From the NCBI RefSeq assembly GCF_007859945.1, contig NZ_SJPQ01000002.1, positions 1,218,279-1,282,278 of the forward strand: a stretch of DNA of 64,000 bases, read 5' to 3'. Made by a program: the position numbers and the translations under genes. Positions within the stretch are counted from its first letter, which is position 1; every line of letters starts with the position of its first letter. This document shows, in pieces, positions 1 through 64,000 of the stretch. The notes below the pieces were generated by a model. It was not told the DNA's origin. It saw nothing but the letters and a program-made list of their open reading frames with translations, and made no database searches. Source of the stretch: Pseudobythopirellula maris. GTDB taxonomy: Bacteria > Planctomycetota > Planctomycetia > Pirellulales > Lacipirellulaceae.

Positions 1-249
1 TACCTTGAGCAGCAATCCGGCGGGCCAGGCGTCGCTGCCAGGTGGTGGGAGAAGGCGGTCGAGCAGGTCCTGTCTCTCGATCAGATGCCCAATCGTTGCC
101 CTCTGGCTCCGGAGAACGACTTCGAAGAGTTGACGATCCGCATGCTGATTGTCGATCGCTGTCTTTTTCTGTTCACGGTCGACGAGAAGGAATCGGTGGT
201 GAGAGTACTCAAGATGCGCCATGGCAGCCAAAGCCCCAGGCCACTGTAA
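1..249 (+). CDS. RelE/ParE-type toxin, C-terminal part (cut by window edge)
   Basis: Frame 1 is open from the first base to the TAA at 247-249 and encodes 82 residues, so the gene begins before the window. The reading contains RWWEKAVEQV, an alpha-helical segment, followed by a beta-rich end with RMLIVDRCLFLFTVDE and VVRVLKMRHG. This is the usual C-terminal layout of RelE/ParE superfamily toxins, where R..(Y/F)RI.F.V......V.VL.I.H is typical. Family members act as ribosome-dependent mRNA nucleases (RelE) or gyrase poisons (ParE); which applies here cannot be told. An antitoxin gene would be expected upstream, outside the window. It is not predicted from an internal ATG because the homology-like reading runs through the edge. 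Confidence 0.6.
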   Translation, partial: YLEQQSGGPGVAARWWEKAVEQVLSLDQMPNRCPLAPENDFEELTIRMLIVDRCLFLFTVDEKESVVRVLKMRHGSQSPRPL

Positions 250-329
250 TGGAGCAATCGCGTGCGGGGGGCTGCGGGCGCTGATCACGAACGTGACCGG
301 CTTGGACGACCTGGGAGAAGTGCGGGGGG

Positions 330-437
330 AACCGCCAAGTCGCCAAGGACGCCAAGGACGCCAAGTGAAGGGGGATGGGGATTCACAAGATGGGCAGGAT
401 CGATCGCGATGCGGTTGATCTCTTGAATCCTGTCTAA
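330..437. repeat. Intergenic repeat, CGCCAAG family (copy A)
   Basis: The segment starts with accgccaag, cgccaagg, cgccaagg and continues with ggattcacaagat and ends in gaatcctgtct. The same parts in the same order occur at 29957-30094 between dnaN and the DUF721 gene. Copy A lacks the right-hand inverted arm seen in the other copy. It separates the toxin fragment from the glycoside-hydrolase-family gene. Confidence 0.6.
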
Positions 438-495
438 AACTTGCTGGCTTCTCGGCGGCTCCTGCTCTCAGTTCGACGCACCGCGCTCGGGCGGC

Positions 496-501
496 TACAA
501 T
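496..501 (+). promoter_or_regulatory. Possible -10 element (TACAAT)
   Basis: TACAAT lies 51 bases before the TTG at 552. A weak TTCGAC at 472-477 is 18 bases upstream. Only the -10 half is convincing. If real, translation starting at the TTG at 441 would be impossible, which supports a later start for the GH13 gene. Confidence 0.3.
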
Positions 502-551
502 GGTGGTTCTCGCCACGCCCGCCTCTCAACGCCTCCGACCCCGCCCCGCCC

Positions 552-2363
552 TTGCCATCTCCCGAAGCCAATCTCGCCGACCTCGTGGCGCCGCTGCGCC
601 GGCGTCTTGCGACGGTCTACGGCGACCGGGCCGAATCGGCCCTCGCGGCGCTAGAGGCCGAGTTCGCCGAGCTGCTCTCCAGCGAACCGCTGCCCGAGCC
701 GCCCAGCGGCTCACGCTGGAACGAGCGCGACGTGGTGCTGATCACCTACGCCGATCAGCTTCGTGACGAGACATCGGGCGCCACCCCGCTGGTCGCGCTC
801 CGCGAGTGGCTCGTTGCCCAAGGCTACGACGAGCTGCTGAGCACCGTCCACCTGCTGCCGTTCTGCCCTTACAGCTCGGACGACGGGTTCTCGGTGATCG
901 ACTACCTGGAGGTCGACCCCGACGCCGGCAGCTGGGACGACATCGCCGCGCTGGGCGAGCCGTTCGACCTGATGTTCGACCTGGTGCTGAACCACATCTC
1001 GCAGCACAGCACGTGGTACCAGGCCTACCTCAAGGGCGAGGAGCCGTACACACGATTCTTTGTCGAGGCCGACCCCACTGCCGATTACTCGCAGGTCGTG
1101 CGGCCGCGGAGCCTGCCGCTGCTCACGCCGGCCGAAGTGAACGGCGAGACCCGCCACGTTTGGACCACGTTCAGCGACGACCAGATCGACCTGAACTACG
1201 AGGAGCCGCTGGTCCTGGCGCGCATGCTGCGGATCTTGGTGGAGTACGCCCGCCGCGGCGCGCGGATCATCCGGCTCGATGCGGTGGCGTTCTTGTGGAA
1301 GCAGCTCGGCACGAACTGCCTGCACCTGGCGGAGACGCACGAGATCGTCAAGCTGATGCGCGACGTGCTCGCCGTGCTCGCCCCGCGCACGCTGGTGCTC
1401 ACCGAGACCAACGTGCCGCACAAGGAGAACATCAGCTACTTCGGCTCGATCGACCCGAACGGTCGGGGCGACGAGGCGCACATGGTGTACCAGTTCAGCC
1501 TGCCGCCGCTGCTGTTGGAGGCGTTCACGTCGGGCGACGCGACGGCGCTGCGGAGCTGGCTCACCGACCTCGCCCCGCCGCCGCGCGGCTGCACGTTCTT
1601 CAACTTCACCGCGTCGCACGACGGCGTGGGGGTGCGGCCCCTGGAAGGGCTGGTGGACGACGACCGACTCGCGGCGATGGTCGAGGCGGTCGGCGCCCGC
1701 GGCGGCAAGATCAACACCCGCCGCAAGCCGGACGGCTCCGACGCCCCGTACGAGCTGAACATCACGTACGTCGACGCCGTCTCGCCCACGGCGCCCGACG
1801 ACCCGGCCGCCCGTACGCCTGAGAACGTCGACTTGCACGCCGCCCGTTTCCTGGCGTCGCAGGCGGTGATGCTCTCGCTCCAAGGCATGCCGGCCGTCTA
1901 CTTCCACAGCCTCGTGGGCACACGCAACGACAACGAGGGCGTGGCCGCCACCGGCATCAACCGCCGCATCAACCGCCACAAGTACGACCGCGCCGAGCTC
2001 GACGCGATGCTCGCCGCCGGAGGCCCCTCGGGCGACAGCGGCTCTTTGCAGCGCAAGATCCACGACGGTTACAAGCGCTTGCTCGCCGCTCGCACGGCCG
2101 AGCCGGTCTTCCACCCCGACGTGCCGCAACACGTTTGCGACCCGGAGAACCAACACCTGCTGACGCTGGAGCGTCGCACGTCCGACGGCTCGGCGGCGCT
2201 GCTGGTGGCGGTGAACTTCGCCAACGACGAGCAGACCGCGGTGCTGCCGTCGCGCTACCGGCAGGGGGGCACGGACCTGATCAGCGGCGAGTCGATCGCC
2301 GCGTCGCCGCGGCTGACGCTCGCGCCGGGGCAAGTGGTGTGGCTGCGGGCCGGCGCCGGTTAA
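552..2363 (+). CDS. GH13_18 sucrose-phosphorylase-like enzyme, probable glucosylglycerate phosphorylase
   Basis: A TIM-barrel alpha-amylase-superfamily enzyme of about 600 residues. The three catalytic regions are visible: IRLDAVAFLWK with the nucleophile Asp, VLTETNV with the acid/base Glu, and FTASHDGVG with the transition-state Asp. MFDLVLNHIS is the conserved region I. The early DVVLITYADQL and the overall layout fit subfamily 18 (sucrose, sucrose-6-phosphate and glucosylglycerate phosphorylases) rather than hydrolases. The next gene, 66 bases downstream, looks like glucosyl-3-phosphoglycerate synthase, so the likely substrate is glucosylglycerate, split with phosphate to glucose-1-phosphate and glycerate. 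That specificity is inferred from context. The frame is open back to a TTG at 441, but TTG 552 or GTG 585 fits the family N-terminus better. Confidence 0.8.
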   Translation: MPSPEANLADLVAPLRRRLATVYGDRAESALAALEAEFAELLSSEPLPEPPSGSRWNERDVVLITYADQLRDETSGATPLVALREWLVAQGYDELLSTVHLLPFCPYSSDDGFSVIDYLEVDPDAGSWDDIAALGEPFDLMFDLVLNHISQHSTWYQAYLKGEEPYTRFFVEADPTADYSQVVRPRSLPLLTPAEVNGETRHVWTTFSDDQIDLNYEEPLVLARMLRILVEYARRGARIIRLDAVAFLWKQLGTNCLHLAETHEIVKLMRDVLAVLAPRTLVLTETNVPHKENISYFGSIDPNGRGDEAHMVYQFSLPPLLLEAFTSGDATALRSWLTDLAPPPRGCTFFNFTASHDGVGVRPLEGLVDDDRLAAMVEAVGARGGKINTRRKPDGSDAPYELNITYVDAVSPTAPDDPAARTPENVDLHAARFLASQAVMLSLQGMPAVYFHSLVGTRNDNEGVAATGINRRINRHKYDRAELDAMLAAGGPSGDSGSLQRKIHDGYKRLLAARTAEPVFHPDVPQHVCDPENQHLLTLERRTSDGSAALLVAVNFANDEQTAVLPSRYRQGGTDLISGESIAASPRLTLAPGQVVWLRAGAG

Positions 2364-2375
2364 GCTATCGCTACT

Positions 2376-2396
2376 CCCTCCCCCGGCGGGGGAGGG
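2376..2396. repeat. CCCTCCCCC hairpin repeat
   Basis: A perfect 9-bp stem, CCCTCCCCC/GGGGGAGGG, with a 3-base loop lies just after the GH13 stop codon. Near-identical hairpins sit at 20125-20144 and 30593-30613, and a degenerate one near 45850. There is no T tract, so it looks more like a dispersed palindromic repeat than a terminator. Confidence 0.6.
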
Positions 2397-2429
2397 GATT
2401 ACGCTCCCCCAACGCCAAGCCGAATAGCC

Positions 2430-3653
2430 GTGCCCGACTTTGCTCAACGCGGACCGATCACCACGATCCACGACCTGGGGACCGCCACCCCCGAGGCGCT
2501 CGAGGAGCGGCTCCGCCGGGCGGTCAAGAAGCACGCGATCGGCCTCGTGCTGCCGGTGACGGCCTCCGACATGCGCGCGGCGCCGTTCGCCAACATTGTT
2601 GAGCACCTCGCGGGGGCCGATTACCTCGATTCGTCGGTCATCGTGCTGAACCGCACCGAGGACCCGGCTGACTACCGCGAGGCGGTGCGGCTGGTCTCGC
2701 CGATGGGCCCGCGGGCGCGGGTGCTGTGGACCGACGGCCCGCGCGGCCAGGAGGCGCTCGCCGAGCTCGCCGACGCCGGGTTCGACGTCTCCGTGCCGGG
2801 CAAGGGACGCGCCGTGTGGTTCGCCTTCGGCTACCTGTTGGCCGACCCCAATGTCAAGGCGTTCGTGCTTGAAGACGGCGACATCGAGAACTACGACAAC
2901 GACATGCTCGTGCGTTTGTGCCTGCCGATGGCGCACCCCGGCATGGACTTCGACTTCTGCAAGGCGTTCTACGCCCGCTGCACCGACCGCATGCACGGCC
3001 GCGTGGTGCGGCTGCTGATGACGCCCGTGCTGCGGGCGCTGATCTCGGTGATGGGCAACGACCCGTACCTGGTGTTCCTGCGCAGCTTCCGGTACACGCT
3101 CGCTGGCGAGTTCGCCATCTCGGCGACCCTGGCCCGCTCGAACCGCATCCCTTGCGACTGGGGCCTGGAGGTCGGCACGCTGGCCGAGGTCTATCGCAAC
3201 ACGTCGGCCAAGCGCGTCTGCCAGGTCGACATCGCGCGGATCTACGACCACAAGCACCAGCCGATGTCGCTTGAGGACAAGACGTCCGGGCTGATGAAGA
3301 TGGCTTCGGATATCTTGCGCAACCTGTTCCGCACCCTGGCGAGCCGCGGCATGGTGTTCGGCCGCGGGCACTTCATCGCGTTGCGGGCTGCCTACCTGCG
3401 GATCGCCCAAGACGCCATCCGGCAGTACCACGCCGACTCGCTGATGAACGCCCTCAACTACGATCGGCACAGCGAGGAGCAGGCGATCGAGGCGTTCGCC
3501 GAGCTGATCACCGCCACCGGCGAGGCGGTCAACGACGACCCGTCCGGCTCGGCGGCGCTGCCGACCTGGACCCGGGTCGTGACGACCCTGCCCGATTTCC
3601 AGCAACGGCTGCGGCAGATCGCCGAGGACGACCTGGCCGAGTACGGCGGCTGA
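2430..3653 (+). CDS. gpgS: Glucosyl-3-phosphoglycerate synthase-like glycosyltransferase (GT81)
   Basis: A 407-residue GT-A-fold glycosyltransferase starting at GTG. An N-terminal LVLPVTASDM strand leads into a nucleotide-sugar domain with GKGRAVW (about 124-130) and the acidic metal-binding stretch EDGDIENY (about 148-155). Length and layout match bacterial GpgS, which makes glucosyl-3-phosphoglycerate from an NDP-glucose and 3-phosphoglycerate, the first step to the compatible solute glucosylglycerate. It sits directly behind a GH13_18 enzyme able to degrade such a product, and ahead of UDP-glucose dehydrogenase. No glucosyl-3-phosphoglycerate phosphatase gene is adjacent. Family assignment is by recognition of motifs, not by a search. 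Mannosyl-type relatives remain possible. Confidence 0.75.
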   Translation: MPDFAQRGPITTIHDLGTATPEALEERLRRAVKKHAIGLVLPVTASDMRAAPFANIVEHLAGADYLDSSVIVLNRTEDPADYREAVRLVSPMGPRARVLWTDGPRGQEALAELADAGFDVSVPGKGRAVWFAFGYLLADPNVKAFVLEDGDIENYDNDMLVRLCLPMAHPGMDFDFCKAFYARCTDRMHGRVVRLLMTPVLRALISVMGNDPYLVFLRSFRYTLAGEFAISATLARSNRIPCDWGLEVGTLAEVYRNTSAKRVCQVDIARIYDHKHQPMSLEDKTSGLMKMASDILRNLFRTLASRGMVFGRGHFIALRAAYLRIAQDAIRQYHADSLMNALNYDRHSEEQAIEAFAELITATGEAVNDDPSGSAALPTWTRVVTTLPDFQQRLRQIAEDDLAEYGG

Positions 3654-3928
3654 GGCCCCCCGATTGATGTCTCCCTCTGGCGTGCTGGCGATTTCGGCAA
3701 TTCTTCATGCCCGGCCCCCACGGGCGCGATTGTGCGGCTCGGGCGAGCTGTAGCGGCCGAGCCGCGAGCGGCGACCCGATCCGGGCCCGGCGGACCATCG
3801 ACGGGCCCCCCCGGCTGGGTAAACTGGAAGGCTCGGCGGCCCCCACGGCCGGCCGCCGTGTCCACCACAAACACCTCTCTCGCCACCCCCGCCGCTCCTC
3901 CACGGCGCCCAGCCCGAGCCCCCATCCT

Positions 3929-5257
3929 ATGAAGATCGCAGTCATCGGAACCGGTTACGTCGGCCTTGTTACCGGCACGTGCTTCTCGAATAGCGGCAAC
4001 GATGTCACTTGCATCGACATCGACGAGAAGAAGATCGCGGGCCTCAAGCAAGGCGAGATCCCGATCTACGAGCCGGGGCTCAAGGAGATGGTGCTCCGCA
4101 ACGCCGAGGAGGGCCGCCTGAAGTTCACGACCGACACGCCGGCCGGCGTGCGTGAGGCCGAGATCGTTTACCTGGCCGTCGGCACCCCGCAGGGCGACGA
4201 CGGCTCGGCCGACCTGTCGGCCATGTGGGCCGTGGTCAAAGCGATCGCCCCGCACCTGCGCGAGGACGCGATCGTCGTCACCAAGAGCACCGTGCCGGTC
4301 GGCACGAACGCCACGATCTACGGCATGCTCCAGGAGCTGACGGGCCGCGATTGCGACGTCGCCAGCAACCCGGAGTTCCTCAAAGAGGGCGCCGCGATCG
4401 ACGACTTCATGAAGCCCGACCGGGTGGTGGTGGGCGTCCGCCGGCCGGAGGTTTCCGACAAGCTCGAGCAGCTCTACTCGCCGTTCCTCAGGACCGAGAA
4501 GCCGTTCCTGTCGATGAGCCCCGAGTCGGCCGAGATGACCAAGTACGTCGCCAACGCGCTGCTCGCGACGAAGATCAGCTTCATCAACGAGATGGCCAAC
4601 CTCTGTGAGAAGATGGGGGGCGACATCAACGACGTGCGCCGCGGCATCGGCCACGACAGCCGCATCGGCTTTGCGTTCCTGTTCCCCGGCGTCGGCTACG
4701 GCGGCAGCTGCTTCCCGAAGGACGTGCGGGCGCTCAACGCGATGACCGTGAGCAAGGGCCTCGAGCCGACCATGCTGCGAGCGGTCGACGAGATCAACGA
4801 GCGTCAGAAGAGCGTGATGGCCAACAAGCTCGACGCCCACTTCGGCGGCGACCTCAGCGGCAAGCGGATCGCCATCTGGGGCCTAGCCTTCAAGCCCGAG
4901 ACCGACGACATCCGCGAGGCCCCCGCGCTGGTGCTCGTCGACTGGCTGCTGGAGAAGGGCGCTGCCGTCGTGGCCCACGACCCCGAGGCGATTCCCAACG
5001 TCCGCGCCGAGTTGGGCGACAAGATCGAGTACTCCGAGCGCCGCATGGCGACGCTCGACGGCGCCGACGCGCTCTGCATCCTCACCGACTGGAAGGCGTA
5101 CCACCAGCCGGACTTCGCCGAGATGTACCAGCTGCTCAAGGAGCCCGTGGTGCTCGACGGCCGCAACCTCTACGACCCCGCCCGCATGGCCGCCCGCGGC
5201 TACTGCTACCACTCGATCGGCCGGGTGAGCGTCGACGGGCGCAACGGCAAGAAGTGA
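3929..5257 (+). CDS. ugd: UDP-glucose 6-dehydrogenase
   Basis: A 442-residue protein of the UDP-glucose/GDP-mannose dehydrogenase family. It converts UDP-glucose to UDP-glucuronate with two NAD+, feeding surface polysaccharide synthesis in the cytoplasm. The N-terminal Rossmann motif is GTGYVG (7-12). The central domain has [10 protein letters not shown] with the catalytic Cys at residue 261. The C-terminal UDP-binding domain carries [14 protein letters not shown]. The ATG at 3929 begins the conserved MKIAVIG. The frame is open upstream, but that part is unlike the family. It shares its orientation and substrate (UDP-glucose) with the preceding glucosylglycerate genes. Confidence 0.95.
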
Positions 5258-5276
5258 GCCGCGAGCGCGGTCGGTC

Positions 5277-6611
5277 ATGACCGAACAGAGCAGCGTGACG
5301 TCGGGCGCCCCCACGCCGGGCGTCGTACGCCGATCAATCGCCGAAGCGATCCTTGCCGGCCACGGCGTTGTGGCGGTGTTCGCTCTGTGGCTGGCGCCGC
5401 ACGGTTTTCCCGTGTCGCATCCAAGGTTTTGGCTCGGCACGGCCGGGCCGCTGCTAACGCTGCTCGTGGCCGTGGCGGGCGTGGCGGCGCTAATGGCGGG
5501 CAAGCCGCGTGTCGCCCCTTGGGCGCTGATGCTGCTCGCCGGTCAATGGTTCGGCGCCGCGATGGGAGCGAAGGCGTGCTTCCCCGAGAGCCTCGGCACG
5601 GTTTGGTGTTTTTTTCTCTTTCCCTCCTTGGCGTGCGTCGCGGCTTGGTGGTTGCTCACCGCGCGCAGCCAGCTTGGTCTCATGGAACCGTTCATCCTCG
5701 CCCTCGGCGCGGCAAATGGATCGACGGCCGGACTTGTTCTGATGGCGCCGTTGCCGAGCGCACGGCCGCTTCTGGGCGAGGCGGCAGACATCCAAGAGCA
5801 CGCACCCGAACTCGAGAACTTGGCTTTTGGCGATTCACTCCACTTCCGGCAGGGCGGATACCGCCTCATCTACGATCCGCTGCTGACTTTTGACCGTCTC
5901 TCGCCCGACCGGTTCTGGTCGTTGTTCGCTCCGCCGGCGCCGAGACGCTCACGCAGCGAATCGGCCGACGGCCCCTTGCGCTTCGACGACGGCGCCACGA
6001 TCGCCCTCGCCGCCGGCGCGGCGCCGAGCGAGGTCGTCGTGACGGCGCACACGCCGGTCGCTGAAGACGCCTATTCGCACCTCAACACGTTCGCCCATTT
6101 CACGCTCGGCGGGTGCAACGAGCCCAAAGTCTCATTCTCGCCCAGCGGCGAAGAACGGTTCGACGTGGTAGTCACCGATTACCCGGTCGGACGCCCGGCG
6201 CGGCTGGCCTGCCTGAAGCCGGGCGATCGCTTCGAGGTGCTCGAAGCGTCTCCGGGCGAGAAAGGGCCCTTCACCACGCTCGGCGAGGGCACGCTCGGGC
6301 GCGAAGAGCCGCTCCGGCTGACTTTCTGGGACGGCGAGCAAGCGGTTGTCGCCGTCGAGCTCGACGACTGGTCGGCCCAGGCGAGCACCGAACTGTCGCC
6401 CACCGCCGGCTGGGGAGCGCCGCAGAACGCGATCGAGCTCTCACTCGACGGTTCGAGCGGCGTGGTCGAGGTGTGGGTCACTCTGGCCGCCACCTCGGTC
6501 GGCCGCGGCTGGGACACCGTGGGCCACGCCGCGGGCGTGTATCGCAACCGCAGCCGTGTAGAATGGCTAGTCGATCCCGCGGCTAGCGTGGGCCCGCCTT
6601 TAACGCCTTGA
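5277..6611 (+). CDS. Membrane protein of unknown function
   Basis: A 444-residue protein. The first 165 residues hold about four or five hydrophobic segments, for example ILAGHGVVAVFALWL, LLTLLVAVAGVAALM and LACVAAWWLL. The rest is a soluble, beta-rich region without a motif I recognise. It starts 20 bases after ugd, and its stop overlaps the next gene's start by one base (TGATG at 6609-6613), so the two are probably translated together. No family is assigned. Confidence 0.7.
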   Translation: MTEQSSVTSGAPTPGVVRRSIAEAILAGHGVVAVFALWLAPHGFPVSHPRFWLGTAGPLLTLLVAVAGVAALMAGKPRVAPWALMLLAGQWFGAAMGAKACFPESLGTVWCFFLFPSLACVAAWWLLTARSQLGLMEPFILALGAANGSTAGLVLMAPLPSARPLLGEAADIQEHAPELENLAFGDSLHFRQGGYRLIYDPLLTFDRLSPDRFWSLFAPPAPRRSRSESADGPLRFDDGATIALAAGAAPSEVVVTAHTPVAEDAYSHLNTFAHFTLGGCNEPKVSFSPSGEERFDVVVTDYPVGRPARLACLKPGDRFEVLEASPGEKGPFTTLGEGTLGREEPLRLTFWDGEQAVVAVELDDWSAQASTELSPTAGWGAPQNAIELSLDGSSGVVEVWVTLAATSVGRGWDTVGHAAGVYRNRSRVEWLVDPAASVGPPLTP

Positions 6612-7279
6612 TGGACCGGCCCATGCTCCCCGACCCCACCGAATCGAGTCGCCTGCGGAAGGAAACGCCCGAGGCGCTCAAGAAGCTCGAGCTGTCGCTG
6701 CCGGTCACCGAGGCCGACGTCAAGCAAGCCTACTTCGCCAAGGCCCGCGAGGCGCACCCCGACCACGGCGGGGGGACGGCCGAGTTCATCGAGCTGCAAC
6801 GCGCCTTCGACGAGGCGATCGAGATCGCCAAGCGGAGCGGCAAGCGGCTGCCGTGGCTCAGCGCCCAGATGCCCACGTACATCGCCCAAGAGGCCGCCAT
6901 GGAGCTCGTGGCCGAGTGGGGCGGCAAGTCCGAGGTCGTTACGATCGACTGGCTCGAGGACACCGTGGGCGACGACTTCGCCGCGCTCGGCGACCGGCTG
7001 ATCGAGATCGACCTGACCGGACTGCCGATCGGCGACGCCGAGCTGCGCCGGCTGGCCGAGGAGGCGCCAACGATGCCGTTCCTCAAGACGTTGCGTCTGG
7101 CCAACACACGCGTGTCCGACGACGGCCTGCGGCGGCTGCCGCGGCTGGGGGCATTGCAAGTGCTCGACCTGCGCGGCACGCGGGTCTCCTACGCCCTCCG
7201 CAAGCAACTCGCCAAGCAGCCCGGCATGGAGCGCGTCGAAGGAGCGAGCCGGTTCGCTGAGTGGCTGCACGGGCGCTGA
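6611..7279 (+). CDS. J-domain protein with C-terminal leucine-rich repeats
   Basis: A 222-residue protein. Residues about 20-75 form a J domain with an intact HPD (AREAHPDHGGGTAEF), the tripeptide that stimulates Hsp70 ATPase. The C-terminal third has leucine-rich-repeat units: IEIDLTGLPIGDAELRRLAE, then LKTLRLANTRVSDDGLRRL and LQVLDLRGTRVS. The combination suggests an Hsp70 co-chaperone with its own substrate-binding scaffold. It is translationally coupled to the membrane protein before it. The ATG at 6611 was chosen over the TTG at 6608 because of the TGATG junction. Confidence 0.8.
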   Translation: MDRPMLPDPTESSRLRKETPEALKKLELSLPVTEADVKQAYFAKAREAHPDHGGGTAEFIELQRAFDEAIEIAKRSGKRLPWLSAQMPTYIAQEAAMELVAEWGGKSEVVTIDWLEDTVGDDFAALGDRLIEIDLTGLPIGDAELRRLAEEAPTMPFLKTLRLANTRVSDDGLRRLPRLGALQVLDLRGTRVSYALRKQLAKQPGMERVEGASRFAEWLHGR

Positions 7280-7303
7280 CGCGCGCGGCCTGCGGCAGGC
7301 GAA

Positions 7304-7403
7304 GGGGTGGCGGGGGCGCACCGCGAAGCGGAAGCCCCCGTGAAGTGGATACGCGGCCTAGCTTGCTCGGGGGCTTACCTCCCGGGAGCGCCCCCGCCAC
7401 CCC
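7304..7403. mobile_element. 100-bp palindromic element with 16-bp terminal inverted repeats
   Basis: GGGGTGGCGGGGGCGC at 7304-7319 is the exact reverse complement of 7388-7403. A second pair, gcccccg and cgggggc, lies inside. There is no coding potential of its own. It resembles a miniature inverted-repeat element and fills most of the gap before the lipid kinase gene. Confidence 0.65.
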
Positions 7404-7535
7404 ACCTGCAGGCAACGCCAGCCTCGGAGGAGTGATCGCCCCGCCCTATTCGCCCCTCCCCGGGTCGGCCGCGTAGAATTGGCGCGCGTTTCGCCATGAG
7501 TCTCCTTCATGATCAGTCCCCCCCGAGGCGCACGG

Positions 7536-8456
7536 ATGAAAACCGAACTGCCCGACCGCCTCGTCTCGACGCCGGCCTGTTTTATCGTGAATCCCTCGGC
7601 GGGCCGCGGGGCGGTGGCGGAGCTTGAGAAAGCGATCAATCGCACCTTCGGCGATCAGGGTGAGGTCTACACGACCAAGCAGCCGGGCGAGGCTCAGGAG
7701 ATTGTGAGTAAAGCGGGGAGCGAGGGCCGTTTGGTCGTGGCGGCCGGCGGCGACGGCACGGTGAACGCCATCATCAACGCGGCGATGGCCGCCCCCGAGC
7801 GACCGACGCTCGGCGTCGTGCCGCTCGGAACGGCGAACAACTTCTGCCGCTCGCTGGGCGTCCCGCTCAATTTGGAGGAGGCGGTGCGCTGCGTCCGCGA
7901 CGGGACCGCCAGCGGGGTCGATCTCGTCGAGGTCCGCACGGAGCAGAAGAAACTCTACTACGCCACCGTGGCCACGGCGGGCAACGCCGACCGGGTGATC
8001 GACGCCCTGGAGGAGAACGAGAAGCAGCAGTGGGGCGCCTGGTGCTATTTGCGAGCCGCGTTGCCGATCCTCACCGACTTGCAGGCGTATCCCCTTCGGG
8101 TCGAAGCCGACGGCGAGCCGATGGGCGACTTTCGCATCTGGAACCTGCTGGTGGCCAACACCCGCTACGCCGGCGGCGGCATCGACGTGGCGCCACACGC
8201 CGCCCTCGACAACGGGCTGCTGGACCTCGTGCTGATCTCCGAGGGCCCCGGCCTCGACCTGCTCTCGCTCACCTCCGGGTACCTCACCAGCGGTTACCTC
8301 GAGCACGAGCGGGTCACGCACCGACAAGCCACCCGGGTGACGGTGCGCAGCGAGCGGGAGCTCCGCTGGTTGGTCGACGGCGAGATGATCGCCGGGAGCG
8401 ATTTCGAGTTCGCGGTCGCCCCGCGGGCGCTGCAGGTCCTGCGGCCCACGGAGTGA
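7536..8456 (+). CDS. Diacylglycerol/sphingosine kinase-family lipid kinase (YegS/BmrU-like)
   Basis: A 306-residue protein with the DAGK catalytic domain. FIVNPSAGRG opens the fold, AAGGDGTVNAII carries the GGDGT nucleotide-binding loop, and LGVVPLGTANNF is the conserved second motif. Members phosphorylate lipid alcohols such as diacylglycerol with ATP at the membrane. The C-terminal beta-sandwich is present (AGGGIDVAPHA, LRWLVDGEMI). An upstream in-frame ATG at 7509 is possible; 7536 is preferred because GAGG sits eight bases before it. The actual lipid substrate is unknown. Confidence 0.88.
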   Translation: MKTELPDRLVSTPACFIVNPSAGRGAVAELEKAINRTFGDQGEVYTTKQPGEAQEIVSKAGSEGRLVVAAGGDGTVNAIINAAMAAPERPTLGVVPLGTANNFCRSLGVPLNLEEAVRCVRDGTASGVDLVEVRTEQKKLYYATVATAGNADRVIDALEENEKQQWGAWCYLRAALPILTDLQAYPLRVEADGEPMGDFRIWNLLVANTRYAGGGIDVAPHAALDNGLLDLVLISEGPGLDLLSLTSGYLTSGYLEHERVTHRQATRVTVRSERELRWLVDGEMIAGSDFEFAVAPRALQVLRPTE

Positions 8457-8485
8457 GCCTCGTGGGAACGAGACGCGGGGCGACT

Positions 8486-9364
8486 TCACACCTTGGCGGC
8501 GTGGCGTTCGGCGTCGCGCTCGGCGTCTTGCTGCGGCTGCAGCCGGGGCGTCGCCCAGCGGGCGAACGTGTGGCGGCTGGTCGGTGCGAACGTCTCTTCG
8601 GCCGAGAAGTACATCCAGTGGGTCACCGTGATGTCACGCTCCGTGACCGCGATCAGGTTGAACGAGTTCTTCTCCCGCTCGCGGGCGCGGCCGCGACGCG
8701 AGGTGGTCGTGCCGCACTGGGCGATGACCATCCCCTCCTCACGGTTGGCGCCGGCGTACACGTCGAGCGAGTTGCCCACGTACGCCCGGTGCAGGTGCCC
8801 GCCGAGCACGAGCTCGACGCCTGCGCGCTGGAATCGGTCGAGCGCTTGCTTGGCGTTGGGCAGCGTGGGGCTCCGCTCGTAGTCGGGCGCCGGCGCGAAA
8901 TGGTGGTGCGCCACAACGATCCGCAGCCGGCTCGACGGCTCCGCGGCAAAGGCCTTGTCGGCGTAGTCGAGCTGCCAGTCGTCGAGACGGCCGTTGACGA
9001 TCGCCCGATGCGGGGCTGTCGAGTCGAGCGACACGATCGTCGCCTCGCCGACCGTCGTCGTGTGATTAAGTCGCTTGTGGATGTGCCGCTGGTAATTCCG
9101 GTGCGGCGCGGTGAGCCGCTCCCACCAGCGGTAAAGCGGCACGTCGTGGTTGCCGGGGGTGACGATCACCCTCTCACACGGCAGCCGGTCAACGAACGCG
9201 GCGGCCTGCTCGTACTCCTCGACCGTGGCCCGTTGGGTGAAGTCGCCGCTCGCCACCACCACGTCGGCGTCGAGCCGATCGACCGCCCCCAACAACGCCT
9301 CGCCGACCGCCGGCACGTAAAATGGGCCGAAATGGAGGTCGGAGATGTGGATCAGGCGGAGCAT
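8486..9364 (-). CDS. Calcineurin-like metallophosphoesterase (CpdA-like)
   Basis: A 292-residue cytoplasmic protein with all metal-binding motifs of the family: HISDLHFG (Asp9, His11), ASGDFTQRA, TPGNHDVP and LGGHLHRA. The layout matches the CpdA/YfcE-type branch, often annotated as 3',5'-cyclic AMP phosphodiesterase, but the substrate cannot be read from sequence. It converges with the lipid kinase gene (29 bases apart). The C-terminal tail from about residue 270 is rich in Ala and charged residues and probably disordered. Confidence 0.88.
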   Translation of the reverse strand: MLRLIHISDLHFGPFYVPAVGEALLGAVDRLDADVVVASGDFTQRATVEEYEQAAAFVDRLPCERVIVTPGNHDVPLYRWWERLTAPHRNYQRHIHKRLNHTTTVGEATIVSLDSTAPHRAIVNGRLDDWQLDYADKAFAAEPSSRLRIVVAHHHFAPAPDYERSPTLPNAKQALDRFQRAGVELVLGGHLHRAYVGNSLDVYAGANREEGMVIAQCGTTTSRRGRAREREKNSFNLIAVTERDITVTHWMYFSAEETFAPTSRHTFARWATPRLQPQQDAERDAERHAAKV

Positions 9365-9559
9365 GGCGTTTCCGATCGGCGAGAAGACTCAGCGACGCGT
9401 GTCGGTCGTTGGTCGACGCGCGAGGTGGGACACAGGGCTTACAGAACAAATCCCGCGCCGTGACGCTGTGCTAGGTGCAGAAAGCTCAAGACCGCTCGAA
9501 ACCACCCCCTAGGAGGCCGCCGCAACACCGCGCCGGCAGGGTGGCGAGCAGGCTGGTCG

Positions 9560-10267
9560 TCACCGCCGCTCGCGTCGCGACAGCATGAAATAAGCGACAC
9601 ACGCCAACCCCGCCGAGCCGTAAACCATCGCCATGACCATCACCTGGTAGCGGGCGGCCACGAGCGGGTCTTCGCCCGAGAGCACCTGGCCGGTCATCAT
9701 GCCGGGGATCGCCACGAGCCCGACGGCCAGCAGCGCGTTGGTCGCCGGGATCAGCGCGGCGGTGATGGCGTGGTTGCGGGCGTCGCGCCACTCGGCGCCG
9801 CGCTCGCGCTCCGACTCGAACCGCTCAACCGCCACGCCGATCGCGTTCATGGCGTTGGCCAGGATCATGCCGGCCAGCGGCACAACGAGACGCGGCGACC
9901 ACCACGGCTGGGGCGAGAGGACCCCCAAGACCACCACGGCGAGCGTGGCCCAGCCCGCCAAGCCGATCGCGGCCACGGCCCGCCAATAGTGCGCCGCCGA
10001 GCGGTCTAGCGAGGTGCGGATAGCGATCTTGCCCGCCGCCAGCGTCATCACCACGAGCGCCAGCAACACCCACGCCGGGTGGTCGGCGGCGAACAGCGCG
10101 GCGAGCACGTAGCCAATGGCCGCCAGCTGCACGAGCATCCGACCCAACGCATAGAGCGCCGCCCCAGGGCGGAGCGACCACCGCCACAACACGACGAGCA
10201 GCAGGGCGACCGGCGCGAACGCCAGGGCGAGTTTCGTCAGGGGGATCGTGGCGACCGCGGCGAGCAT
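9560..10267 (-). CDS. fetB: UPF0014 ABC-type permease, FetB-like
   Basis: A 235-residue protein with about seven hydrophobic segments. It shows the UPF0014 hallmarks: the central ERERGAEWRDARNHAI loop and the IPGMMTGQVLSGEDPL motif. In E. coli, FetB with the ATPase FetA forms an iron-export ABC transporter. No ATPase gene lies beside it here, so a partner would have to be encoded elsewhere. It is followed 195 bases later by the phosphoesterase and preceded by DoxX, all on the minus strand. Confidence 0.85.
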   Translation of the reverse strand: MLAAVATIPLTKLALAFAPVALLLVVLWRWSLRPGAALYALGRMLVQLAAIGYVLAALFAADHPAWVLLALVVMTLAAGKIAIRTSLDRSAAHYWRAVAAIGLAGWATLAVVVLGVLSPQPWWSPRLVVPLAGMILANAMNAIGVAVERFESERERGAEWRDARNHAITAALIPATNALLAVGLVAIPGMMTGQVLSGEDPLVAARYQVMVMAMVYGSAGLACVAYFMLSRRERR

Positions 10268-10307
10268 GGGGCGATTGTAGCCGCCCGCAGCGGCCGCGTC
10301 CTGCGGA

Positions 10308-10739
10308 TCACTCCGCCGGCGCGTCCGCGGCGTTTGCGGCTTGGCCCCGGCCGAAGATCAGCCGGTCGATCGACAGGCTCCCCGGTCCGGTAAGCAGCAG
10401 CGCAACGTAGACGGCCAGGTAGGCCGCGGCCAACTCTTTGGTCTGCCACGGGTCATCGGCGTGGACGACGAACAAGGCGATCACCATCGTGAACGCCAGC
10501 GGCAACACCGCCACGCGTGTGAGCAGGCCGGCGATGAGCAGCAGCGAACAGCCGAACTCGGCGCCGATGGCCGACATCAGGCTCAGGCGGCTCCCCATGC
10601 CGATCGGGTCGGGGAACGCGTCGGCCATCTCCGAGAACCCGCTCAGCTTTTGCCAGCCATGGACCAGCATCATCACCCCGAACGCGACCCGCAGCAGGAG
10701 CAAACCGAGCGACGGTAAGGGAGAGGTCTTGGAATACAT
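10308..10739 (-). CDS. DoxX-family membrane protein
   Basis: A 143-residue protein with four predicted membrane helices. The opening LLLRVAFGVMMLVHGWQKL is the characteristic DoxX first helix, and EFGCSLLLIAGLLTR the second. DoxX proteins are integral membrane proteins linked to redox homeostasis or quinone-related roles; the function is not well defined. The start is the ATG at 10739; a TTG lies one codon before. It is 40 bases upstream of the FetB-like gene in the same direction. Confidence 0.85.
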   Translation of the reverse strand: MYSKTSPLPSLGLLLLRVAFGVMMLVHGWQKLSGFSEMADAFPDPIGMGSRLSLMSAIGAEFGCSLLLIAGLLTRVAVLPLAFTMVIALFVVHADDPWQTKELAAAYLAVYVALLLTGPGSLSIDRLIFGRGQAANAADAPAE

Positions 10740-11041
10740 CAACAGCGCCTTAGGGGAGGGAAGAAGGAGGGGGGATCGCGGCGAACGTTGCTATAGCTAT
10801 CGACAGTCGGCACGATAACTAAGCGTTCGTTCAAAAACTGACGCTGCAATCGTAGCGAGATCCGCCGCGTAGGCCAGTACGGCATGCCGTCGACGCCGCC
10901 TCGCCCACAGTCAGGCCGGCCGCGGCGATTGGGCCACCCGGAGAAATTCTAGGCGAAGGTTTGCGGGATCGGGCAGCTCGGTCTAGCCTTACTCCATTCC
11001 GCTTGTCTACTTTCTCTCCTAACTATTCAACAGGATCAGGC

Positions 11042-14000
11042 ATGCGCCGGAACCTTATCGTGCTCCTCGCCCTGCTGGCGACGGGCGCTGCGTTAGCGGG
11101 AGTTTGGAGCGTGATCGCCGCGCCCGCCCCTCCGCAATACGACACGCTCGCTCTGAAGGGTGAGTACGTCGATTACTCCGAGCTGGACGGGTCGATCCCG
11201 GGCAAGCTGGTCCGCGAGCTGGGCCGCCAGGCGGTGCTGCTCGCGGCGCGCGACGAGCTGGGCCTCGCCACACGCGACGAGTCGCTCGGCGAGCTCGACG
11301 CCACGGCCACGCCGCTCAACCCCGAGAAGACGTTCGCCCTCATGCCCCGGGTGCGCACCTACTGGAAGGGAAACACGCGGCTCCACCTAGAGCAAAGCCG
11401 CCTGGAAGCGGCGCCGGGTACCGAACCAGCCCCAACCCAACCCGAGGAGCAAGCGGCGATCGAGCCGCTACAGTTCGGCGGGCCCTCGCTCCGGCCCCAA
11501 TCGATCTACGCCACGCTGGCCAACCAATGGGAAGAGCAGGCCCACGGCCCGTTGGTTGAGACGCTGCGCGAGGCGGGCGTGCGGGGCGCGGCGCCCAAGC
11601 CCGACCCGACGAACCTGCCGGACGAGGCCGCGATGCTTCTGGTCGAAGACCTCAGCTTCCCCGCGCAGTACGCCGCGGTGCGGCTGGCCCACCAAGCGGT
11701 CGCCGAGTACGGCGCGTCGGCCGAATGGCTCGGCGTGCTGGCGCGCAGCTACGCCCACCTCGGCATGCTGACCGAGCACCACTGGTCGAGCCAGCCCGAA
11801 GTGTTCTACGCCCGGGCGCTGTTGTACGCCGAGCGGGCCCGGCGCTACGGCGACGGGAAAGAGACTTTGCTCTTACGGCCTTATGTTCTGGCGGTGTGCG
11901 GCGCCCACGCCAACGCGCTGTCGGAGCTCAAGGCGCTCGGCCCGTTGGGCAAGGAGGCGCCGGCGTGGGCGGCGGTGATCGAGCCGACCGGCCGCTTTGA
12001 CCACGAGGGCCTGCAGCAACTCGCCGACGACCGCCCCGAGCTGCGGCCACTGGCGCTGTGGCTCGCGGTGAGTCACAAGCGAACACTCGGCTATCAACGC
12101 GCGTTCCGCGATGTCGCCTATCCTGCGTTGGAGGAAAGCCCGGCCGCTTTTGGCGTCTACAACGACCTAGTGAAATGCTACCCGTCGCTACGCGATCAGC
12201 GACGCGGCGCTTACGGCGGCCCGGCGGCGTTGGCCTCCGAGTTGCCCCTCCGGCTGGTGGGCGTGGCCGACCTGCCGGAAGGAGTGCTCGCCTCGTCGGC
12301 GCCCGCCGCGGGCTGGGTCGGCGAGATGCTCGAGGCGCTGCCCGGCGGCCGCGTCACCCCCTTTGAGAAGGGCCCCAACCAGATCGCCAAGGGCCTGCGC
12401 CGTGCGGAGCGCGAGCTCACCGCGCCGTGCGAGCCATCTTGGGAGCTGCTCGCCCGACTGATCGAGGAGGAGCAGTTCGTGATGGCGGCCAACTACTGCC
12501 AGACGATGTACAACGCCACCGAAGCGTCGCACACGACCGAAGCGGCCGAGCTGCACCGACTTGTGTCCGACCATCGCTGCGCGAGATACATCGCCGTCCA
12601 CCAGCTGCCCAAGCATCTGCACTACGACCCGGAGACGCTCGCCGGCGCCTTGGTGGAGATCGACTTCCTCGAGCCTCGCTACAACATGGAGCCGCTCATC
12701 AAGCAGATGCTCTACTTGCCACGCACCGACGGTTGGAACGCTGGTTACCAGGCGAGTTGGAGCGCCTTCAACAGCCCCGATCTCCGCCTGCCTTCGCTCT
12801 GCGAAGAAATCGTTGCGGGCTACCAGACCTGGTGGGAAGATTTGAAGCCCCACCGGCACACGCAAGTTTTGGACTATTACGAAAAGGTCTCGCCGCACTC
12901 TCCCCACTGGTTGCGGCAGCGGCTGTGGCTCGAGAAGGAGCCTTCCAAGCAACAACTCGCCGAGTGGTCCGAGCACGCCAAGAGCGACGTGTCGAGCAGC
13001 CAACGGATGGCGAACCACCTTGTGGCTGCGGGTCGCGCCGACGAAGCGACCGAGTTCTTCGAACGGGCGTACGAGCTCAGCCCGAGCAGCGACAGCGTCA
13101 TCGCCTTGGCGTCGCACGTTCGCGAGCACGTCGACCGCGACGAGTGGCTCCCCACCCTGCAGAGGTTTCTCGAAGAAGAACCCGAGATCGGGCTGGGGCA
13201 CACGTCGGTCGAGAGCCACATCGCAAAGACTCTCATCTCGGATGACCACGACTACGCGGCGGCGTTGCCCCACGCCCAGCGCGCGGCGCAAAGCTACTCG
13301 GCTGATGGACTCTACTCCGCGATGGTCGCCAACGAGGGCTTGGCCCGCTGGGACGAAGCGGACCATTGGGCCAAGGCGCTCAGCACCAGCTACCCCTCGG
13401 CCAGAGGCTACGAGTGGTGGCTCTACCGCACACGCACCGGCCGCGGCGACCCGGCCGAAGCCCTCCCCCCGCTCGAGCAGTCATTCCTGGAACACTATTC
13501 CTACGTGACCAGGTGGGCCGAGGCGGATTACCTCGCCACCTCGGGTCAGCTCCCTGAGGCGCGAGACGCTTACGACGCGATCGGCGCCAAGTACGACTCG
13601 CCACACAGCAAGGCGTTCTGCCACCTGGTCGCCGCGATTCTAACGTATGAATTGGGCGACGCGGCGCAGCTCGGCGAGAGGATCGAGGCGGCCGAACGTT
13701 TTGCTACGCAGTCCTTGGCGGATAACCCCAAGGGTCGCAACGCGATGCGGCTCTGCCTAGGGCTGCTGGAAATGGAAGCCGACGGCGACGAAGTGGATCT
13801 CAACGAGATCCAGCAAGCGCTCGACGCGATCCCGGATGGAGGGGGCCGCCTCGACTACGTCGGCCTCGTAGGCCTGATCCTGCAAGTCACCGACCAAGAG
13901 AGTGAGGCTGCCGAGCGTTGGCTCCGGGCGGCGGTGCAAGGTCCGCCGGTCGACCTCTCGATCGCCAACCTAGCGGGCCATCACCTCGCCAAAAAGCACG

Positions 14001-14122
14001 GCGTATCGCGCACCGAGCCGATCTCGGCGCGGCCGGACGCAGCCGACGCGCCCGCCGACGAACATGCCGAAGACGACGCGCCGGCCGAGGCCGATAACGA
14101 AGCGGGTCCGTCAGACGACTGA
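11042..14122 (+). CDS. Large exported TPR-type repeat protein
   Basis: A 1026-residue protein. Residues 4-25 are a hydrophobic signal or anchor (LIVLLALLATGAALAGVWSV). The body is almost entirely helical with repeated TPR-like pairs, for instance MANHLVAAGRADEATEFFERAYELSP and LATSGQLPEARDAYDAIG. The last 40 residues are acidic and Ala-rich, likely disordered. TPR arrays serve as protein-binding scaffolds. No catalytic domain is seen. The ATG at 11042 was chosen because the signal sequence begins there; the frame is open further upstream without family character. Confidence 0.82.
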   Translation: MRRNLIVLLALLATGAALAGVWSVIAAPAPPQYDTLALKGEYVDYSELDGSIPGKLVRELGRQAVLLAARDELGLATRDESLGELDATATPLNPEKTFALMPRVRTYWKGNTRLHLEQSRLEAAPGTEPAPTQPEEQAAIEPLQFGGPSLRPQSIYATLANQWEEQAHGPLVETLREAGVRGAAPKPDPTNLPDEAAMLLVEDLSFPAQYAAVRLAHQAVAEYGASAEWLGVLARSYAHLGMLTEHHWSSQPEVFYARALLYAERARRYGDGKETLLLRPYVLAVCGAHANALSELKALGPLGKEAPAWAAVIEPTGRFDHEGLQQLADDRPELRPLALWLAVSHKRTLGYQRAFRDVAYPALEESPAAFGVYNDLVKCYPSLRDQRRGAYGGPAALASELPLRLVGVADLPEGVLASSAPAAGWVGEMLEALPGGRVTPFEKGPNQIAKGLRRAERELTAPCEPSWELLARLIEEEQFVMAANYCQTMYNATEASHTTEAAELHRLVSDHRCARYIAVHQLPKHLHYDPETLAGALVEIDFLEPRYNMEPLIKQMLYLPRTDGWNAGYQASWSAFNSPDLRLPSLCEEIVAGYQTWWEDLKPHRHTQVLDYYEKVSPHSPHWLRQRLWLEKEPSKQQLAEWSEHAKSDVSSSQRMANHLVAAGRADEATEFFERAYELSPSSDSVIALASHVREHVDRDEWLPTLQRFLEEEPEIGLGHTSVESHIAKTLISDDHDYAAALPHAQRAAQSYSADGLYSAMVANEGLARWDEADHWAKALSTSYPSARGYEWWLYRTRTGRGDPAEALPPLEQSFLEHYSYVTRWAEADYLATSGQLPEARDAYDAIGAKYDSPHSKAFCHLVAAILTYELGDAAQLGERIEAAERFATQSLADNPKGRNAMRLCLGLLEMEADGDEVDLNEIQQALDAIPDGGGRLDYVGLVGLILQVTDQESEAAERWLRAAVQGPPVDLSIANLAGHHLAKKHGVSRTEPISARPDAADAPADEHAEDDAPAEADNEAGPSDD

Positions 14123-14148
14123 CTCTGCCGCCCTCCACGAGGGGCGGC

Positions 14149-14748
14149 TCAGGCCCCACGCCGGCGGCGCGAGGCGACCGCCGTCAGGACCAAACCGACC
14201 AGCGCAGCCGTCGCCGGCTCGGGGATCGGCTCGTACACGAACCGTGTCGACGGTGTCGTGTCCATCCCCGGCACGAGGTGCGTGTGGCTCTCGTTGACTT
14301 GCACCTGGGCGGTCACGATCACGCTGGGGACCGAGGGGCCGGGCGTCAGGAACCACTGCAGCATTAACCCCGTGTGGTTCTTGTGCACGGGCGGGATGTT
14401 GAGGAAGTGATTGTGGTCATCGCCGATGTCGGGCGTCTCGAAGCTGGTCGTCGCACTCGGGAACACAATCGGATTGAGACCGGGGGGAAGCACCACCGGG
14501 TTGACCGACACGTTGTGCAGGTGCGGGTCAACGTCTTCCAGGAAACCGGCGTCGTAGAAGCTGGTCATCACCGGCGGCGGGTCGATCGTGACCGTGGCGC
14601 TCTGCAACGTGCCGAGGGCGGGGTCGAACTTCGTGACGCCCGGCAATGTGAGCGTAGCCGCGTGCGCCGAACCGGCGGCAAGCATAAACACGACGAGCGA
14701 GAACGGGACAAGTGTGGCAAGGACGGGGGCAAAGCGGCTGCGCGACAT
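14149..14748 (-). CDS. PEP-CTERM-anchored secreted protein
   Basis: A 199-residue protein with an N-terminal signal peptide (LVPFSLVVFMLAAGSAHA) and a C-terminal sorting tail: IPEPATAALVGLVLTAVA followed by SRRRRGA. PEP-CTERM tails are recognised by exosortase-type enzymes and target proteins for cell-envelope sorting. The middle is a beta-rich region with several His residues (DPHLHNVSV, DDHNHFL) and no known domain. The frame continues upstream to 14793, but the ATG at 14748 places the signal peptide correctly. It converges with the TPR gene. Confidence 0.8.
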   Translation of the reverse strand: MSRSRFAPVLATLVPFSLVVFMLAAGSAHAATLTLPGVTKFDPALGTLQSATVTIDPPPVMTSFYDAGFLEDVDPHLHNVSVNPVVLPPGLNPIVFPSATTSFETPDIGDDHNHFLNIPPVHKNHTGLMLQWFLTPGPSVPSVIVTAQVQVNESHTHLVPGMDTTPSTRFVYEPIPEPATAALVGLVLTAVASRRRRGA

Positions 14749-14868
14749 GAGAACACTCCGGGGCAAAAGGGTGCGATGGTTTCCTTCCCCCAACCCGATG
14801 GGGGGTTAAGGCTTCCACCCTAATCCACCGTGGACCACGACGCCTCTAAAACGCGGTGTGTGGCGGAC

Positions 14869-15297
14869 CTAAACCGCGCACTCGCCGTCCTTGCAGCGTC
14901 CGGTGAGCCACAGGCGGTGCTTGGCGAACTTGCGATAGGCCAGGTCGAGCCCTTGCCGCAAGCCGGGCAACCGTGTGAGCGGCACCAGCGGCCCAAAGCC
15001 GACCGCGCCGTAGAGTCGGCGGAACACCTCCACGCCGGTGACCCACTCGCCCGATGGCAAGCGGCCGTGGATCTCGGCCATCAGCTCGGCCTCGGTCTTG
15101 CCCAAGGGCGCCGGGTCGAAGCCCTCGGCCGCCAAGTCGGTAAAGCGGATCCGGCCTTTGCGATCGAGCCAGCGGAGCGTGCGTATCTCCCGCAGGCAAA
15201 GCGGGCAGTCGCCGTCGTAGAAGACCTCGACCTCCCAGCCGCCGGTGGGGCGGGGGCTTTCGTGGTCGAGCGGCGATGTCTCGGGCGGCCGTTCCAT
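14869..15297 (-). CDS. DCC-family thiol-disulfide oxidoreductase-like protein (DUF393)
   Basis: A 142-residue protein with the family signature [13 protein letters not shown], containing the D-x-C-x-x-C dithiol, and [15 protein letters not shown]. Family members are predicted thioredoxin-like redox proteins; substrates are unknown. The C-terminal [10 protein letters not shown] adds a second Cys pair. The start is taken as the ATG at 15297; a TTG lies two codons upstream. Confidence 0.85.
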
Positions 15298-15364
15298 GCC
15301 CAAGTCTAGGGCGCAGGACCGATTCCGCCAGTGACAGAAAGCCCGTGCGCCAAGCGCCGGCTCA

Positions 15365-15664
15365 TCAACCCTTCTTGGCCCAGCGCTCCAGCCAGTCTTT
15401 GGGCGGCGACGCCTCGATCACCGTCGCGATCTCCTCCGCGCTCATGCCGCGGTCGAGCATGTCTTGCTTGAGCTGCGACTCTTGCGATCGGCGGTGAATC
15501 GTCGACAGCACGCCGCCGAAGACGCAGACGATCGTGATGACGACCCCCGCCGCGATGACGGGCAAAACGATCATCAGCACGAATCGGTGGTCCTGGTTGA
15601 GACCATCAAACAGTTGGGTCGTTTGCTGCGCCAACATAGGCACACAAGCGTAGGCGGGGAGCAT
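15365..15664 (-). CDS. Small single-pass membrane protein
   Basis: A 99-residue protein with one strong transmembrane helix ([24 protein letters not shown]) and a cytoplasmic tail reading [21 protein letters not shown]. The tail matches that of the next upstream gene (RRELVERGLDPTEIEKVMTATP), so the two are tandem paralogues. An internal ATG at 15637 is an alternative start. The function is unknown. Confidence 0.65.
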
Positions 15665-15703
15665 GGTTGCGGCCTATCGGTGTGGGGGGACGTGGGCGGT
15701 GCT

Positions 15704-15946
15704 TCAAGCACTCTTGGTTTTGGCGTCCTTGGGGGTCGCCGTCATCACCTTCTCAATCTCCGTGGGGTCGAGCCCACGCTCGACCAATTCGCGACGGAAT
15801 TCGAGCTCCTGCCGGTGGACCAAATAACGGCGGGTCTCCCTGGCGACCGAGGCTACGATCCCGAAGATCATGCCAAAGGCGAACATCAACACGATCATGT
15901 TGAACGGCGTCTGGATGCTCACGATGCGGTCAACGATCTCGATCAT
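15704..15946 (-). CDS. Small single-pass membrane protein, paralogue of the next gene
   Basis: An 80-residue protein with an N-terminal transmembrane helix (FNMIVLMFAFGMIFGIVASV) and a charged tail ending ELVERGLDPTEIEKVMTATP. The helix-plus-ERG-(L/M)-x-x-x-EI tail layout is shared with the gene 39 bases downstream. Such pairs often come from tandem duplication. No enzyme motif is present. Confidence 0.65.
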   Translation of the reverse strand: MIEIVDRIVSIQTPFNMIVLMFAFGMIFGIVASVARETRRYLVHRQELEFRRELVERGLDPTEIEKVMTATPKDAKTKSA

Positions 15947-16331
15947 GGTTTCGCCTTCAGGCTAGCGCGGAAAAACAGCTTGCGGAGACCCGCGGGTGGA
16001 CGGTCAACGATTATTCGCAACCACAGGCCTTATCTTGGCTTAGGTGGACAAAAAATCGCAATGAACTCCCTCCGAGGTCAGGATTAGCCCTCCCTGCGCA
16101 GGGGTGGTAGTCGCGGTGCGCACAATCGATAGGGTCGCCTGAAGCGCCAGGGGCCCGCTGCGGCGTGCCTAAATAATGGGCGATGGCTGCCCAAGGGCAT
16201 TGACGATCTGCTGTAAGCCGTTTAGCGTAAACAAGTTGAAGCATATTTTGTGCTGCCATATCAGTCAGGCTCCGCCACAAGCGGCGCAAGACGGGCGGTT
16301 TAGCGACCGGCGACCCAGGCGGATAACTAGC
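15947..16331. other. Intergenic region, 385 bp
   Basis: This gap separates the divergent small membrane genes and argH. It is less G+C-rich than its surroundings around 16170-16260. No ORF, hairpin or promoter in it is convincing. Confidence 0.4.
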
Positions 16332-17789
16332 GTGGCGGATCCCTCCACAGCCGATTCGGCCCTCTCAGGGCCTGAGAACCCACGCGCCTCGGCGAGCGCA
16401 TCACAGTCTGTCTCTTCCAACGCCACGTGGGGCGGCGTTTTCGACGGCGCTACCGACAAGCGCGTCGAGCGGTTCAGCGAGAGCGTCTCCTATGACCGCC
16501 GCCTTTTTGAGCACGACATCCGCGGCTCGGTCGCCCACTCGCGCATGCTCGCCTCGGTCGGCGTGCTCACCAGCGATGAGCAGAGCCAGATCGAGGCCGG
16601 TCTGACGATGATCGGTCTGGAGATCCAGGCCGGCCAATTCGAGTTCCGCCAGGAGCTCGAAGACGTCCACATGAACATCGAGCGGGCGCTGATCGATAAG
16701 ATTGGCGACGTCGGTCGCAAACTCCACACCGGCCGCAGCCGCAACGACCAGGTCTCGACCGATTTTCGGATGTGGGTCCGCACGGAGATCGACCGACTCG
16801 ACGGTCTGCTCAAAGACGTGCAGCGGGCGTTTGTTGGTCGTTGCGCGACCGACGAGGGCGTCGTGCTGCCCGGCTACACCCACTTGCAGCGGGCCCAGCC
16901 GGTGCTGGCGGCCCATTACTGGCTTGCTTACTGCGAGAAGCTCGAACGCGACCGCGGCCGGCTGGCCGACTGCCGCCGCCGGGTGAACCAGCTCCCCCTC
17001 GGCACGGCCGCCCTGGCCGGCACGACGATCCCGATCGACCGCCAGATGGTGGCCGACGATCTGGGGTTCGAGGGCTTGGTGGCCAACAGCCTCGACTCGT
17101 CGAGCGACCGCGACTTCGCCCTGGAGTTTTGCAGCTGCCTGAGCGTCATCGCCGTCCACCTCAGCGGCTGGGCCGAGGAGTGGGTCTTGTGGTCGACCAC
17201 CGAGTTCGGCTTCCTCAAGCCGCCGCAGGCGTTCTGCACCGGCTCGTCGATCATGCCGCAGAAGATCAACCCCGACGTGCTGGAGCTGATCCGAGGCAAA
17301 TCGGCCCGGGTGATCGGCTCGCTCCAAAGCCTGCTGGTGCTCACCAAGGGCTTGCCTCTCGCCTACAACCGCGACCTGCAAGAAGACAAAGAGCGGGTGT
17401 TCGACGCGGCCGACACGGTGACGGCGTGCCTGGAGCTGGCCGCTCCGCTGGTGGCGGGCGCCGAGCTGAGGCGTGAGTCGATCGCCTCGCGACTCGACCA
17501 CGGCTACCTCGACGCCACCACGCTGATGGAGCACCTCATCAAGCTCGGCGTGCCGCAACGCACCGCCCACGAGACCATCGGCAAGCTCGTCGGCGTGGCG
17601 ATGCAACGCGGCGTGCGGCTGGCCGATCTCGAAGTCCAAGAGTTCACCTCGGCGTGCGACAAGCTCGACGAGAGCGTTTACGAAGTGCTGGGCGTCGACC
17701 GTGCGATCGAAGCGTTCCGAAGCGTCGGATCGACCCACCCCGACCGCGTCGCCGAGCAAGAGGCCGTTTGGCGTGAACGGCTGAGTTGA
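16332..17789 (+). CDS. argH: Argininosuccinate lyase
   Basis: A 485-residue member of the fumarase/aspartase superfamily. It cleaves argininosuccinate to arginine and fumarate, the last step of arginine biosynthesis. The superfamily signature [15 protein letters not shown] is present, as are [15 protein letters not shown] and [11 protein letters not shown] (catalytic His). [20 protein letters not shown] is the usual N-terminus. The frame is open to 16176, but the GTG at 16332 gives a normal length with a short Ser/Ala-rich leader. It stands alone without other arg genes. Confidence 0.95.
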
Positions 17790-17808
17790 GAAACATAAAC
17801 CGGGGGGC

Positions 17809-17908
17809 TGTGGGAGGCGTCTCCGACGCCGATGACGGTCTCTTGGCGAAAGCGCTCTTGGCAACAGTGGCTGGCGGCGCGATACCGGCGTCACAGACGC
17901 CTCCCACA
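17809..17908. mobile_element. 100-bp element with 14-bp terminal inverted repeats
   Basis: TGTGGGAGGCGTCT at 17809-17822 is the exact reverse complement of 17895-17908. Inner arms (ccgacgcc and ggcgtc) extend the pairing. It lies between argH and the HEAT-type gene and has no coding function. It is a miniature palindromic element. Confidence 0.65.
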
Positions 17909-17964
17909 TCCAAATCCCACCATCTGCGGCCCCATTGTTTATTGCCCCTCCGGGGACACCCGAC

Positions 17965-20115
17965 ATGACCTCCCGCCTGCTGATCCTCGCGTTCGCCCTC
18001 GCCCTGGTCGCCCCGCCGGCCGCGGCGCAAGCGCCGTACAGCCCGGCCGTGCAAGCGGCCCTGGAGCTGCCGCGCAGCGAGCCGCGGCACTACGTCGAGA
18101 CGGCCGTGGCGCTCGCCAACCTGGGCGAGCCCGATCTGGCCACCGGTGTGGCCGATGAGCTTTCGGCGCTCGACCTGAGCGACGACGCCCGCGCGGACCT
18201 CGTGGCCACGGTCGGCACGGCGCGGCTGGTGAAACTCGCGCGGCTGAGCGATGCGGCGGCCTCCTTCGTCGAGGCGTGCATGCAGGCCTCGGCCGACCGG
18301 GCCGCCTCGCCCGCGCGGCTCGATGAGCTGGTGTCCCAGCTCGGCCAACCGTCGACGCGCCGCGGGGCGATCGCCGCGCTACGCACCACCGGCGAGGCGG
18401 GCGTGGAACACTGCCTGCGGGCGATCGCCGCCAGCGGCGACAGCGACCAGCAAGCGTTGCTGCGTGAGGCGCTAGTGGCGCTGGCGCCGACATCGGAACC
18501 GGCGCTTATCGCGGCGCTCGACGCCGACAACGAAGCGCTCCGCACTCAAGCGGCCTACGGCCTTGGCCGTCTGGCCGAGCTGAAACTGCTGGAGACCTCC
18601 CACGCCGTTCCCCTGCTCGCCGAGGCGGCGTTGCTCGAGCCCGCCGATTCGCCGCTCGGGGGCGCCGCCCGCTGGGCGCACCGGCAAGCCGCCGGCCACG
18701 AGGCCGACGCGCGTCGCGCGACATCGACCGCCGGCCGCGCGATCGCGGACCTGCTGAAGGGCTCCCCGCCGCGCAGGCCCGACGCCGACGGACTCGTCGC
18801 CCTGTGGCGTGGCGCCGAACGGGCCGGCTCGGCCACGGTCAAAGAAGCGGGCGTGGTGGCCGCGGCGCGCCTGGCGAAGGCCGTCCACCGCATGAGCCCC
18901 GACAGCACGACGGCGGCGCGACGCGCGATGACGCTCGGCCTCGAGGCGGCCTCGATCCTCGGCACGGCGCCCGCAGACGAGTCGATCGGCGATTCGCTCG
19001 ACCCCAACAACTTGCCGGTCAGCCAACTCAACACCGCGTTGACCGAGTCGCTCGGCGGCGGCTACTTCGGCGCCGCGGCAGCCGTGTCCCAGGCGCTCGG
19101 CGCGCGGGGCGACGAGCGGGCCCTGCATCACGCCGGCGGCGAACTCTCGCCCTTGGTCGAGGCCTTGCGAGCCAAACATCCGGCGGCCCGTTTTGCGGCG
19201 CTCGAAGCGATCCTGAGCATCGCCCCCACCTCGCCTTACGCCGGATCGAGCCACACGATCAGGGCCCTGCTGCACTTCGCCGAGGGCGACGGCGATCGGG
19301 TCGCCATCGTCGCCACGCCCAACCGCCAGCGCTCGGCGACGATCGCCGGCTGGCTGCGCGGCGAGGGCTACGACGGCGAGGCCCTCATCCGCGGCGAAGA
19401 CGCCCAATCGGTCGCCGCGGGGCCCGACGCCGAGTTGGTCCTGCTCGACATGAACCTGCTGCGGCCCAACGTGCGTGAGACGCTCTACCGGCTGCGGCGC
19501 ACGCCCGCCACGACACACCTGCCCGTGGGCCTGCTGGCGGCCGACGGCCGGCTGTTCGACGCCCACGACCTGGCCGACGAGCACGGCGGCCGGGCGGGCC
19601 GCGTGTTGGCCTACCCCCGGCCGCACTCGGCTGACGACGCCGTGTCGATCGCCGAGGCGTTGGCCGAACTCGCCCCGCGTGGCTTGGCCACATCGGACGA
19701 GCGCCGCGAGCAGGCCGCCTGGGCGCGCGAGCAATTGCAGAAGCTGCTCGAGGAGGGCCCCGAGTTCTACACCATGCGTCGCCACATCGACGAGGTCGAG
19801 CGCGTGCTGAGCCGCAACGCGACCGACGATCCCGAAGCGCTCGCCCTGGTCGGCACGCCACAGAGCCAGCTCCGGCTGGCCGAACTGGCGAGCGCCACCG
19901 GCCTGCCGATCGAGCTGCGTCGCGCGGCGGCGCGGGCCTTCGGCGTGAGCGTTGAGCGGTGGGGCGTGTTGCTCACCACGGACGAGCTCACCGAGCAATA
20001 CGACCGCTACAACGCCAGCGAATCGGCCGACGCCGACACCCAAGCGGTGCTCGGCACGCTGCTCGACACGATCGAATCGCGGCACACGCCGCAGCAATCC
20101 GCAACGAGTGAGTAA
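17965..20115 (+). CDS. Exported HEAT-like repeat protein with degenerate receiver-like domain
   Basis: A 716-residue protein. A signal peptide (LLILAFALALVAPPAAAQA) opens it. Residues about 100-430 are Ala/Leu-rich helical repeats of HEAT type, for example RRGAIAALRTTGEAGVEHCL and ALRTQAAYGLGRLAEL. Residues about 446-560 resemble a response-regulator receiver: VAIVATPNRQRSATI, then AELVLLDMNLLRPN with an Asp where the phosphorylated residue normally sits, and VLAYPRP in place of the usual KP. The second acidic pocket is missing. Since the protein carries a signal peptide, phosphorylation is unlikely and the fold may have another use. The start at 17965 fits the signal peptide. Confidence 0.75.
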   Translation: MTSRLLILAFALALVAPPAAAQAPYSPAVQAALELPRSEPRHYVETAVALANLGEPDLATGVADELSALDLSDDARADLVATVGTARLVKLARLSDAAASFVEACMQASADRAASPARLDELVSQLGQPSTRRGAIAALRTTGEAGVEHCLRAIAASGDSDQQALLREALVALAPTSEPALIAALDADNEALRTQAAYGLGRLAELKLLETSHAVPLLAEAALLEPADSPLGGAARWAHRQAAGHEADARRATSTAGRAIADLLKGSPPRRPDADGLVALWRGAERAGSATVKEAGVVAAARLAKAVHRMSPDSTTAARRAMTLGLEAASILGTAPADESIGDSLDPNNLPVSQLNTALTESLGGGYFGAAAAVSQALGARGDERALHHAGGELSPLVEALRAKHPAARFAALEAILSIAPTSPYAGSSHTIRALLHFAEGDGDRVAIVATPNRQRSATIAGWLRGEGYDGEALIRGEDAQSVAAGPDAELVLLDMNLLRPNVRETLYRLRRTPATTHLPVGLLAADGRLFDAHDLADEHGGRAGRVLAYPRPHSADDAVSIAEALAELAPRGLATSDERREQAAWAREQLQKLLEEGPEFYTMRRHIDEVERVLSRNATDDPEALALVGTPQSQLRLAELASATGLPIELRRAAARAFGVSVERWGVLLTTDELTEQYDRYNASESADADTQAVLGTLLDTIESRHTPQQSATSE

Positions 20116-20124
20116 CAAATAACT

Positions 20125-20144
20125 CCCTCCCCTGGTGGGGAGGG
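20125..20144. repeat. CCCTCCCC hairpin repeat
   Basis: CCCTCCCC, a 4-base TGGT loop, then GGGGAGGG form a perfect 8-bp stem just after the preceding stop codon. It belongs to the family seen at 2376-2396 and 30593-30613. A related C-rich/G-rich pair follows at about 20260-20300. Confidence 0.55.
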
Positions 20145-20318
20145 TTGGGGAGGGTGGTCGCCCCGCCAAGCGATTGCCGAAGCAACTCCAACCCAGCCAA
20201 CCATCAGCCGCGGGGCGTTAGCCCCCGGTTCACCAACAACAAAACCGAGTACCCGAGACTTCACCCCTCCCCCAGCCCCTCCTCATCGAGGGGGGTGACT
20301 AAGGCGGGGACTCAAGGC

Positions 20319-21416
20319 ATGACCCTCCTACCCCACCCCAGCACGAGCGACCCCACGCTGCCGGGCATCATCGGCTCGAGCGAGGCGATGCAGTCGGTCT
20401 ACCGCGTCACGCGGCAGGTCGCCAGCAGCCGCGCGTCGGTGCTGCTGCTGGGCGAGACCGGCACGGGCAAGGAGCTGATCGCCAAGGCGATCCACGAGCT
20501 GAGCGACCGCCGCAAGCGGCCGTTCGTGCGCGTGAACTGCGGCGCGCTGAGCGAGAACCTCTTGGAGAGCGAGCTCTTCGGCCACGTCCGCGGGTCGTTC
20601 ACCGGGGCGATCGACAACCGCACCGGGCGGTTCGAGGCGGCCCACACCGGCACGATCTTTCTCGACGAGATCAACAGCACCACCCCGCTCTTGCAGGTCA
20701 AGCTGCTGCGGGTGCTGCAGGAGCAAGAGTTCGAGCGCGTGGGCGACACGCAAACGATCCGCGTCGACACGCGCGTGGTGGCCGCCAGCAACCGTGACCT
20801 GCTGGAGGAGTCGGCCGAGGGCCGCTTCCGCGAAGACCTCTACTACCGGCTCAACGTGGTGCCGATCTACTTGCCGCCACTGCGCGAGCGTCGCGAGGAC
20901 ATCCCGTCGCTCGTCAGTTACTTCCTCAACATCTACAATGAAGAGAACGACCGTTACGTGGCCCACATCGGCGAGCAGGCGCTCGAGGCGATGCAGGATT
21001 ACCAGTGGCCAGGCAATGTGCGTGAGTTGCAGAACTACATCGAGCGCGCGGTGGTGATGGCCACCGGCGACGAGCTGACGGTCGACCTGCTGCCGGGCGC
21101 CGTGCGCGGCACGAGCGACGCCCCCAACCGGGCGTTCCGCCGCTACGACTTCGAGTCGCTCGCCGAGCAACTGGTGCACGAGGGCCTCAGCAACGCCGAC
21201 GAAGACGCCGAGGACCTGCACAGCCGCGTGGTCGAGCGCGTCGAGCGCGAGGTGATCGCCCAGGTCCTCGCCAAGTGCGACGGCGTGCAGATCAAGGCGG
21301 CCCAACGCCTCGGCATCAACCGCAACACGCTGCACAAGAAGATCAAGGACTACGGCTTGGACGGGCCGGTCAGCGGCAACGGCCACAACGGCGAGGCCAA
21401 CGGCAAGACGGCTTAA
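20319..21416 (+). CDS. Sigma-54-dependent transcriptional activator without sensory domain
   Basis: A 365-residue bacterial enhancer-binding protein. The AAA+ domain starts almost at once (GIIGSSEAMQSVY) with Walker A GETGTGKE, Walker B GTIFLDEIN and the arginine-finger stretch FREDLYYRLNVVPI. The sigma-54-contacting loop reads GSFTGA rather than the usual GAFTGA. The C-terminus is a Fis-type helix-turn-helix (AAQRLGINRNTLHKKI). There is no receiver, GAF or PAS domain, so activity is presumably controlled by another protein or by expression. The ATG at 20319 was chosen because the frame upstream runs through intergenic repeat sequence. Confidence 0.92.
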   Translation: MTLLPHPSTSDPTLPGIIGSSEAMQSVYRVTRQVASSRASVLLLGETGTGKELIAKAIHELSDRRKRPFVRVNCGALSENLLESELFGHVRGSFTGAIDNRTGRFEAAHTGTIFLDEINSTTPLLQVKLLRVLQEQEFERVGDTQTIRVDTRVVAASNRDLLEESAEGRFREDLYYRLNVVPIYLPPLRERREDIPSLVSYFLNIYNEENDRYVAHIGEQALEAMQDYQWPGNVRELQNYIERAVVMATGDELTVDLLPGAVRGTSDAPNRAFRRYDFESLAEQLVHEGLSNADEDAEDLHSRVVERVEREVIAQVLAKCDGVQIKAAQRLGINRNTLHKKIKDYGLDGPVSGNGHNGEANGKTA

Positions 21417-21470
21417 GGATCCTTCGGGACGCAATCTTTTCTTGCTGCGGTTGCGTCGTATGAGGCGCCG

Positions 21471-21622
21471 TTGCGGAATTCGGATTGCGGAATGCGGATT
21501 CCTTTGGGGTGATCCTTGCTAGCCCCAACCGAATCCCTAGGAATCGCAGCAAGGTTTAAGTCAACGCGGCGGCCGACCTCCGCCTCCGGCGCGGATTCCG
21601 CAATCCGCAATCCGCAATCCGT
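21471..21622. mobile_element. Palindromic intergenic element with GCGGATTGCGG arms
   Basis: The left arm at 21471-21502 (ttgcggaattcggattgcgg and aatgcggattcc) and the right arm at 21591-21622 (gcggattccgcaatccgcaa and tccgcaatcc) are inverted relative to each other, and each contains short tandem copies of (attgcgg). The central 90 bases have no coding potential. It fills the gap between the sigma-54 activator and the ccsA-like gene. Confidence 0.55.
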
Positions 21623-21632
21623 ATTTTCCTAG

Positions 21633-22541
21633 ATGGACCTCTCCCACACCACCGTCTTCTGCATCGCCGCGAGCTACTCAGTCGCGCTGGCGCTGGAGGC
21701 GGTTGGCCTGAAGTGGCGTCCCGCCTGGAGGCGGTTCGCGGTGCTGGGGCTTACACTCGCCGGGCTCTTCGCCCACGTGATGGTCCTCTCGCTGCGGGCG
21801 CGGGGGCTGCAAGACTCGCCGGGCGGGCTGCTCGCCAGCCCCGCCGACTGGTGCCTGCTGGCCGCTTTTGGGTTGGCTGTGGGCTACCTGGCGACGCTGC
21901 TCAAGCGGCCCGGCTGGGCCACGGGGCTGTTCCTGCTGCCGATGGTGCTGGGCCTTGTGGCGCTGTCGCAGGGGGTGAGCAGCGAGGCGTTCGCCCCCGC
22001 GGCGATGGCCCCCCCAGGGGTCGAGCGGCTGGTGGCCAAGGCCCACGGCTGGATGCTGCTGGCGGCCACGGTGACGGTGAGCGTCGGCTTCTTGGCCGGG
22101 CTGATGTACCTGGTGCAAAACCGCCGCCTCAAGCAGAAGGTGCCCGCGTCGCCCCGCTTCACGCTGCCGAGCCTCGAGTGGCTCGAGACCACCAACGGCC
22201 GGGCGCTCGGCGTGAGCACCTGGCTCGTGGCCGGTGGGTTCGTGACCGGCGTCGCGCTGAGTCTCAACCACCACCACGGCGACGAGCACTACTCGCTGCT
22301 GACCGACCCGGTCGTGCTGTCCGTCACGGCGATGCTCGCCTGGATGCTGGCGGCCGAAGGGCTGCGGCTCGCCTACCCCTCGGCGCGTCGCGGCAAGCGG
22401 GTGGCCTGGCTCACGTTCGCGTCGTTCGGCTTCCTTTTGCTGACGTTCGTCGCGGTGACGATCGTGGGGCCGATCCACGGCGCCGCCCCCATCCCGAGCA
22501 GCGAGGCTACCGCCGCTAGCGAAGCGGGGGCCTCGCCATGA
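21633..22541 (+). CDS. CcsA/HemX-family cytochrome c assembly-type membrane protein
   Basis: A 302-residue protein with eight or so membrane helices. WLVAGGFVTGVALS and AKAHGWMLLAATVTVSVGFLAGLMYL resemble the core of the CcsA/HemX family, whose members handle haem at the membrane. Its stop overlaps the start of hemA by four bases (ATGA at 22538-22541), the same pairing as hemX-hemA in many bacteria. By analogy it may affect glutamyl-tRNA reductase or move haem. A C-terminal Ser/Ala-rich tail is probably disordered. Confidence 0.85.
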   Translation: MDLSHTTVFCIAASYSVALALEAVGLKWRPAWRRFAVLGLTLAGLFAHVMVLSLRARGLQDSPGGLLASPADWCLLAAFGLAVGYLATLLKRPGWATGLFLLPMVLGLVALSQGVSSEAFAPAAMAPPGVERLVAKAHGWMLLAATVTVSVGFLAGLMYLVQNRRLKQKVPASPRFTLPSLEWLETTNGRALGVSTWLVAGGFVTGVALSLNHHHGDEHYSLLTDPVVLSVTAMLAWMLAAEGLRLAYPSARRGKRVAWLTFASFGFLLLTFVAVTIVGPIHGAAPIPSSEATAASEAGASP

Positions 22542-23815
22542 AGCTCCGCATGGTCGGCTGCTCGCACCACCTGTCCGACGCCTCGGTCCGTGAGCGGCTC
22601 TCGTTCACGGCCGACGAGGCGGCCCACGCGCTGGGCTCTTGGCGCCAGAGCCACGACGGCGGCGAGGCCGTGCTGCTCTCCACCTGCAACCGGGTGGAGT
22701 TCTACGCCGCTTCGTCGAGCGACCGGCTGCCCCCGTGCCCCGGGCTGATCGCGCGGCTGATCGCCGACGCCCACGCGATGCCGCTCGACGAGGTCCGGCC
22801 GCACCTCACCACGCTGCGCGACGAGGAGGCCGTCGACCACCTGTTCCGGGTGGCGGCGAGCCTCGACAGCATGGTGCTCGGCGAGCCGCAGATCGCCGCC
22901 CAGGTGAAGCAGGCGTACGAGTCGGCCACCGCGGCCGGCGCCACGGGGCCGCTCACCCACGCCTGCTTCCAGTCCGCCCTGCGGGCCGCGCGGCGGGTGG
23001 CGGGCGAGACCTCGCTGCACTCGCACCGCGTGAGCGTGCCGAGCGTGGCGATCGCCGACTTCGCCTCGCGCGTGTTCGAGCGGTTCGACGACAAGCGTGT
23101 GCTGGTTGTCGGCGCGGGCGAGATGGCCGAGGAAACGCTCCGCTACCTGGTCGACCGGGGGGCTTCGGCCCCCTGCATCGTGAACCGCAGCCCGCAACGC
23201 GCCGCGCGGCTGGCGAGCGAGTGGGGTGGGACCGCGGCGCCGTTCGATCGGCTGGTCGACGAGTTGGCCCGCGCCGACCTGGCGATCGGCGCCGCCGGCT
23301 GCGACGAGCCGCTCGTCTCGGTCGGCGCGTTCCGTCAGAGCGTGGCCCCGGTGCGGGCCGAGCGGCCGCTGTTCCTCTTGGACCTGGCCGTGCCGCGCAA
23401 CTTCGACCCGGCGATCGGCGACGAGCCGGGCGCCTTCCTCTACTCGATCGACGACCTGTCGGCCGCGTGCGAGCGCAACCGCAACGCCCGCCGCAAGGAG
23501 CTGCCCCTGGCCGAGCGGATCGTGGCCGAGGAGCGCGAGCGGTTCTTCGCCGACGCCCGGCGGCGGATCTCGGCGCCGGTGATCGCGCGGCTGCGCGAGG
23601 GGCTCGAGGGGCCCAAGAGCGAGGAGCTCGGGAGGCTCTTCAACAAGCTGCCCGAGCTCGACGAGCGGGAGCGCCGTGAGATCGAGCGGTTCGCCGACCG
23701 GCTGGTCGGCAAGATGCTCCACCCGCCGATGGAGTCGATCCGCGAGGAGTCGCTGGGCGGCACGCCGCACTCGTTGCTGCAAGCCCTCAGCCGGCTGTTC
23801 AAGCTGCACGACTGA
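22538..23815 (+). CDS. hemA: Glutamyl-tRNA reductase
   Basis: A 425-residue enzyme that reduces glutamyl-tRNA(Glu) to glutamate-1-semialdehyde with NADPH, the first committed step of the C5 tetrapyrrole pathway. LLSTCNRVEFYA carries the nucleophilic Cys. The signature ASLDSMVLGEPQIAAQVKQAY is intact. An NADPH-binding RVLVVGAGEMAEETL stretch and the C-terminal dimerisation helices (about 310-420) complete the fold. It is translationally coupled to the CcsA/HemX-like gene. No other haem genes are close. Confidence 0.96.
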   Translation: MKLRMVGCSHHLSDASVRERLSFTADEAAHALGSWRQSHDGGEAVLLSTCNRVEFYAASSSDRLPPCPGLIARLIADAHAMPLDEVRPHLTTLRDEEAVDHLFRVAASLDSMVLGEPQIAAQVKQAYESATAAGATGPLTHACFQSALRAARRVAGETSLHSHRVSVPSVAIADFASRVFERFDDKRVLVVGAGEMAEETLRYLVDRGASAPCIVNRSPQRAARLASEWGGTAAPFDRLVDELARADLAIGAAGCDEPLVSVGAFRQSVAPVRAERPLFLLDLAVPRNFDPAIGDEPGAFLYSIDDLSAACERNRNARRKELPLAERIVAEERERFFADARRRISAPVIARLREGLEGPKSEELGRLFNKLPELDERERREIERFADRLVGKMLHPPMESIREESLGGTPHSLLQALSRLFKLHD

Positions 23816-23897
23816 CGGGTGTCGGCGGAATCGTCGCTCCGGGCGACCAGCATTCTAGCCGACGGGCTCTCGCGGTAATGGGCGCTCGGGGGGACGC

Positions 23898-24413
23898 TCA
23901 GTCCTCGTCCTCCTCCTCATCTTCGTACTCGTCGTCCTCGTAGTCGTCGTCGTCGTACTCCTCGTCCTCGAATTCCTCTTCTTCGAATTCCTCGTCGTCT
24001 TCCTCTTCGAGGTCGTCGTCGGCGTCGACTTCATCACCCTCTTCGTCGTCCTCGTCCTCGTCTTCTTCGTCCTCGTACTCGTAATCGTAGTCTTCGTCTT
24101 CTTCCTCGCCCTCTTCGACCTCTTCCCAGTCGTCGTCGTCCTCGTCCTCATCGTCCTCGACGTCGTCTTCTACCTCGTCGTCGTCCTCGTACTCCTCATC
24201 GTCGTCGTCTTCATCTTCGTATTCATACTCGTACTCGTCGTCTTCGTCCTCGTCGTCGTCGACCACCTCGTACTCGACTTCCTCCTCGTCCTCGATCGGC
24301 GCCCAAGCAAGCGGCGCGTCGGCCGTGACCAGCGTGCTGGTCACGTCATCGCACGTGGCGCCCAGGGCGATCGGATCGGCGGCGGTCAGGCGGGGAGAAA
24401 CGACAAGACTCAT
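23898..24413 (-). CDS. Hyperacidic Asp/Glu/Tyr-rich protein
   Basis: A 171-residue protein. The first 40 residues are ordinary (MSLVVSPRLTAADP, LVTADAPLAWAP). From residue about 41 to the end it is nearly all Asp and Glu, with Tyr, Val and a few Phe/Trp inserted (EYEYEYED, DYDYEYED). It has one Arg, at residue 8, and no Lys or His. The start and stop are clear, and codon use varies between GAC and GAT and between GAG and GAA, so it is not a simple trinucleotide expansion. Possible roles are cation (Ca2+) binding or mimicry of nucleic acid, but neither is shown. It is transcribed away from hemA's end and sits downstream of scpB in the same direction. Confidence 0.7.
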   Translation of the reverse strand: MSLVVSPRLTAADPIALGATCDDVTSTLVTADAPLAWAPIEDEEEVEYEVVDDDEDEDDEYEYEYEDEDDDDEEYEDDDEVEDDVEDDEDEDDDDWEEVEEGEEEDEDYDYEYEDEEDEDEDDEEGDEVDADDDLEEEDDEEFEEEEFEDEEYDDDDYEDDEYEDEEEDED

Positions 24414-24519
24414 AGTGGTGCTCGCTTAAGCAGGAAATTAGCCGAACGGGTTCCGCCGGTAGAACGCTGTATCGAAGGGGAAGATCGGGCTGCGTGGCGC
24501 TCGGAGCCCGCCGGGGGGC

Positions 24520-25182
24520 TCAGGTCACCGGTTCGTTGACTTTTGTCGGCTGGCGCCTTCGCGCCAGTTCATCCGATCGCGGGAGGTCTTCGAGTTTACG
24601 CAAGCCGTAAAGTTCGAGGAAGCGTTTGGTAGTGCCGTACAAGAGAGGTCGGCCCAACTCCGCCGATCGGCCGACGATACGCAAAAAATCTTGTTCCATC
24701 AACTGCCTCAGCAGATCGCCGCAGCCGACCCCGCGGATCGCCTCGACCTCGGCACGCACGACCGGCTGCCGGTAGGCGACGATCGAGAGGGTTTCTAGCG
24801 CGGCGCCCGTCGGCCCGTGGCCCCGGTCGGCCCTCGATTTCGCTTCAGGGCCCCTTCCCAGTGGGGAAGCCCCGTTCGAATCGGCCCCACCGCCCCGGTC
24901 TGTCGAGTCGGGCGCGATTTTTGCTATCCACGCGGCCAACGCGGGCCGTGTCAGCAGTCGGCAGCCCCCCGCCACACGCTCCACGCGGAATGCCGAACCT
25001 CGGGCCGCGTACAACGCGTCGATCTCGTCGACCAGCGCCCGCGCTTCGGTGGCGTCTTCCAGGCTCGCCAGCTGGGCCATTTTCTTCAGCGTGAGCGGCT
25101 CGGTGGCGAGCAGCAAGATCGCCTCGAGCCGTGCCCGCCGCGACGTCCGCGGCGCCTGTACGGGCGGCTCGGCAGGTCGCAC
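24520..25182 (-). CDS. scpB: Segregation and condensation protein B
   Basis: About 220 residues. Two winged-helix domains are visible: LEAILLLATEPLTLKKMAQL starts the first, and ALETLSIVAYRQPVVRAEVEAIRGV, the ScpB hallmark, starts the second, ending with GRPLLYGTTKRFLELYGL. ScpB works with ScpA and SMC in chromosome condensation and segregation. A low-complexity Gly/Ser linker (GGGADSNGASPLGRG) separates the domains. The start is uncertain: GTG at 25182 avoids overlap, while an in-frame ATG at 25320 would overlap the upstream gene by 22 bases. scpA is not adjacent. Confidence 0.85.
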   Translation of the reverse strand: MRPAEPPVQAPRTSRRARLEAILLLATEPLTLKKMAQLASLEDATEARALVDEIDALYAARGSAFRVERVAGGCRLLTRPALAAWIAKIAPDSTDRGGGADSNGASPLGRGPEAKSRADRGHGPTGAALETLSIVAYRQPVVRAEVEAIRGVGCGDLLRQLMEQDFLRIVGRSAELGRPLLYGTTKRFLELYGLRKLEDLPRSDELARRRQPTKVNEPVT

Positions 25183-25298
25183 GTGTGGCCGGCTGGCGGG
25201 GCCGTCGCTGGGGCAAGGTGTGGTTAACCACCGACGCGGCTGGGCCGGCCTCCAGGCGTGGGGCAATCGTGCAGGAGCGAGTTGTCGGCTGGCGCCCC

Positions 25299-25874
25299 TC
25301 ACCGCTCCCCCACCGACCATGCCCGCACTTCCACGGCGAGCGCCTCGGCCGCAGCCTCGGGCGTGGCGCCGAAAGCGTCGAAAACCCGTCGCGCGCCGTC
25401 GTGGGGGACCACGCATTTAGCCCGGTGCAGCGTTCCGCCGTCGCCCCACGGCGTGGTCTCGAGCTGCACGGCGCCCAAGGCTTGCAAGGTTTGCTCGGCG
25501 CCTGTGGCGGCCGGCGGGGCGTTTGCGATCGGCGCCAAGGCGCTCGCCGGCGTCACCTGCGAGTCGCGGTGCGTGCCCCATGGTTCGCTGCTGGTCGTAT
25601 CGGCTAGGAGCTCGCCACTCGGCAGCGAGGGCGCCGCTGCCGATTCCTCCGCCGTCCCCAGCGGGAGCCCGTCGATCGCCACGAGCTCGGCGGGGGGCGT
25701 GTCGCCCCCGAGCGCGGCCGTCGCCGCCTCGACCCCTTGGTCGAGCCATTCGGCCAGTTGCTCGGCGGGCGGGCCGTAGCGATAGGCGGCCATCGACCCC
25801 ACGGCGAGTGTGCCGAGCATGATCGCCAGGCGGGTGAGCGTTTGCAGCGGGTTGGTCTTCGGTGTGTTGGGCAT
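25299..25874 (-). CDS. Membrane-anchored protein of unknown function
   Basis: A 191-residue protein with one N-terminal hydrophobic segment (LAIMLGTLAVGSMAAYRYG). The rest is Ala- and Thr-rich, and the C-terminal part has a compact region with RAKCVVPHDGARRVFDAFG. No recognised domain is present. It lies upstream of scpB on the same strand and could be cotranscribed with it. Confidence 0.6.
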   Translation of the reverse strand: MPNTPKTNPLQTLTRLAIMLGTLAVGSMAAYRYGPPAEQLAEWLDQGVEAATAALGGDTPPAELVAIDGLPLGTAEESAAAPSLPSGELLADTTSSEPWGTHRDSQVTPASALAPIANAPPAATGAEQTLQALGAVQLETTPWGDGGTLHRAKCVVPHDGARRVFDAFGATPEAAAEALAVEVRAWSVGER

Positions 25875-26023
25875 CGGACGCGGCTTGGGAACAAGAAGGC
25901 GAGGGCCGTGCGCCGAGGGTCCGGCGCAGCGACCGTCCGCTCAGAGCGCCCGAAGGCTATCGCCGCGGGGCCAAGGCGGGCAACGCCAGTTTGCGGCCCC
26001 GCCCCACCACGGGGCGCCCGGCC

Positions 26024-26029
26024 TATAAT
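26024..26029 (+). promoter_or_regulatory. Possible -10 element (TATAAT)
   Basis: A perfect TATAAT lies only 8 bases before the ATG at 26038. No good -35 element is found 16-18 bases upstream. If used, the transcript would be nearly leaderless. Confidence 0.35.
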
Positions 26030-26037
26030 CGATCCCC

Positions 26038-27219
26038 ATGGAGCCGATCTACCTCGACCACAACGCCACCGCGCCGATCTTGCCCGCCGTGGCCGACGCC
26101 GTGCGTGATGCACTGCTAGCGTTCCCCGGCAACGCCTCGAGCCAGCACGGCCCGGGCCGCGACGCCAGGCGGCGGCTCGAAGCCGACCGGGAACGGGTCG
26201 CGGCGATGCTGGGCGTCGATACCGCCGGCCCCCGGCCCGACCGGTTGATCTTCACCAGCGGCGGCACCGAGTCGAACAACCTCGCCCTACGCGGCGTGGT
26301 CGAGCCGCTGCTGCGGGCCGGGCGGCCGGCGCGGCTGATCGTCTCGGCTGTTGAGCACCCGAGCGTCATGGAAACGGCTTCGCGCCTCCGCGAGCGCGGC
26401 TGCCGGGTCGATCTCTTGCCGGTCGACCACGAGGGCGTGGTGAGGCTCGACACGCTCGACGCCCTGCTGGCCGAGCCGGCCGGGGAGAGCGAGACGCTGG
26501 TGAGCGTGATGCTGGGCAACAACGAGACCGGCGTGCTGCAGCCGATCGAGGAGATCGCTCGCCGCTCGCGCGAGGCGGGCGCGCTGTCGCACACCGACGC
26601 GGTGCAGGCCCTCGGCAAGGCGCCGGTCGACTTCCGCCGGCTCGGCGTGTCGATGCTCTCGCTCACGGCCCACAAACTCCACGGCCCGGTGGGTGTGGGT
26701 GGATTGCTTGTCGAAAGCGGGTTGAAAACCCCGGAGCTGCTCAGCGGCGGCTGGAGCAACGACCGGCCGGGCACCTCGCCCGTGGCCTTGGTGGCGGGCC
26801 TCGCCGCCGCGCTCGAGGCGGCCCACAACGATGCGGGGCGACCCGCACGGATGCGCGGGTTGCGCGATCGGTTCGAGTCGCTCGTCACGGCCGCCGACCC
26901 GCAGGCGGTGGTCGTTGGGGCGGGGGCTGCAAGGCTGCCGCACGTGGCGAACATCGCATTTGTGGGGCTCGATCGACAGGTTATGCACATGGCGTTGGAC
27001 CGCGAAGCGATCGCCTGCTCGACCGGTTCCGCTTGCGCCAGCGGGTCGAGCGAGCCCTCGCCGGTGCTCACCGCCATGGGAGTCGACAACCGCGTGGTGG
27101 GGGGGTCGCTGAGGTTCAGCCTGGGGGCCCTCACCACGGAGCGGGAGGTCGACGAGGCGGCCCGGCGTATCTCCCTTGTTTGCAAGCGTTTACGGGGCTG
27201 CGAAAGCGGCCGAAAATAG
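26038..27219 (+). CDS. Cysteine desulfurase
   Basis: A 393-residue PLP enzyme of the NifS/IscS type that takes sulfur from cysteine for Fe-S clusters or tRNA thiolation. The N-terminal IYLDHNATAP, TSGGTESNNLAL, VEHPSVMET, SHTDAVQALGK and SLTAHKLHGP (PLP Lys) motifs are all present. The active-site Cys is in ACSTGSACASGSSEPS, a long loop as in group I enzymes. No scaffold gene (iscU/nifU) is adjacent, so the choice between IscS and NifS is open. Confidence 0.93.
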   Translation: MEPIYLDHNATAPILPAVADAVRDALLAFPGNASSQHGPGRDARRRLEADRERVAAMLGVDTAGPRPDRLIFTSGGTESNNLALRGVVEPLLRAGRPARLIVSAVEHPSVMETASRLRERGCRVDLLPVDHEGVVRLDTLDALLAEPAGESETLVSVMLGNNETGVLQPIEEIARRSREAGALSHTDAVQALGKAPVDFRRLGVSMLSLTAHKLHGPVGVGGLLVESGLKTPELLSGGWSNDRPGTSPVALVAGLAAALEAAHNDAGRPARMRGLRDRFESLVTAADPQAVVVGAGAARLPHVANIAFVGLDRQVMHMALDREAIACSTGSACASGSSEPSPVLTAMGVDNRVVGGSLRFSLGALTTEREVDEAARRISLVCKRLRGCESGRK

Positions 27220-27357
27220 CCTTCGCCCGCTCCCGTTCGCACGCCGATTCCGGTACAATCCGGGTTTGCCAAATGGGGCCCATGGTGGGCCTGCCGGACG
27301 CCTTGTTCTGCCGATCGTCCGGCGCGCTTCTGCACGCCACCGGAGGGAGCCCTCGCC

Positions 27358-28479
27358 TTGTCGATTGTCAGCGTCATCGACCTGAGCGGGCCCGGGCAAT
27401 CGGGACTCGAAACCGGCGCCGGGTCGAACGCGCCGGGGTCGTCGGTCGGCCGTGTGGCCACGACGCCCTGCTTCGTGGCCGGCCCCGAGAATCGGCTGCT
27501 CGCCACGGTGCTCGCCCGACTCACCGCCGCCGCCACGAGCGACGACGCCGCCGCCCGCCAAACCGCCCGCTCGCTCGGCCCGGTCACGCTGGTGGGGCCG
27601 ACCGGCTGCGGCAAGAGCCACTTGGCCCGCGGGCTGGCCGAAGCGTGGCGCGCCAACCACCCGACCGAGGGCGTTCATTGCCTCACGGCGAACGACTTCC
27701 GCCGACGCATCGCCACGGCCAACGAGGATAGCTCGGTCGACGAGCTGCGAACAACGATGCGGGGCGCCGCGCTGTTGGTGATCGAAGACCTCGACCGGGC
27801 GCCCGCTTCGGCGCTGCTCGAGGACGAGCTGATCGCCACGTTCGACGCCCTCGCCGAGCGCGGGGCCGTGCTGATCGTCACCTCGACCAAACCCCCCGCG
27901 GCGCTCACCCAGTTCGCACGCCCCCTCGCCAGCCGGTTGGCGGCGGGGGTGACCGCCGAGATCGCCCCGCTCGGCGTCGAGGCCCGCGAGGAGCTCGCCG
28001 AGCGGCTGGCCGAGACGCTCGGCCTCGCCTTCGAGGAGGGCGTGGCCGCCCACCTCGCCGAGCGGCTCCCCCACGAGCCCCGCCAGCTGATCCGCGTGGT
28101 GGTGGGCCTGCGCAACCGTTTCGGGTCCCGCGGCCCGATCTGCGCCGAGCAGGTCGAGCAGTGCCTCGCCGAGAGCACGCAGCGCCACTCGCCGCCGATC
28201 AAGGAGATCGCCGCGGTGGTGAGCCGCTATTACGGCCAAACCCTCCGCGCGATGAAGAGCGGCAGCCGCAAGAAGTCGGTCGTCGAGGCCCGCGCGGTGG
28301 CGATCACGCTCGCCCGCGAACTGACGCCGCTCAGCTACGACGAGATCGGCCGCTTCTTCGGCGGCCGCGACCACTCGACCATCATGCACAGCCACCAGCG
28401 CATCCAAGCAAACGCGCAAACCGACCGGTTGATGCGGCTTGCCTTGAGTGAGTTGAGGAGGCTGATCGCGGCGACCTGA
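27358..28479 (+). CDS. dnaA: Chromosomal replication initiator DnaA, short divergent form
   Basis: A 373-residue AAA+ initiator starting at TTG. Walker A reads GPTGCGKSHL and Walker B LLVIEDLD. The C-terminal domain IV has EIGRFFGGRDHSTIMHSHQRI, the DnaA-box-binding signature. The usual N-terminal DnaB-loading domain I and linker (about 80-100 residues) are missing or replaced by a short Ser/Gly-rich leader before CFVAGPENRLL. It precedes the candidate oriC and dnaN. A TACAAT lies at 27254-27259, upstream. The start codon is the main uncertainty. Confidence 0.9.
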   Translation: MSIVSVIDLSGPGQSGLETGAGSNAPGSSVGRVATTPCFVAGPENRLLATVLARLTAAATSDDAAARQTARSLGPVTLVGPTGCGKSHLARGLAEAWRANHPTEGVHCLTANDFRRRIATANEDSSVDELRTTMRGAALLVIEDLDRAPASALLEDELIATFDALAERGAVLIVTSTKPPAALTQFARPLASRLAAGVTAEIAPLGVEAREELAERLAETLGLAFEEGVAAHLAERLPHEPRQLIRVVVGLRNRFGSRGPICAEQVEQCLAESTQRHSPPIKEIAAVVSRYYGQTLRAMKSGSRKKSVVEARAVAITLARELTPLSYDEIGRFFGGRDHSTIMHSHQRIQANAQTDRLMRLALSELRRLIAAT

Positions 28480-28827
28480 CAAGCTGCGAAAACTAGAGAC
28501 CCGCGGGGAGAAGTCGTCCAAACCAGGGTGAAACGCCTGTGACTAACCAGGCGCTCGAATGCGACCTCCCGCAAGCAACGCCGAATGTTTCAACACTCCG
28601 TCACAACAACACAACAAAGACCACACGCCGGCGCGACGCGTTTTCCCCCGCCGGCCAACCGACCTAAAGCCTTGTGCGACAGGCGCCTACGCTCGCTCTG
28701 CTGTGAGTTATCAACGCCGCAGGCCGCCGCATAACTACGACAACAACTTATTTAATTAATTACTTAAAACGCTAGCGACTCGCCGACCCCGACCGCGGGT
28801 CAGTCCCGAGCTTGCGAAGGAACTACG
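28480..28827. other. Candidate replication origin (oriC) between dnaA and dnaN
   Basis: The 348-bp gap contains a strongly A/T run at 28748-28769 (22 bases with a single C), a typical unwinding element, just before dnaN. DnaA-box-like words are weak: TGTGACTAA at 28538-28546 (complement TTAGTCACA, one mismatch to TTATNCACA) and TTATCAACG at 28708-28716 (two mismatches). The position next to dnaA and dnaN is the main argument. GC skew was not computed. Confidence 0.55.
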
Positions 28828-29943
28828 ATGAAGATCACCTGTGACCGGGAGAAGCTGCTCCACGCCTTCCAGGCTGTCGCCGCTGTTGCGCCGTCGCGTA
28901 GCCCCAAGCCGATCCTGCAGAACGTGAAGATCGACGTCGCCGACGGCAAGGCGACGCTCATGGCGACCGACCTGGAGATCGGCATCCGCCACGACGCCGA
29001 GGGCGTGGCCGCCGAGGAGCCCGGCGCCGCGGTGCTGCCCGTCGCCCGCTTCGGCTCGATCTTGCGTGAGAGCTCGGACGAGAGCTTCCGCATCGAGTCC
29101 GACGGCCAGAAGACGCTGGTCCGCGGCGAGCGGAGCCAGTTCAGCCTGCCGGCCGAGAACCCGACCGACTTCCCCTCGGTGGCCGAGTTCACCGAGGAGG
29201 CGTACTACGAGGCCCCGGTGCGGTTGCTGAAGGAGATGATCCGCCGCACGATCTTCGCCACCGACAACGAGTCGAGCCGCTACGCGCTGGGCGGCGTGAA
29301 GCTCGAGTGGGAAGACGGCAAGCTCACCGCGATCGGCACCGACGGCCGCCGGCTGGCCAAGATGGAGGGCCCCGTCGCGGCGGTCGGCTCGCCGCCCGAG
29401 ATCGGCGACGCCACGATCGTGCCGAGCCGCTCGCTGCAGCTGATCGACCGCGTGCTGCTCGAAGACGACAACGAGGTGCGGTTCGTCGTGCGGCAGAACG
29501 AGATCTTGGTCCGCACGCCCCGCGCGGTGGTCAGCAGCCGTTTGCTCGAGGGCCGCTTCCCGCGTTGGCGCGATGTGTTCCCGCAGCGGACCGAGTCGGC
29601 GCGGATCGAGATGACCGTCGGACCGTTCTTCTCGGCCGTGCGTCAGGCGGCGATCGTCACGAGCGACGAGAGCCGCGGCGTCGACTTCACCTTCGGCGAG
29701 GGCGTGCTGGTGCTGGCCGGCCAGACGGCCGAGGTCGGCGAGTCGCGGATCGAACTGCCGATCGGCTACGACGGCGCCGAGACCGTGATCACGCTCGACC
29801 CGCGGTTCCTGGTCGACTTCCTCAAGGTGCTCGGCCCGGAGAAGACGTTCACACTCGACCTGGACGGCCCCGAGTCGCCGGCCGTGTCGAAGACCGACGA
29901 CGGCTACGGCTACGTGATCATGCCGCTGGCCCGCGACCGCTGA
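28828..29943 (+). CDS. dnaN: DNA polymerase III beta subunit (sliding clamp)
   Basis: A 371-residue ring-clamp protein with three repeated domains, starting MKITCDREKLLHAFQAV. Typical stretches are KPILQNVKI, the middle-domain TIFATDNESSRYALGGV, and the C-terminal YGYVIMPL, close to the usual VMPM end. It tethers the replicase to DNA. The order dnaA-dnaN is conserved; the following recF is absent and a DUF721 gene comes next instead. Confidence 0.96.
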   Translation: MKITCDREKLLHAFQAVAAVAPSRSPKPILQNVKIDVADGKATLMATDLEIGIRHDAEGVAAEEPGAAVLPVARFGSILRESSDESFRIESDGQKTLVRGERSQFSLPAENPTDFPSVAEFTEEAYYEAPVRLLKEMIRRTIFATDNESSRYALGGVKLEWEDGKLTAIGTDGRRLAKMEGPVAAVGSPPEIGDATIVPSRSLQLIDRVLLEDDNEVRFVVRQNEILVRTPRAVVSSRLLEGRFPRWRDVFPQRTESARIEMTVGPFFSAVRQAAIVTSDESRGVDFTFGEGVLVLAGQTAEVGESRIELPIGYDGAETVITLDPRFLVDFLKVLGPEKTFTLDLDGPESPAVSKTDDGYGYVIMPLARDR

Positions 29944-29956
29944 GCGACAGGAAAGC

Positions 29957-30094
29957 AACCGCCAAGACGCCAAGGAAGCCAAGACGTTTTTTGACGGGAT
30001 TACCAAGATCGACATGATCGGTTTCCGCCCGGCTTTTTGAATCCAGTAGATCCAATCAATCCTGTCCAGCTTCCTTCTTGGCGTCTTGGCGGTT
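29957..30094. mobile_element. 138-bp CGCCAAG-family element with 18-bp inverted ends (copy B)
   Basis: AACCGCCAAGACGCCAAG at 29957-29974 is the exact reverse complement of 30077-30094. Between them are ggattaccaagat and aatcctgtcc, also present in copy A at 330-437. The element lies exactly between dnaN and the DUF721 gene, and its right end overlaps the alternative upstream start of that gene. Confidence 0.7.
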
Positions 30095-30101
30095 CATCAA
30101 A

Positions 30102-30488
30102 ATGCTCGACCCGATCGACCCCGAACTGGCCGAGCAGAAGATCGCCGACTTGGCCGCCAAGGCGAGCGGGCTGGGGCGGTGGAGCCGGGCGCGGCGGCCG
30201 AAGAAGGCCGCCGACGTGATCGCCCAGGTGATCGCCAAGCGGGGCTACGCCGCACGCCAGGGCGACGAGCGGCTGCGGGAGGCGTGGGCCGAGGCGGCCG
30301 GCGAGGCGCTCGCCCGCTTCAGCAGCCCGAAGGGCCTCAGGCGCGGCGTGCTCGAGGTGATCGTCACCAGCAGCGTGATGCGACAGGAGTTGGAGTTTCA
30401 AAAAACGACGCTGATGACGCGCCTGACCGAGCTGCTGCCCGACGCGCGGATCGAGTCGCTGCGGTTCAAGGTCGGACGATTGGAGTAA
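30102..30488 (+). CDS. DUF721 family protein (DciA-like helicase loader)
   Basis: A 128-residue protein. IAQVIAKRGYAARQGDERLREAWAEAAG is the DUF721 core, and the C-terminal VLEVIVTSSVMRQELEF is its beta-strand hallmark. DciA is the ancestral loader of replicative helicase DnaB in bacteria without DnaC. The location between dnaN and gyrB is the standard one. The ATG at 30102 is preferred because the extra eight residues in the open frame are encoded by the repeat arm. Confidence 0.85.
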   Translation: MLDPIDPELAEQKIADLAAKASGLGRWSRARRPKKAADVIAQVIAKRGYAARQGDERLREAWAEAAGEALARFSSPKGLRRGVLEVIVTSSVMRQELEFQKTTLMTRLTELLPDARIESLRFKVGRLE

Positions 30489-30489
30489 A

Positions 30490-30513
30490 CGCTCTCCCGT
30501 TCCCGGGAGAGCG
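30490..30513 (+). terminator. Strong hairpin after the DUF721 gene
   Basis: CGCTCTCCCG, a 4-base loop, then CGGGAGAGCG form a perfect 10-bp stem starting two bases after the stop codon. The downstream sequence becomes T-rich only about 20 bases later (cttttatttaatt), so termination efficiency is uncertain. Confidence 0.5.
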
Positions 30514-30592
30514 GATTGGGTTCTAAAGCTTTTATTTAATTCAACAGCAGCGGGTGGGGGAGAAGCGGGTACCCAGGCGGCCCCCACCCCGG

Positions 30593-30613
30593 CCCTCCCC
30601 CAACGGGGGAGGG
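30593..30613. repeat. CCCTCCCCC hairpin repeat
   Basis: CCCTCCCCC, AAC loop, GGGGGAGGG; a perfect 9-bp stem 28 bases before the gyrB start codon. Same family as 2376-2396 and 20125-20144. Confidence 0.6.
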
Positions 30614-30641
30614 GGATTAACGACATTTAACGAAGACGACG

Positions 30642-33170
30642 ATGACCGACGCCAACAACGAGAATCACATCGCCGGCGAGTACGGCGAGAAGGACCTCGA
30701 GCACCTCTCCGACCTGGAGCACGTGCGCGAGCGCCCCAGCATGTACATCGGCGACACCACCTCGCGCGGCCTGCACCACCTGGTGTACGAGGTGGTCGAC
30801 AACTCGATCGACGAGGCGATGGCCGGCCACGCCTCGGAGGTGACCGTCACGATCAACGCCGACGACTCGGTCACGGTCGAGGACGACGGCCGCGGCGTGC
30901 CGGTCGAGAAGCACGCCCAGCTCTCCGAGCAGATGGACCGCGAAGTCAGCACGCTCGAGGGCGTGATGACCGTGCTGAAGTTCGGCGGCAAGTTCACCAA
31001 GGGCGCCTACCAAACCTCCGGCGGCTTGCACGGCGTCGGCGTCACGGTCGTGAACTTCCTGTCGGAGTGGGCCGAGTGCGAGGTCTGCCGCGACGGCGGC
31101 GTCCACCACCAGGAGTACGAGCGCGGCGTGCCGAAGGGCCCCGTCCGCCGGGCCGGCTCGAGCGACAAACGCGGCACCAAGACCACGTTCAAGCCCGATC
31201 CGCAGATCTTCCAGGTCACCAAGTACAGCTACTCCACTCTGCTCAAGCGGCTCCAGGAGCTGGCGTTCCTCAACAAGGGCGTCAAGATCACGCTCTCCGA
31301 CGCCCGCACCGGCGAGAGCGAGTCGTTCCAGTACGAAGACGGCATCCGCGAGTTCGTCACCCACCTGAACCGCGCCAGCGACACCGTCCACCCGGACGTG
31401 CTGCACATCCAGGGCGAGTCCGAGGGCGTCGAGATCGAGATCGCCTTGCAGTATTCCGGCGAGTACACCGAGAACGTTCACACCTACGTGAACAACATCA
31501 ACACCACCGAGGGCGGCACGCACCTCAGCGGTTTCCGTTCGGCCCTGACGCGCACGATCAACGCGTACGGCAAGAAGGAAAACCTGTTCAAGGACCTCAC
31601 ACCCTCCGGCGAGGACGTGCGCGAGGGGCTCACCGCCGTGATCTCCTGCCGCGTGCCGCACCCGCAGTTCGAGGGCCAGACCAAGACCAAGCTCGGCAAC
31701 TCCGAGGTCGAGGGGATCGTCAACACGCTCTTCGGCGAGTACCTCACCAAGTTCTTCGAGGAGAACCCGCGCACCGCCAAGGCGATTGTCCGCAAGAGCC
31801 AGCTGGCCGCCGAGGCCCGCGAGAGCGCCCGCAAGGCGCGGCAGCTCATCCGCGAGCGCAAGGGCGCCATGGGCGGCGGCAGCTTGCCCGGCAAGCTCCG
31901 CGACTGCTCCAGCCGCGAGGTCGACAAGTGCGAGCTCTACCTGGTGGAGGGCGACTCGGCCGGCGGCCCGGCCGAAGGCGGCCGGCGCCGCGAGTTCCAG
32001 GCGATCCTGCCGCTGCGGGGCAAGATCATCAACGCCTACAAGTCGCGCGACGACAAGGTCCTGGCCAACGAAGAAGTCCGCAGCATGATCGCCGCCATCG
32101 GCGCCGGCATCGGCGTCGAGCAAGACATCGACAAACGCCGCTACGGCCGCGTCGTGATCATGACCGACGCCGACGTCGACGGGTCGCACATCCGCACGCT
32201 GCTGCTCACCTTCTTCTACCGGCAGATGTACGACCTCGTGGCCAAGGGGCACGTTTACGTCGCCCAGCCGCCGCTGTTCCGCGTGCGTCGCGGCAAGGAG
32301 CCGGCCCGCTACGTGCAGACCGAAGAAGAGATGCGCACACAGCTGCTCGACCTGGGCCTCGGCGACTCGGTGTTCGACGCGGGCGACGGCCAGCTCATCG
32401 AGGGCGACGCGATGTCGCGCCTCGTCCGCACACTCGCCGCCATGGAGGAGGCGATCCTCCAGCTCGAACGCCGCGGCGTGTCGCTCAAGATCCACGCCGA
32501 GCGGCTCGACCCGGCCAGCGGCAAGCTGCCGGTGTTCCACGTCTTCCTCTCTGGCGAGGAGCACTGGTTCACCAGCCGGGCCGACCTCGACGCCTTCATC
32601 GAGGAGCAGGAGAATGCGTCCGACGGCGCGCTGCTGATCGACGCCGGCCCCGCCGCCCTCGGCTCGCAGGGCGACTCACAAGACGACGACTCCTCCTCGG
32701 CGACCGGCGAGTCGGCGACCGAAGACCCCTCGAAGGTCCGCCGCCTGCGGGTGGTCGAGATGCACGAGGTCCGCACCATCAACACGATGCTGCAAGACCT
32801 CTCGAAGCTCGGCTTCGAGATCGACGCCCTCATCCCGCTCGAGCGGACCGGCGAAGAGAACAGCCGATACGTGTTGCGCCGCGGCGAGAACGAGACCGGC
32901 CTCGACGATCTCCGGGGCCTGCCGGCCGCCATCCGCGCCGCCGGCGAGAAGGGCCTGCAGATCATCCGCTTCAAGGGCCTCGGCGAAATGAACGCCGAAG
33001 AACTCCGCGACACGACGCTCGACCCCGCTGCCCGCACGCTCCTAAGGGTCACAATGGAAGACGCCGGCGCCGCCGACGATTTGTTCCGAGTGCTGATGGG
33101 CGACCAGGTCGAACCGCGGCGTGATTTTATTCAGAAGCACGCGCTGGATGTTAAGAATCTGGATGTGTGA
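30642..33170 (+). CDS. gyrB: DNA gyrase subunit B
   Basis: An 842-residue type II topoisomerase ATPase subunit. The GHKL ATPase domain shows YEVVDNSIDEAMAGH, VEDDGRGVPV and TSGGLHGVGVTVVN. The TOPRIM domain starts at about residue 430 with LVEGDSAGGPAEGGR and has MTDADVDGSHIRTLLL. The C-terminal GEMNAEELRDTTLDP and RRDFIQKHA motifs are intact. Between about residues 560 and 690 there is an extra, partly acidic region of the kind found in Gram-negative GyrB. gyrA does not follow; a low-G+C island does. The last 45 bases are duplicated downstream at 33361-33405. Confidence 0.97.
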   Translation: MTDANNENHIAGEYGEKDLEHLSDLEHVRERPSMYIGDTTSRGLHHLVYEVVDNSIDEAMAGHASEVTVTINADDSVTVEDDGRGVPVEKHAQLSEQMDREVSTLEGVMTVLKFGGKFTKGAYQTSGGLHGVGVTVVNFLSEWAECEVCRDGGVHHQEYERGVPKGPVRRAGSSDKRGTKTTFKPDPQIFQVTKYSYSTLLKRLQELAFLNKGVKITLSDARTGESESFQYEDGIREFVTHLNRASDTVHPDVLHIQGESEGVEIEIALQYSGEYTENVHTYVNNINTTEGGTHLSGFRSALTRTINAYGKKENLFKDLTPSGEDVREGLTAVISCRVPHPQFEGQTKTKLGNSEVEGIVNTLFGEYLTKFFEENPRTAKAIVRKSQLAAEARESARKARQLIRERKGAMGGGSLPGKLRDCSSREVDKCELYLVEGDSAGGPAEGGRRREFQAILPLRGKIINAYKSRDDKVLANEEVRSMIAAIGAGIGVEQDIDKRRYGRVVIMTDADVDGSHIRTLLLTFFYRQMYDLVAKGHVYVAQPPLFRVRRGKEPARYVQTEEEMRTQLLDLGLGDSVFDAGDGQLIEGDAMSRLVRTLAAMEEAILQLERRGVSLKIHAERLDPASGKLPVFHVFLSGEEHWFTSRADLDAFIEEQENASDGALLIDAGPAALGSQGDSQDDDSSSATGESATEDPSKVRRLRVVEMHEVRTINTMLQDLSKLGFEIDALIPLERTGEENSRYVLRRGENETGLDDLRGLPAAIRAAGEKGLQIIRFKGLGEMNAEELRDTTLDPAARTLLRVTMEDAGAADDLFRVLMGDQVEPRRDFIQKHALDVKNLDV

Positions 33171-33175
33171 CGATC

Positions 33176-33190
33176 GAACCACGAAGGAAC
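33176..33190. repeat. Short intergenic repeat GAACCACGAAGGAAC
   Basis: The 15-base word after gyrB recurs exactly at 63905-63919 after the last gene of the window. It is a short dispersed repeat. Confidence 0.4.
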
Positions 33191-33206
33191 GAAGGACACG
33201 AAGTTT

Positions 33207-33356
33207 GTAGGATGGGTGCTCGCACCCATCTTCCCGGCAAGCGCTAAATGGCCGCAACCGAGCACCAGGCGGCTGAGCCGACGGTCGATCCTCCTGCTGC
33301 CGCCATGCCTGAGATGACGCCCGCTATCCGAAGTTGGGTGCAAGCACCCATCCTAC
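33207..33356 (+). mobile_element. 150-bp palindromic-ended element, left copy flanking the low-G+C island
   Basis: GTAGGATGGGTGCTCGCACCCA at the left end pairs with the right end (complement GTAGGATGGGTGCTTGCACCCA) with one mismatch in 22 bases. Each end is itself a hairpin (TGGGTGC/GCACCCA). A second copy lies inverted at 35374-35517. Shared internal blocks include aaatggccgcaac (33246-33258) and gagccgacggtcgatcc (33276-33292). It encodes nothing and looks like a non-autonomous mobile element. Confidence 0.7.
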
Positions 33357-33360
33357 GCAC

Positions 33361-33405
33361 TTTATTCAGAAGCACGCGCTGGATGCTAAGAATTTGGATG
33401 TGTGA
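33361..33405 (+). repeat. Duplicate of the gyrB 3' end
   Basis: These 45 bases match 33126-33170, the last codons of gyrB including TGA, at 43 of 45 positions. One change alters Val to Ala and the other is silent at a Leu codon. The copy is separated from gyrB by the palindromic element and is joined directly to the low-G+C island. Confidence 0.85.
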
Positions 33406-33479
33406 AGTATATAGTCACGCCGTAGTATTAATCCAATGTTTCACATACATCTAGTATTAACATATACGGGGGGTCAGCA
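33406..33479 (+). promoter_or_regulatory. AT-rich leader of the island operon with direct repeats
   Basis: The segment between the gyrB-tail copy and the ParA-like gene is strongly AT-rich. TAGTATTAA occurs twice, at 33423-33431 and 33452-33460, in direct orientation 29 bases apart. These may be operator sites or part of the promoter. GGGGGG at about 33468-33473 could serve as ribosome-binding site. Confidence 0.4.
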
Positions 33480-34505
33480 ATGGCGCGCGTTGTAACTTTG
33501 TACAACAATAAAGGTGGGGTATCTAAGACTACCACTCTTTTTAATTTAGCTGTATATCTTTCGCTACATGGTAAACGTGTATTGATAGCAGATTGCGATC
33601 CACAGTGTAATGCCACGGAACTATTCTTTTCATCTTCAGATACTTACTCCGAGCCGAATGTTGAATTGCCCGGTACAAGCGTCTATCAAGCACTGTTGCC
33701 ACGATTTAAAGGCGAAGCAAAGACAATTGATCCGGATGCAATCAGTCTTGTCACCTCAGAGTTGTATCCGAGATTAAGTCTTTTGCGTGGAGACCTGGAG
33801 TTTAGTTCCGCAGAGAATTATTTCGGAACAGCATGGAACCAATCGATAACAGAAAACATTAATGAGAAGAACACGTATGTAGTAATGCATCGTATGCTGC
33901 GATCGTTAGCATCACATTACGGATATGACTATGTGCTGTGCGATGTAGGACCAAGTACTGGCGCTATTAGTCGTACTGTTATGCTAGCATCCGACGGATT
34001 TATTCTACCCCTGACGCCGGACAGATTTTGTTATCAAGCGGTACGTGTATTGGGAACGATAATCAGGGAATGGATGAATAGGCATGACGAAATTATCAAG
34101 ACATTCCAGCCGTATGGGGTAGATACCTTTCCAGGAAACCCAATGCTGTTCGGCGCCGTAATACAGAACTTTAAAATGCATGGTGGGAAGGTAAAAGAGT
34201 CTTATACTAAATGGCAGGAAAAAATATCCGAGTCTATATCAAGTGATTTGCTTGGAGGGAATGGTGTAACAGCAGGTCCTAAATGTAACCCGAAATCGCC
34301 CTATGTAGCGAATATGCGAGATGTGGGACCATTGGCTCCAGTAGCACAAATGTTTGGACGTGCGATATTCGATATACAGCAAGAACATACGGAAGCAGCT
34401 TCTTCAGGAGGAAATAAATACTATGGAGTAGTGTGGGCTAACTGGGTAGAACGCATGCATGAATATGAAGAGCAAATATCATCATTAGCCGAGGCGATAC
34501 AGTGA
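33480..34505 (+). CDS. ParA/MinD-type ATPase of a two-gene island
   Basis: A 341-residue P-loop ATPase. The deviant Walker A reads KGGVSKTT (residues 11-18), with Ser in place of the usual Gly, and Lys11 and Lys16 kept. ADCDPQCN (37-44) is the switch I/A' motif, and YDYVLCDVGPSTG around Asp155 is Walker B. LPLTPDRFCYQAVRVLG follows. ParA proteins dimerise on ATP and position DNA or protein cargo; some act in defence islands. No ParB or parS is present. Base composition is low (21 G/C of 60 at 33541-33600) against about 70% in gyrB, which indicates transfer. The stop overlaps the next gene's start by four bases (GTGA), so the two products are probably made together. Confidence 0.88.
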   Translation: MARVVTLYNNKGGVSKTTTLFNLAVYLSLHGKRVLIADCDPQCNATELFFSSSDTYSEPNVELPGTSVYQALLPRFKGEAKTIDPDAISLVTSELYPRLSLLRGDLEFSSAENYFGTAWNQSITENINEKNTYVVMHRMLRSLASHYGYDYVLCDVGPSTGAISRTVMLASDGFILPLTPDRFCYQAVRVLGTIIREWMNRHDEIIKTFQPYGVDTFPGNPMLFGAVIQNFKMHGGKVKESYTKWQEKISESISSDLLGGNGVTAGPKCNPKSPYVANMRDVGPLAPVAQMFGRAIFDIQQEHTEAASSGGNKYYGVVWANWVERMHEYEEQISSLAEAIQ

Positions 34506-35179
34506 AAGACCCTGAGTATGTATACGCCGCTTTACTAGATATACTCGGGTACCGGGCTTTTCTTCGGCGAGACGAGGAGAAAGGCGCAGTTGAATTTCGG
34601 CATACGATGGAGAGTGCGCTGTCGAAGCTTGATGATGTAGGAAAAGATTACAGTGTACAAGCGATTTCAGATACGGTAATAATTACTAGAGCGGAGCATA
34701 ATACGGGGCATGAGTTTATAGAGCTTGTTAGAAAAACTATAGTTGCATTCCTTAAAGAGGGAGTACTTGTTCGCGGTGGAATCACATATAACAACCACTA
34801 TAAAAACGGCAATGTAACATATAGCCCTGCATTAACGCGGGCGTACGAAATAGAAAATAAAGAAGCAATATATCCACGTGTTGTTGTAGACGAGAATGTT
34901 CTTAGGATGTTAGAGCGAGACGACGGTACTATTCCAGAGCTCAGTGGAAAGATATGCCGACAGAATGGTGTGCACTGGATAAACATTCTACATGGGGAGG
35001 ATGCACAGGAGATCTGGGACGCAGCAAAAAAAGTATACTTAGAATCTAGGGACACATTGTATAGGCAGGAATCTGCTCACATGAAGCATTGGTGGCTACA
35101 AGAGTATTTGTGGAGCGTGGCTAACGGAGAAGGTGAAAAACTAGAACGGTACGTTTCATCCCCAGTCGTGATAGAGTGA
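34502..35179 (+). CDS. Class III nucleotidyl cyclase-like protein, partner of the ParA-type ATPase
   Basis: A 225-residue soluble protein starting at GTG. It shows the layout of a class III cyclase homology domain: LLDILGYRAFL with Asp13 at the first metal position, AISDTVIIT with Asp57 at the second, and LVRGGITY at 89-96 followed by TYSPALTRAYEIE. The Asn/Arg pair that stabilises the transition state in true cyclases is not obvious (TRAYE instead of N..AR), so it may bind a nucleotide without cyclising it, or use another chemistry. No transmembrane or effector domain is seen. Composition is low (23 G/C of 60 at 34801-34860). The ATPase gene overlaps it. The resemblance is by eye and moderately certain; the function is unknown. 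Confidence 0.7.
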   Translation: MKDPEYVYAALLDILGYRAFLRRDEEKGAVEFRHTMESALSKLDDVGKDYSVQAISDTVIITRAEHNTGHEFIELVRKTIVAFLKEGVLVRGGITYNNHYKNGNVTYSPALTRAYEIENKEAIYPRVVVDENVLRMLERDDGTIPELSGKICRQNGVHWINILHGEDAQEIWDAAKKVYLESRDTLYRQESAHMKHWWLQEYLWSVANGEGEKLERYVSSPVVIE

Positions 35180-35278
35180 GCCGGGTGCCATGGCCACGCT
35201 TGTCGTGGCCATGCGAACCAGGGAAATATCACCAACACGCGCCATGCCCACGCTACCGCGTGAGCATGGCGCCCGGCT
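35179..35278. mobile_element. 100-bp palindromic element with CATGGCCACG hairpins
   Basis: The ends agccgggtgccatg (35179-35192) and catggcgcccggct (35265-35278) are inverted copies with one mismatch. Inside the left half, CATGGCCACG/CGTGGCCATG form a 10-bp stem; the right half holds gccatgcccacg and cgtgagcatggc. It abuts the stop codon of the cyclase-like gene. Confidence 0.65.
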
Positions 35279-35279
35279 T

Positions 35280-35817
35280 CACAACGGTTTATCCACGCGG
35301 CGGCACCACACACAAACACAATTCGCTCTTACGCGGACTCCGCGTCAGCCACAGCCTGACCTACCTTGAGTGAGTAGGATGGGTGCTCGCACCCATCTTT
35401 GGATTACGAGCGACCTATCACGCTGGGAAGCTGCAGACGGATTGATCGTCGGCTCGGCCGTATCGCGCTTGCGTTGCGGCCATTTGGCGTTAGCCGAGGA
35501 GATGGGTGCGAGCACCGATCTCCCCGGCCTCTTAACCGGGCGCCATGGTCGCTCCACGCCATTGGGCATGACCTCAAAGTGCGTTCCGGCCCGCGACTAT
35601 TGATCACAAGGCGTCATCCACTCGGAGGCGCCGGGCGCCACGAGCGTTAAGCGGTTGCAAGCGCGCGTCGACTCTATCGGCGCCTCTCAGTGGCGGTCAA
35701 TTTTGGTGTTCCGGGGTGATATCGTTGGACACCCCCGATCGCGCCCAATTAGGATGGCCATTCGATAGAAGTAAGTCACTGATCCCCCAAAAGACGCACA
35801 CCACCGACGGCCCGCTA
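35280..35817. other. Gene-free region right of the island
   Basis: After the CATGGCCACG element this stretch returns to ordinary composition. It contains the inverted element at 35374-35517, a partial gccgggcgcc palindrome near 35540-35640, and a lone TTATCCACG at 35289-35297. No gene is supported before the ATG at 35818; upstream frames look like shadows. Confidence 0.45.
35374..35517 (-). mobile_element. Inverted second copy of the 150-bp element
   Basis: Reading the minus strand gives the same order of blocks as 33207-33356, including aaatggccgcaac (here 35473-35485) and gagccgacgatcaatcc (35439-35455, two mismatches). The left outer end GTAGGATGGGTGCTCGCACCCA is intact; the other end breaks off after ggtgcgagcacc. 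Together the two copies bracket the low-G+C island in opposite orientation. Confidence 0.7.
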
Positions 35818-37104
35818 ATGATCCACAGACTCACCGCCGCGCTTGCGGCTGCGCTCTCCTGCTATTTCGTGCTGACAGGAGCAGCGGAAGGGCAACAATT
35901 GCGTTTCGAGTGGGCGGCTCAGATCGCCACCAACGAGATCGAGCGGGCCGAGGCGTTGGCCTTCGATGCGGTCGGCAACGTCTACGTCACCGGTGTGACG
36001 CAAGGCCTCTTGGGCGACACGGCCTACGGCACGCAAGACGTGTTCATCACGAAGGTCTCGCCCTCGGGCTCCTTGCTGTGGTCTCAACAGATCGGCAAGG
36101 CGGGCGCCAATGTGGCCGGCGACGTGGCGATAGACGCCGACGGCAATGTGATTGTCGTGGGATCGTTCGGCGTTCCCAGCCTCACCGACAAGGCTTTCTT
36201 TATCCACAAGGTGTCGCCCTCGGGAGAAACGCACTGGACGCAGCAGGGCGTCTACCCGCCCGGCTCTCTGGCCTACGGGGTGGCGGCCGATGGCGACAAC
36301 AACATCTACGTGACCGGCGAGATCGACGACCCGGGCAATAGAGACATTTTCTTGTACAAAATCTCCGAGACGGGCGGCCTTCTTTGGGCGCGGCTGATGG
36401 GAGAGGCCGAAGGCAGCCGCGGCTCCGACATTGCGATCGATAGCGCGGGGAACCCGGTGATCACCGGCACGGTCTGGGGCGGGGAGACCGACGGGTACGA
36501 CGCCTTCACGTCCAAGTTCAATGCGGCGGGCGATTTGCTCTGGGGACAACGCGTCGGCACGCAATTCGACGACGAGGGCCTCACCCTCGCCATCGATGGT
36601 CAGGACAACATCGTCGTAGCCGGGAATTGGGGCCAAGGCGATTCGGCCGCCTCGGGCTCGCAGCCCGTGGTCTGGAAGCACGACCCGGCCGGAGACTCCT
36701 TGTGGTTCAACCAATACGAGGGGTCGGGAGAGGGAGATACTGTGCGCGGGCTCGCTATCGATTCCGACAATGGCGTTTACTTCGTAGGAGCCACCTCGGG
36801 CCAAGTGGGACCCACGCAATTCGGCGGGGTCGACGCCTACCTCACGGCCCTCTCCCCCGACGGCGACGGGCTGTGGGCGTCTCAGTTCGGATCGTGGAAC
36901 TACGACGAGGCCAACGCGATCGGAGTGTTCAACGGCGACGAGTTTTACCTGGCGATCACGTCCGCCTCGGGGCTGGCGGGACCGAGTCTCGGGCTGACAG
37001 ACGTTTTCCTCATCAAGTATGTCGCCGTGCCCGAGCCCGTCTCCTCGCTCCTGATCGGCTTGATGGCGTGCGTTCTAGTCACCCGTCGCCCCGCCGGGCG
37101 CTGA
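35818..37104 (+). CDS. Secreted SBBP beta-propeller protein with PEP-CTERM tail
   Basis: A 428-residue protein. A signal peptide (LTAALAAALSCYFVLTGAAEG) is followed by repeated units of about 50 residues, such as AEALAFDAVGNVYVTGVTQG, GDVAIDADGNVIVVGSFG and LAIDSDNGVYFVGATSG. This is the SBBP (beta-propeller repeat) pattern. Segments like TKVSPSGSLLWSQQIG alternate with them. The C-terminus VPEPVSSLLIGLMACVLVTRR is a PEP-CTERM sorting tail. It is probably exposed on the cell envelope; no enzymatic role is visible. The ATG at 35818 starts the signal peptide. Confidence 0.85.
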   Translation: MIHRLTAALAAALSCYFVLTGAAEGQQLRFEWAAQIATNEIERAEALAFDAVGNVYVTGVTQGLLGDTAYGTQDVFITKVSPSGSLLWSQQIGKAGANVAGDVAIDADGNVIVVGSFGVPSLTDKAFFIHKVSPSGETHWTQQGVYPPGSLAYGVAADGDNNIYVTGEIDDPGNRDIFLYKISETGGLLWARLMGEAEGSRGSDIAIDSAGNPVITGTVWGGETDGYDAFTSKFNAAGDLLWGQRVGTQFDDEGLTLAIDGQDNIVVAGNWGQGDSAASGSQPVVWKHDPAGDSLWFNQYEGSGEGDTVRGLAIDSDNGVYFVGATSGQVGPTQFGGVDAYLTALSPDGDGLWASQFGSWNYDEANAIGVFNGDEFYLAITSASGLAGPSLGLTDVFLIKYVAVPEPVSSLLIGLMACVLVTRRPAGR

Positions 37105-37206
37105 TGACGCAGTGAGTAGCGACTACGGAGCTGATGTGCTCTCCACCAAGGCCGCTGCCGCCAACCCCCCAACCGACGCCCGACTCTAAGAGGTGAGGAT
37201 CTCGAC

Positions 37207-37575
37207 ATGAGCGAACCGATTGAGATTAGGGACGAACGCAACGTGGTGCGAGTGAGGATTGGTTTTGATGGGCGTGGAATGCCCATCCTTTCGCTGAATG
37301 ATGAGAAAGGTCGTGAGCGCGTTTTGCTTAGGGTAGGGCCGGAAGGCGATGGCTCTTTGGAGCTTAGGACAAGCGTAGGGCATTCCGCTGTCTCGCTGCA
37401 TGCAACCCAAGACCATACCGCCGGGATCCACTTCAACGTGCCACACGCCGCTATCCTCAGCGCTGGGGTATTTGATCGTACGGGAGAGATATCGCTAAGG
37501 ACCGAACAGCGTGAATTCAGTTGGCCGGACGATATGCCGCAACACGAAGCGGATGGCCTTGTGAATCAAGAGTGA
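37207..37575 (+). CDS. Small protein of unknown function
   Basis: A 122-residue protein without signal peptide. The first 90 residues are beta-rich with alternating hydrophobics (VVRVRIGFDGRGMPILSL, RVLLRVGPEGDGSLELR, HSAVSLHATQ). The pattern suggests a small beta-sheet or beta-helix fold. Its G+C is lower than that of neighbours (32 of 60 at 37261-37320). GAGGTGAGG lies before the ATG. No family is recognised. Confidence 0.65.
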   Translation: MSEPIEIRDERNVVRVRIGFDGRGMPILSLNDEKGRERVLLRVGPEGDGSLELRTSVGHSAVSLHATQDHTAGIHFNVPHAAILSAGVFDRTGEISLRTEQREFSWPDDMPQHEADGLVNQE

Positions 37576-37650
37576 CAGCTCGCTAGTGCGTGGGTCAGCC
37601 CTAACGCCCCTCTTTCCAGCCACTGCACGGCCTTTTCTCGGGACACCCCT

Positions 37651-38514
37651 ATGCCACACGAATCCCTACGCTCGCCACTACCCTTGATCGCTCTGCTGCT
37701 GACGCTCAAGGCGTGTGGCATAGCGGCGGCTGAGGACGCCGCGACGCTGGGGCGGTTCGACGTGGAGCGTGACCTGTTGCTCGCCCAGTTCGACCTGAAG
37801 ACCGACGTCGACGACGTCCACTCGGTCGCCGCGGTCGCCACGATGCTGGCCGACCCCCGCCTGGCCGGCGTGCGGAGCCACGCCGTGGCCGGCGCCTACG
37901 GCGTGCAGACCGGCCCCTACGTGCCGGCCAATGAGCTTTTCGAGGCCGCGTTCGGCGACCACTGGTCCGACGCCCACACGGACCGCCAACGCGCGGTCGG
38001 TGATGTGGCCCGGCTCGTCGAGCAGACGCTCCGCCGCGGGGGCGACGTTTGGGTTGCCGAGGGGGGCCAGTCCGACTTCTCGGCTGCCGTGCTCGAGCGG
38101 GTCGCGGAGTCGACGCCCGCGGCCGACCTCGCCGAGCGGTTCCATGTGGTGCAGCACTCCGACTGGAACGAGAAGAGCGCCAGCCCCGACGCGTTGGACC
38201 ACGTCCGCCGGCGCGCCGCGTACCACAAGATCCCCGACGGCAACGCCCGGGGCAACGGCACGCCGGGGCTCAAGACCGACGGCGCCATCGATTGGCGCGC
38301 GAGGGTGACCGACCCCCGCCTGGCGGCTTTGTGGGACCAAGCGCTAACGATCGCCAACCAGTACAACGGCCGGGAGGGCCGCTACCACAACGGCGCGATC
38401 GCCGAGGGCGGATTCGACTTCTCCGACGCCTCGGAGGTGTGCTGGGTCTTCGGCTTCGAGGGCCTGGCCGATGCCGAGCAGTTCTTCGACGAGTTCGCCA
38501 CGCGGGCCGAGTGA
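37651..38514 (+). CDS. Secreted nucleoside-hydrolase-like protein
   Basis: A 287-residue protein with a signal peptide (LPLIALLLTLKACGIAAA). Soon after comes LLAQFDLKTDVDDVHSVAAVATML, which resembles the D-x-D-x-D-D calcium site of inosine-uridine nucleoside hydrolases, though the first Asp spacing is altered. GDVWVAEGGQSDFSAAVLE would be the second core strand. The C-terminal part is unlike characterised hydrolases. The fold is plausible; the substrate is unknown. A DUF1593 protein with the same general fold lies on the other strand at 42609-43682. Confidence 0.65.
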   Translation: MPHESLRSPLPLIALLLTLKACGIAAAEDAATLGRFDVERDLLLAQFDLKTDVDDVHSVAAVATMLADPRLAGVRSHAVAGAYGVQTGPYVPANELFEAAFGDHWSDAHTDRQRAVGDVARLVEQTLRRGGDVWVAEGGQSDFSAAVLERVAESTPAADLAERFHVVQHSDWNEKSASPDALDHVRRRAAYHKIPDGNARGNGTPGLKTDGAIDWRARVTDPRLAALWDQALTIANQYNGREGRYHNGAIAEGGFDFSDASEVCWVFGFEGLADAEQFFDEFATRAE

Positions 38515-38757
38515 CACACCGGCTGACGACCATTGGCCATTGGCTATCGGGTACTGGCTACCCGCTGAGTAGGTAGGCGCGTCATTTCTTCCTTTGGTGA
38601 TTTACACCCAGTCTACACACGCGATGCGATTCACGCCCCGCGGCGCCAAATTGTGTAGATTCTCCCAAAAAGCGTGACGCCGCAAGCTCGCCTTGCTTAG
38701 AATGAGCCGTCGTTGGCCGATCCTCGGCGCTTCACACCACTTTTGAACGAGCAGCTC

Positions 38758-39723
38758 ATGACTCCCACCCCCGTGCCCACGCCGCGCAAAGCGGCTGGCA
38801 TTCTTATTGCCGCCGCCCTGGTTTTCGTCGGTTGGACGGCGTCCGCCACGGCCGTCGAGTTCAACACCCCGCCCGACTCGATCGACGCGCTCGTCCAGAC
38901 GACGTCGTCCGAAGGCGACCACTACGTGGTCGGCGACGGCGTCACGGTCAACGTCAACGGCAACACGAGTGACTTGCCGTTCTTGGTCACGAGCGGCGGC
39001 GCGGTGAACCTCACCCCCTCGCTTTCGCCAGATCACTTTGCCGAAGGGGCCTACGCCGTGAGCGAGGGGGGCGCGGTCGGTGTGAGCAGCGGGACACTGT
39101 TCGACTACGCGGGGCGCAGCGGCTCGCGGCTTAGTGTCGATGGGGGGACCGTGGTCTATGCGTCGGCCCAAGGGGGCTCCGAGGTCGAGATCAATGACGG
39201 GACGATCTACACCCTCTCGGTTTTCGAGGGCCACGTGACGATGAGCGGGGGCAAGCTGCTCGACCTCATTCTCGGCGGTGTGAGCGACGTCGAACCGTCG
39301 GTCTTCGATGTCCTCGGTGGCGACCTCGGCGAGAGCATCACCTGGATCGGTAGTCTGTCGACTATGAACCTCCGCGGCGGGGCGCACGACTACTCGACGC
39401 TGTGGCTCGTCGTCGATGGCGTCTTGAACCTGTACGGGACCGATTTCGTGGTGGACGGCTCGCCGATCTCGCTCGCGGCCGGCGAACAAATCGTCGTCCC
39501 CGACCGCAACGTCACCTACGCCGGCGTGCTGGAAGACGGGTCGCCGTTCGATTTCTACCTCGCCGACGAGAGCGACGGGGGGATCGGCGGCATCCGGGTC
39601 CCCAACGGCGGCGTGGTCCGGCTGATCGGGGCGATCCCCGAGCCGAGCGCGTTGGCGCTGATCGTTTTGGCTCACGCGGCGATTGCTGGCCTCGGCCGTC
39701 GAGTTGCGATCGTGAGAGAGTAA
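38758..39723 (+). CDS. PEP-CTERM-anchored secreted protein
   Basis: A 321-residue protein with a signal peptide (AAGILIAAALVFVGWTASATA) and a C-terminal IPEPSALALIVLAHAAIAGLG plus RR tail. The body is beta-rich and Gly/Ser/Asp-rich with repeated short units (GGTVVYASAQGGSEVEIND, GHVTMSGGKLLDLILGG), consistent with a right-handed beta-helix. TAGAAT at 38698-38703 may be its -10 element. The role is unknown; the tail suggests envelope sorting. Confidence 0.8.
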   Translation: MTPTPVPTPRKAAGILIAAALVFVGWTASATAVEFNTPPDSIDALVQTTSSEGDHYVVGDGVTVNVNGNTSDLPFLVTSGGAVNLTPSLSPDHFAEGAYAVSEGGAVGVSSGTLFDYAGRSGSRLSVDGGTVVYASAQGGSEVEINDGTIYTLSVFEGHVTMSGGKLLDLILGGVSDVEPSVFDVLGGDLGESITWIGSLSTMNLRGGAHDYSTLWLVVDGVLNLYGTDFVVDGSPISLAAGEQIVVPDRNVTYAGVLEDGSPFDFYLADESDGGIGGIRVPNGGVVRLIGAIPEPSALALIVLAHAAIAGLGRRVAIVRE

Positions 39724-39851
39724 GCCAGTACTCAAGAGCGGGTGGCCCGGCGCCCGTCGTCCTGCAAAGACTGACCTGCGAAACCGAGCCTGTATCAAGG
39801 GCTGCTCGGCTGGCGCCCACGCGGTCCAGCAAGACGCCGAGTCAGGCGCTT

Positions 39852-40496
39852 TTGGTCTACCATCACTGCCACGCTGTTAATCACGCTGACCCCAAACAGA
39901 CGCCCAAGGACTCCCCCACGACCCCCGACTCTGAGCCGAACGCCTTTCCCACGGACGGGCCTGAAGCGACCACGCCGGCCAAGCGACCGGTGGGCGTCGC
40001 GATCCTCATGGTGCTCCACTTGATAGGGGGGGTGCTGCTGCTGGGCATGACGATCTTTCTCGCCGTGTTGGACCCGGAGGCGGAGTTCTGGCAAATGATG
40101 CAGCAAGTGGGACTCCCCCAAGTGTTGCTGGTGGCGGGCATGCTGCTCCTCAGCCTGCTGGCCATCGGCTCGGGGGTTGGCATGTGGCTGGGGACCCGCT
40201 GGGGCTGGTGGCTGACGGCCTTCTACTACGCCTACAGTGTCGCCCGCAACGCCAGCGCGCTTCTCTCACCCGGCATGATCGCCGAAGAGTTTGGCGAGCC
40301 GGAGGAAGGGCTGACCAAACACTATTTGAAGTTCGGCGTCCGCGTGGTGATCCACGCCCTGCTGCTGGCCTACTTGTTTAAACAGAACGTGCTGGCCTAC
40401 TTCGGCATGAGCGGTGTAAGCAAAGGGAAGTCCTTCGGCGCCCTGGCCCTCGCCGTCGTGGCGCTCTTCGCGCTCTTCTTTTTGTTGGGAGCTTAG
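39852..40496 (+). CDS. Four-helix membrane protein of unknown function
   Basis: About 214 residues. A polar Pro/Thr-rich N-terminus (KDSPTTPDSEPNAF) leads to four hydrophobic helices: VAILMVLHLIGGVLLLGMTI, VLLVAGMLLLSLLAIGSGVG, VVIHALLLAYLF and ALALAVVALFALFFLLG. There is no ATG near the N-terminus; the TTG at 39852 is the best start, and the open frame further upstream overlaps the PEP-CTERM gene and is not coding. No family is recognised. Confidence 0.6.
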   Translation: MVYHHCHAVNHADPKQTPKDSPTTPDSEPNAFPTDGPEATTPAKRPVGVAILMVLHLIGGVLLLGMTIFLAVLDPEAEFWQMMQQVGLPQVLLVAGMLLLSLLAIGSGVGMWLGTRWGWWLTAFYYAYSVARNASALLSPGMIAEEFGEPEEGLTKHYLKFGVRVVIHALLLAYLFKQNVLAYFGMSGVSKGKSFGALALAVVALFALFFLLGA

Positions 40497-40555
40497 TGCG
40501 AAACGCACGATCTTCAGCCGCGGGCGCCACTCGCGTTTCGCCAGTGAAGCGCTTC

Positions 40556-42352
40556 CTAACGACGCGTGCGCCGGCTGGCGATCAGGCCGGCAGCCAGCAG
40601 CGTCGTGAGGGCGGCGGCCGGTTCGGGGACCGTGCTCGCCGGCGTGGGGGGCGCGGCGGTCTCGCCGTAGTGGTCGCGCCACAGCGTGTAGTCGGCGGCG
40701 GTGTACTGGGCGCCGAGTCCGTCGCGCCAGACGGTGAAGTCGGCGGCGTCGACGGCGCCATCGGCGTTGAAGTCGCCCGGCAGGCCGCCGGCGACGAAGG
40801 CGACCGCCACGTCGTCCACGACGATCGAGCCCTCGAAACCGGTCGTCAGCAGGTGCAGGCCGAGCTGGTTGTAGTTCCAGGTCGGGCTGGCGGGCGTTGA
40901 GTCGACGGCCGACCCGCTGTGCTCGTAAACGCCGGTCGGGTCGCCTTGGTCGTCGACTTGCAGCATCGACCAATCGATCTGGAGCCCCTCGGCCGCCCGT
41001 GTGTAGGTGAGGCTCAGGTCGTACAGCCCGGCGGGGGCGTAGTTGAAGCCCGCGTCGAGGTACGAACCGGTGGCGAGCGTGGCGGAGTCGGGGACCTCGA
41101 CCGCCGTGTCGGCGCCGGTCCGTCCCCACCAGGCGCCGACCCCGCCGCCGGATTGGCCTTTTTCGAACACTCCCTCGTCGCGTGTGGCGATGGCGTTGCC
41201 GGCGAAGTAGCCGTTCCAGGCGTCGCCGCCCTCGATGACGCCGCCGATCGTGCCCTCCGCGTCGTCGAACATCCCGTAGCGGAGCTGCAACTGGCGGAGC
41301 GGTTGGTCGGTGTCGAGGCGGGCGGTCATGGTCAGGGCGTCGCCGACCGAGTCGAGCGTGTGGCCGAGCCCGTCGGGGCCGAACGGGGCGTGGGCGATCG
41401 GCGCGTCGGCCGAGCCGGTGAACGAGAGCCGGTCGCCCGCCGAGTCCCAGAAGCCGTCGCCCGAGTCGACGGCCCAGGCGGCGGTGGTAGAGGGGCCGGC
41501 GGGGTCGGCCGTGGCGAGCGTCGACTGCAAGAAGCCGGCATAGGACGAGACGCGGGTGTAGTTCGATTGGCCGCCCCACGACTCACCCCCCGAGCCGCCG
41601 CTGCCGGTGGCGGTCAGGCCGATGAGGCGCCAGTCGGCCGGGTCGTCCAATCCGTTGCGCAGGCTGCCGAAGAAGCCGAACATCGGCCCGCCGCTGTCGC
41701 CCGAGCCGACGGTCCCCTCGAGCAGGCCGAAGTTCTCGAGCGTCGACTCGCCGTCGGCGACGATGCGGATCTGGTTCGACGGGATCGTGGCCACGTTGTA
41801 GGCGCGGCGGAACGAGCCGAGCCCGTGGACCGACCCGCTCTGCGAGCCGCCGGCGCCCGTGGTGCCGATGTGGCCGCGGTAGCCGTAGCCGCCGATATGG
41901 ACGACACGCCCCGACTCGCTGGTATCGCTGTTGAGGGTCGCTGTCGCGTCGAGCGCCCCCGGCACGCCGCCGCGGAGCCGGATGAGCGCCATCTCCGAGT
42001 TGCCGTCGGGCGTGAAGATCTCGTCGGCGTAGTAGCGGCGGCCGCCGACGTTCACATACACCCGATCGGCCGGGGCGACGGCGCCGTAGTCCCCGCCGTT
42101 CTGCACCACGTGGCGGACGGTGATGGCCCACTCGTTGTTGAGCAGCGTCGTCGTGCCGAACGTGTTGTTCGTTTGGTTGTTGATCTGGTAGACGTTCTGG
42201 AACCACTGGGTGCGGTCGGTCAGCCCCGGCGAAGAGGCGACACCGAACGCCGGGTCGTTGTTCCAGAAGATCGCGTGCGCCGGCGTTGCCGCGGAGGCGA
42301 TCGCCCACGCCGCCAGCCAAATCGTCGCAAGGGAGGTGCGTGAGCGGACCAT
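40556..42352 (-). CDS. Secreted trypsin-like serine protease with dockerin-like and PEP-CTERM C-terminus
   Basis: A 598-residue protein. After the signal peptide (ATIWLAAWAIASAATPAHA) comes a chymotrypsin-fold domain: AITVRHVVQNGG carries the catalytic His, and GSGDSGGPMFGFF the catalytic Ser. At the Asp position the sequence reads NSEMALIRL, so Glu appears to replace the usual Asp. A beta-sandwich-like region follows. Near the end, GDFNADGAVDAADFTVWRD is a dockerin-type calcium-binding repeat, then VPEPAAALTTLLAAGL and RRTRR form the PEP-CTERM tail. The protein is probably surface-anchored. The ATG at 42352 fits the signal peptide; the frame upstream is not supported. Confidence 0.85.
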   Translation of the reverse strand: MVRSRTSLATIWLAAWAIASAATPAHAIFWNNDPAFGVASSPGLTDRTQWFQNVYQINNQTNNTFGTTTLLNNEWAITVRHVVQNGGDYGAVAPADRVYVNVGGRRYYADEIFTPDGNSEMALIRLRGGVPGALDATATLNSDTSESGRVVHIGGYGYRGHIGTTGAGGSQSGSVHGLGSFRRAYNVATIPSNQIRIVADGESTLENFGLLEGTVGSGDSGGPMFGFFGSLRNGLDDPADWRLIGLTATGSGGSGGESWGGQSNYTRVSSYAGFLQSTLATADPAGPSTTAAWAVDSGDGFWDSAGDRLSFTGSADAPIAHAPFGPDGLGHTLDSVGDALTMTARLDTDQPLRQLQLRYGMFDDAEGTIGGVIEGGDAWNGYFAGNAIATRDEGVFEKGQSGGGVGAWWGRTGADTAVEVPDSATLATGSYLDAGFNYAPAGLYDLSLTYTRAAEGLQIDWSMLQVDDQGDPTGVYEHSGSAVDSTPASPTWNYNQLGLHLLTTGFEGSIVVDDVAVAFVAGGLPGDFNADGAVDAADFTVWRDGLGAQYTAADYTLWRDHYGETAAPPTPASTVPEPAAALTTLLAAGLIASRRTRR

Positions 42353-42608
42353 CGGTCGGCGAGGCGCCTGCGGGGTGAACACGGTCGGGGCGCGTGCGAA
42401 GGCGGGCGCCCGAGGAGTCAGCGGGGGGGGAGCGGCCGATCCGATCGGACCGGCGCGTACCACACCCTGAAAGTAGATGTCCGCGCAGGCCGCCCCCTGT
42501 GTCATAAAAAGACAAAAAAACGGCAGGAATTCTCGGCGTTACGCGGCGAGCCGGTCCGCCCGCTCCGCGATCGCCCGCTGCCCGCCGGCCCTGATCAGGA
42601 ACTTCAGG

Positions 42609-43682
42609 TCAGGGGCTCAAGCACCAGTCCGCGCGCTCGGCGAACTCCTGCTGGTACTGCTCACGCCACTTCGAGATGCTGGAGCGCCCCGGCCCGTCGA
42701 GGTAGTGGTTCTTGTCGCCGTCCTTGGTGAACCGGCCTCCCCAACTCTCCTGGGTCGGATCGCCGGGGTCGTTGAGCCCGCGGTTGGCGCTCACCAGCCA
42801 CAGGAACGCCGGCGAATCTCCCTCGCACACCCCGGTGCACCCCATCCCTTCGTGCGGGTAAACGTCGCAGAGCGGTCCGTGGTTGTGGCGGATGTGCTCG
42901 TTGACCCAGGCGAGGTCGGAGAGCGGGTCGCGGCCGCCGAACATGCCTTGGTAGGTCTTCTGCGAGTCGATGATGAACAGCTCGGGGAACTCCTCGAGCA
43001 GCCACCCGTGCGAGGCGTCTTGGTAGGCGATCAGGTGGATGCGGAGCTTCGCCAGGAAGGCCTTGAGCTCTTCCTCGCTGCGGGTGTTCTTCACGTCCCA
43101 GATCGCTTGGGCGACTTCACGCGGCCCGCCCCACACGCCGATCCAGATCGGCCGGGGGTCGGGCTTGTCGGCGGCGGCGATGATCGCGTTCGAGGCCTCG
43201 CTGTCCATGCCCTCGCCGATGATCTCGGTGTGCGGCTGCTTGTTGCGGCCCCACTTGATCGGCACGCCGTGGTTGTTCCCCTTCCCCTCGTAAGTGACCG
43301 CCCGCAGCTCGTCGGGCGTGGGGAAGTCGGGGTCGTGGCTCTTGAGGTTCTCGTAGACCATCTCGTAGCGGTCGAGCACGTCGAGGATGTTCTGCTTGTG
43401 GGCCTCCATGGCGAACGTGCCGGCGGTGGCGACCAGCCCCTCGACGTCGAACTCGTTGGCGTAAAGCAGGAAGCGGACCATCGACTGCATGTCGTCGGGG
43501 TCGCTCTTCATGGTGTTGGGAACGTCGCCGCTCTTGACCACGCCGATCGGCGGGAAGTCGCTCATCATGATCACGCGCAGCTTCTGGTCGCCCCCAGGCG
43601 TCCCCGGCCCCTCGGCCAGAGCGAATGAGACCAGGCAGCCGAGAATCAACAGGGCGTGTAAACCGATCGGCAACGGGCGCAT
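42609..43682 (-). CDS. Secreted DUF1593 / nucleoside-hydrolase-like protein
   Basis: A 357-residue protein with a signal peptide (LHALLILGCLVSFALA). VIMMSDFPP and SDPDDMQSMVRFLLYANEFDVEGLVATAG give the Asp-rich calcium site of the nucleoside-hydrolase fold. RPIWIGVWGGPREVAQAIWDV and AYQDASHGWLLEEFPEL are typical of DUF1593, often annotated as cellulose-binding or sugar-binding proteins in planctomycetes. The natural substrate is not established. The ATG at 43682 starts the signal peptide; upstream frame is not supported. Confidence 0.82.
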   Translation of the reverse strand: MRPLPIGLHALLILGCLVSFALAEGPGTPGGDQKLRVIMMSDFPPIGVVKSGDVPNTMKSDPDDMQSMVRFLLYANEFDVEGLVATAGTFAMEAHKQNILDVLDRYEMVYENLKSHDPDFPTPDELRAVTYEGKGNNHGVPIKWGRNKQPHTEIIGEGMDSEASNAIIAAADKPDPRPIWIGVWGGPREVAQAIWDVKNTRSEEELKAFLAKLRIHLIAYQDASHGWLLEEFPELFIIDSQKTYQGMFGGRDPLSDLAWVNEHIRHNHGPLCDVYPHEGMGCTGVCEGDSPAFLWLVSANRGLNDPGDPTQESWGGRFTKDGDKNHYLDGPGRSSISKWREQYQQEFAERADWCLSP

Positions 43683-44155
43683 GGCGAATATCCTGATGTG
43701 AGAAGACGTGGGGGAGGAGCAAGGCGGCGGCCGCGAACAACCGCCAGCGGAGAGGAACCACTGAGCGGAATAGCGAAGAGGCATTCTACGCACCCATCGC
43801 AAGCAACACCTACAACAAAGAAGATATTGTTTCCCCTTGAGGGGGTACTCGAAAAAGGTCAACACGCTGCATGGCATGCGTATGGCATTATCATCCATTA
43901 ACGATGCTGGAGCAACAACCGCCCTGCATCGCATCGAACGGGGACGGGCGACGCCGTATTCCGCACCGCGATCCGTACGGTTGCGCCTGTTTGCGAGGCT
44001 AGGATTGCAGCCCGGAGATAGCCTGCAAGAATTGTCGCGCGGCGTGCGCTGCCGGCGCTAACCGCCGGCGGGTCGGCGGTGGTAACATGGTGTGCAGCCC
44101 CGCGCCCTTACCCATTCCCCGACGAGACAGCCCCATTCCCCGACGAAACAGCGAT
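43683..44155. other. Divergent intergenic region, 473 bp
   Basis: This gap lies between the divergent DUF1593 gene and the Tat-exported phosphoesterase gene. It contains a G+C-rich imperfect hairpin around 44045-44085 (gccggcg and cgccggc). No additional gene is supported, though short frames are open. Confidence 0.4.
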
Positions 44156-45154
44156 ATGAAACGACGCGACTTCCTGCGTGGCGTGACCGCCGCGACGGTT
44201 CCCACCCTGCTCGGCGCCCGCGCCTACGCCGCGGGCGCCGGCGGCGATCGGCACGGCGACCTGCTGCTGCGGCGTTTAGCGTCCGACCACCTCGAGGTGC
44301 TGTTCACCCCGCAGCGGCCGCGGCCGCTGCGCGTGCTGCAAGTGGCCGACACCCACTTCCACCCCGGCGGCGAGACCGAGCGGACCGAGCGCACGCTGCG
44401 TCGGCTGGTCGAGAGCGAGCGGCCCGACCTGGTGGTGCACAGCGGCGACTTCGTCAACAACGACTCCGGCGAGCCGGTCGAGTGGAGCGGCCTCGACGTG
44501 ATGAACGGCCTCGGCAAGCCGTGGACGCTTTGCTTCGGCAACCACGACTACCCGGTCAGGAACGCCGAGGGATCGCGCTCGTTCGAGGAGATCCGGCTCG
44601 GCATGGAGCGCGGCTACCAAGGCCACGCCGATCTCGGCGACCGCCGCCGCTACTGCTACCGCTACGACCTGACGAACAGCGAAGGGGGCCGGCCGTCGGC
44701 TTGCCTGTTCTTCTTCCAGGTCGGCTACGCCGAGGGCGACCGCCGCGTTTCCGACGACCAACTCGTCTGGTTCGTCGACCAGATGAGCCGCGACCGCGAG
44801 CGGGGCGTGAAAGCGCCGATCACGGTGTTTGTCCACATCCCGGTGCGCGAGTTCAACGACCTGTACCAAGCGGGCGAGGCGGTCGGCGAGCACGGCGAGG
44901 CGGTCTGCTACGACAGCGACACCGGCGAGACGTTCCGCCGCTTGGCCGACACGGGCCGCGTCTCCGCGGTGTTCTGTGGGCACGACCACGTGAACAACTT
45001 CCACGGCCGGTGGCGCGGGATCGAGCTCTCATACGGCCGCGTGTCGGGCTGGGGCGCTTATGGGCCCGCCGACTGGCGCCGCGGCGGACGGCTGATCACG
45101 CTCGACCTGGCGTCGCCGCGACCGGAGACGCAGCACCACGAGGTGTTCGCCTGA
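44156..45154 (+). CDS. Tat-exported calcineurin-like metallophosphoesterase
   Basis: A 332-residue protein. The N-terminus MKRRDFLRGVTAATVPTLLG is a twin-arginine signal. The phosphoesterase motifs follow: LQVADTHFHPGG, VHSGDFVNN, FGNHDYPV, FVHIPVREF and FCGHDHVNNF, which supply the two-metal site. The family includes purple-acid-like and nucleotide phosphodiesterases; export suggests phosphate scavenging, but this is inference. The ATG at 44156 is set by the Tat signal. Confidence 0.88.
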   Translation: MKRRDFLRGVTAATVPTLLGARAYAAGAGGDRHGDLLLRRLASDHLEVLFTPQRPRPLRVLQVADTHFHPGGETERTERTLRRLVESERPDLVVHSGDFVNNDSGEPVEWSGLDVMNGLGKPWTLCFGNHDYPVRNAEGSRSFEEIRLGMERGYQGHADLGDRRRYCYRYDLTNSEGGRPSACLFFFQVGYAEGDRRVSDDQLVWFVDQMSRDRERGVKAPITVFVHIPVREFNDLYQAGEAVGEHGEAVCYDSDTGETFRRLADTGRVSAVFCGHDHVNNFHGRWRGIELSYGRVSGWGAYGPADWRRGGRLITLDLASPRPETQHHEVFA

Positions 45155-45307
45155 GGCGGGCTGAGCTGGCGACGCCGTGCTGGCGACGCCGTGATAGCGA
45201 GTCCGGTAGCAGCGAGCTCGTCTTGTACGGCCATTAGGTTCGGGCGATAATTGTCGGGCGCGGTGAATCCACCTAACGCCTGTTGTTTCGCCTAAGGAGA
45301 GTCCGGC

Positions 45308-45772
45308 ATGACGCGTCTCCTGACGATTGCCCTGCTGCTCACCACCTCGGCCTGGGCCGCGCCACCGCTCCGCTCGGACGTGGAGGTGGTGCTGGGCCCC
45401 AAGCTTTACCGCGACGGCGACGTGGTGGAGATCACCGACGTGACAGCCACCTCGCCCCGTCTGGAGCAGGGAGACACTCTCGTGGTGAAGGGCCGGGTGC
45501 GGCTCGACAGCAAGCCGCTGGCGCACCTGGGACTCTACCTCACACAGACCGATGGGGACGGCCGCGAGGAGACCGACCCGGAGCAGACGATGTCGATCTC
45601 CGAGGGCCTGCGCGACTTCGAGCTGAAGATCACGATCAAGCACCAAGGCTCGCTGCACATCTCGCTGTACGACGAGAAGACCCGCCGGCCGTTTGGCGGC
45701 GTGTACTTCGGGACGCGCGACCAGATGGAGGAGATCGCGGGCAGGAAGCTGGACTACTACCTAGAGGACTGA
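45308..45772 (+). CDS. Small secreted protein of unknown function
   Basis: A 154-residue protein with a clear signal peptide (LLTIALLLTTSAWA). The mature part is beta-rich with an immunoglobulin-like alternation (VVEITDVTATSPRLEQGD, LVVKGRVRLDSKPLAHLGL, ELKITIKHQGSLHISLYD). AAGGAGAG lies before the ATG. No family is recognised. Confidence 0.7.
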   Translation: MTRLLTIALLLTTSAWAAPPLRSDVEVVLGPKLYRDGDVVEITDVTATSPRLEQGDTLVVKGRVRLDSKPLAHLGLYLTQTDGDGREETDPEQTMSISEGLRDFELKITIKHQGSLHISLYDEKTRRPFGGVYFGTRDQMEEIAGRKLDYYLED

Positions 45773-46052
45773 GCGTTGGCATACTGAAGCCGCCCACAAA
45801 GACGCGCGATCGTGTGTGGCCATCCCGTTTGAACAACGGATGGCGCGTACTCCCTCCCCTCGTGGGGTAGGTTGTGATTGACATGAATTCGACGCGCGAG
45901 CTGATGCGCCCGTTCCGAGGCGCCTTCGCCATGTACGCTTTGTGGTTCAATTGAGAAACCGCCGAGCGCAGAGGGATTCGAGTCCAGTCCCGTTCGGTCA
46001 TCGTTACTGTGCTCGAACGCGACAGCGCCACGCAGGTAGCTACCAAGCCTGG

Positions 46053-46361
46053 CTACTCCTGCGAGTCCCACTCCCCCTGCGGGGTCAGCCAGAAGATCTT
46101 GCGGTCGACGCCGGATTCTTCCAGCAGCTTAAGATAGGGCTGGTAGCACGGATTCGGCAGGATGTTCGCGATGAAAGACTCTTTGGTCTCGTTCCACCTC
46201 TCGTAGACGACAACGAGGTCCGGTTCGTCCGCCGACGCATGGAGCCTGGCGTCGATGAACGTGGGCTGCTTGGCGAGCTCCTCGAACAGGGAGCGCCCCG
46301 CTTCGATGAATCGATCGCGGAACCCCGGCTTGGCCGTCACAAAGACATTCAACGCAATCAT
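46053..46361 (-). CDS. Antibiotic-biosynthesis-monooxygenase-type (ABM) domain protein
   Basis: A 102-residue single-domain protein of the ferredoxin-like ABM/quinol monooxygenase fold. MIALNVFVTAKPGFRDRFIEA and PDLVVVYERWNETKESFIANI match the family layout (VxxxxKPGxxxxF, E.W.....F). Members act on quinols or small aromatics without cofactor, or on haem. The partner is unknown. Confidence 0.82.
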   Translation of the reverse strand: MIALNVFVTAKPGFRDRFIEAGRSLFEELAKQPTFIDARLHASADEPDLVVVYERWNETKESFIANILPNPCYQPYLKLLEESGVDRKIFWLTPQGEWDSQE

Positions 46362-46437
46362 TGGTGTTCGTCCCGGTTAATTGGCGCGGCGATTAAGCAG
46401 AGGCGGCAAATCGGCTCCCATGCACGCGCCATCTTAC

Positions 46438-46471
46438 TGAGCAGCCCAGGCTCTTGAACCTGGGCTGCTCA
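46438..46471 (-). terminator. Strong hairpin downstream of formaldehyde dehydrogenase
   Basis: TGAGCAGCCCAGG, an 8-base loop, then CCTGGGCTGCTCA form a perfect 13-bp stem. It lies 70 bases beyond the stop of the minus-strand dehydrogenase gene. No T tract follows, so it could be a dispersed palindrome rather than a true terminator. Confidence 0.4.
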
Positions 46472-46540
46472 CTTAAGTGCGCATCTTATTGCTTGTCTGC
46501 CGACCGGCGTGCTTGCTCCGCCAGGCTCACGCCGCCGCCG

Positions 46541-47743
46541 TCACGCCGGGATCATGCCGTGCGGGTCGAGCACAAACTTCTTGGCGGCGCCGCCGTCGAA
46601 GTCGGAGTAGCCCTTGGGCGCGTCTTCCAGGCCGATCACCTCGACGTTGACCGCCTTGGCCGGGTGCGCCTTGTCATGCAGGATCGACATCATCAAGCCG
46701 CGGTTGTACTTCATCACGGGGCACTGGCCGGTGGTGAAGTGGTGGCTCTTGGCCCATCCCAAGCCGATGCGGATCCCCAGCGTGCCGACCTTGGCGTTCT
46801 CGTCCACTCCGCCCGGGTCGCCGGTGACGTACAGGCCGGGGATGCCGATGCCGCCCGCCGCGCGGGTGATGTCCATCACGCTGTTGAGCACCGTGGCGGG
46901 CTTCTCTTCGCCGGCGTCGCCGCCGTGGCCGCGGGCCTCGAAGCCAACACAGTCGACCGCGCAGTCGACCTCGGGCACGCCCAAGATCTGCTCGATCTGG
47001 GCGCTCAAGTCGGCGTGCTCGGCGAGGTTAACGGTCTCGCAGCCGAACGAGGCGGCTTGCGCCAAGCGCTCGGGGATCATGTCGCCGACGATCACCACCG
47101 AGGCGCCGAGGATCTGGCAGGCGTAGGCACACGCCAGGCCGACCGGGCCGGCGCCCGCCACGTAGACCGTGCTGCCGGTCGTCACCCCGGCGGTGTAGGC
47201 GCCGTGGTAGCCCGTGGGCAGGATGTCGGAGAGCAGCGTAAGGTCGCGGATCTTCGCCATCGCAGCGTCGCGGTCCGGGAACTTCAGCAGGTTCCAGTCG
47301 GCGTACGGCACCATGACGTAGCGGGCCTGGCCGCCGATCCAGCCCCCCATGTCGACGTAGCCGTAGGCGGCGCCGGGGCGCTCGGGGTTCACGTTCAGGC
47401 AAACGCCCGTGTCGCGTTCTTTGCAGCAGCGGCAGCGGCCGCAGGCGATGTTGAACGGCACGCTGCAGATGTCGCCGACGGAGATGAACTCGACGTCGCG
47501 GCCCGCCTCGATCACCTCGCCGGTGATCTCGTGGCCGAGGATGATCCCCTCGGGCGCCGTGGTGCGGCCGCGGACCATGTGCTGGTCGCTGCCGCAGATG
47601 TTCGTCGACACGATCTTGAGGATCACGCCATGGTGGCACTGACGCTTGTTGCCCGGGTGATCGAGTTCGAGCTTGGGGTCGTCGATCGACCGCACCTCGA
47701 CCACGCCCGGCTTGATGTAAGCGACGCCTTTGTTGTCCGACAT
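46541..47743 (-). CDS. fdhA: Glutathione-independent formaldehyde dehydrogenase (zinc-containing)
   Basis: A 400-residue medium-chain zinc dehydrogenase. STNICGSDQHM contributes the catalytic zinc Cys, GHEITGEV the catalytic Glu region, and CGRCRCCKERDTGVC the four-Cys structural zinc. YVAGAGPVGLACAYACQ is the NAD-binding loop. DCVGFEARGHGG and the long insert around it are typical of the Pseudomonas putida-type FdhA, which oxidises formaldehyde to formate with tightly bound NAD. The ATG at 47743 follows AAGGAG on the minus strand (spacing fits). It stands without other C1 genes. Confidence 0.92.
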   Translation of the reverse strand: MSDNKGVAYIKPGVVEVRSIDDPKLELDHPGNKRQCHHGVILKIVSTNICGSDQHMVRGRTTAPEGIILGHEITGEVIEAGRDVEFISVGDICSVPFNIACGRCRCCKERDTGVCLNVNPERPGAAYGYVDMGGWIGGQARYVMVPYADWNLLKFPDRDAAMAKIRDLTLLSDILPTGYHGAYTAGVTTGSTVYVAGAGPVGLACAYACQILGASVVIVGDMIPERLAQAASFGCETVNLAEHADLSAQIEQILGVPEVDCAVDCVGFEARGHGGDAGEEKPATVLNSVMDITRAAGGIGIPGLYVTGDPGGVDENAKVGTLGIRIGLGWAKSHHFTTGQCPVMKYNRGLMMSILHDKAHPAKAVNVEVIGLEDAPKGYSDFDGGAAKKFVLDPHGMIPA

Positions 47744-48077
47744 AAGGAGAGCTCCCAGATGATTATGTGAGTGGCGTGGGGCGAGAGAAGTTCTTGCCAC
47801 GCGCTAGGGCCAAGAGCGATGGCGGGGAAAAGTGACAGTACCGCAAGCGGCTCCGAACGGCGATCTGCCCACTGGACCTTTCGGCAGCCGCCCCCGGGCG
47901 ACTGCAGCATATCACAACACCAGCCGCTGCGGGCGCCCACGGCGTCGGCGCCGAGCCGCGGGTAAGCAGGTCAGTCGTGGCGATCGGGGTGATGCTCCGC
48001 AGAGCGAAGGGGGAGGCGCAGCAAACTGGCGGCGGAATCCTGAAGAAAGTGTCTTGCGGCACACTCGCAGCGACGGC
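47744..48077. other. Intergenic region, 334 bp
   Basis: Upstream of the formaldehyde dehydrogenase gene and downstream of the propeller gene, both on the minus strand. Nothing beyond probable promoter sequence is visible. Confidence 0.35.
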
Positions 48078-49649
48078 TCATCGTCCGGCGCCGCGGATCC
48101 AAAAGATCACGTCGTCACTCACCGGGCCGACACGCTCGCGGATCTGTCGGTCGGTCAGCCGGGCGAGGTCCCAGATCGTTTCGCCGGTGACGAACCCCAT
48201 GCCGCTCGAGCCGTAAGTCAGGCAAGCGGGCAACTGACGCCACTCGGCGTGGCCCTTTCCCCTGCGACGGATCACCGACCTGTGTGATGCGGGCGGGTCG
48301 GAGGCGCCGCGCGGCCGGATCTGGATCACGCCGCTCGTGTCGCCAAAGCCCGACATCACCACGCGGCTCTCGACGTCGTCGATGCAAACCGCCCACTGGT
48401 AGTCGCTCGGCCCGATCGTCCAACGGATCACTTCGCCGTCGGCGAGAACCAGCTCCATGCGTCGTTTGGCGGAGCCGACCGAGCTGACCACGAGGATCGC
48501 GTCGCGGCCAAAGCAGGTCGCCTCGGTGTCGACGTCGAGCCAGACCCACGACTCTTGTCCCTCGGCCGTGGCGGTGTGCAAGCGGGCCACCACGCCGGTG
48601 TCCGGGTCGAGGCGCAAGATGTGCTTGCTCTTCTGGCAGGCGATGACGACATCGCCCCGCGAGTCGAACCGCACGCACTGCGGCCGGCGGATCAGCGGGT
48701 GCTCGAACGGCTCGAGCGCGCCGGGTTCGCCGACCCAAACACGGTCGCCCTCCAGGTCGGCCACCACCGTGCGGCCCTCGACCATGTCGAGGCTGTTGGG
48801 TTCGAACGAGAGCTTCTCCGCCTCGAGCACCGTGGTGCCCTCCTCGCGGCTGCCGCTGACCGCGCAGAGCCGCCGGTTGCCGGTGTCGGCGACGTAGATC
48901 AGCCGGTTGTCGTGCGGAGCGAACGCCAAGTCGACCGGCCGGGAGAACGGCCCGTCGATGAACTCGCCGACTTCGTCCCACGGGCCCCCGGTCTCGTCGG
49001 GGATCTGGCCGCGATCGGTCCAGCGGCCGGCGATCGCGTGGGTCGAGCCGTCGGGCAGCACGTGCCACAGCCGGCCGGCCAAGTCGATCGCCTGCCAGCC
49101 GCGGATGCTCGTCGACTTGGGGAAGCAGCGGTAGGTGGCGTAGGGGCTCACCAGCGAGTCGTTGCGCGGGCCCTCGTAGCTCGGGTAGCGCTCCACATCG
49201 CGGAAGGCCAGCAGCTCGGTCTTGCCGCTCTTGGAGAAGAGTTGCTCGATGACGACCTTGCCGTCGCGACGGCGAAGGATCGGGATGTTGTCGAACCAGT
49301 TGACCGTGGGGCCGGCGATCGACTCGCGTAGCCAGCGGCTCGGGTCGGGCAGCTGGGTCGCTGGCGAGGTCCGCCATTCGAACGGGTGCGGAGTGTTGCG
49401 AACCGGCCCCCGGAACGGCGCGCCGACCCGCTTGTCGTGCCAGTCAATCGCTAGCTTGCGATGCCCCTCGCCGGCTGCGATGCCCGAACCCGCGTCGGCG
49501 TAGACCCACTCGGGCTCGCCGGTCGCCGCCGGCGGGGCGTTGGAACCCGCAACCGGCTCCGGCGCGGCGACGCACCAGCGCAGTGAACCAATCGCCAGGA
49601 CGACTGGCAAGGCGAGCATGATTGCGGTTGGCGGCAGCAAGCGTCGCAT
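48078..49649 (-). CDS. Secreted beta-propeller-like protein of unknown function
   Basis: A 523-residue protein with a signal peptide (AIMLALPVVLAIGSLRWCVA). From about residue 200 there are NHL-like blades: PVDLAFAPHDNRLIYVADTGNRRL, PQCVRFDSRGDVVIACQKSKHILRL and YQWAVCIDDVESRVVMSG. Such propellers bind ligands or proteins. The N-terminal 150 residues are unlike known domains. The ATG at 49649 starts the signal peptide. Confidence 0.75.
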   Translation of the reverse strand: MRRLLPPTAIMLALPVVLAIGSLRWCVAAPEPVAGSNAPPAATGEPEWVYADAGSGIAAGEGHRKLAIDWHDKRVGAPFRGPVRNTPHPFEWRTSPATQLPDPSRWLRESIAGPTVNWFDNIPILRRRDGKVVIEQLFSKSGKTELLAFRDVERYPSYEGPRNDSLVSPYATYRCFPKSTSIRGWQAIDLAGRLWHVLPDGSTHAIAGRWTDRGQIPDETGGPWDEVGEFIDGPFSRPVDLAFAPHDNRLIYVADTGNRRLCAVSGSREEGTTVLEAEKLSFEPNSLDMVEGRTVVADLEGDRVWVGEPGALEPFEHPLIRRPQCVRFDSRGDVVIACQKSKHILRLDPDTGVVARLHTATAEGQESWVWLDVDTEATCFGRDAILVVSSVGSAKRRMELVLADGEVIRWTIGPSDYQWAVCIDDVESRVVMSGFGDTSGVIQIRPRGASDPPASHRSVIRRRGKGHAEWRQLPACLTYGSSGMGFVTGETIWDLARLTDRQIRERVGPVSDDVIFWIRGAGR

Positions 49650-49873
49650 GGTTTTCACGTTCCCGCAGGCGGGCTTCTCGCAAAGCGAGATCGGTCTCGG
49701 TATAGGCGTGCGTTGCCCCTCTATTGTGCACGCAAAGCCATGCCTTGCGAACAAGGGATACGCGGGAGGAGCCCGTATCCCACGAGGGCAAGAGTTTCCT
49801 TGGACAGCATAATTCGGCTAGGCTTAGCGGAAACTCAGCGAACACTGCAGCGAGTGCGATTCGAGTTGGCGTC

Positions 49874-50581
49874 ATGTCATTAGTCCTCAAGAACAAGGCG
49901 GTTTTCCTACACATCCCCAAGACCGGCGGTAATTGGATCCGGGAGATGCTGAAGGAACTCGACCTGATCGACCGCCAGCTGGGGCACAAGCACGCCGATC
50001 ACGCCCGCTACCTCGCGGCGGCACGGTCTGAAACAGGCTGGCGCCGTCGGATCCAGCCTTCGCCCAAGCGGCCTTTCACCTTCTGCTTCGTGCGGAACCC
50101 GTTGAAGTGGTACGAGTCGTGGTTCAAGTACCAGTCGCAGCCCAAATGGAATTGGCGGGATTGGGGCGACGCCAAAGACCCCGACAACTGGCATGCTTGC
50201 GCGATGCTCAATGGCCTGGGAGGCTCGGACTTCAATGCGTTTGTCGAGCGCGCGCTCGACAAGCGACCCGGTTTCGTCAGCGAGATGTTTGGCTGGTACG
50301 ACGCCCCGGCGGTCGACTTCGTCGGCCGCCAGGAGAACCTCCGAGAAGACTTCCTCAAGGCCATCAAGGCGATGGGACTCGAAGTCGACGAGGACCGAGT
50401 CCGCGAGTTCGGCAAAGTGGGTGTGAGCCCCAAGCCGATGGAACGAATCGAGTGGCGTGACGATGTCCGCCGCCGGGCGGCGCTGTGCGAATACGCCGGA
50501 TTGGTCCGCTACGGCTACCAATCGACACTCGAGGAACTGGGTCTCGGGCTTGAACCCACGCCGAGCTCACCAGCGACCTGA
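49874..50581 (+). CDS. Sulfotransferase-like protein
   Basis: A 235-residue protein. VFLHIPKTGGNWIREML is the PAPS 5'-phosphosulfate-binding loop, and FTFCFVRNPLKWYESWF the 3'-phosphate-binding strand and helix with Arg. These two motifs define the sulfotransferase fold, and the IPKTGG form is typical of carbohydrate/polysaccharide sulfotransferases. The acceptor is unknown. The ATG at 49874 sits just before the first strand. Confidence 0.85.
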   Translation: MSLVLKNKAVFLHIPKTGGNWIREMLKELDLIDRQLGHKHADHARYLAAARSETGWRRRIQPSPKRPFTFCFVRNPLKWYESWFKYQSQPKWNWRDWGDAKDPDNWHACAMLNGLGGSDFNAFVERALDKRPGFVSEMFGWYDAPAVDFVGRQENLREDFLKAIKAMGLEVDEDRVREFGKVGVSPKPMERIEWRDDVRRRAALCEYAGLVRYGYQSTLEELGLGLEPTPSSPAT

Positions 50582-50734
50582 CCGGCGGCCGCCGCTCGCA
50601 GCGCTGCATCAGAAAGACTTCGAGAGCCAGGACAAAGTTGGGGCCGCGGTCCGCCTTGCCTCGGAAGCCTCACCGGAATGCGTTAGAACGGGTGGCGGCT
50701 GGCTCACCATTCCTTTTACGCCCCGGATCTTCCG

Positions 50735-52102
50735 ATGACCGAAGCCGAGACTGACACCCCCGCCGAAGTCGATCTGGGAGACCTGGTGCGTGAGGGGGGC
50801 GCCGCCGAGCTGGCCGCTTACGTCGAGGAGCTCGACGCCCGCGAGACCGCCCGCGCGATCTGTGAGCTCGAGCCCGAGGAGCAGACAATGCTGCTCAGCC
50901 GCCTGGGCCCCGAGCAGGCGGGCGAGGTGCTCGAAACGTTGCCCGACGTGACGGCCACCGAGGCGATCGAGTCGTTGCCGGCCGAGACGGCCGCCGCCAT
51001 CCTGCACGAGCTGCCGAGCGACGACCAGGCCGACCTCTACAAGTCGCTCGACTCGATCGACGCAGCCGCCATCCTGGCCGAGCTCGACAGCGACGAAGCG
51101 GAGCGGATCACCGAGCTCGCCTCGTACCCGGACGACACGGCGGGCGGGCTGTTGGCGACCGAGGTCGTGGCGCTGCGCGACATCGCCAGCGTTGGCCGCA
51201 CCGTCGAGCGACTGCGCGGCGACGCCGACCGGCTGCGGCGGCTCGACATCCAGTACGCCTACGTCGTGGCCAAGGGCCGCCGGCTGGTGGGCGTGCTGCG
51301 GCTGCGCGACCTGCTGCTGGCCGAGGACGACACGAAGCTCGAGACGATCATGATCCGCGAGCCTTTGAGCATCCCGGCCGATATGCCGCTCGCCGAGCTA
51401 GAGACGTTCTTCGACGACCACGCGTTCCTCGGGGTGCCGGTCGTCGACGGCGAGGGGCGGCTCGTCGGCGCGGTGAGCCGCGTGGCGGTCGACGAGGCCA
51501 CGCAGGACCAAGCCACCAGCGACTACCGCCGCTCGATGGGCGTGGTGGTCGAGGAGCTGCGCACGATGCCCACGCTGCGCCGCAGCCGGCTGCGTTTGGC
51601 GTGGCTGTCGATCAACATCGTGCTGAACGTGGTGGCCGCGAGTGTGATCGCCGCCTACCAGGAGACGCTCAGCCAGGTGATCACGCTGGCGGTTTTTCTG
51701 CCGATCATCAGCGACATGAGCGGCTGCAGCGGCAACCAGGCGGTGGCCGTGAGCATGCGCGAGCTCTCGCTCGGACTGATCCGGCCGAACGAGTGGCTGC
51801 GTGTGTGGGGCAAAGAGGCGGCCGTCGGCGTGATCAACGGCCTGGCGCTAGGACTGCTGATCGGCCTGGTGAGCGGCTTCTACGACGGCAACGTATGGAT
51901 GGGCTTGGTGGTGGGCTCCGCGCTGGCGGCCAACACGCTCTTGGCGGTGCTGCTCGGCGGCGTGCTGCCGCTCGCGCTCAAGCAGATGAAGGTCGACCCC
52001 GCGTTGGCCTCGGGCCCGATCCTCACCACGGTGACCGACATGTGCGGTTTCTTCCTGGTGCTGAGCCTGGCGGCGCTGATGATCTCAAGGCTGGTGGGGT
52101 GA
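50735..52102 (+). CDS. mgtE: Magnesium transporter MgtE
   Basis: A 455-residue channel. The acidic N domain has repeated LPxE/LGPEQ-type helices (LPDVTATEAIESLPAET, LPSDDQADLYKSL). Two CBS domains follow (TIMIREPLSIPADMPLAEL, GVPVVDGEGRLVGAVSR). Five membrane helices close the protein, including IITLAVFLPIISDMSGCSGNQ-type and PILTTVTDMCGFFLVL motifs of the Mg2+ pore. MgtE conducts Mg2+ into the cell and is gated by cytoplasmic Mg2+. It is convergent with the J-like gene, 11 bases apart. Confidence 0.95.
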   Translation: MTEAETDTPAEVDLGDLVREGGAAELAAYVEELDARETARAICELEPEEQTMLLSRLGPEQAGEVLETLPDVTATEAIESLPAETAAAILHELPSDDQADLYKSLDSIDAAAILAELDSDEAERITELASYPDDTAGGLLATEVVALRDIASVGRTVERLRGDADRLRRLDIQYAYVVAKGRRLVGVLRLRDLLLAEDDTKLETIMIREPLSIPADMPLAELETFFDDHAFLGVPVVDGEGRLVGAVSRVAVDEATQDQATSDYRRSMGVVVEELRTMPTLRRSRLRLAWLSINIVLNVVAASVIAAYQETLSQVITLAVFLPIISDMSGCSGNQAVAVSMRELSLGLIRPNEWLRVWGKEAAVGVINGLALGLLIGLVSGFYDGNVWMGLVVGSALAANTLLAVLLGGVLPLALKQMKVDPALASGPILTTVTDMCGFFLVLSLAALMISRLVG

Positions 52103-52113
52103 TTCGGCGCGGG

Positions 52114-53838
52114 CTACACCTCAAACCGGCACGCCTGCGCGTGCATCGCCAGGGCGTAGTCTTGGTTGACCCACGACGCGACCCACTGCGAGGTGGAAAA
52201 CGACTGCGGCGCCAGACGCTGCAGGATGTCGCGCATCAGCCAGTAGCCCATCCGGCTGCGCGTGAAGAAGTCGAGCGCCTCGCGTCGCCAATAGAGCTTG
52301 TAAAAGTGCTGGGCCGTCTTGCGGTGGTAAGGCTCCCAGCGCGGAGAAATGAATTTTAAAGAGATATAGAGACTACCGACCGCCGAGAGAGTGAGCGCTC
52401 CTATAATGACGAGCACGTCATTAACATGCTGACGATATTTTTCAGCGATCGTCACTGCGATCGCGATGGACATCGCAATGCTAATTGTCCAGACCGCGAT
52501 ATGGACTGCCCAGAAAATCAGATTGGAGAAATTCCAGATCACCCCCCGGCTGGTCGCGCCCATCTTGCTCTCACAACGGGAGAGCATCTCGCGCAGCGGG
52601 TTCACCCAGCGGCGTGACTCGGGCTCCTCCATCTCCTCGGCGCCCTGACGCTGGGCGACCTCGTTGCCGACCCAGTTCCACAGCGCGAAGAACGCCCGCG
52701 AGGGGTCGTCGCCTTCCTTCAAGGGGAACGCCGCCATCAGCCGGTCGGGGTCGGCGAGCAGGGCGAGCTGCCGTTCAACCACGGCGTGGTCGCACACGGG
52801 GAAGGGAGTCGTGAAGAAGGTCTCGAGTGCGGCGTCGAGCGACTGACGCAGCGCGTCGCCCGCGACGAAGGAGTCTCGCTGATGGAGGTATTGCACCACG
52901 ACCATCAGCAGTTCGAAGTCGTACTCCAACCACGGCGGCGCCGACGCGAAGTTGGCCTCGATCGAATCGAGCGTCTTCAGAGCCCAGTCGGCCGTGGCCG
53001 GGTCGCGGCTCCACAGGGCCGACCGCGCGACGCGGATGCCGAAGGCGATCTTGTTCCCCTCGGCGGCGCCGCGCAGGTTGGCCGCGCAGCGCTCCAGGGT
53101 TTGGACGAACAGGCCCGGCGCGTGCTGGCCTTCGTTGACGCTGCGCAGCAACGTCTCCCAGGCCGCCTCGGTCAGAGGGTAGAAGCGGTCGTCGCCGGTC
53201 GCCTCGGAAACCGCGACTAGCAATTCGACAAGCGACGCATCGGCGTGGGCGGCGGCCAAGTAGCTCTGCAGCAGGTTGTACAAGCCGTGGTCGTGGTGGT
53301 GCTCGCGCAGCCCCGCCAGCAACCATTGGGGGTAACGCAGCGGCTTGTTGGGCTCGCACAGGTCGGCGAGTGTGGCCAGGGCGAAGTAATCGTACGGCGA
53401 TTTCGCCTTCTTAGCCGCGAGCTCCTGGTACACCGCCCTGGGCGACTCGCTGCGGAGCCGCTCGGCGAGCGGCTTCTCGGCGGGCTTGCTGCGCGTGGAC
53501 GCGGAGCCATCGGCCGCGCCGCGGTTCTCGCCCGGCCGGTCGGCCGCCGCGGCCGACCACGCCCGGCTGCTCGTCTCGAACGCCTCGCGGTCGTGATCGG
53601 TTTGGGTCCCGTAACGCAACTGGTTGTCGAGCCGCTCGTACGCCGCGCGGATCTGCTGGAACTCCTCGGGCGCCTTTTCCGGCTTGTAGCGGCGGATCAG
53701 CCGGTTGTAGCTGCGCTTGAGGTCCTTCTGATCAAAGCCCTCGGCGAGCCCAAAGAAACCGAGCGGGTCGTGCGGCAACAAGTCCCAATGGGGTTCGGGC
53801 TCCGGGGCGCCTGGGGGTTCGCTGTCGGATTCAGTCAC
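52114..53838 (-). CDS. J-like domain protein with membrane segments, HscC partner candidate
   Basis: A 574-residue protein starting at GTG. Residues about 22-75 resemble a J domain (DPLGFFGLAEGFDQKDLKRSYNRLIRRY, IRAAYERLDNQLRYG), but the HPD tripeptide is replaced by KPEK (RYKPEKAPEEF). The middle is a long helical region. Near residues 450-505 two hydrophobic helices occur (VHIAVWTISIAMSIAIAVTIA, VLVIIGALTLSAVGSLYI). The gene ends a three-gene operon with an Hsp70, each gene overlapping the next by 8 bases. E. coli HscC also pairs with neighbouring membrane-bound J-like proteins (DjlB/DjlC), so an analogous role is likely, though loss of HPD makes Hsp70 stimulation doubtful. Confidence 0.78.
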   Translation of the reverse strand: MTESDSEPPGAPEPEPHWDLLPHDPLGFFGLAEGFDQKDLKRSYNRLIRRYKPEKAPEEFQQIRAAYERLDNQLRYGTQTDHDREAFETSSRAWSAAAADRPGENRGAADGSASTRSKPAEKPLAERLRSESPRAVYQELAAKKAKSPYDYFALATLADLCEPNKPLRYPQWLLAGLREHHHDHGLYNLLQSYLAAAHADASLVELLVAVSEATGDDRFYPLTEAAWETLLRSVNEGQHAPGLFVQTLERCAANLRGAAEGNKIAFGIRVARSALWSRDPATADWALKTLDSIEANFASAPPWLEYDFELLMVVVQYLHQRDSFVAGDALRQSLDAALETFFTTPFPVCDHAVVERQLALLADPDRLMAAFPLKEGDDPSRAFFALWNWVGNEVAQRQGAEEMEEPESRRWVNPLREMLSRCESKMGATSRGVIWNFSNLIFWAVHIAVWTISIAMSIAIAVTIAEKYRQHVNDVLVIIGALTLSAVGSLYISLKFISPRWEPYHRKTAQHFYKLYWRREALDFFTRSRMGYWLMRDILQRLAPQSFSTSQWVASWVNQDYALAMHAQACRFEV

Positions 53839-54598
53839 CGCTGTTCCCCGTGGTTCGGATGATCACCCTGATGACGGTGGCGGCGATGATCCACCAGAAC
53901 CAACCACCCCCCCAGCCGAACGACCAATCGCCGGAGGCCTGCGGCTGCGAGATCGACGCCGCCGTGTCGCCCGGGCTGGCGCGGTTCCAACCGCTCGACT
54001 TCTGCCTCAGCAGCGTGTCGAACCAGACCGTCTCGAGGGCGTAGAGCCCGGGGGTCTCTTTTTGCAGGAGCCGGATCATGCGGTGGGCCCGCTTGCGGAG
54101 CTTCTTGTCGCGCAGCGAGGCGACGATCTGCTCACGCACTTCGGTGGTCTCGCGCGGCGAACCGGCGAGCACCTTTTTGAGCGCCGAGAAAAAATCACCG
54201 TCGAAATCGGGGTTGCCGGCAAGGGCGGGCAGGCGGCTTCGGTTGTGGGCCACCGTGGCGATGCGATCGGCCGCCGTGCGGATCTCGGGCGTGGCGACCC
54301 AAGAGAGCTTTTCGACCCGCTTGAGGATCTCCTCGGGGGGGGCTTTCCAGCACGCCTTGCGGAGCTCGGCCAGTTCCTTGAGCAGCCGCTCACGGTCGGG
54401 CGCCTCGGCCGGGCGGTTTGGCGCCAGGGCCGCTTGCTGGGCGCCGCGGGGCGTTTCAATCTGCAACGCCGTGCGGCGTGCGGCGACGATCGCCTCGGAC
54501 TCTTGCATCGGGTTCATCGCCAAGGCGCGCAGCACATAGCGCCCCACACGCTTGCGGCGTTCGGCGTCGGCCGGCGGCGGGGCGGGCGCCTCAGCCAT
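53831..54598 (-). CDS. Tail-anchored protein of the HscC operon, unknown function
   Basis: A 255-residue protein. The bulk is charged and helical ([40 protein letters not shown]). The C-terminus has one hydrophobic segment, [19 protein letters not shown], with a very short tail, so it is probably C-terminally anchored in the membrane. It overlaps the Hsp70 gene before it and the J-like gene after it by 8 bases each. No domain is recognised. The strict coupling suggests a shared complex. Confidence 0.75.
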
Positions 54599-56336
54599 CG
54601 GCGGCCTCTTCGCTCGGTGGGTCGATGCCCAGCATCGACAAGACTTGCAACAAGGCCTGCTCGGCGCCCTCGACCAGCTCGCGGTCGGAGCTGTTGAGCG
54701 CCGCCTCGAACCCGTCGATCGCCTGCTCCAGGGCGTCGCGCTGGAAGGGACTCACCTCGCCGACGACCCGCTCGCTGAGCCTCAGCAGCCGCTGCTTGGC
54801 CATGTCCTCGCGTGGGTAGTACTTCAGCGCCTGGAGCCGTGCGAGCGCCTCACGCTGCTCCTCTTCCGACAGGTCCGAGCTGTGCTGCGTGAGCACCGTG
54901 CGGAACTTCTGGTCGGACCCGGCGGGGTAGGCCTCGACCTCGAGGATGCCGTTCAGGTCGTACGAGAAACGGATGTAGACCGTTTGCCCCGGCGGGCCGG
55001 CGGGGATGCCGGTCACCTCCAGCTCGCCTAGCAGCAGGTTCTGTTCGACCTTGCGATGGTCGCCCTGGAAGACCTTGATCCGCATCTCGCGCTGGTTCGG
55101 CGCCACCGTGGCGAACGGCTCCTCGCGCGAGACGGGGATCGTGGTGTTGCGGTGCAGGATGGGGGTGAAGTAGCCGTCGCGCACCTGGCCGCCGAGCTCC
55201 TTGACCGTTTCGATGCCGAGCGTGTACGGGCAGACGTCGGTCATCACCATGTCGTCGACCGCCCGGTCGTCGGCGATGAGAGCCGCCTGCACGGCGGCGC
55301 CGAGGCAGACGACCTGGTCGGGGTCGTGCTCGCACTGCGGCTCGTGTCCCAGCAACTGGGCCACGTGGTCGCGGAGCGCCGGCATGCGGGTGGCGCCGCC
55401 GACGAGGATCACGTCGTCGACCTGCGTGGCCTCGTGGCGGCCGTCGCGCAGCGCGCGGTTGATCGAAACGGCGAGCCGGTCGAGCAGCGGCCGAACCGCT
55501 TTGGCGAACGCCTTCCGGTCGATGCGCACGGTTTTGGCGTCGTCGGCCACGAGTCCCGACTCGTCGGGCAGCGCCACGCGGGCCTGCTCGGCCGAGGCGA
55601 GTTCGCGCTTGGCGGCCTCGCACTGCTGACGCAGCCGGGCGACTTGCAGCGGCCGCTGCAGTTCGGCCGTTTCGAGCCGCAAGCCTTGGGTCTTGAGCAA
55701 CTCGGCGACCAGCCGGTCGGTGAAGTCTTCGCCGCCGAGCATGCTCTCGCCGGCGGTCGAGATGATCTCGAGCGTCCCTTCGAACACCTCCATGAGCGTC
55801 ACGTCGAACGTGCCGCCCCCCAGGTCGATCACGAGCAGGGTCTTCTCGGCCTGCCGGTCGTGGAAGCCGTACATCAGGGCGGCGGCGGTCGGCTCGTTCA
55901 CCACGCGGCGAACGTGCAGCCCGGCCAGCTCGCCCGCCTGGCGGGTGGCCCGCCGCTGGGCGTCGTTGAAGTAGGCCGGCACGGTGATCACCGCGTCGGT
56001 CACCCGGCCGTCGATTTCTTTCTGGGCGTCGTCGCGGAGCGACGCGAGGACGAGGCTCGACAAGTCGACCGCCGAGAAGCGGTGGCCCGGCAGCTCGATC
56101 GTTTGGTCGGTCCCCATCAGCCGCTTGAAGCACGAGGCGCAGCGCTCCGGCCGAGTGACGCGCAGCTCCCTGGCGGCGGCGCCGACCACGATGCTGCCAT
56201 CCTCCAGCACGCCGACCACCGACGGGGTGAGGTAATCGCCGACCGAGTTGCTCACCAGTCTTGGCTTGCCATCCTCGAAAACGGCGCACAACGAGTTGGT
56301 GGTGCCTAGATCGATTCCCAGGATCGGTGCGGTCAC
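54591..56336 (-). CDS. hscC: Hsp70-family chaperone, HscC-type
   Basis: A 581-residue protein starting at GTG. The actin-like ATPase motifs are intact: [57 protein letters not shown] and [12 protein letters not shown]. The substrate-binding beta domain follows ([30 protein letters not shown]). At under 600 residues with a short lid, it matches HscC (Hsc62) rather than DnaK (about 640). It leads the operon with a tail-anchored protein and a J-like protein. Confidence 0.9.
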
Positions 56337-56756
56337 GCGTAATGTGGCTCGGTTAGGCGGTCAGTGGGAGATCCAAGAATCCCCCTATCGATAGGAGGCC
56401 CCTTCGTCAGAGGCCCTGGGATACTTAAAAGACCCCCATCGTAACTAGCGGTTCGCCGGCCAGACAAGTCGAGCCCCCACCGATCGCAGGGTGGCGCTGA
56501 GGCGAGCGGAATCGGCTACGGGGCGACCAGCGAGGCAGCTTCACGTACGGCTTGGAGGAAGAGGGTAGGTGAAAACCCCCAATCGGCGGTCTCAAACGAG
56601 CGATATTTGCCCCCTCAGGGGCGTGGCACACCAATCGCGTAGATAGCCATTGTCGGTACGCACGGGTGCTGGAACTGGCTGTCTGGCCAAACGACGCTCC
56701 GCCCCGAGCAAGCCATCCCTTAACACACAACCGCATGCCCAGCGAGGAGCTCCGCC
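56337..56756. other. Divergent intergenic region, 420 bp
   Basis: The gap between the divergent hscC and DUF892 genes holds a perfect 12-bp palindrome CCTATCGATAGG at 56384-56395, about 50 bases upstream of the hscC start, which could be a binding site. The rest shows no gene; short open frames are not convincing. Confidence 0.45.
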
Positions 56757-57251
56757 ATGAAACTCGATTCCTTCGAAAAGCTGTACGTTCACGAACTCAA
56801 AGACCTCTACAGCGCCGAGTCGCAGCTCATCGAGGCCCTGCCGAAGATGGCCGAGGCCGCCAGCGACGCCGCGCTTGGCAAGGCGTTTGAGCACCACTTG
56901 GAGCAGACCAGGGGCCAGCAGAAGCGGCTCGAGAAGATCTTCGAGGGGCTGGAGTACGAGCCGGGCGGTCACAAGTGCGCCGCGATGGAGGGGCTCATCC
57001 ATGAGGGCGAGGACGCGATCGGCATCGACGCCGACGATCAGATCCGTGACGCGGCGCTGATCGCCGCCGCCCAGCGCGTCGAGCACTACGAGATGGCCGG
57101 CTATGGTTCGGCCTGCGCTTTCGCCGAGAAGCTCGGCCGATTCGACGACGCCGACCTCTTGCGCGAGACGCTCGACGAAGAAGGCTGCGCCGATCGCAAG
57201 CTCACGACGATCGCCTCGCGGTCGGTGAATTTCAAAGCGCTCGTGAGCTAG
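56757..57251 (+). CDS. Ferritin-like DUF892 protein (YciE/YciF family)
   Basis: A 164-residue four-helix protein. LYVHELKDLYSAESQLIEALPKM is the family signature with the metal-binding Glu residues, and AAAQRVEHYEMAGYGSACAFAEKLG gives the second Glu/His pair. YciE/YciF proteins are stress-induced, ferritin-like di-metal proteins of uncertain role. AGGAG lies before the ATG. A DUF3309 gene and a small Cys-rich gene follow, a grouping typical of general-stress genes. Confidence 0.92.
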   Translation: MKLDSFEKLYVHELKDLYSAESQLIEALPKMAEAASDAALGKAFEHHLEQTRGQQKRLEKIFEGLEYEPGGHKCAAMEGLIHEGEDAIGIDADDQIRDAALIAAAQRVEHYEMAGYGSACAFAEKLGRFDDADLLRETLDEEGCADRKLTTIASRSVNFKALVS

Positions 57252-57332
57252 CGCCTTGTGAGTTGAAGTCAGCGGCGCACCGATACGACCCGTTTTCAAT
57301 CACCACCACCCTGAGAAGAAGGCGAGGCCGCC

Positions 57333-57494
57333 ATGTCCCCGCTCGGACTGCTGCTGTTGATCGTCGTCGTTTTGCTGCTCCTGGGCGCACTGCCCGCCTG
57401 GCCGCACGCCCGCAACTGGGGCTACGGGCCGAGCGGCGGACTCGGCTTGGTGCTCGTCATTGTCCTGGTGTTGGTGCTTCTGCAGCGTGTGTGA
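57333..57494 (+). CDS. Small hydrophobic DUF3309-type protein
   Basis: A 53-residue protein with two hydrophobic segments (GLLLLIVVVLLLLGALPAW and LGLVLVIVLVLVLLQRV) separated by PHARNWGYGPSGG. This is the DUF3309 pattern (LPAWP...WGY.PSGGLG). It is a small membrane protein of unknown role, often near stress genes. It lies 81 bases after the DUF892 gene. Confidence 0.85.
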   Translation: MSPLGLLLLIVVVLLLLGALPAWPHARNWGYGPSGGLGLVLVIVLVLVLLQRV

Positions 57495-57546
57495 CACACG
57501 ATGCATTCGATGTTTATTCATAACCCAAGTGATGAAGGAGAAAGCG

Positions 57547-57783
57547 ATGGACTCCACGGCAACCGACCAATGGGGGCCTTGCAAGACCTGCGAATGGTGG
57601 CAGATCGAGCCCACCGCCGCTGAGGAGAACCTCACCGTGGGCGTTTGCATCGAGAAGCAGTTGCAACCGCTCCTCTTGCGGGTGAGCGGCCAGAGCGGCT
57701 GCAACCATCACCATGAGGGCGAGCCGCAGCGCGAGGAAGGGTCGTCCGAGAACCCGCCGTCGCCAAGCGTGGTGGGTTCCTGA
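57547..57783 (+). CDS. Small Cys-containing protein of unknown function
   Basis: A 78-residue protein. WGPCKTCEWWQ at the N-terminus has a CxxC pair, VGVCIEK a third Cys, and SGCNHHHEG a fourth Cys followed by three His, so a metal site is plausible. The tail is polar (PSPSVVG). AAGGAG six bases before the ATG at 57547 supports this start over the ATG at 57532. It follows the DUF3309 gene by 52 bases. Confidence 0.65.
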   Translation: MDSTATDQWGPCKTCEWWQIEPTAAEENLTVGVCIEKQLQPLLLRVSGQSGCNHHHEGEPQREEGSSENPPSPSVVGS

Positions 57784-57815
57784 GAAACCCGCGCATCGCC
57801 TACCGAAACACCGGG

Positions 57816-59735
<1,920 letters not shown>

Positions 59736-60147
59736 GTCATGCGTTACTGGTCGTCGCGGGCGTGGTTCGCTCAATACATACCCACACCGCTGAGGCGTAG
59801 GTCACACCGTTAGAGCGGTTTGCTCATAGGTGTAGACGCTCGGCTCGCGATCGGCGTCATGGCTTCGTCAGCCTGCATCGACAATGCACCGCATTGCCTG
59901 CTTCGGCTTCCTCGCCACGCCGCCAATCGCTTCCCCGCTCGTCCACACCAATTCGAAAAACGCTCTAATCGCGGCGAGCCGCCTATCGCCGTAGATCGGG
60001 CTTCGGTCTCACACGTGTGGGGGAGATAGAAAAAAGTGTGGTCCTGACGGTCCCAAGGACCGCTGTTGTGGGAAGCCGAGAGACCCACCCGCTGGGCTGC
60101 GGCAGACCGAACCAATGGAGGCGCTCAGAACCCCGCGCGCCAGAATG
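59736..60147. other. Intergenic region upstream of the kinase gene
   Basis: This 412-bp stretch separates the kinase gene from the end of the sigma factor's terminator. No convincing gene or motif was found in it. Confidence 0.4.
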
Positions 60148-60182
60148 AAAAAAAGAGGCCGGGCGGTTGGCCGCCCGGCCTC
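60148..60182 (-). terminator. Rho-independent terminator of the sigma factor gene
   Basis: On the minus strand, GAGGCCGGGCGG, a 4-base loop and CCGCCCGGCCTC form a perfect 12-bp stem immediately followed by seven T's (A's at 60148-60154 on the plus strand). It begins 30 bases after the stop codon of the sigma gene. This is the clearest intrinsic terminator in the window. Confidence 0.9.
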
Positions 60183-60212
60183 TAGGTGTTGATCGAATTG
60201 GTCGATTCGCGA

Positions 60213-61877
60213 TCAGATATCGAGCGCGACCTTCTCGGCCTTGGCCGCGGCGCGAAGCTTCGTGAGCGCCCGGGCCTCGATCTGTCGGATCCGTTCCTTG
60301 GTGACGCCGAGCTCGGCGCCGACCTCTTTCAAGGTGAGCGGCTCGCGGCTGTGGTCGAGGCCGAACCGCGAGATCACGATCTTCTGCTCGCGCTCGTCGA
60401 GGCGGCGCAGCATACGCTCGATGTGCCGCTCGCGGTCCTTCTGGGCCGCCTCGCGGATCGCCGGGTTGGCGCGGTGCTCCTCGGTCGCGGCGAACAGCTC
60501 GTCGTGGCTCGTGCGGAAGCGGTCCTTGTGCTTGTACTCGCCCGGGATCGTGCGGGCGAAGTTCTTCATGATCGCCCACGTGGCGTACGTGCTGAACTTG
60601 TTGCCGCGGGCGAAGTCGAACTTCTCGATCGCACGCATCAGCGACACGTTGCCGTCGCTCACGAGTTCGAAGAAGCTCTGCTCGGGCGTCAGGTGCCGCT
60701 TGGCGATCGACACCACGAGGCGCAGGTTGGCCCGCGAGATGGCGTTCTTGGTCTCGACGGCCTGGGCGTGCAGCGACTCGATCTCGTCCATCAGCGAGGC
60801 CTTCGGCCGGCTCGGGTCGAGCTCGTCGCGGAGCTTGGCGGCCTTGTGCTTCAGGTAGTTGTACTTGCGGAAGATGTGCTGCTCCTGCTCACGCGTGAGC
60901 AGCGGCACCTCGTACAAGCTGGCCAAGTAAGCCGGCAGGTCGGCCGGGCGGCGGCTCTTGCGCGGCGTGGTCTCGGGCTCGGGCATCGGGCCGAGGCAAG
61001 CCTTGTCGGCCCCCTTGCGCGTGAAGCGCGGGTTCGGCATGTAGTCGAGCGGCAGCTCCATGATCGTCTGGGCGCGACGCTCGTTGATCACGCGGTAGAT
61101 CGTGGTCTTGGTGCGGTCGTACTCCTTCATCAGCCGCTCGACCGACACGCCGCGGTCGTGCTCCTCGTAGATGCGCTGCTTCTGCGCCTCGGTGAGCGGG
61201 CCGTTGAGGTCCGGGAAGATCGCCAGCTCCGGGTTCTCCGCGTCGAACTGCTGGAGCGTGGCGCGCACCGTTTCGACGCTCCGCCCGGTCCGCTCGGCGA
61301 GCAGACGCGAAGCCTCGGTGCGGCTGCGGCCCTCGTCGGCGTGGCGGCGGGCGTGCTCCAGGAGCTCGCGGCGCTGCTCGTCGCTCAGCTGGCTGAACCG
61401 CGAGCCGCGGTCGACGCGCTCCTGGTTGTTGCGCACAAAACGATCCACGCTCGAACGGAGGAACCCGACACGCTTGCGGCCGTCGAACACCAATCGGCGG
61501 CTCACCAGGCCGAGCTCACGCCAGCGGCTGATCGTTTTGGTCGACACGTTGAATTGCTTGGCGAGCTGCTCGACGGTGAGCACCTGCTCGCCGACGGCTT
61601 CGACCGGCAGGTCGACAGCGTCCGACAGGTCCTCGACCAGCAGACGCAGGTCGTGCAGCAGCTCGAGCCCCAGCATCTTCTCACCGGTCTCGTCGTCGGG
61701 GCGGTAGCCGGTCACGCGGAACGCGACGTACTCGTAAGGGTACGACTTGCCCGGATCGATCTCGGCGATCAGCCGCTCGGTGGCGACGACCTGCTCGAGC
61801 TTCTTCTCGCGCGGCGCGTAACGCACCTGGTGGTCACGCAGGCGGTCGATCAGCGGGTTATGGTAAGCACGTTGCAT
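60213..61877 (-). CDS. Sigma-70-family factor with N-terminal helix-turn-helix extension
   Basis: A 554-residue sigma factor. Region 2 is clear (RANLRLVVSIAKRH, DGNVSLMRAIEKFDFARGNKFSTYATW), as are region 4 with LTLKEVGAELGVTKERIRQIE and the preceding QKIVISRFGLD. Region 1.2-like LPAYLASLYEVPLLTREQEQ is present too. In place of region 1.1 there is a long N-terminus: residues about 99-150 look like a MerR/excisionase-type helix-turn-helix (LTVEQLAKQFNVSTKTISRWRELGLV), followed by two further helical DNA-binding-like segments (RSRTEASRLLAERTGRSVETV, GVSVERLMKEYDRTKTTIYRV). Such long factors are known in planctomycetes. Whether it is the housekeeping or an alternative factor is open. A clear terminator follows. 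Confidence 0.9.
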   Translation of the reverse strand: MQRAYHNPLIDRLRDHQVRYAPREKKLEQVVATERLIAEIDPGKSYPYEYVAFRVTGYRPDDETGEKMLGLELLHDLRLLVEDLSDAVDLPVEAVGEQVLTVEQLAKQFNVSTKTISRWRELGLVSRRLVFDGRKRVGFLRSSVDRFVRNNQERVDRGSRFSQLSDEQRRELLEHARRHADEGRSRTEASRLLAERTGRSVETVRATLQQFDAENPELAIFPDLNGPLTEAQKQRIYEEHDRGVSVERLMKEYDRTKTTIYRVINERRAQTIMELPLDYMPNPRFTRKGADKACLGPMPEPETTPRKSRRPADLPAYLASLYEVPLLTREQEQHIFRKYNYLKHKAAKLRDELDPSRPKASLMDEIESLHAQAVETKNAISRANLRLVVSIAKRHLTPEQSFFELVSDGNVSLMRAIEKFDFARGNKFSTYATWAIMKNFARTIPGEYKHKDRFRTSHDELFAATEEHRANPAIREAAQKDRERHIERMLRRLDEREQKIVISRFGLDHSREPLTLKEVGAELGVTKERIRQIEARALTKLRAAAKAEKVALDI

Positions 61878-62469
61878 GATGGTGGTCGGCCTCTTCTCGG
61901 GCGCCCGCGGCGGGCTCGGTTTGCCTGATCTCTGTCGCGTCTCCCCCTTCGGCGGGCGATCGGGGCCTGGCGAGGCCTCGGTGATTCGCCTGCTAGGGAT
62001 TCGCTCCAGCGGCCGTAAGTCTTGGCCCCGCGTTTGGGCTGGCGTCGCTTAGGCTCGCACACGCTGCTACGTGTCTCGCCTCCGCGGGGCAACGCCCGCG
62101 GCGCCAGCATTCGGGGCCAATCGTCGGCTGCTAGTTGTACGCCAGTTAGTCGTTTTGGGTCGATACAAAGTTCGCGCCGCCATCGGCGCGACCGTCAGGG
62201 GCGGCCTTTCGGCATGATCCAATTCGACGCAAGTCATTATATGATAATGACATAGGACGAATTGCCGTACGGCGACAGTCGCGGAGAGCCGTAATTCTGG
62301 GATCCCTGCTCGAGCGGCTACACGCCGCCCGGTGGGCGGCAAAGGGCAAGCAAGAAAAGTGCGAACTTTTTTGGGCTGAATCGCGTCGCCCGTGCTGGAC
62401 GATTGATCCCCAAGCGGGCAATGGGCCCGATTCTCGACCGCTTATCTCGCCCCAGGCAAGGACGCCGCC
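61878..62469. other. Divergent intergenic region, 592 bp
   Basis: The gap upstream of the sigma factor and of the last secreted-protein gene. It holds a perfect inverted repeat at 62233-62251 and a GCCGCCC/GGGCGGC hairpin at 62324-62340. The part around 62215-62260 is AT-rich and is the likely promoter zone. No gene is supported. Confidence 0.5.
62233..62251. promoter_or_regulatory. Perfect inverted repeat, possible operator
   Basis: GTCATTAT-ATG-ATAATGAC is an 8-bp perfect dyad with a 3-base spacer in an AT-rich spot of the divergent promoter region. Its symmetry resembles a dimeric regulator's site. No cognate regulator is known. Confidence 0.45.
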
Positions 62470-63897
62470 ATGCGTTACCGCCCGCTCCTGTTCGCTTTGT
62501 CGCTCGTCGCCTATTCACTGGCCGCCGATTCGATGGCCGCCGCGGCCCACGCCGCCGGTCCCGCTGTGAGCGGCCCCCAAGCGAATGGCCAGCGGAGTGT
62601 GGCCGTGCGGATTGATCTCGAGGCGAGCGGCGTGATCGGCGCCGCGGAGGAAGACAAGCAGCCGAACGCCATGGCGGGCGCGAAGCAACCGGCCGGCAGG
62701 CCTTTCCAGCTCGCCGCCCAGTTCGCCTACACAGAAACCCCACTAGCGCCCGCCGCGGGGGCCGAAGACGGCGCGGCGTCGCTCCGCGTGCTGCGCGACT
62801 ACCGCACCGCCGAGGCGACCATCACCGTCGGCAAGACCAAGCTCAAGCCGCGGCTCGCCGAGTCGAACCAGCTGCTGGCCGTCGAGTCGACCGACCGCGG
62901 GTTGCGGTTCGCGTCGCTCGCCGGACCGCTGACGCGCGAGGAGCTCGACCTCGTGATGGCGCTCGCCAACCCGATCGCCGCCGACCGGTTGATCCCCACC
63001 GGGCCGCTCAGGGAAGGGATGACATGGGAGCTCGGCGCCCGGGCGCTCGGCCCGCTCGTCGCCCTCGAGTCGGTCACCCTCGGCGAGGCGAGCGGCGTGG
63101 TCGACGCGGTTTCGGGACGCTACGCTCGGCTCCGTTTCGCCGGCGCGGTGCACGGCTTGCTCGATGGCGCCGAGACCGAGTACGACCTCGAAGGGGTCGC
63201 CTTGCTCGACCGGCGGACGAACCGCCTGACGCGGCTGAACCTGGGCGTCGCCGAACGCCGCGCCGAGGGCCCCGCCACGCCGGCGATGCGGACCAAGGCG
63301 AAGGCGCGGATCACGTTCGCTTCGGCCGGCGACAACCGTCCTGGGCAGAGCGGCGATGCGATCGCCGAGGCGAACCGCCGGCTCGACTCGGACGAGGAAC
63401 GCCGGCTCGCGCTGCTCGAGCCGGGCGCGGGCGTGCTGCTGCTGCACGACGCGGCCTGGCGCCCGGCCGGGGTGACGCGCGAGGCGGTCACCCTCAAACG
63501 CGTGGCGGGCGAAGAACTGGTGGGCCAGACCACGCTGCGCCGCCTGCCCCCCAAACGGATCGAACGCCAGCCGACCGTCGAGGAGTTCGCCAACGAGATG
63601 CGCCGCACGCTCGCCGACCACAGCCCGCGGATCGGCAAGACCGAGCAATGGACCAGCCCGGGGGGCGAGCGCTGCCTGCGGATCGTTAGCCACGGGGTGT
63701 TGGACGGCTCGCCGGTCGAGTGGCGCCACGGCCTGGTGATCGCGGCCGAGGGGGGGCCGAGCGTCTCCTTCGCCACCACGATCTACGGCACGGCCGAAGC
63801 CTTAGGAGAAGCCGACCGCGAGCTGCAAGACGCCCTGCGCTTCACCGACGCCGGCCCGACCGAGCAGGCCAAGCTCCCCGGCGACACGGTGCGTTAG
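62470..63897 (+). CDS. Secreted protein of unknown function
   Basis: A 475-residue protein with a signal peptide (LLFALSLVAYSLAADSMAAAAHA). The mature part is beta-rich and lacks Cys-rich or catalytic signatures; segments such as RLRFAGAVHGLLDGAETEYDLEG suggest repeated beta-hairpins of a lipid-binding or substrate-binding fold. It contains one probable conserved segment near the C-terminus (SPGGERCLRIVSHGVLDG). No family is recognised. It starts with ATG after a weak purine stretch. Confidence 0.7.
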   Translation: MRYRPLLFALSLVAYSLAADSMAAAAHAAGPAVSGPQANGQRSVAVRIDLEASGVIGAAEEDKQPNAMAGAKQPAGRPFQLAAQFAYTETPLAPAAGAEDGAASLRVLRDYRTAEATITVGKTKLKPRLAESNQLLAVESTDRGLRFASLAGPLTREELDLVMALANPIAADRLIPTGPLREGMTWELGARALGPLVALESVTLGEASGVVDAVSGRYARLRFAGAVHGLLDGAETEYDLEGVALLDRRTNRLTRLNLGVAERRAEGPATPAMRTKAKARITFASAGDNRPGQSGDAIAEANRRLDSDEERRLALLEPGAGVLLLHDAAWRPAGVTREAVTLKRVAGEELVGQTTLRRLPPKRIERQPTVEEFANEMRRTLADHSPRIGKTEQWTSPGGERCLRIVSHGVLDGSPVEWRHGLVIAAEGGPSVSFATTIYGTAEALGEADRELQDALRFTDAGPTEQAKLPGDTVR

Positions 63898-64000
63898 AGG
63901 TTTTGAACCACGAAGGAACAAAGGAACAACGACGAAGATAAAGAAGGAACCCACGAATACGCGCGAATAAAGACGAATGAATATTCGCTTCTATTAACGC
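63898..64000. other. Right-edge intergenic sequence
   Basis: This end piece holds the short repeat GAACCACGAAGGAAC at 63905-63919 and AT-rich sequence (gcgaataaagacgaatgaatattcgc, an imperfect dyad). No gene begins before the window ends. Confidence 0.4.

Follow-up and report, generated by a model that had tools for sequence, protein, structure and literature searches.

A hyperacidic reading frame beside scpB2 in Pirellulales, probably a detachable tail of an SMC–ScpAB subunit

A hyperacidic reading frame downstream of scpB2

In the window analysed here, meaning the whole 64-kb stretch of DNA, a reading frame encoding 171 aa lies on the minus strand at 23898–24413 (read from 24413 to 23898). 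The first-pass annotation had placed it correctly without giving its strand, and had described a product of this length with one Arg and no Lys or His, which was borne out by our residue count. The protein consists of a variable N-terminus (residues ~1–40) and a polyanionic tail (residues 41–171) that is predicted to be disordered. In the tail, previously described as nearly all Asp and Glu with Tyr, 106 of 131 residues (81%) are Asp or Glu, 11 are Tyr and one is Trp. The whole product contains 57 Glu, 53 Asp (110 Asp/Glu in total), 11 Val and 11 Tyr, with a computed pI of ~4.05 and a computed net charge of about −109. Each acid uses both of its codons, as had been reported (GAC 45, GAT 8, GAA 22, GAG 35), and inspection of the sequence revealed no hydrophobic start. 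Among 303 stop-to-stop frames of at least 100 aa in the 64-kb window, this frame is the most acidic at 63%, versus 19% in the runner-up. It had no match in Pfam, NCBIfam, PHROGs, PADLOC or PDB sequences; the ScpB profiles PF04079 and TIGR00281 likewise left it unmatched, whereas both matched its upstream neighbour.

This neighbour, scpB2 (24520–25416, minus strand), encodes a paralogue of the SMC–ScpAB subunit ScpB (PF04079, E 8.6e-42; TIGR00281, 89.9 bits at a cut-off of 89.2) and is separated from the acidic frame by 106 nt (24414–24519, minus strand). From the opposite side, hemA converges on the acidic frame. No sigma-70-like promoter was found in 23750–26100, which says little because shuffled sequences are expected to hold merely 0.2. 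Upstream, a 191-aa minus-strand frame without Pfam or NCBIfam match (25299–25874) overlaps the scpB2 frame. Beyond the scpB2/hemA region, at 27.4–33.2 kb, lie frames that we take from their sequences to be DnaA-like, DnaN-like and GyrB-like. Past the GyrB-like frame there is an AT-rich island (33480–35179; GC 51–59% in 32001–36000, flanks mostly 64–70%), which holds a ParA-like ATPase (33480–34505, PF13614) and an overlapping frame without Pfam match (34502–35179) and may be an insertion. The closest relatives of the HemA of the source genome are from Botrimarina (69–72% identity), placed by NCBI in Pirellulales, Lacipirellulaceae; "order" in our surveys denotes Pirellulales, a label derived from these HemA relatives.

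As low-complexity sequence, the frame could also be no gene at all; the space separating scpB from hemA would then be filled by a GAN-type trinucleotide repeat open by chance. As a test of coding we compared same-genus pairs of separate acidic frames with at least 70% identity over at least 80 aligned codons. Fourteen pairs passed, which are not independent, as six of them come from four genomes of one genus (g28). Third-position differences exceeded the sum of first- and second-position differences in 14/14 pairs, and dN was below dS in all 13 pairs with an estimate (ratio ~0.08–0.53), dS being saturated in the fourteenth. The check proposed in the first-pass annotation came out positive: orthologues exist and keep the frame, and acidity is conserved while residue order is not, apart from one short motif, Trp-Glu-Glu-Val (WEEV). 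By these comparisons the frame is coding, and selection acts on its composition and on a single motif. The substitution pattern, a WEEV frequency far above that in shuffled tails and the 44 of 126 loci at which the stretch is fused in frame to ScpB rule out the non-gene reading, to which we assign a negligible probability.

Linkage to scpB2 and fusion to ScpB

In a survey anchored on hemA, 21 of 30 family loci carried an opposite-strand hyperacidic frame immediately beyond this gene, or 23 of 30 by a different criterion that also counts truncated frames. The first-pass annotation had named hemA and scpB together as landmarks. Only scpB proved to be the constant partner; hemA is a neighbour in part of the family. 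At six loci where hemA is not beside scpB2 (L118, L125, L127, L130, L135 and L136) the acidic frame stays with scpB2, and a partnership with hemA was rejected. The survey also brought up two features absent from that annotation, the WEEV motif and fusion to ScpB: at L068, L075 and L077 the acidic stretch, including WEEV, forms the C-terminus of ScpB itself. Fused forms consist of ScpB plus an acidic tail, and the frame in the window is the separate form.

We then anchored the searches on scpB in overlapping sets of 43 family, 97 order and 118 class genomes, scoring an acidic stretch where Asp and Glu made up at least 55–60% of 40 residues. The order count comprised 126 ScpB2 loci from 125 genomes (G083 contributes two), after exclusion of G033 and G067 (no match), G032 (ScpB2 at a contig end) and G027, G109 and G122 (a single weaker match each, ScpB1-like by score). 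Of these Pirellulales loci, 77 carry a separate frame, 44 a fused tail (L252 being classed as fused) and two both, and three run off the contig end. The acidic stretch was therefore present in 123/123 evaluable loci. Loci lacking the frame or showing frameshifts had been named earlier as grounds for doubting the gene; none of the evaluable loci lacks it, and the frame is interrupted in one, L141 (G023), which we counted as separate and whose WEEV-bearing piece lies on another contig (L057).

All 79 separate frames (the 77 plus the two from loci with both forms) lie downstream of scpB on its strand. The gap has a median of 42 nt and a maximum of 466 nt, at least 74 of the 79 frames fall within 300 nt, and 19 abut or overlap scpB; these sizes hinge on the first possible start codon. 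By coordinates, the gap is 120 nt at L149 and 48 nt at L146. Because the frames are spread about evenly over the three phases relative to scpB (25/25/29), programmed frameshifting or readthrough from scpB was rejected. The frame in the window, 106 nt downstream of scpB2 on the same strand and with WEEV, falls within this ScpB2-associated family. As a family finder, a similarity profile proved insensitive: run on the 118 class genomes, it matched two of the 22 Pirellulales genomes listed and gave four matches in all, of which L342 and L343 are acidic proteins without WEEV, whereas gene order found the stretch in every evaluable locus. The family shows that a conserved gene can evade similarity search and yet surface by gene order.

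Of 20 families, 7 contain both fused and separate forms, as do two genera, g32 and g48, the latter case being a single genome, G083, which has a fused and a separate copy. On a quick tree built from 118 ScpB2 cores (L146 and L149 left out), parsimony counted at least 15 switches between the forms, only two of which are forced by well-supported branches; an earlier tree of 165 rows required 14. A stretch that is found now in cis, now in trans with one and the same subunit classically points to a functional partner.

The WEEV motif and the taxonomic spread of the tail

The WEEV motif (residues 96–99; codons at 24117–24128, minus strand) is the only conserved run of residues in the protein. In an alignment of 21 orthologues with 35–51% identity to the window protein, WEEV and one further Glu were invariant. 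Across the order, 114 of 122 tails contain the motif (73 of 78 separate ones, not counting L141, and 41 of 44 fused ones), versus a mean of 1.25 and a maximum of 7 of 122 in 500 rounds of shuffling. Its median position, 0.55 of the way along the tail, is close to the midpoint; the flanking positions mostly hold Asp or Glu, and the second residue after the Val is Asp in 100 of the 114. The eight misses comprise three fused tails, of which two are cut off by the contig end and one has WQEV, two separate tails with WVEV from the family to which the window belongs (L127 and L135) and three tails of family f17 (L217, L219 and L259), which show repeated Asp/Glu-Trp units instead. Family f7 has a second motif, F-[SC]-W-x-E-L-[PS]-E, near the N-terminus of the separate frame in 10 of 11 loci (L249, L251, L253–L258, L260 and L261).

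AlphaFold2 predicted no structure for the window protein (mean pLDDT 51.8); the highest block, residues 91–100 with pLDDT 59, holds WEEV, which is no more than a weak hint. For the fused protein of L068 the ScpB core folds, with 3w6j as the best Foldseek match of the model (E 6.3e-16; ScpB fold). Since its tail stays at pLDDT 40–52 (52 at WEEV), in an alignment whose tail region is spanned by only 3 of 17 rows, AlphaFold2 gave no confident placement of the tail on ScpB.

The source genome encodes two ScpB, one ScpA and one SMC protein scoring over the cut-off. The two ScpB paralogues lie at 24520–25416 of the window and at G000:C2:1190536-1191024. Exactly two ScpB matches were found in 89 of 97 order genomes; outside the class, 54 of 55 genomes of the phylum have one and the remaining genome none. 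A quick tree built from hand-picked rows, 28 single ScpB proteins included, placed ScpB1 (31 rows, support 98) and ScpB2 (40 rows, support 92) each on one side of a branch. A ScpB1–ScpB2 heterodimer is possible; Nse1–Nse3 of Smc5/6 is such a heterodimeric pair of KITE subunits. Elsewhere the ScpB2 profile picks up ScpB1 as well; it had no match in 29 of the 118 class genomes. At least 20 of these belong to family f21, and as all the non-matching genomes listed are of f21, ScpB may be lost or strongly altered in that family.

The acidic tail was absent from all 31 ScpB1 proteins read (highest acidic fraction of any window 0.25). From the class outside the order we read 40 hand-picked loci out of 62 matching genomes: four have acidic ScpB tails (L273, L285, L287 and L288) and 36 have no strongly acidic stretch, L275 reaching 0.53 and L274 0.47. 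From the phylum we read 30 loci out of 58 matching genomes, two of the 30 belonging to the class; the acidic fraction reaches 0.53 in one ScpB tail (L330) and 0.57 in one neighbouring frame (L304). WEEV occurred in none of the 40 class loci outside the order and in none of the 28 phylum loci outside the class, in any frame. As the WEEV tail was not found in these loci outside the order, it is not generally needed by SMC–ScpAB.

Together, the fused and separate forms, the presence of the stretch in every evaluable locus and the WEEV motif suggest that the acidic frame very probably encodes a detachable polyanionic tail belonging to one of the SMC–ScpAB subunits. Judged from sequence and gene order, the protein is very probably part of the ScpB/SMC system.

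Candidate roles and known systems

SMC complexes are near-universal chromosome motors. As a whole, the explanation that we lean towards is that of a disordered polyanionic accessory of SMC–ScpAB, a detached ScpB2 tail that would compete with DNA. The acidic protein would be made together with ScpB2, and ScpB2, WEEV or both would recruit it to the SMC complex; the charge of the tail would there mimic DNA and compete at the DNA-binding sites of the KITE subunit, the kleisin or the SMC heads, so that capture or release of DNA could be tuned. Coding selection, the constant link to scpB2, the fused and separate forms, WEEV and predicted disorder support this explanation. Against it stand the lack of predicted docking on ScpB, the small share of switches that are forced (2 of 15), the absence of the WEEV tail from the loci read outside the order, the three tails that have neither WEEV nor a near variant of it (L217, L219 and L259) and a passage of PMC7055376 that calls DNA binding by ScpB unclear. 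Taken by itself, the mechanism of a DNA-like polyanion at the DNA sites of the SMC complex is drawn by analogy and seems to us to fall slightly short of probable.

DNA mimicry and binding of basic proteins had both been among the uses suggested by the first-pass annotation, and either would fit a ScpB2 context. In the second case, the ScpB2-borne polyanion could act like a histone chaperone, stripping or holding basic nucleoid proteins so that SMC loads or moves on compact DNA. Disordered acidic tails without sequence conservation, such as this one, suit a role of this kind, and the link to an SMC subunit would place the polyanion on the chromosome; however, the two HU-family proteins of the source genome have no long lysine-rich tail, and an HU protein of that type was set aside as the partner. 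We consider this role unlikely.

The tail might instead pair with a basic N-terminal extension of ScpB2, keeping it soluble or auto-inhibited. Such autoinhibition by D/E repeats is described for HMGB1 (PMC10250230), and the last 60 residues of the ScpB2 extension have a median net charge of +8 (range −7 to +22; 106 of 126 order sequences placed by pattern, with uncertain start codons). Yet a basic extension is also found in class members without a WEEV tail (medians +5 in f22, +8 in f23 and +8 in f26), so the two do not go together. The arm, which is not specific to tail-bearing genomes, was rejected as the matching partner of the tail; both the pairing and a chaperone-like role stay live rivals, and we rate the pairing as the less probable of the two.

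Ca2+ binding, another of the uses first suggested, gained no support. EF-hand and RTX sequences are the canonical Ca2+ loop patterns; the window protein has neither, and among the 122 tails an EF-hand-like pattern occurred in four and an RTX pattern in none. High charge by itself would be compatible with binding of Ca2+ or Mg2+, or with general charge buffering unrelated to SMC, but the constant link and fusion to ScpB2 also speak against such a function, which we regard as very unlikely.

Literature searches on ScpB in planctomycetes or Pirellul*, on ScpB paralogues or acidic tails and on hyperacidic planctomycete proteins returned no report of the gene among the matches listed. The closest known family is ScpB itself (PF04079/TIGR00281), a KITE subunit: the partner gene encodes an ScpB whose fold matches the solved 3w6j and 4i98, whereas the acidic frame by itself does not qualify as ScpB. 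Six solved sequences of ScpB type were found, all of them constructs (92–219 aa), and none of these constructs is described as tailed.

By analogy, the nearest functional likeness is to T7 gp5.9, an acidic DNA mimic that acts on a KITE-bearing bacterial SMC complex, MukEF, by blocking the DNA cleft of its KITE subunit MukE (PMC7617805). As described there, gp5.9 is a folded coiled-coil dimer and a phage-encoded inhibitor, whereas the acidic protein is predicted to be disordered, is host-encoded and occurs order-wide beside ScpB2. A broader proposal, speculative and in our view improbable, would be that in Planctomycetia the role of ScpB is split between two ancient paralogues, possibly a heterodimeric KITE pair like Nse1–Nse3, and that in Pirellulales one of the two partners acquired a DNA mimic, either built in or detachable, which docks through WEEV and controls how the SMC motor captures DNA, a host-encoded counterpart of gp5.9.

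The C-terminal region of the RNA polymerase delta subunit is similar in being a disordered acidic tail (net charge −47) that a folded domain attaches to a nucleic-acid machine and that displaces nucleic acid; it differs in serving another machine and in sharing a chain with its anchoring domain (PMC7749165). The D/E repeats of HMGB1 and other eukaryotic DNA-binding proteins are likewise disordered Asp/Glu tracts that act electrostatically; these are eukaryotic and act in cis, and the main text of PMC10250230 contains neither "bacteria" nor "prokaryot". A polyanionic partner that accompanies one ScpB paralogue throughout the order would offer a natural handle on DNA handling by ScpB, the point treated in the passage of PMC7055376, and its single conserved, docking-like WEEV motif adds to this value. 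Set against these systems, ScpB itself is known, and what appears to be new is the hyperacidic, detachable companion of an ScpB paralogue in Pirellulales.
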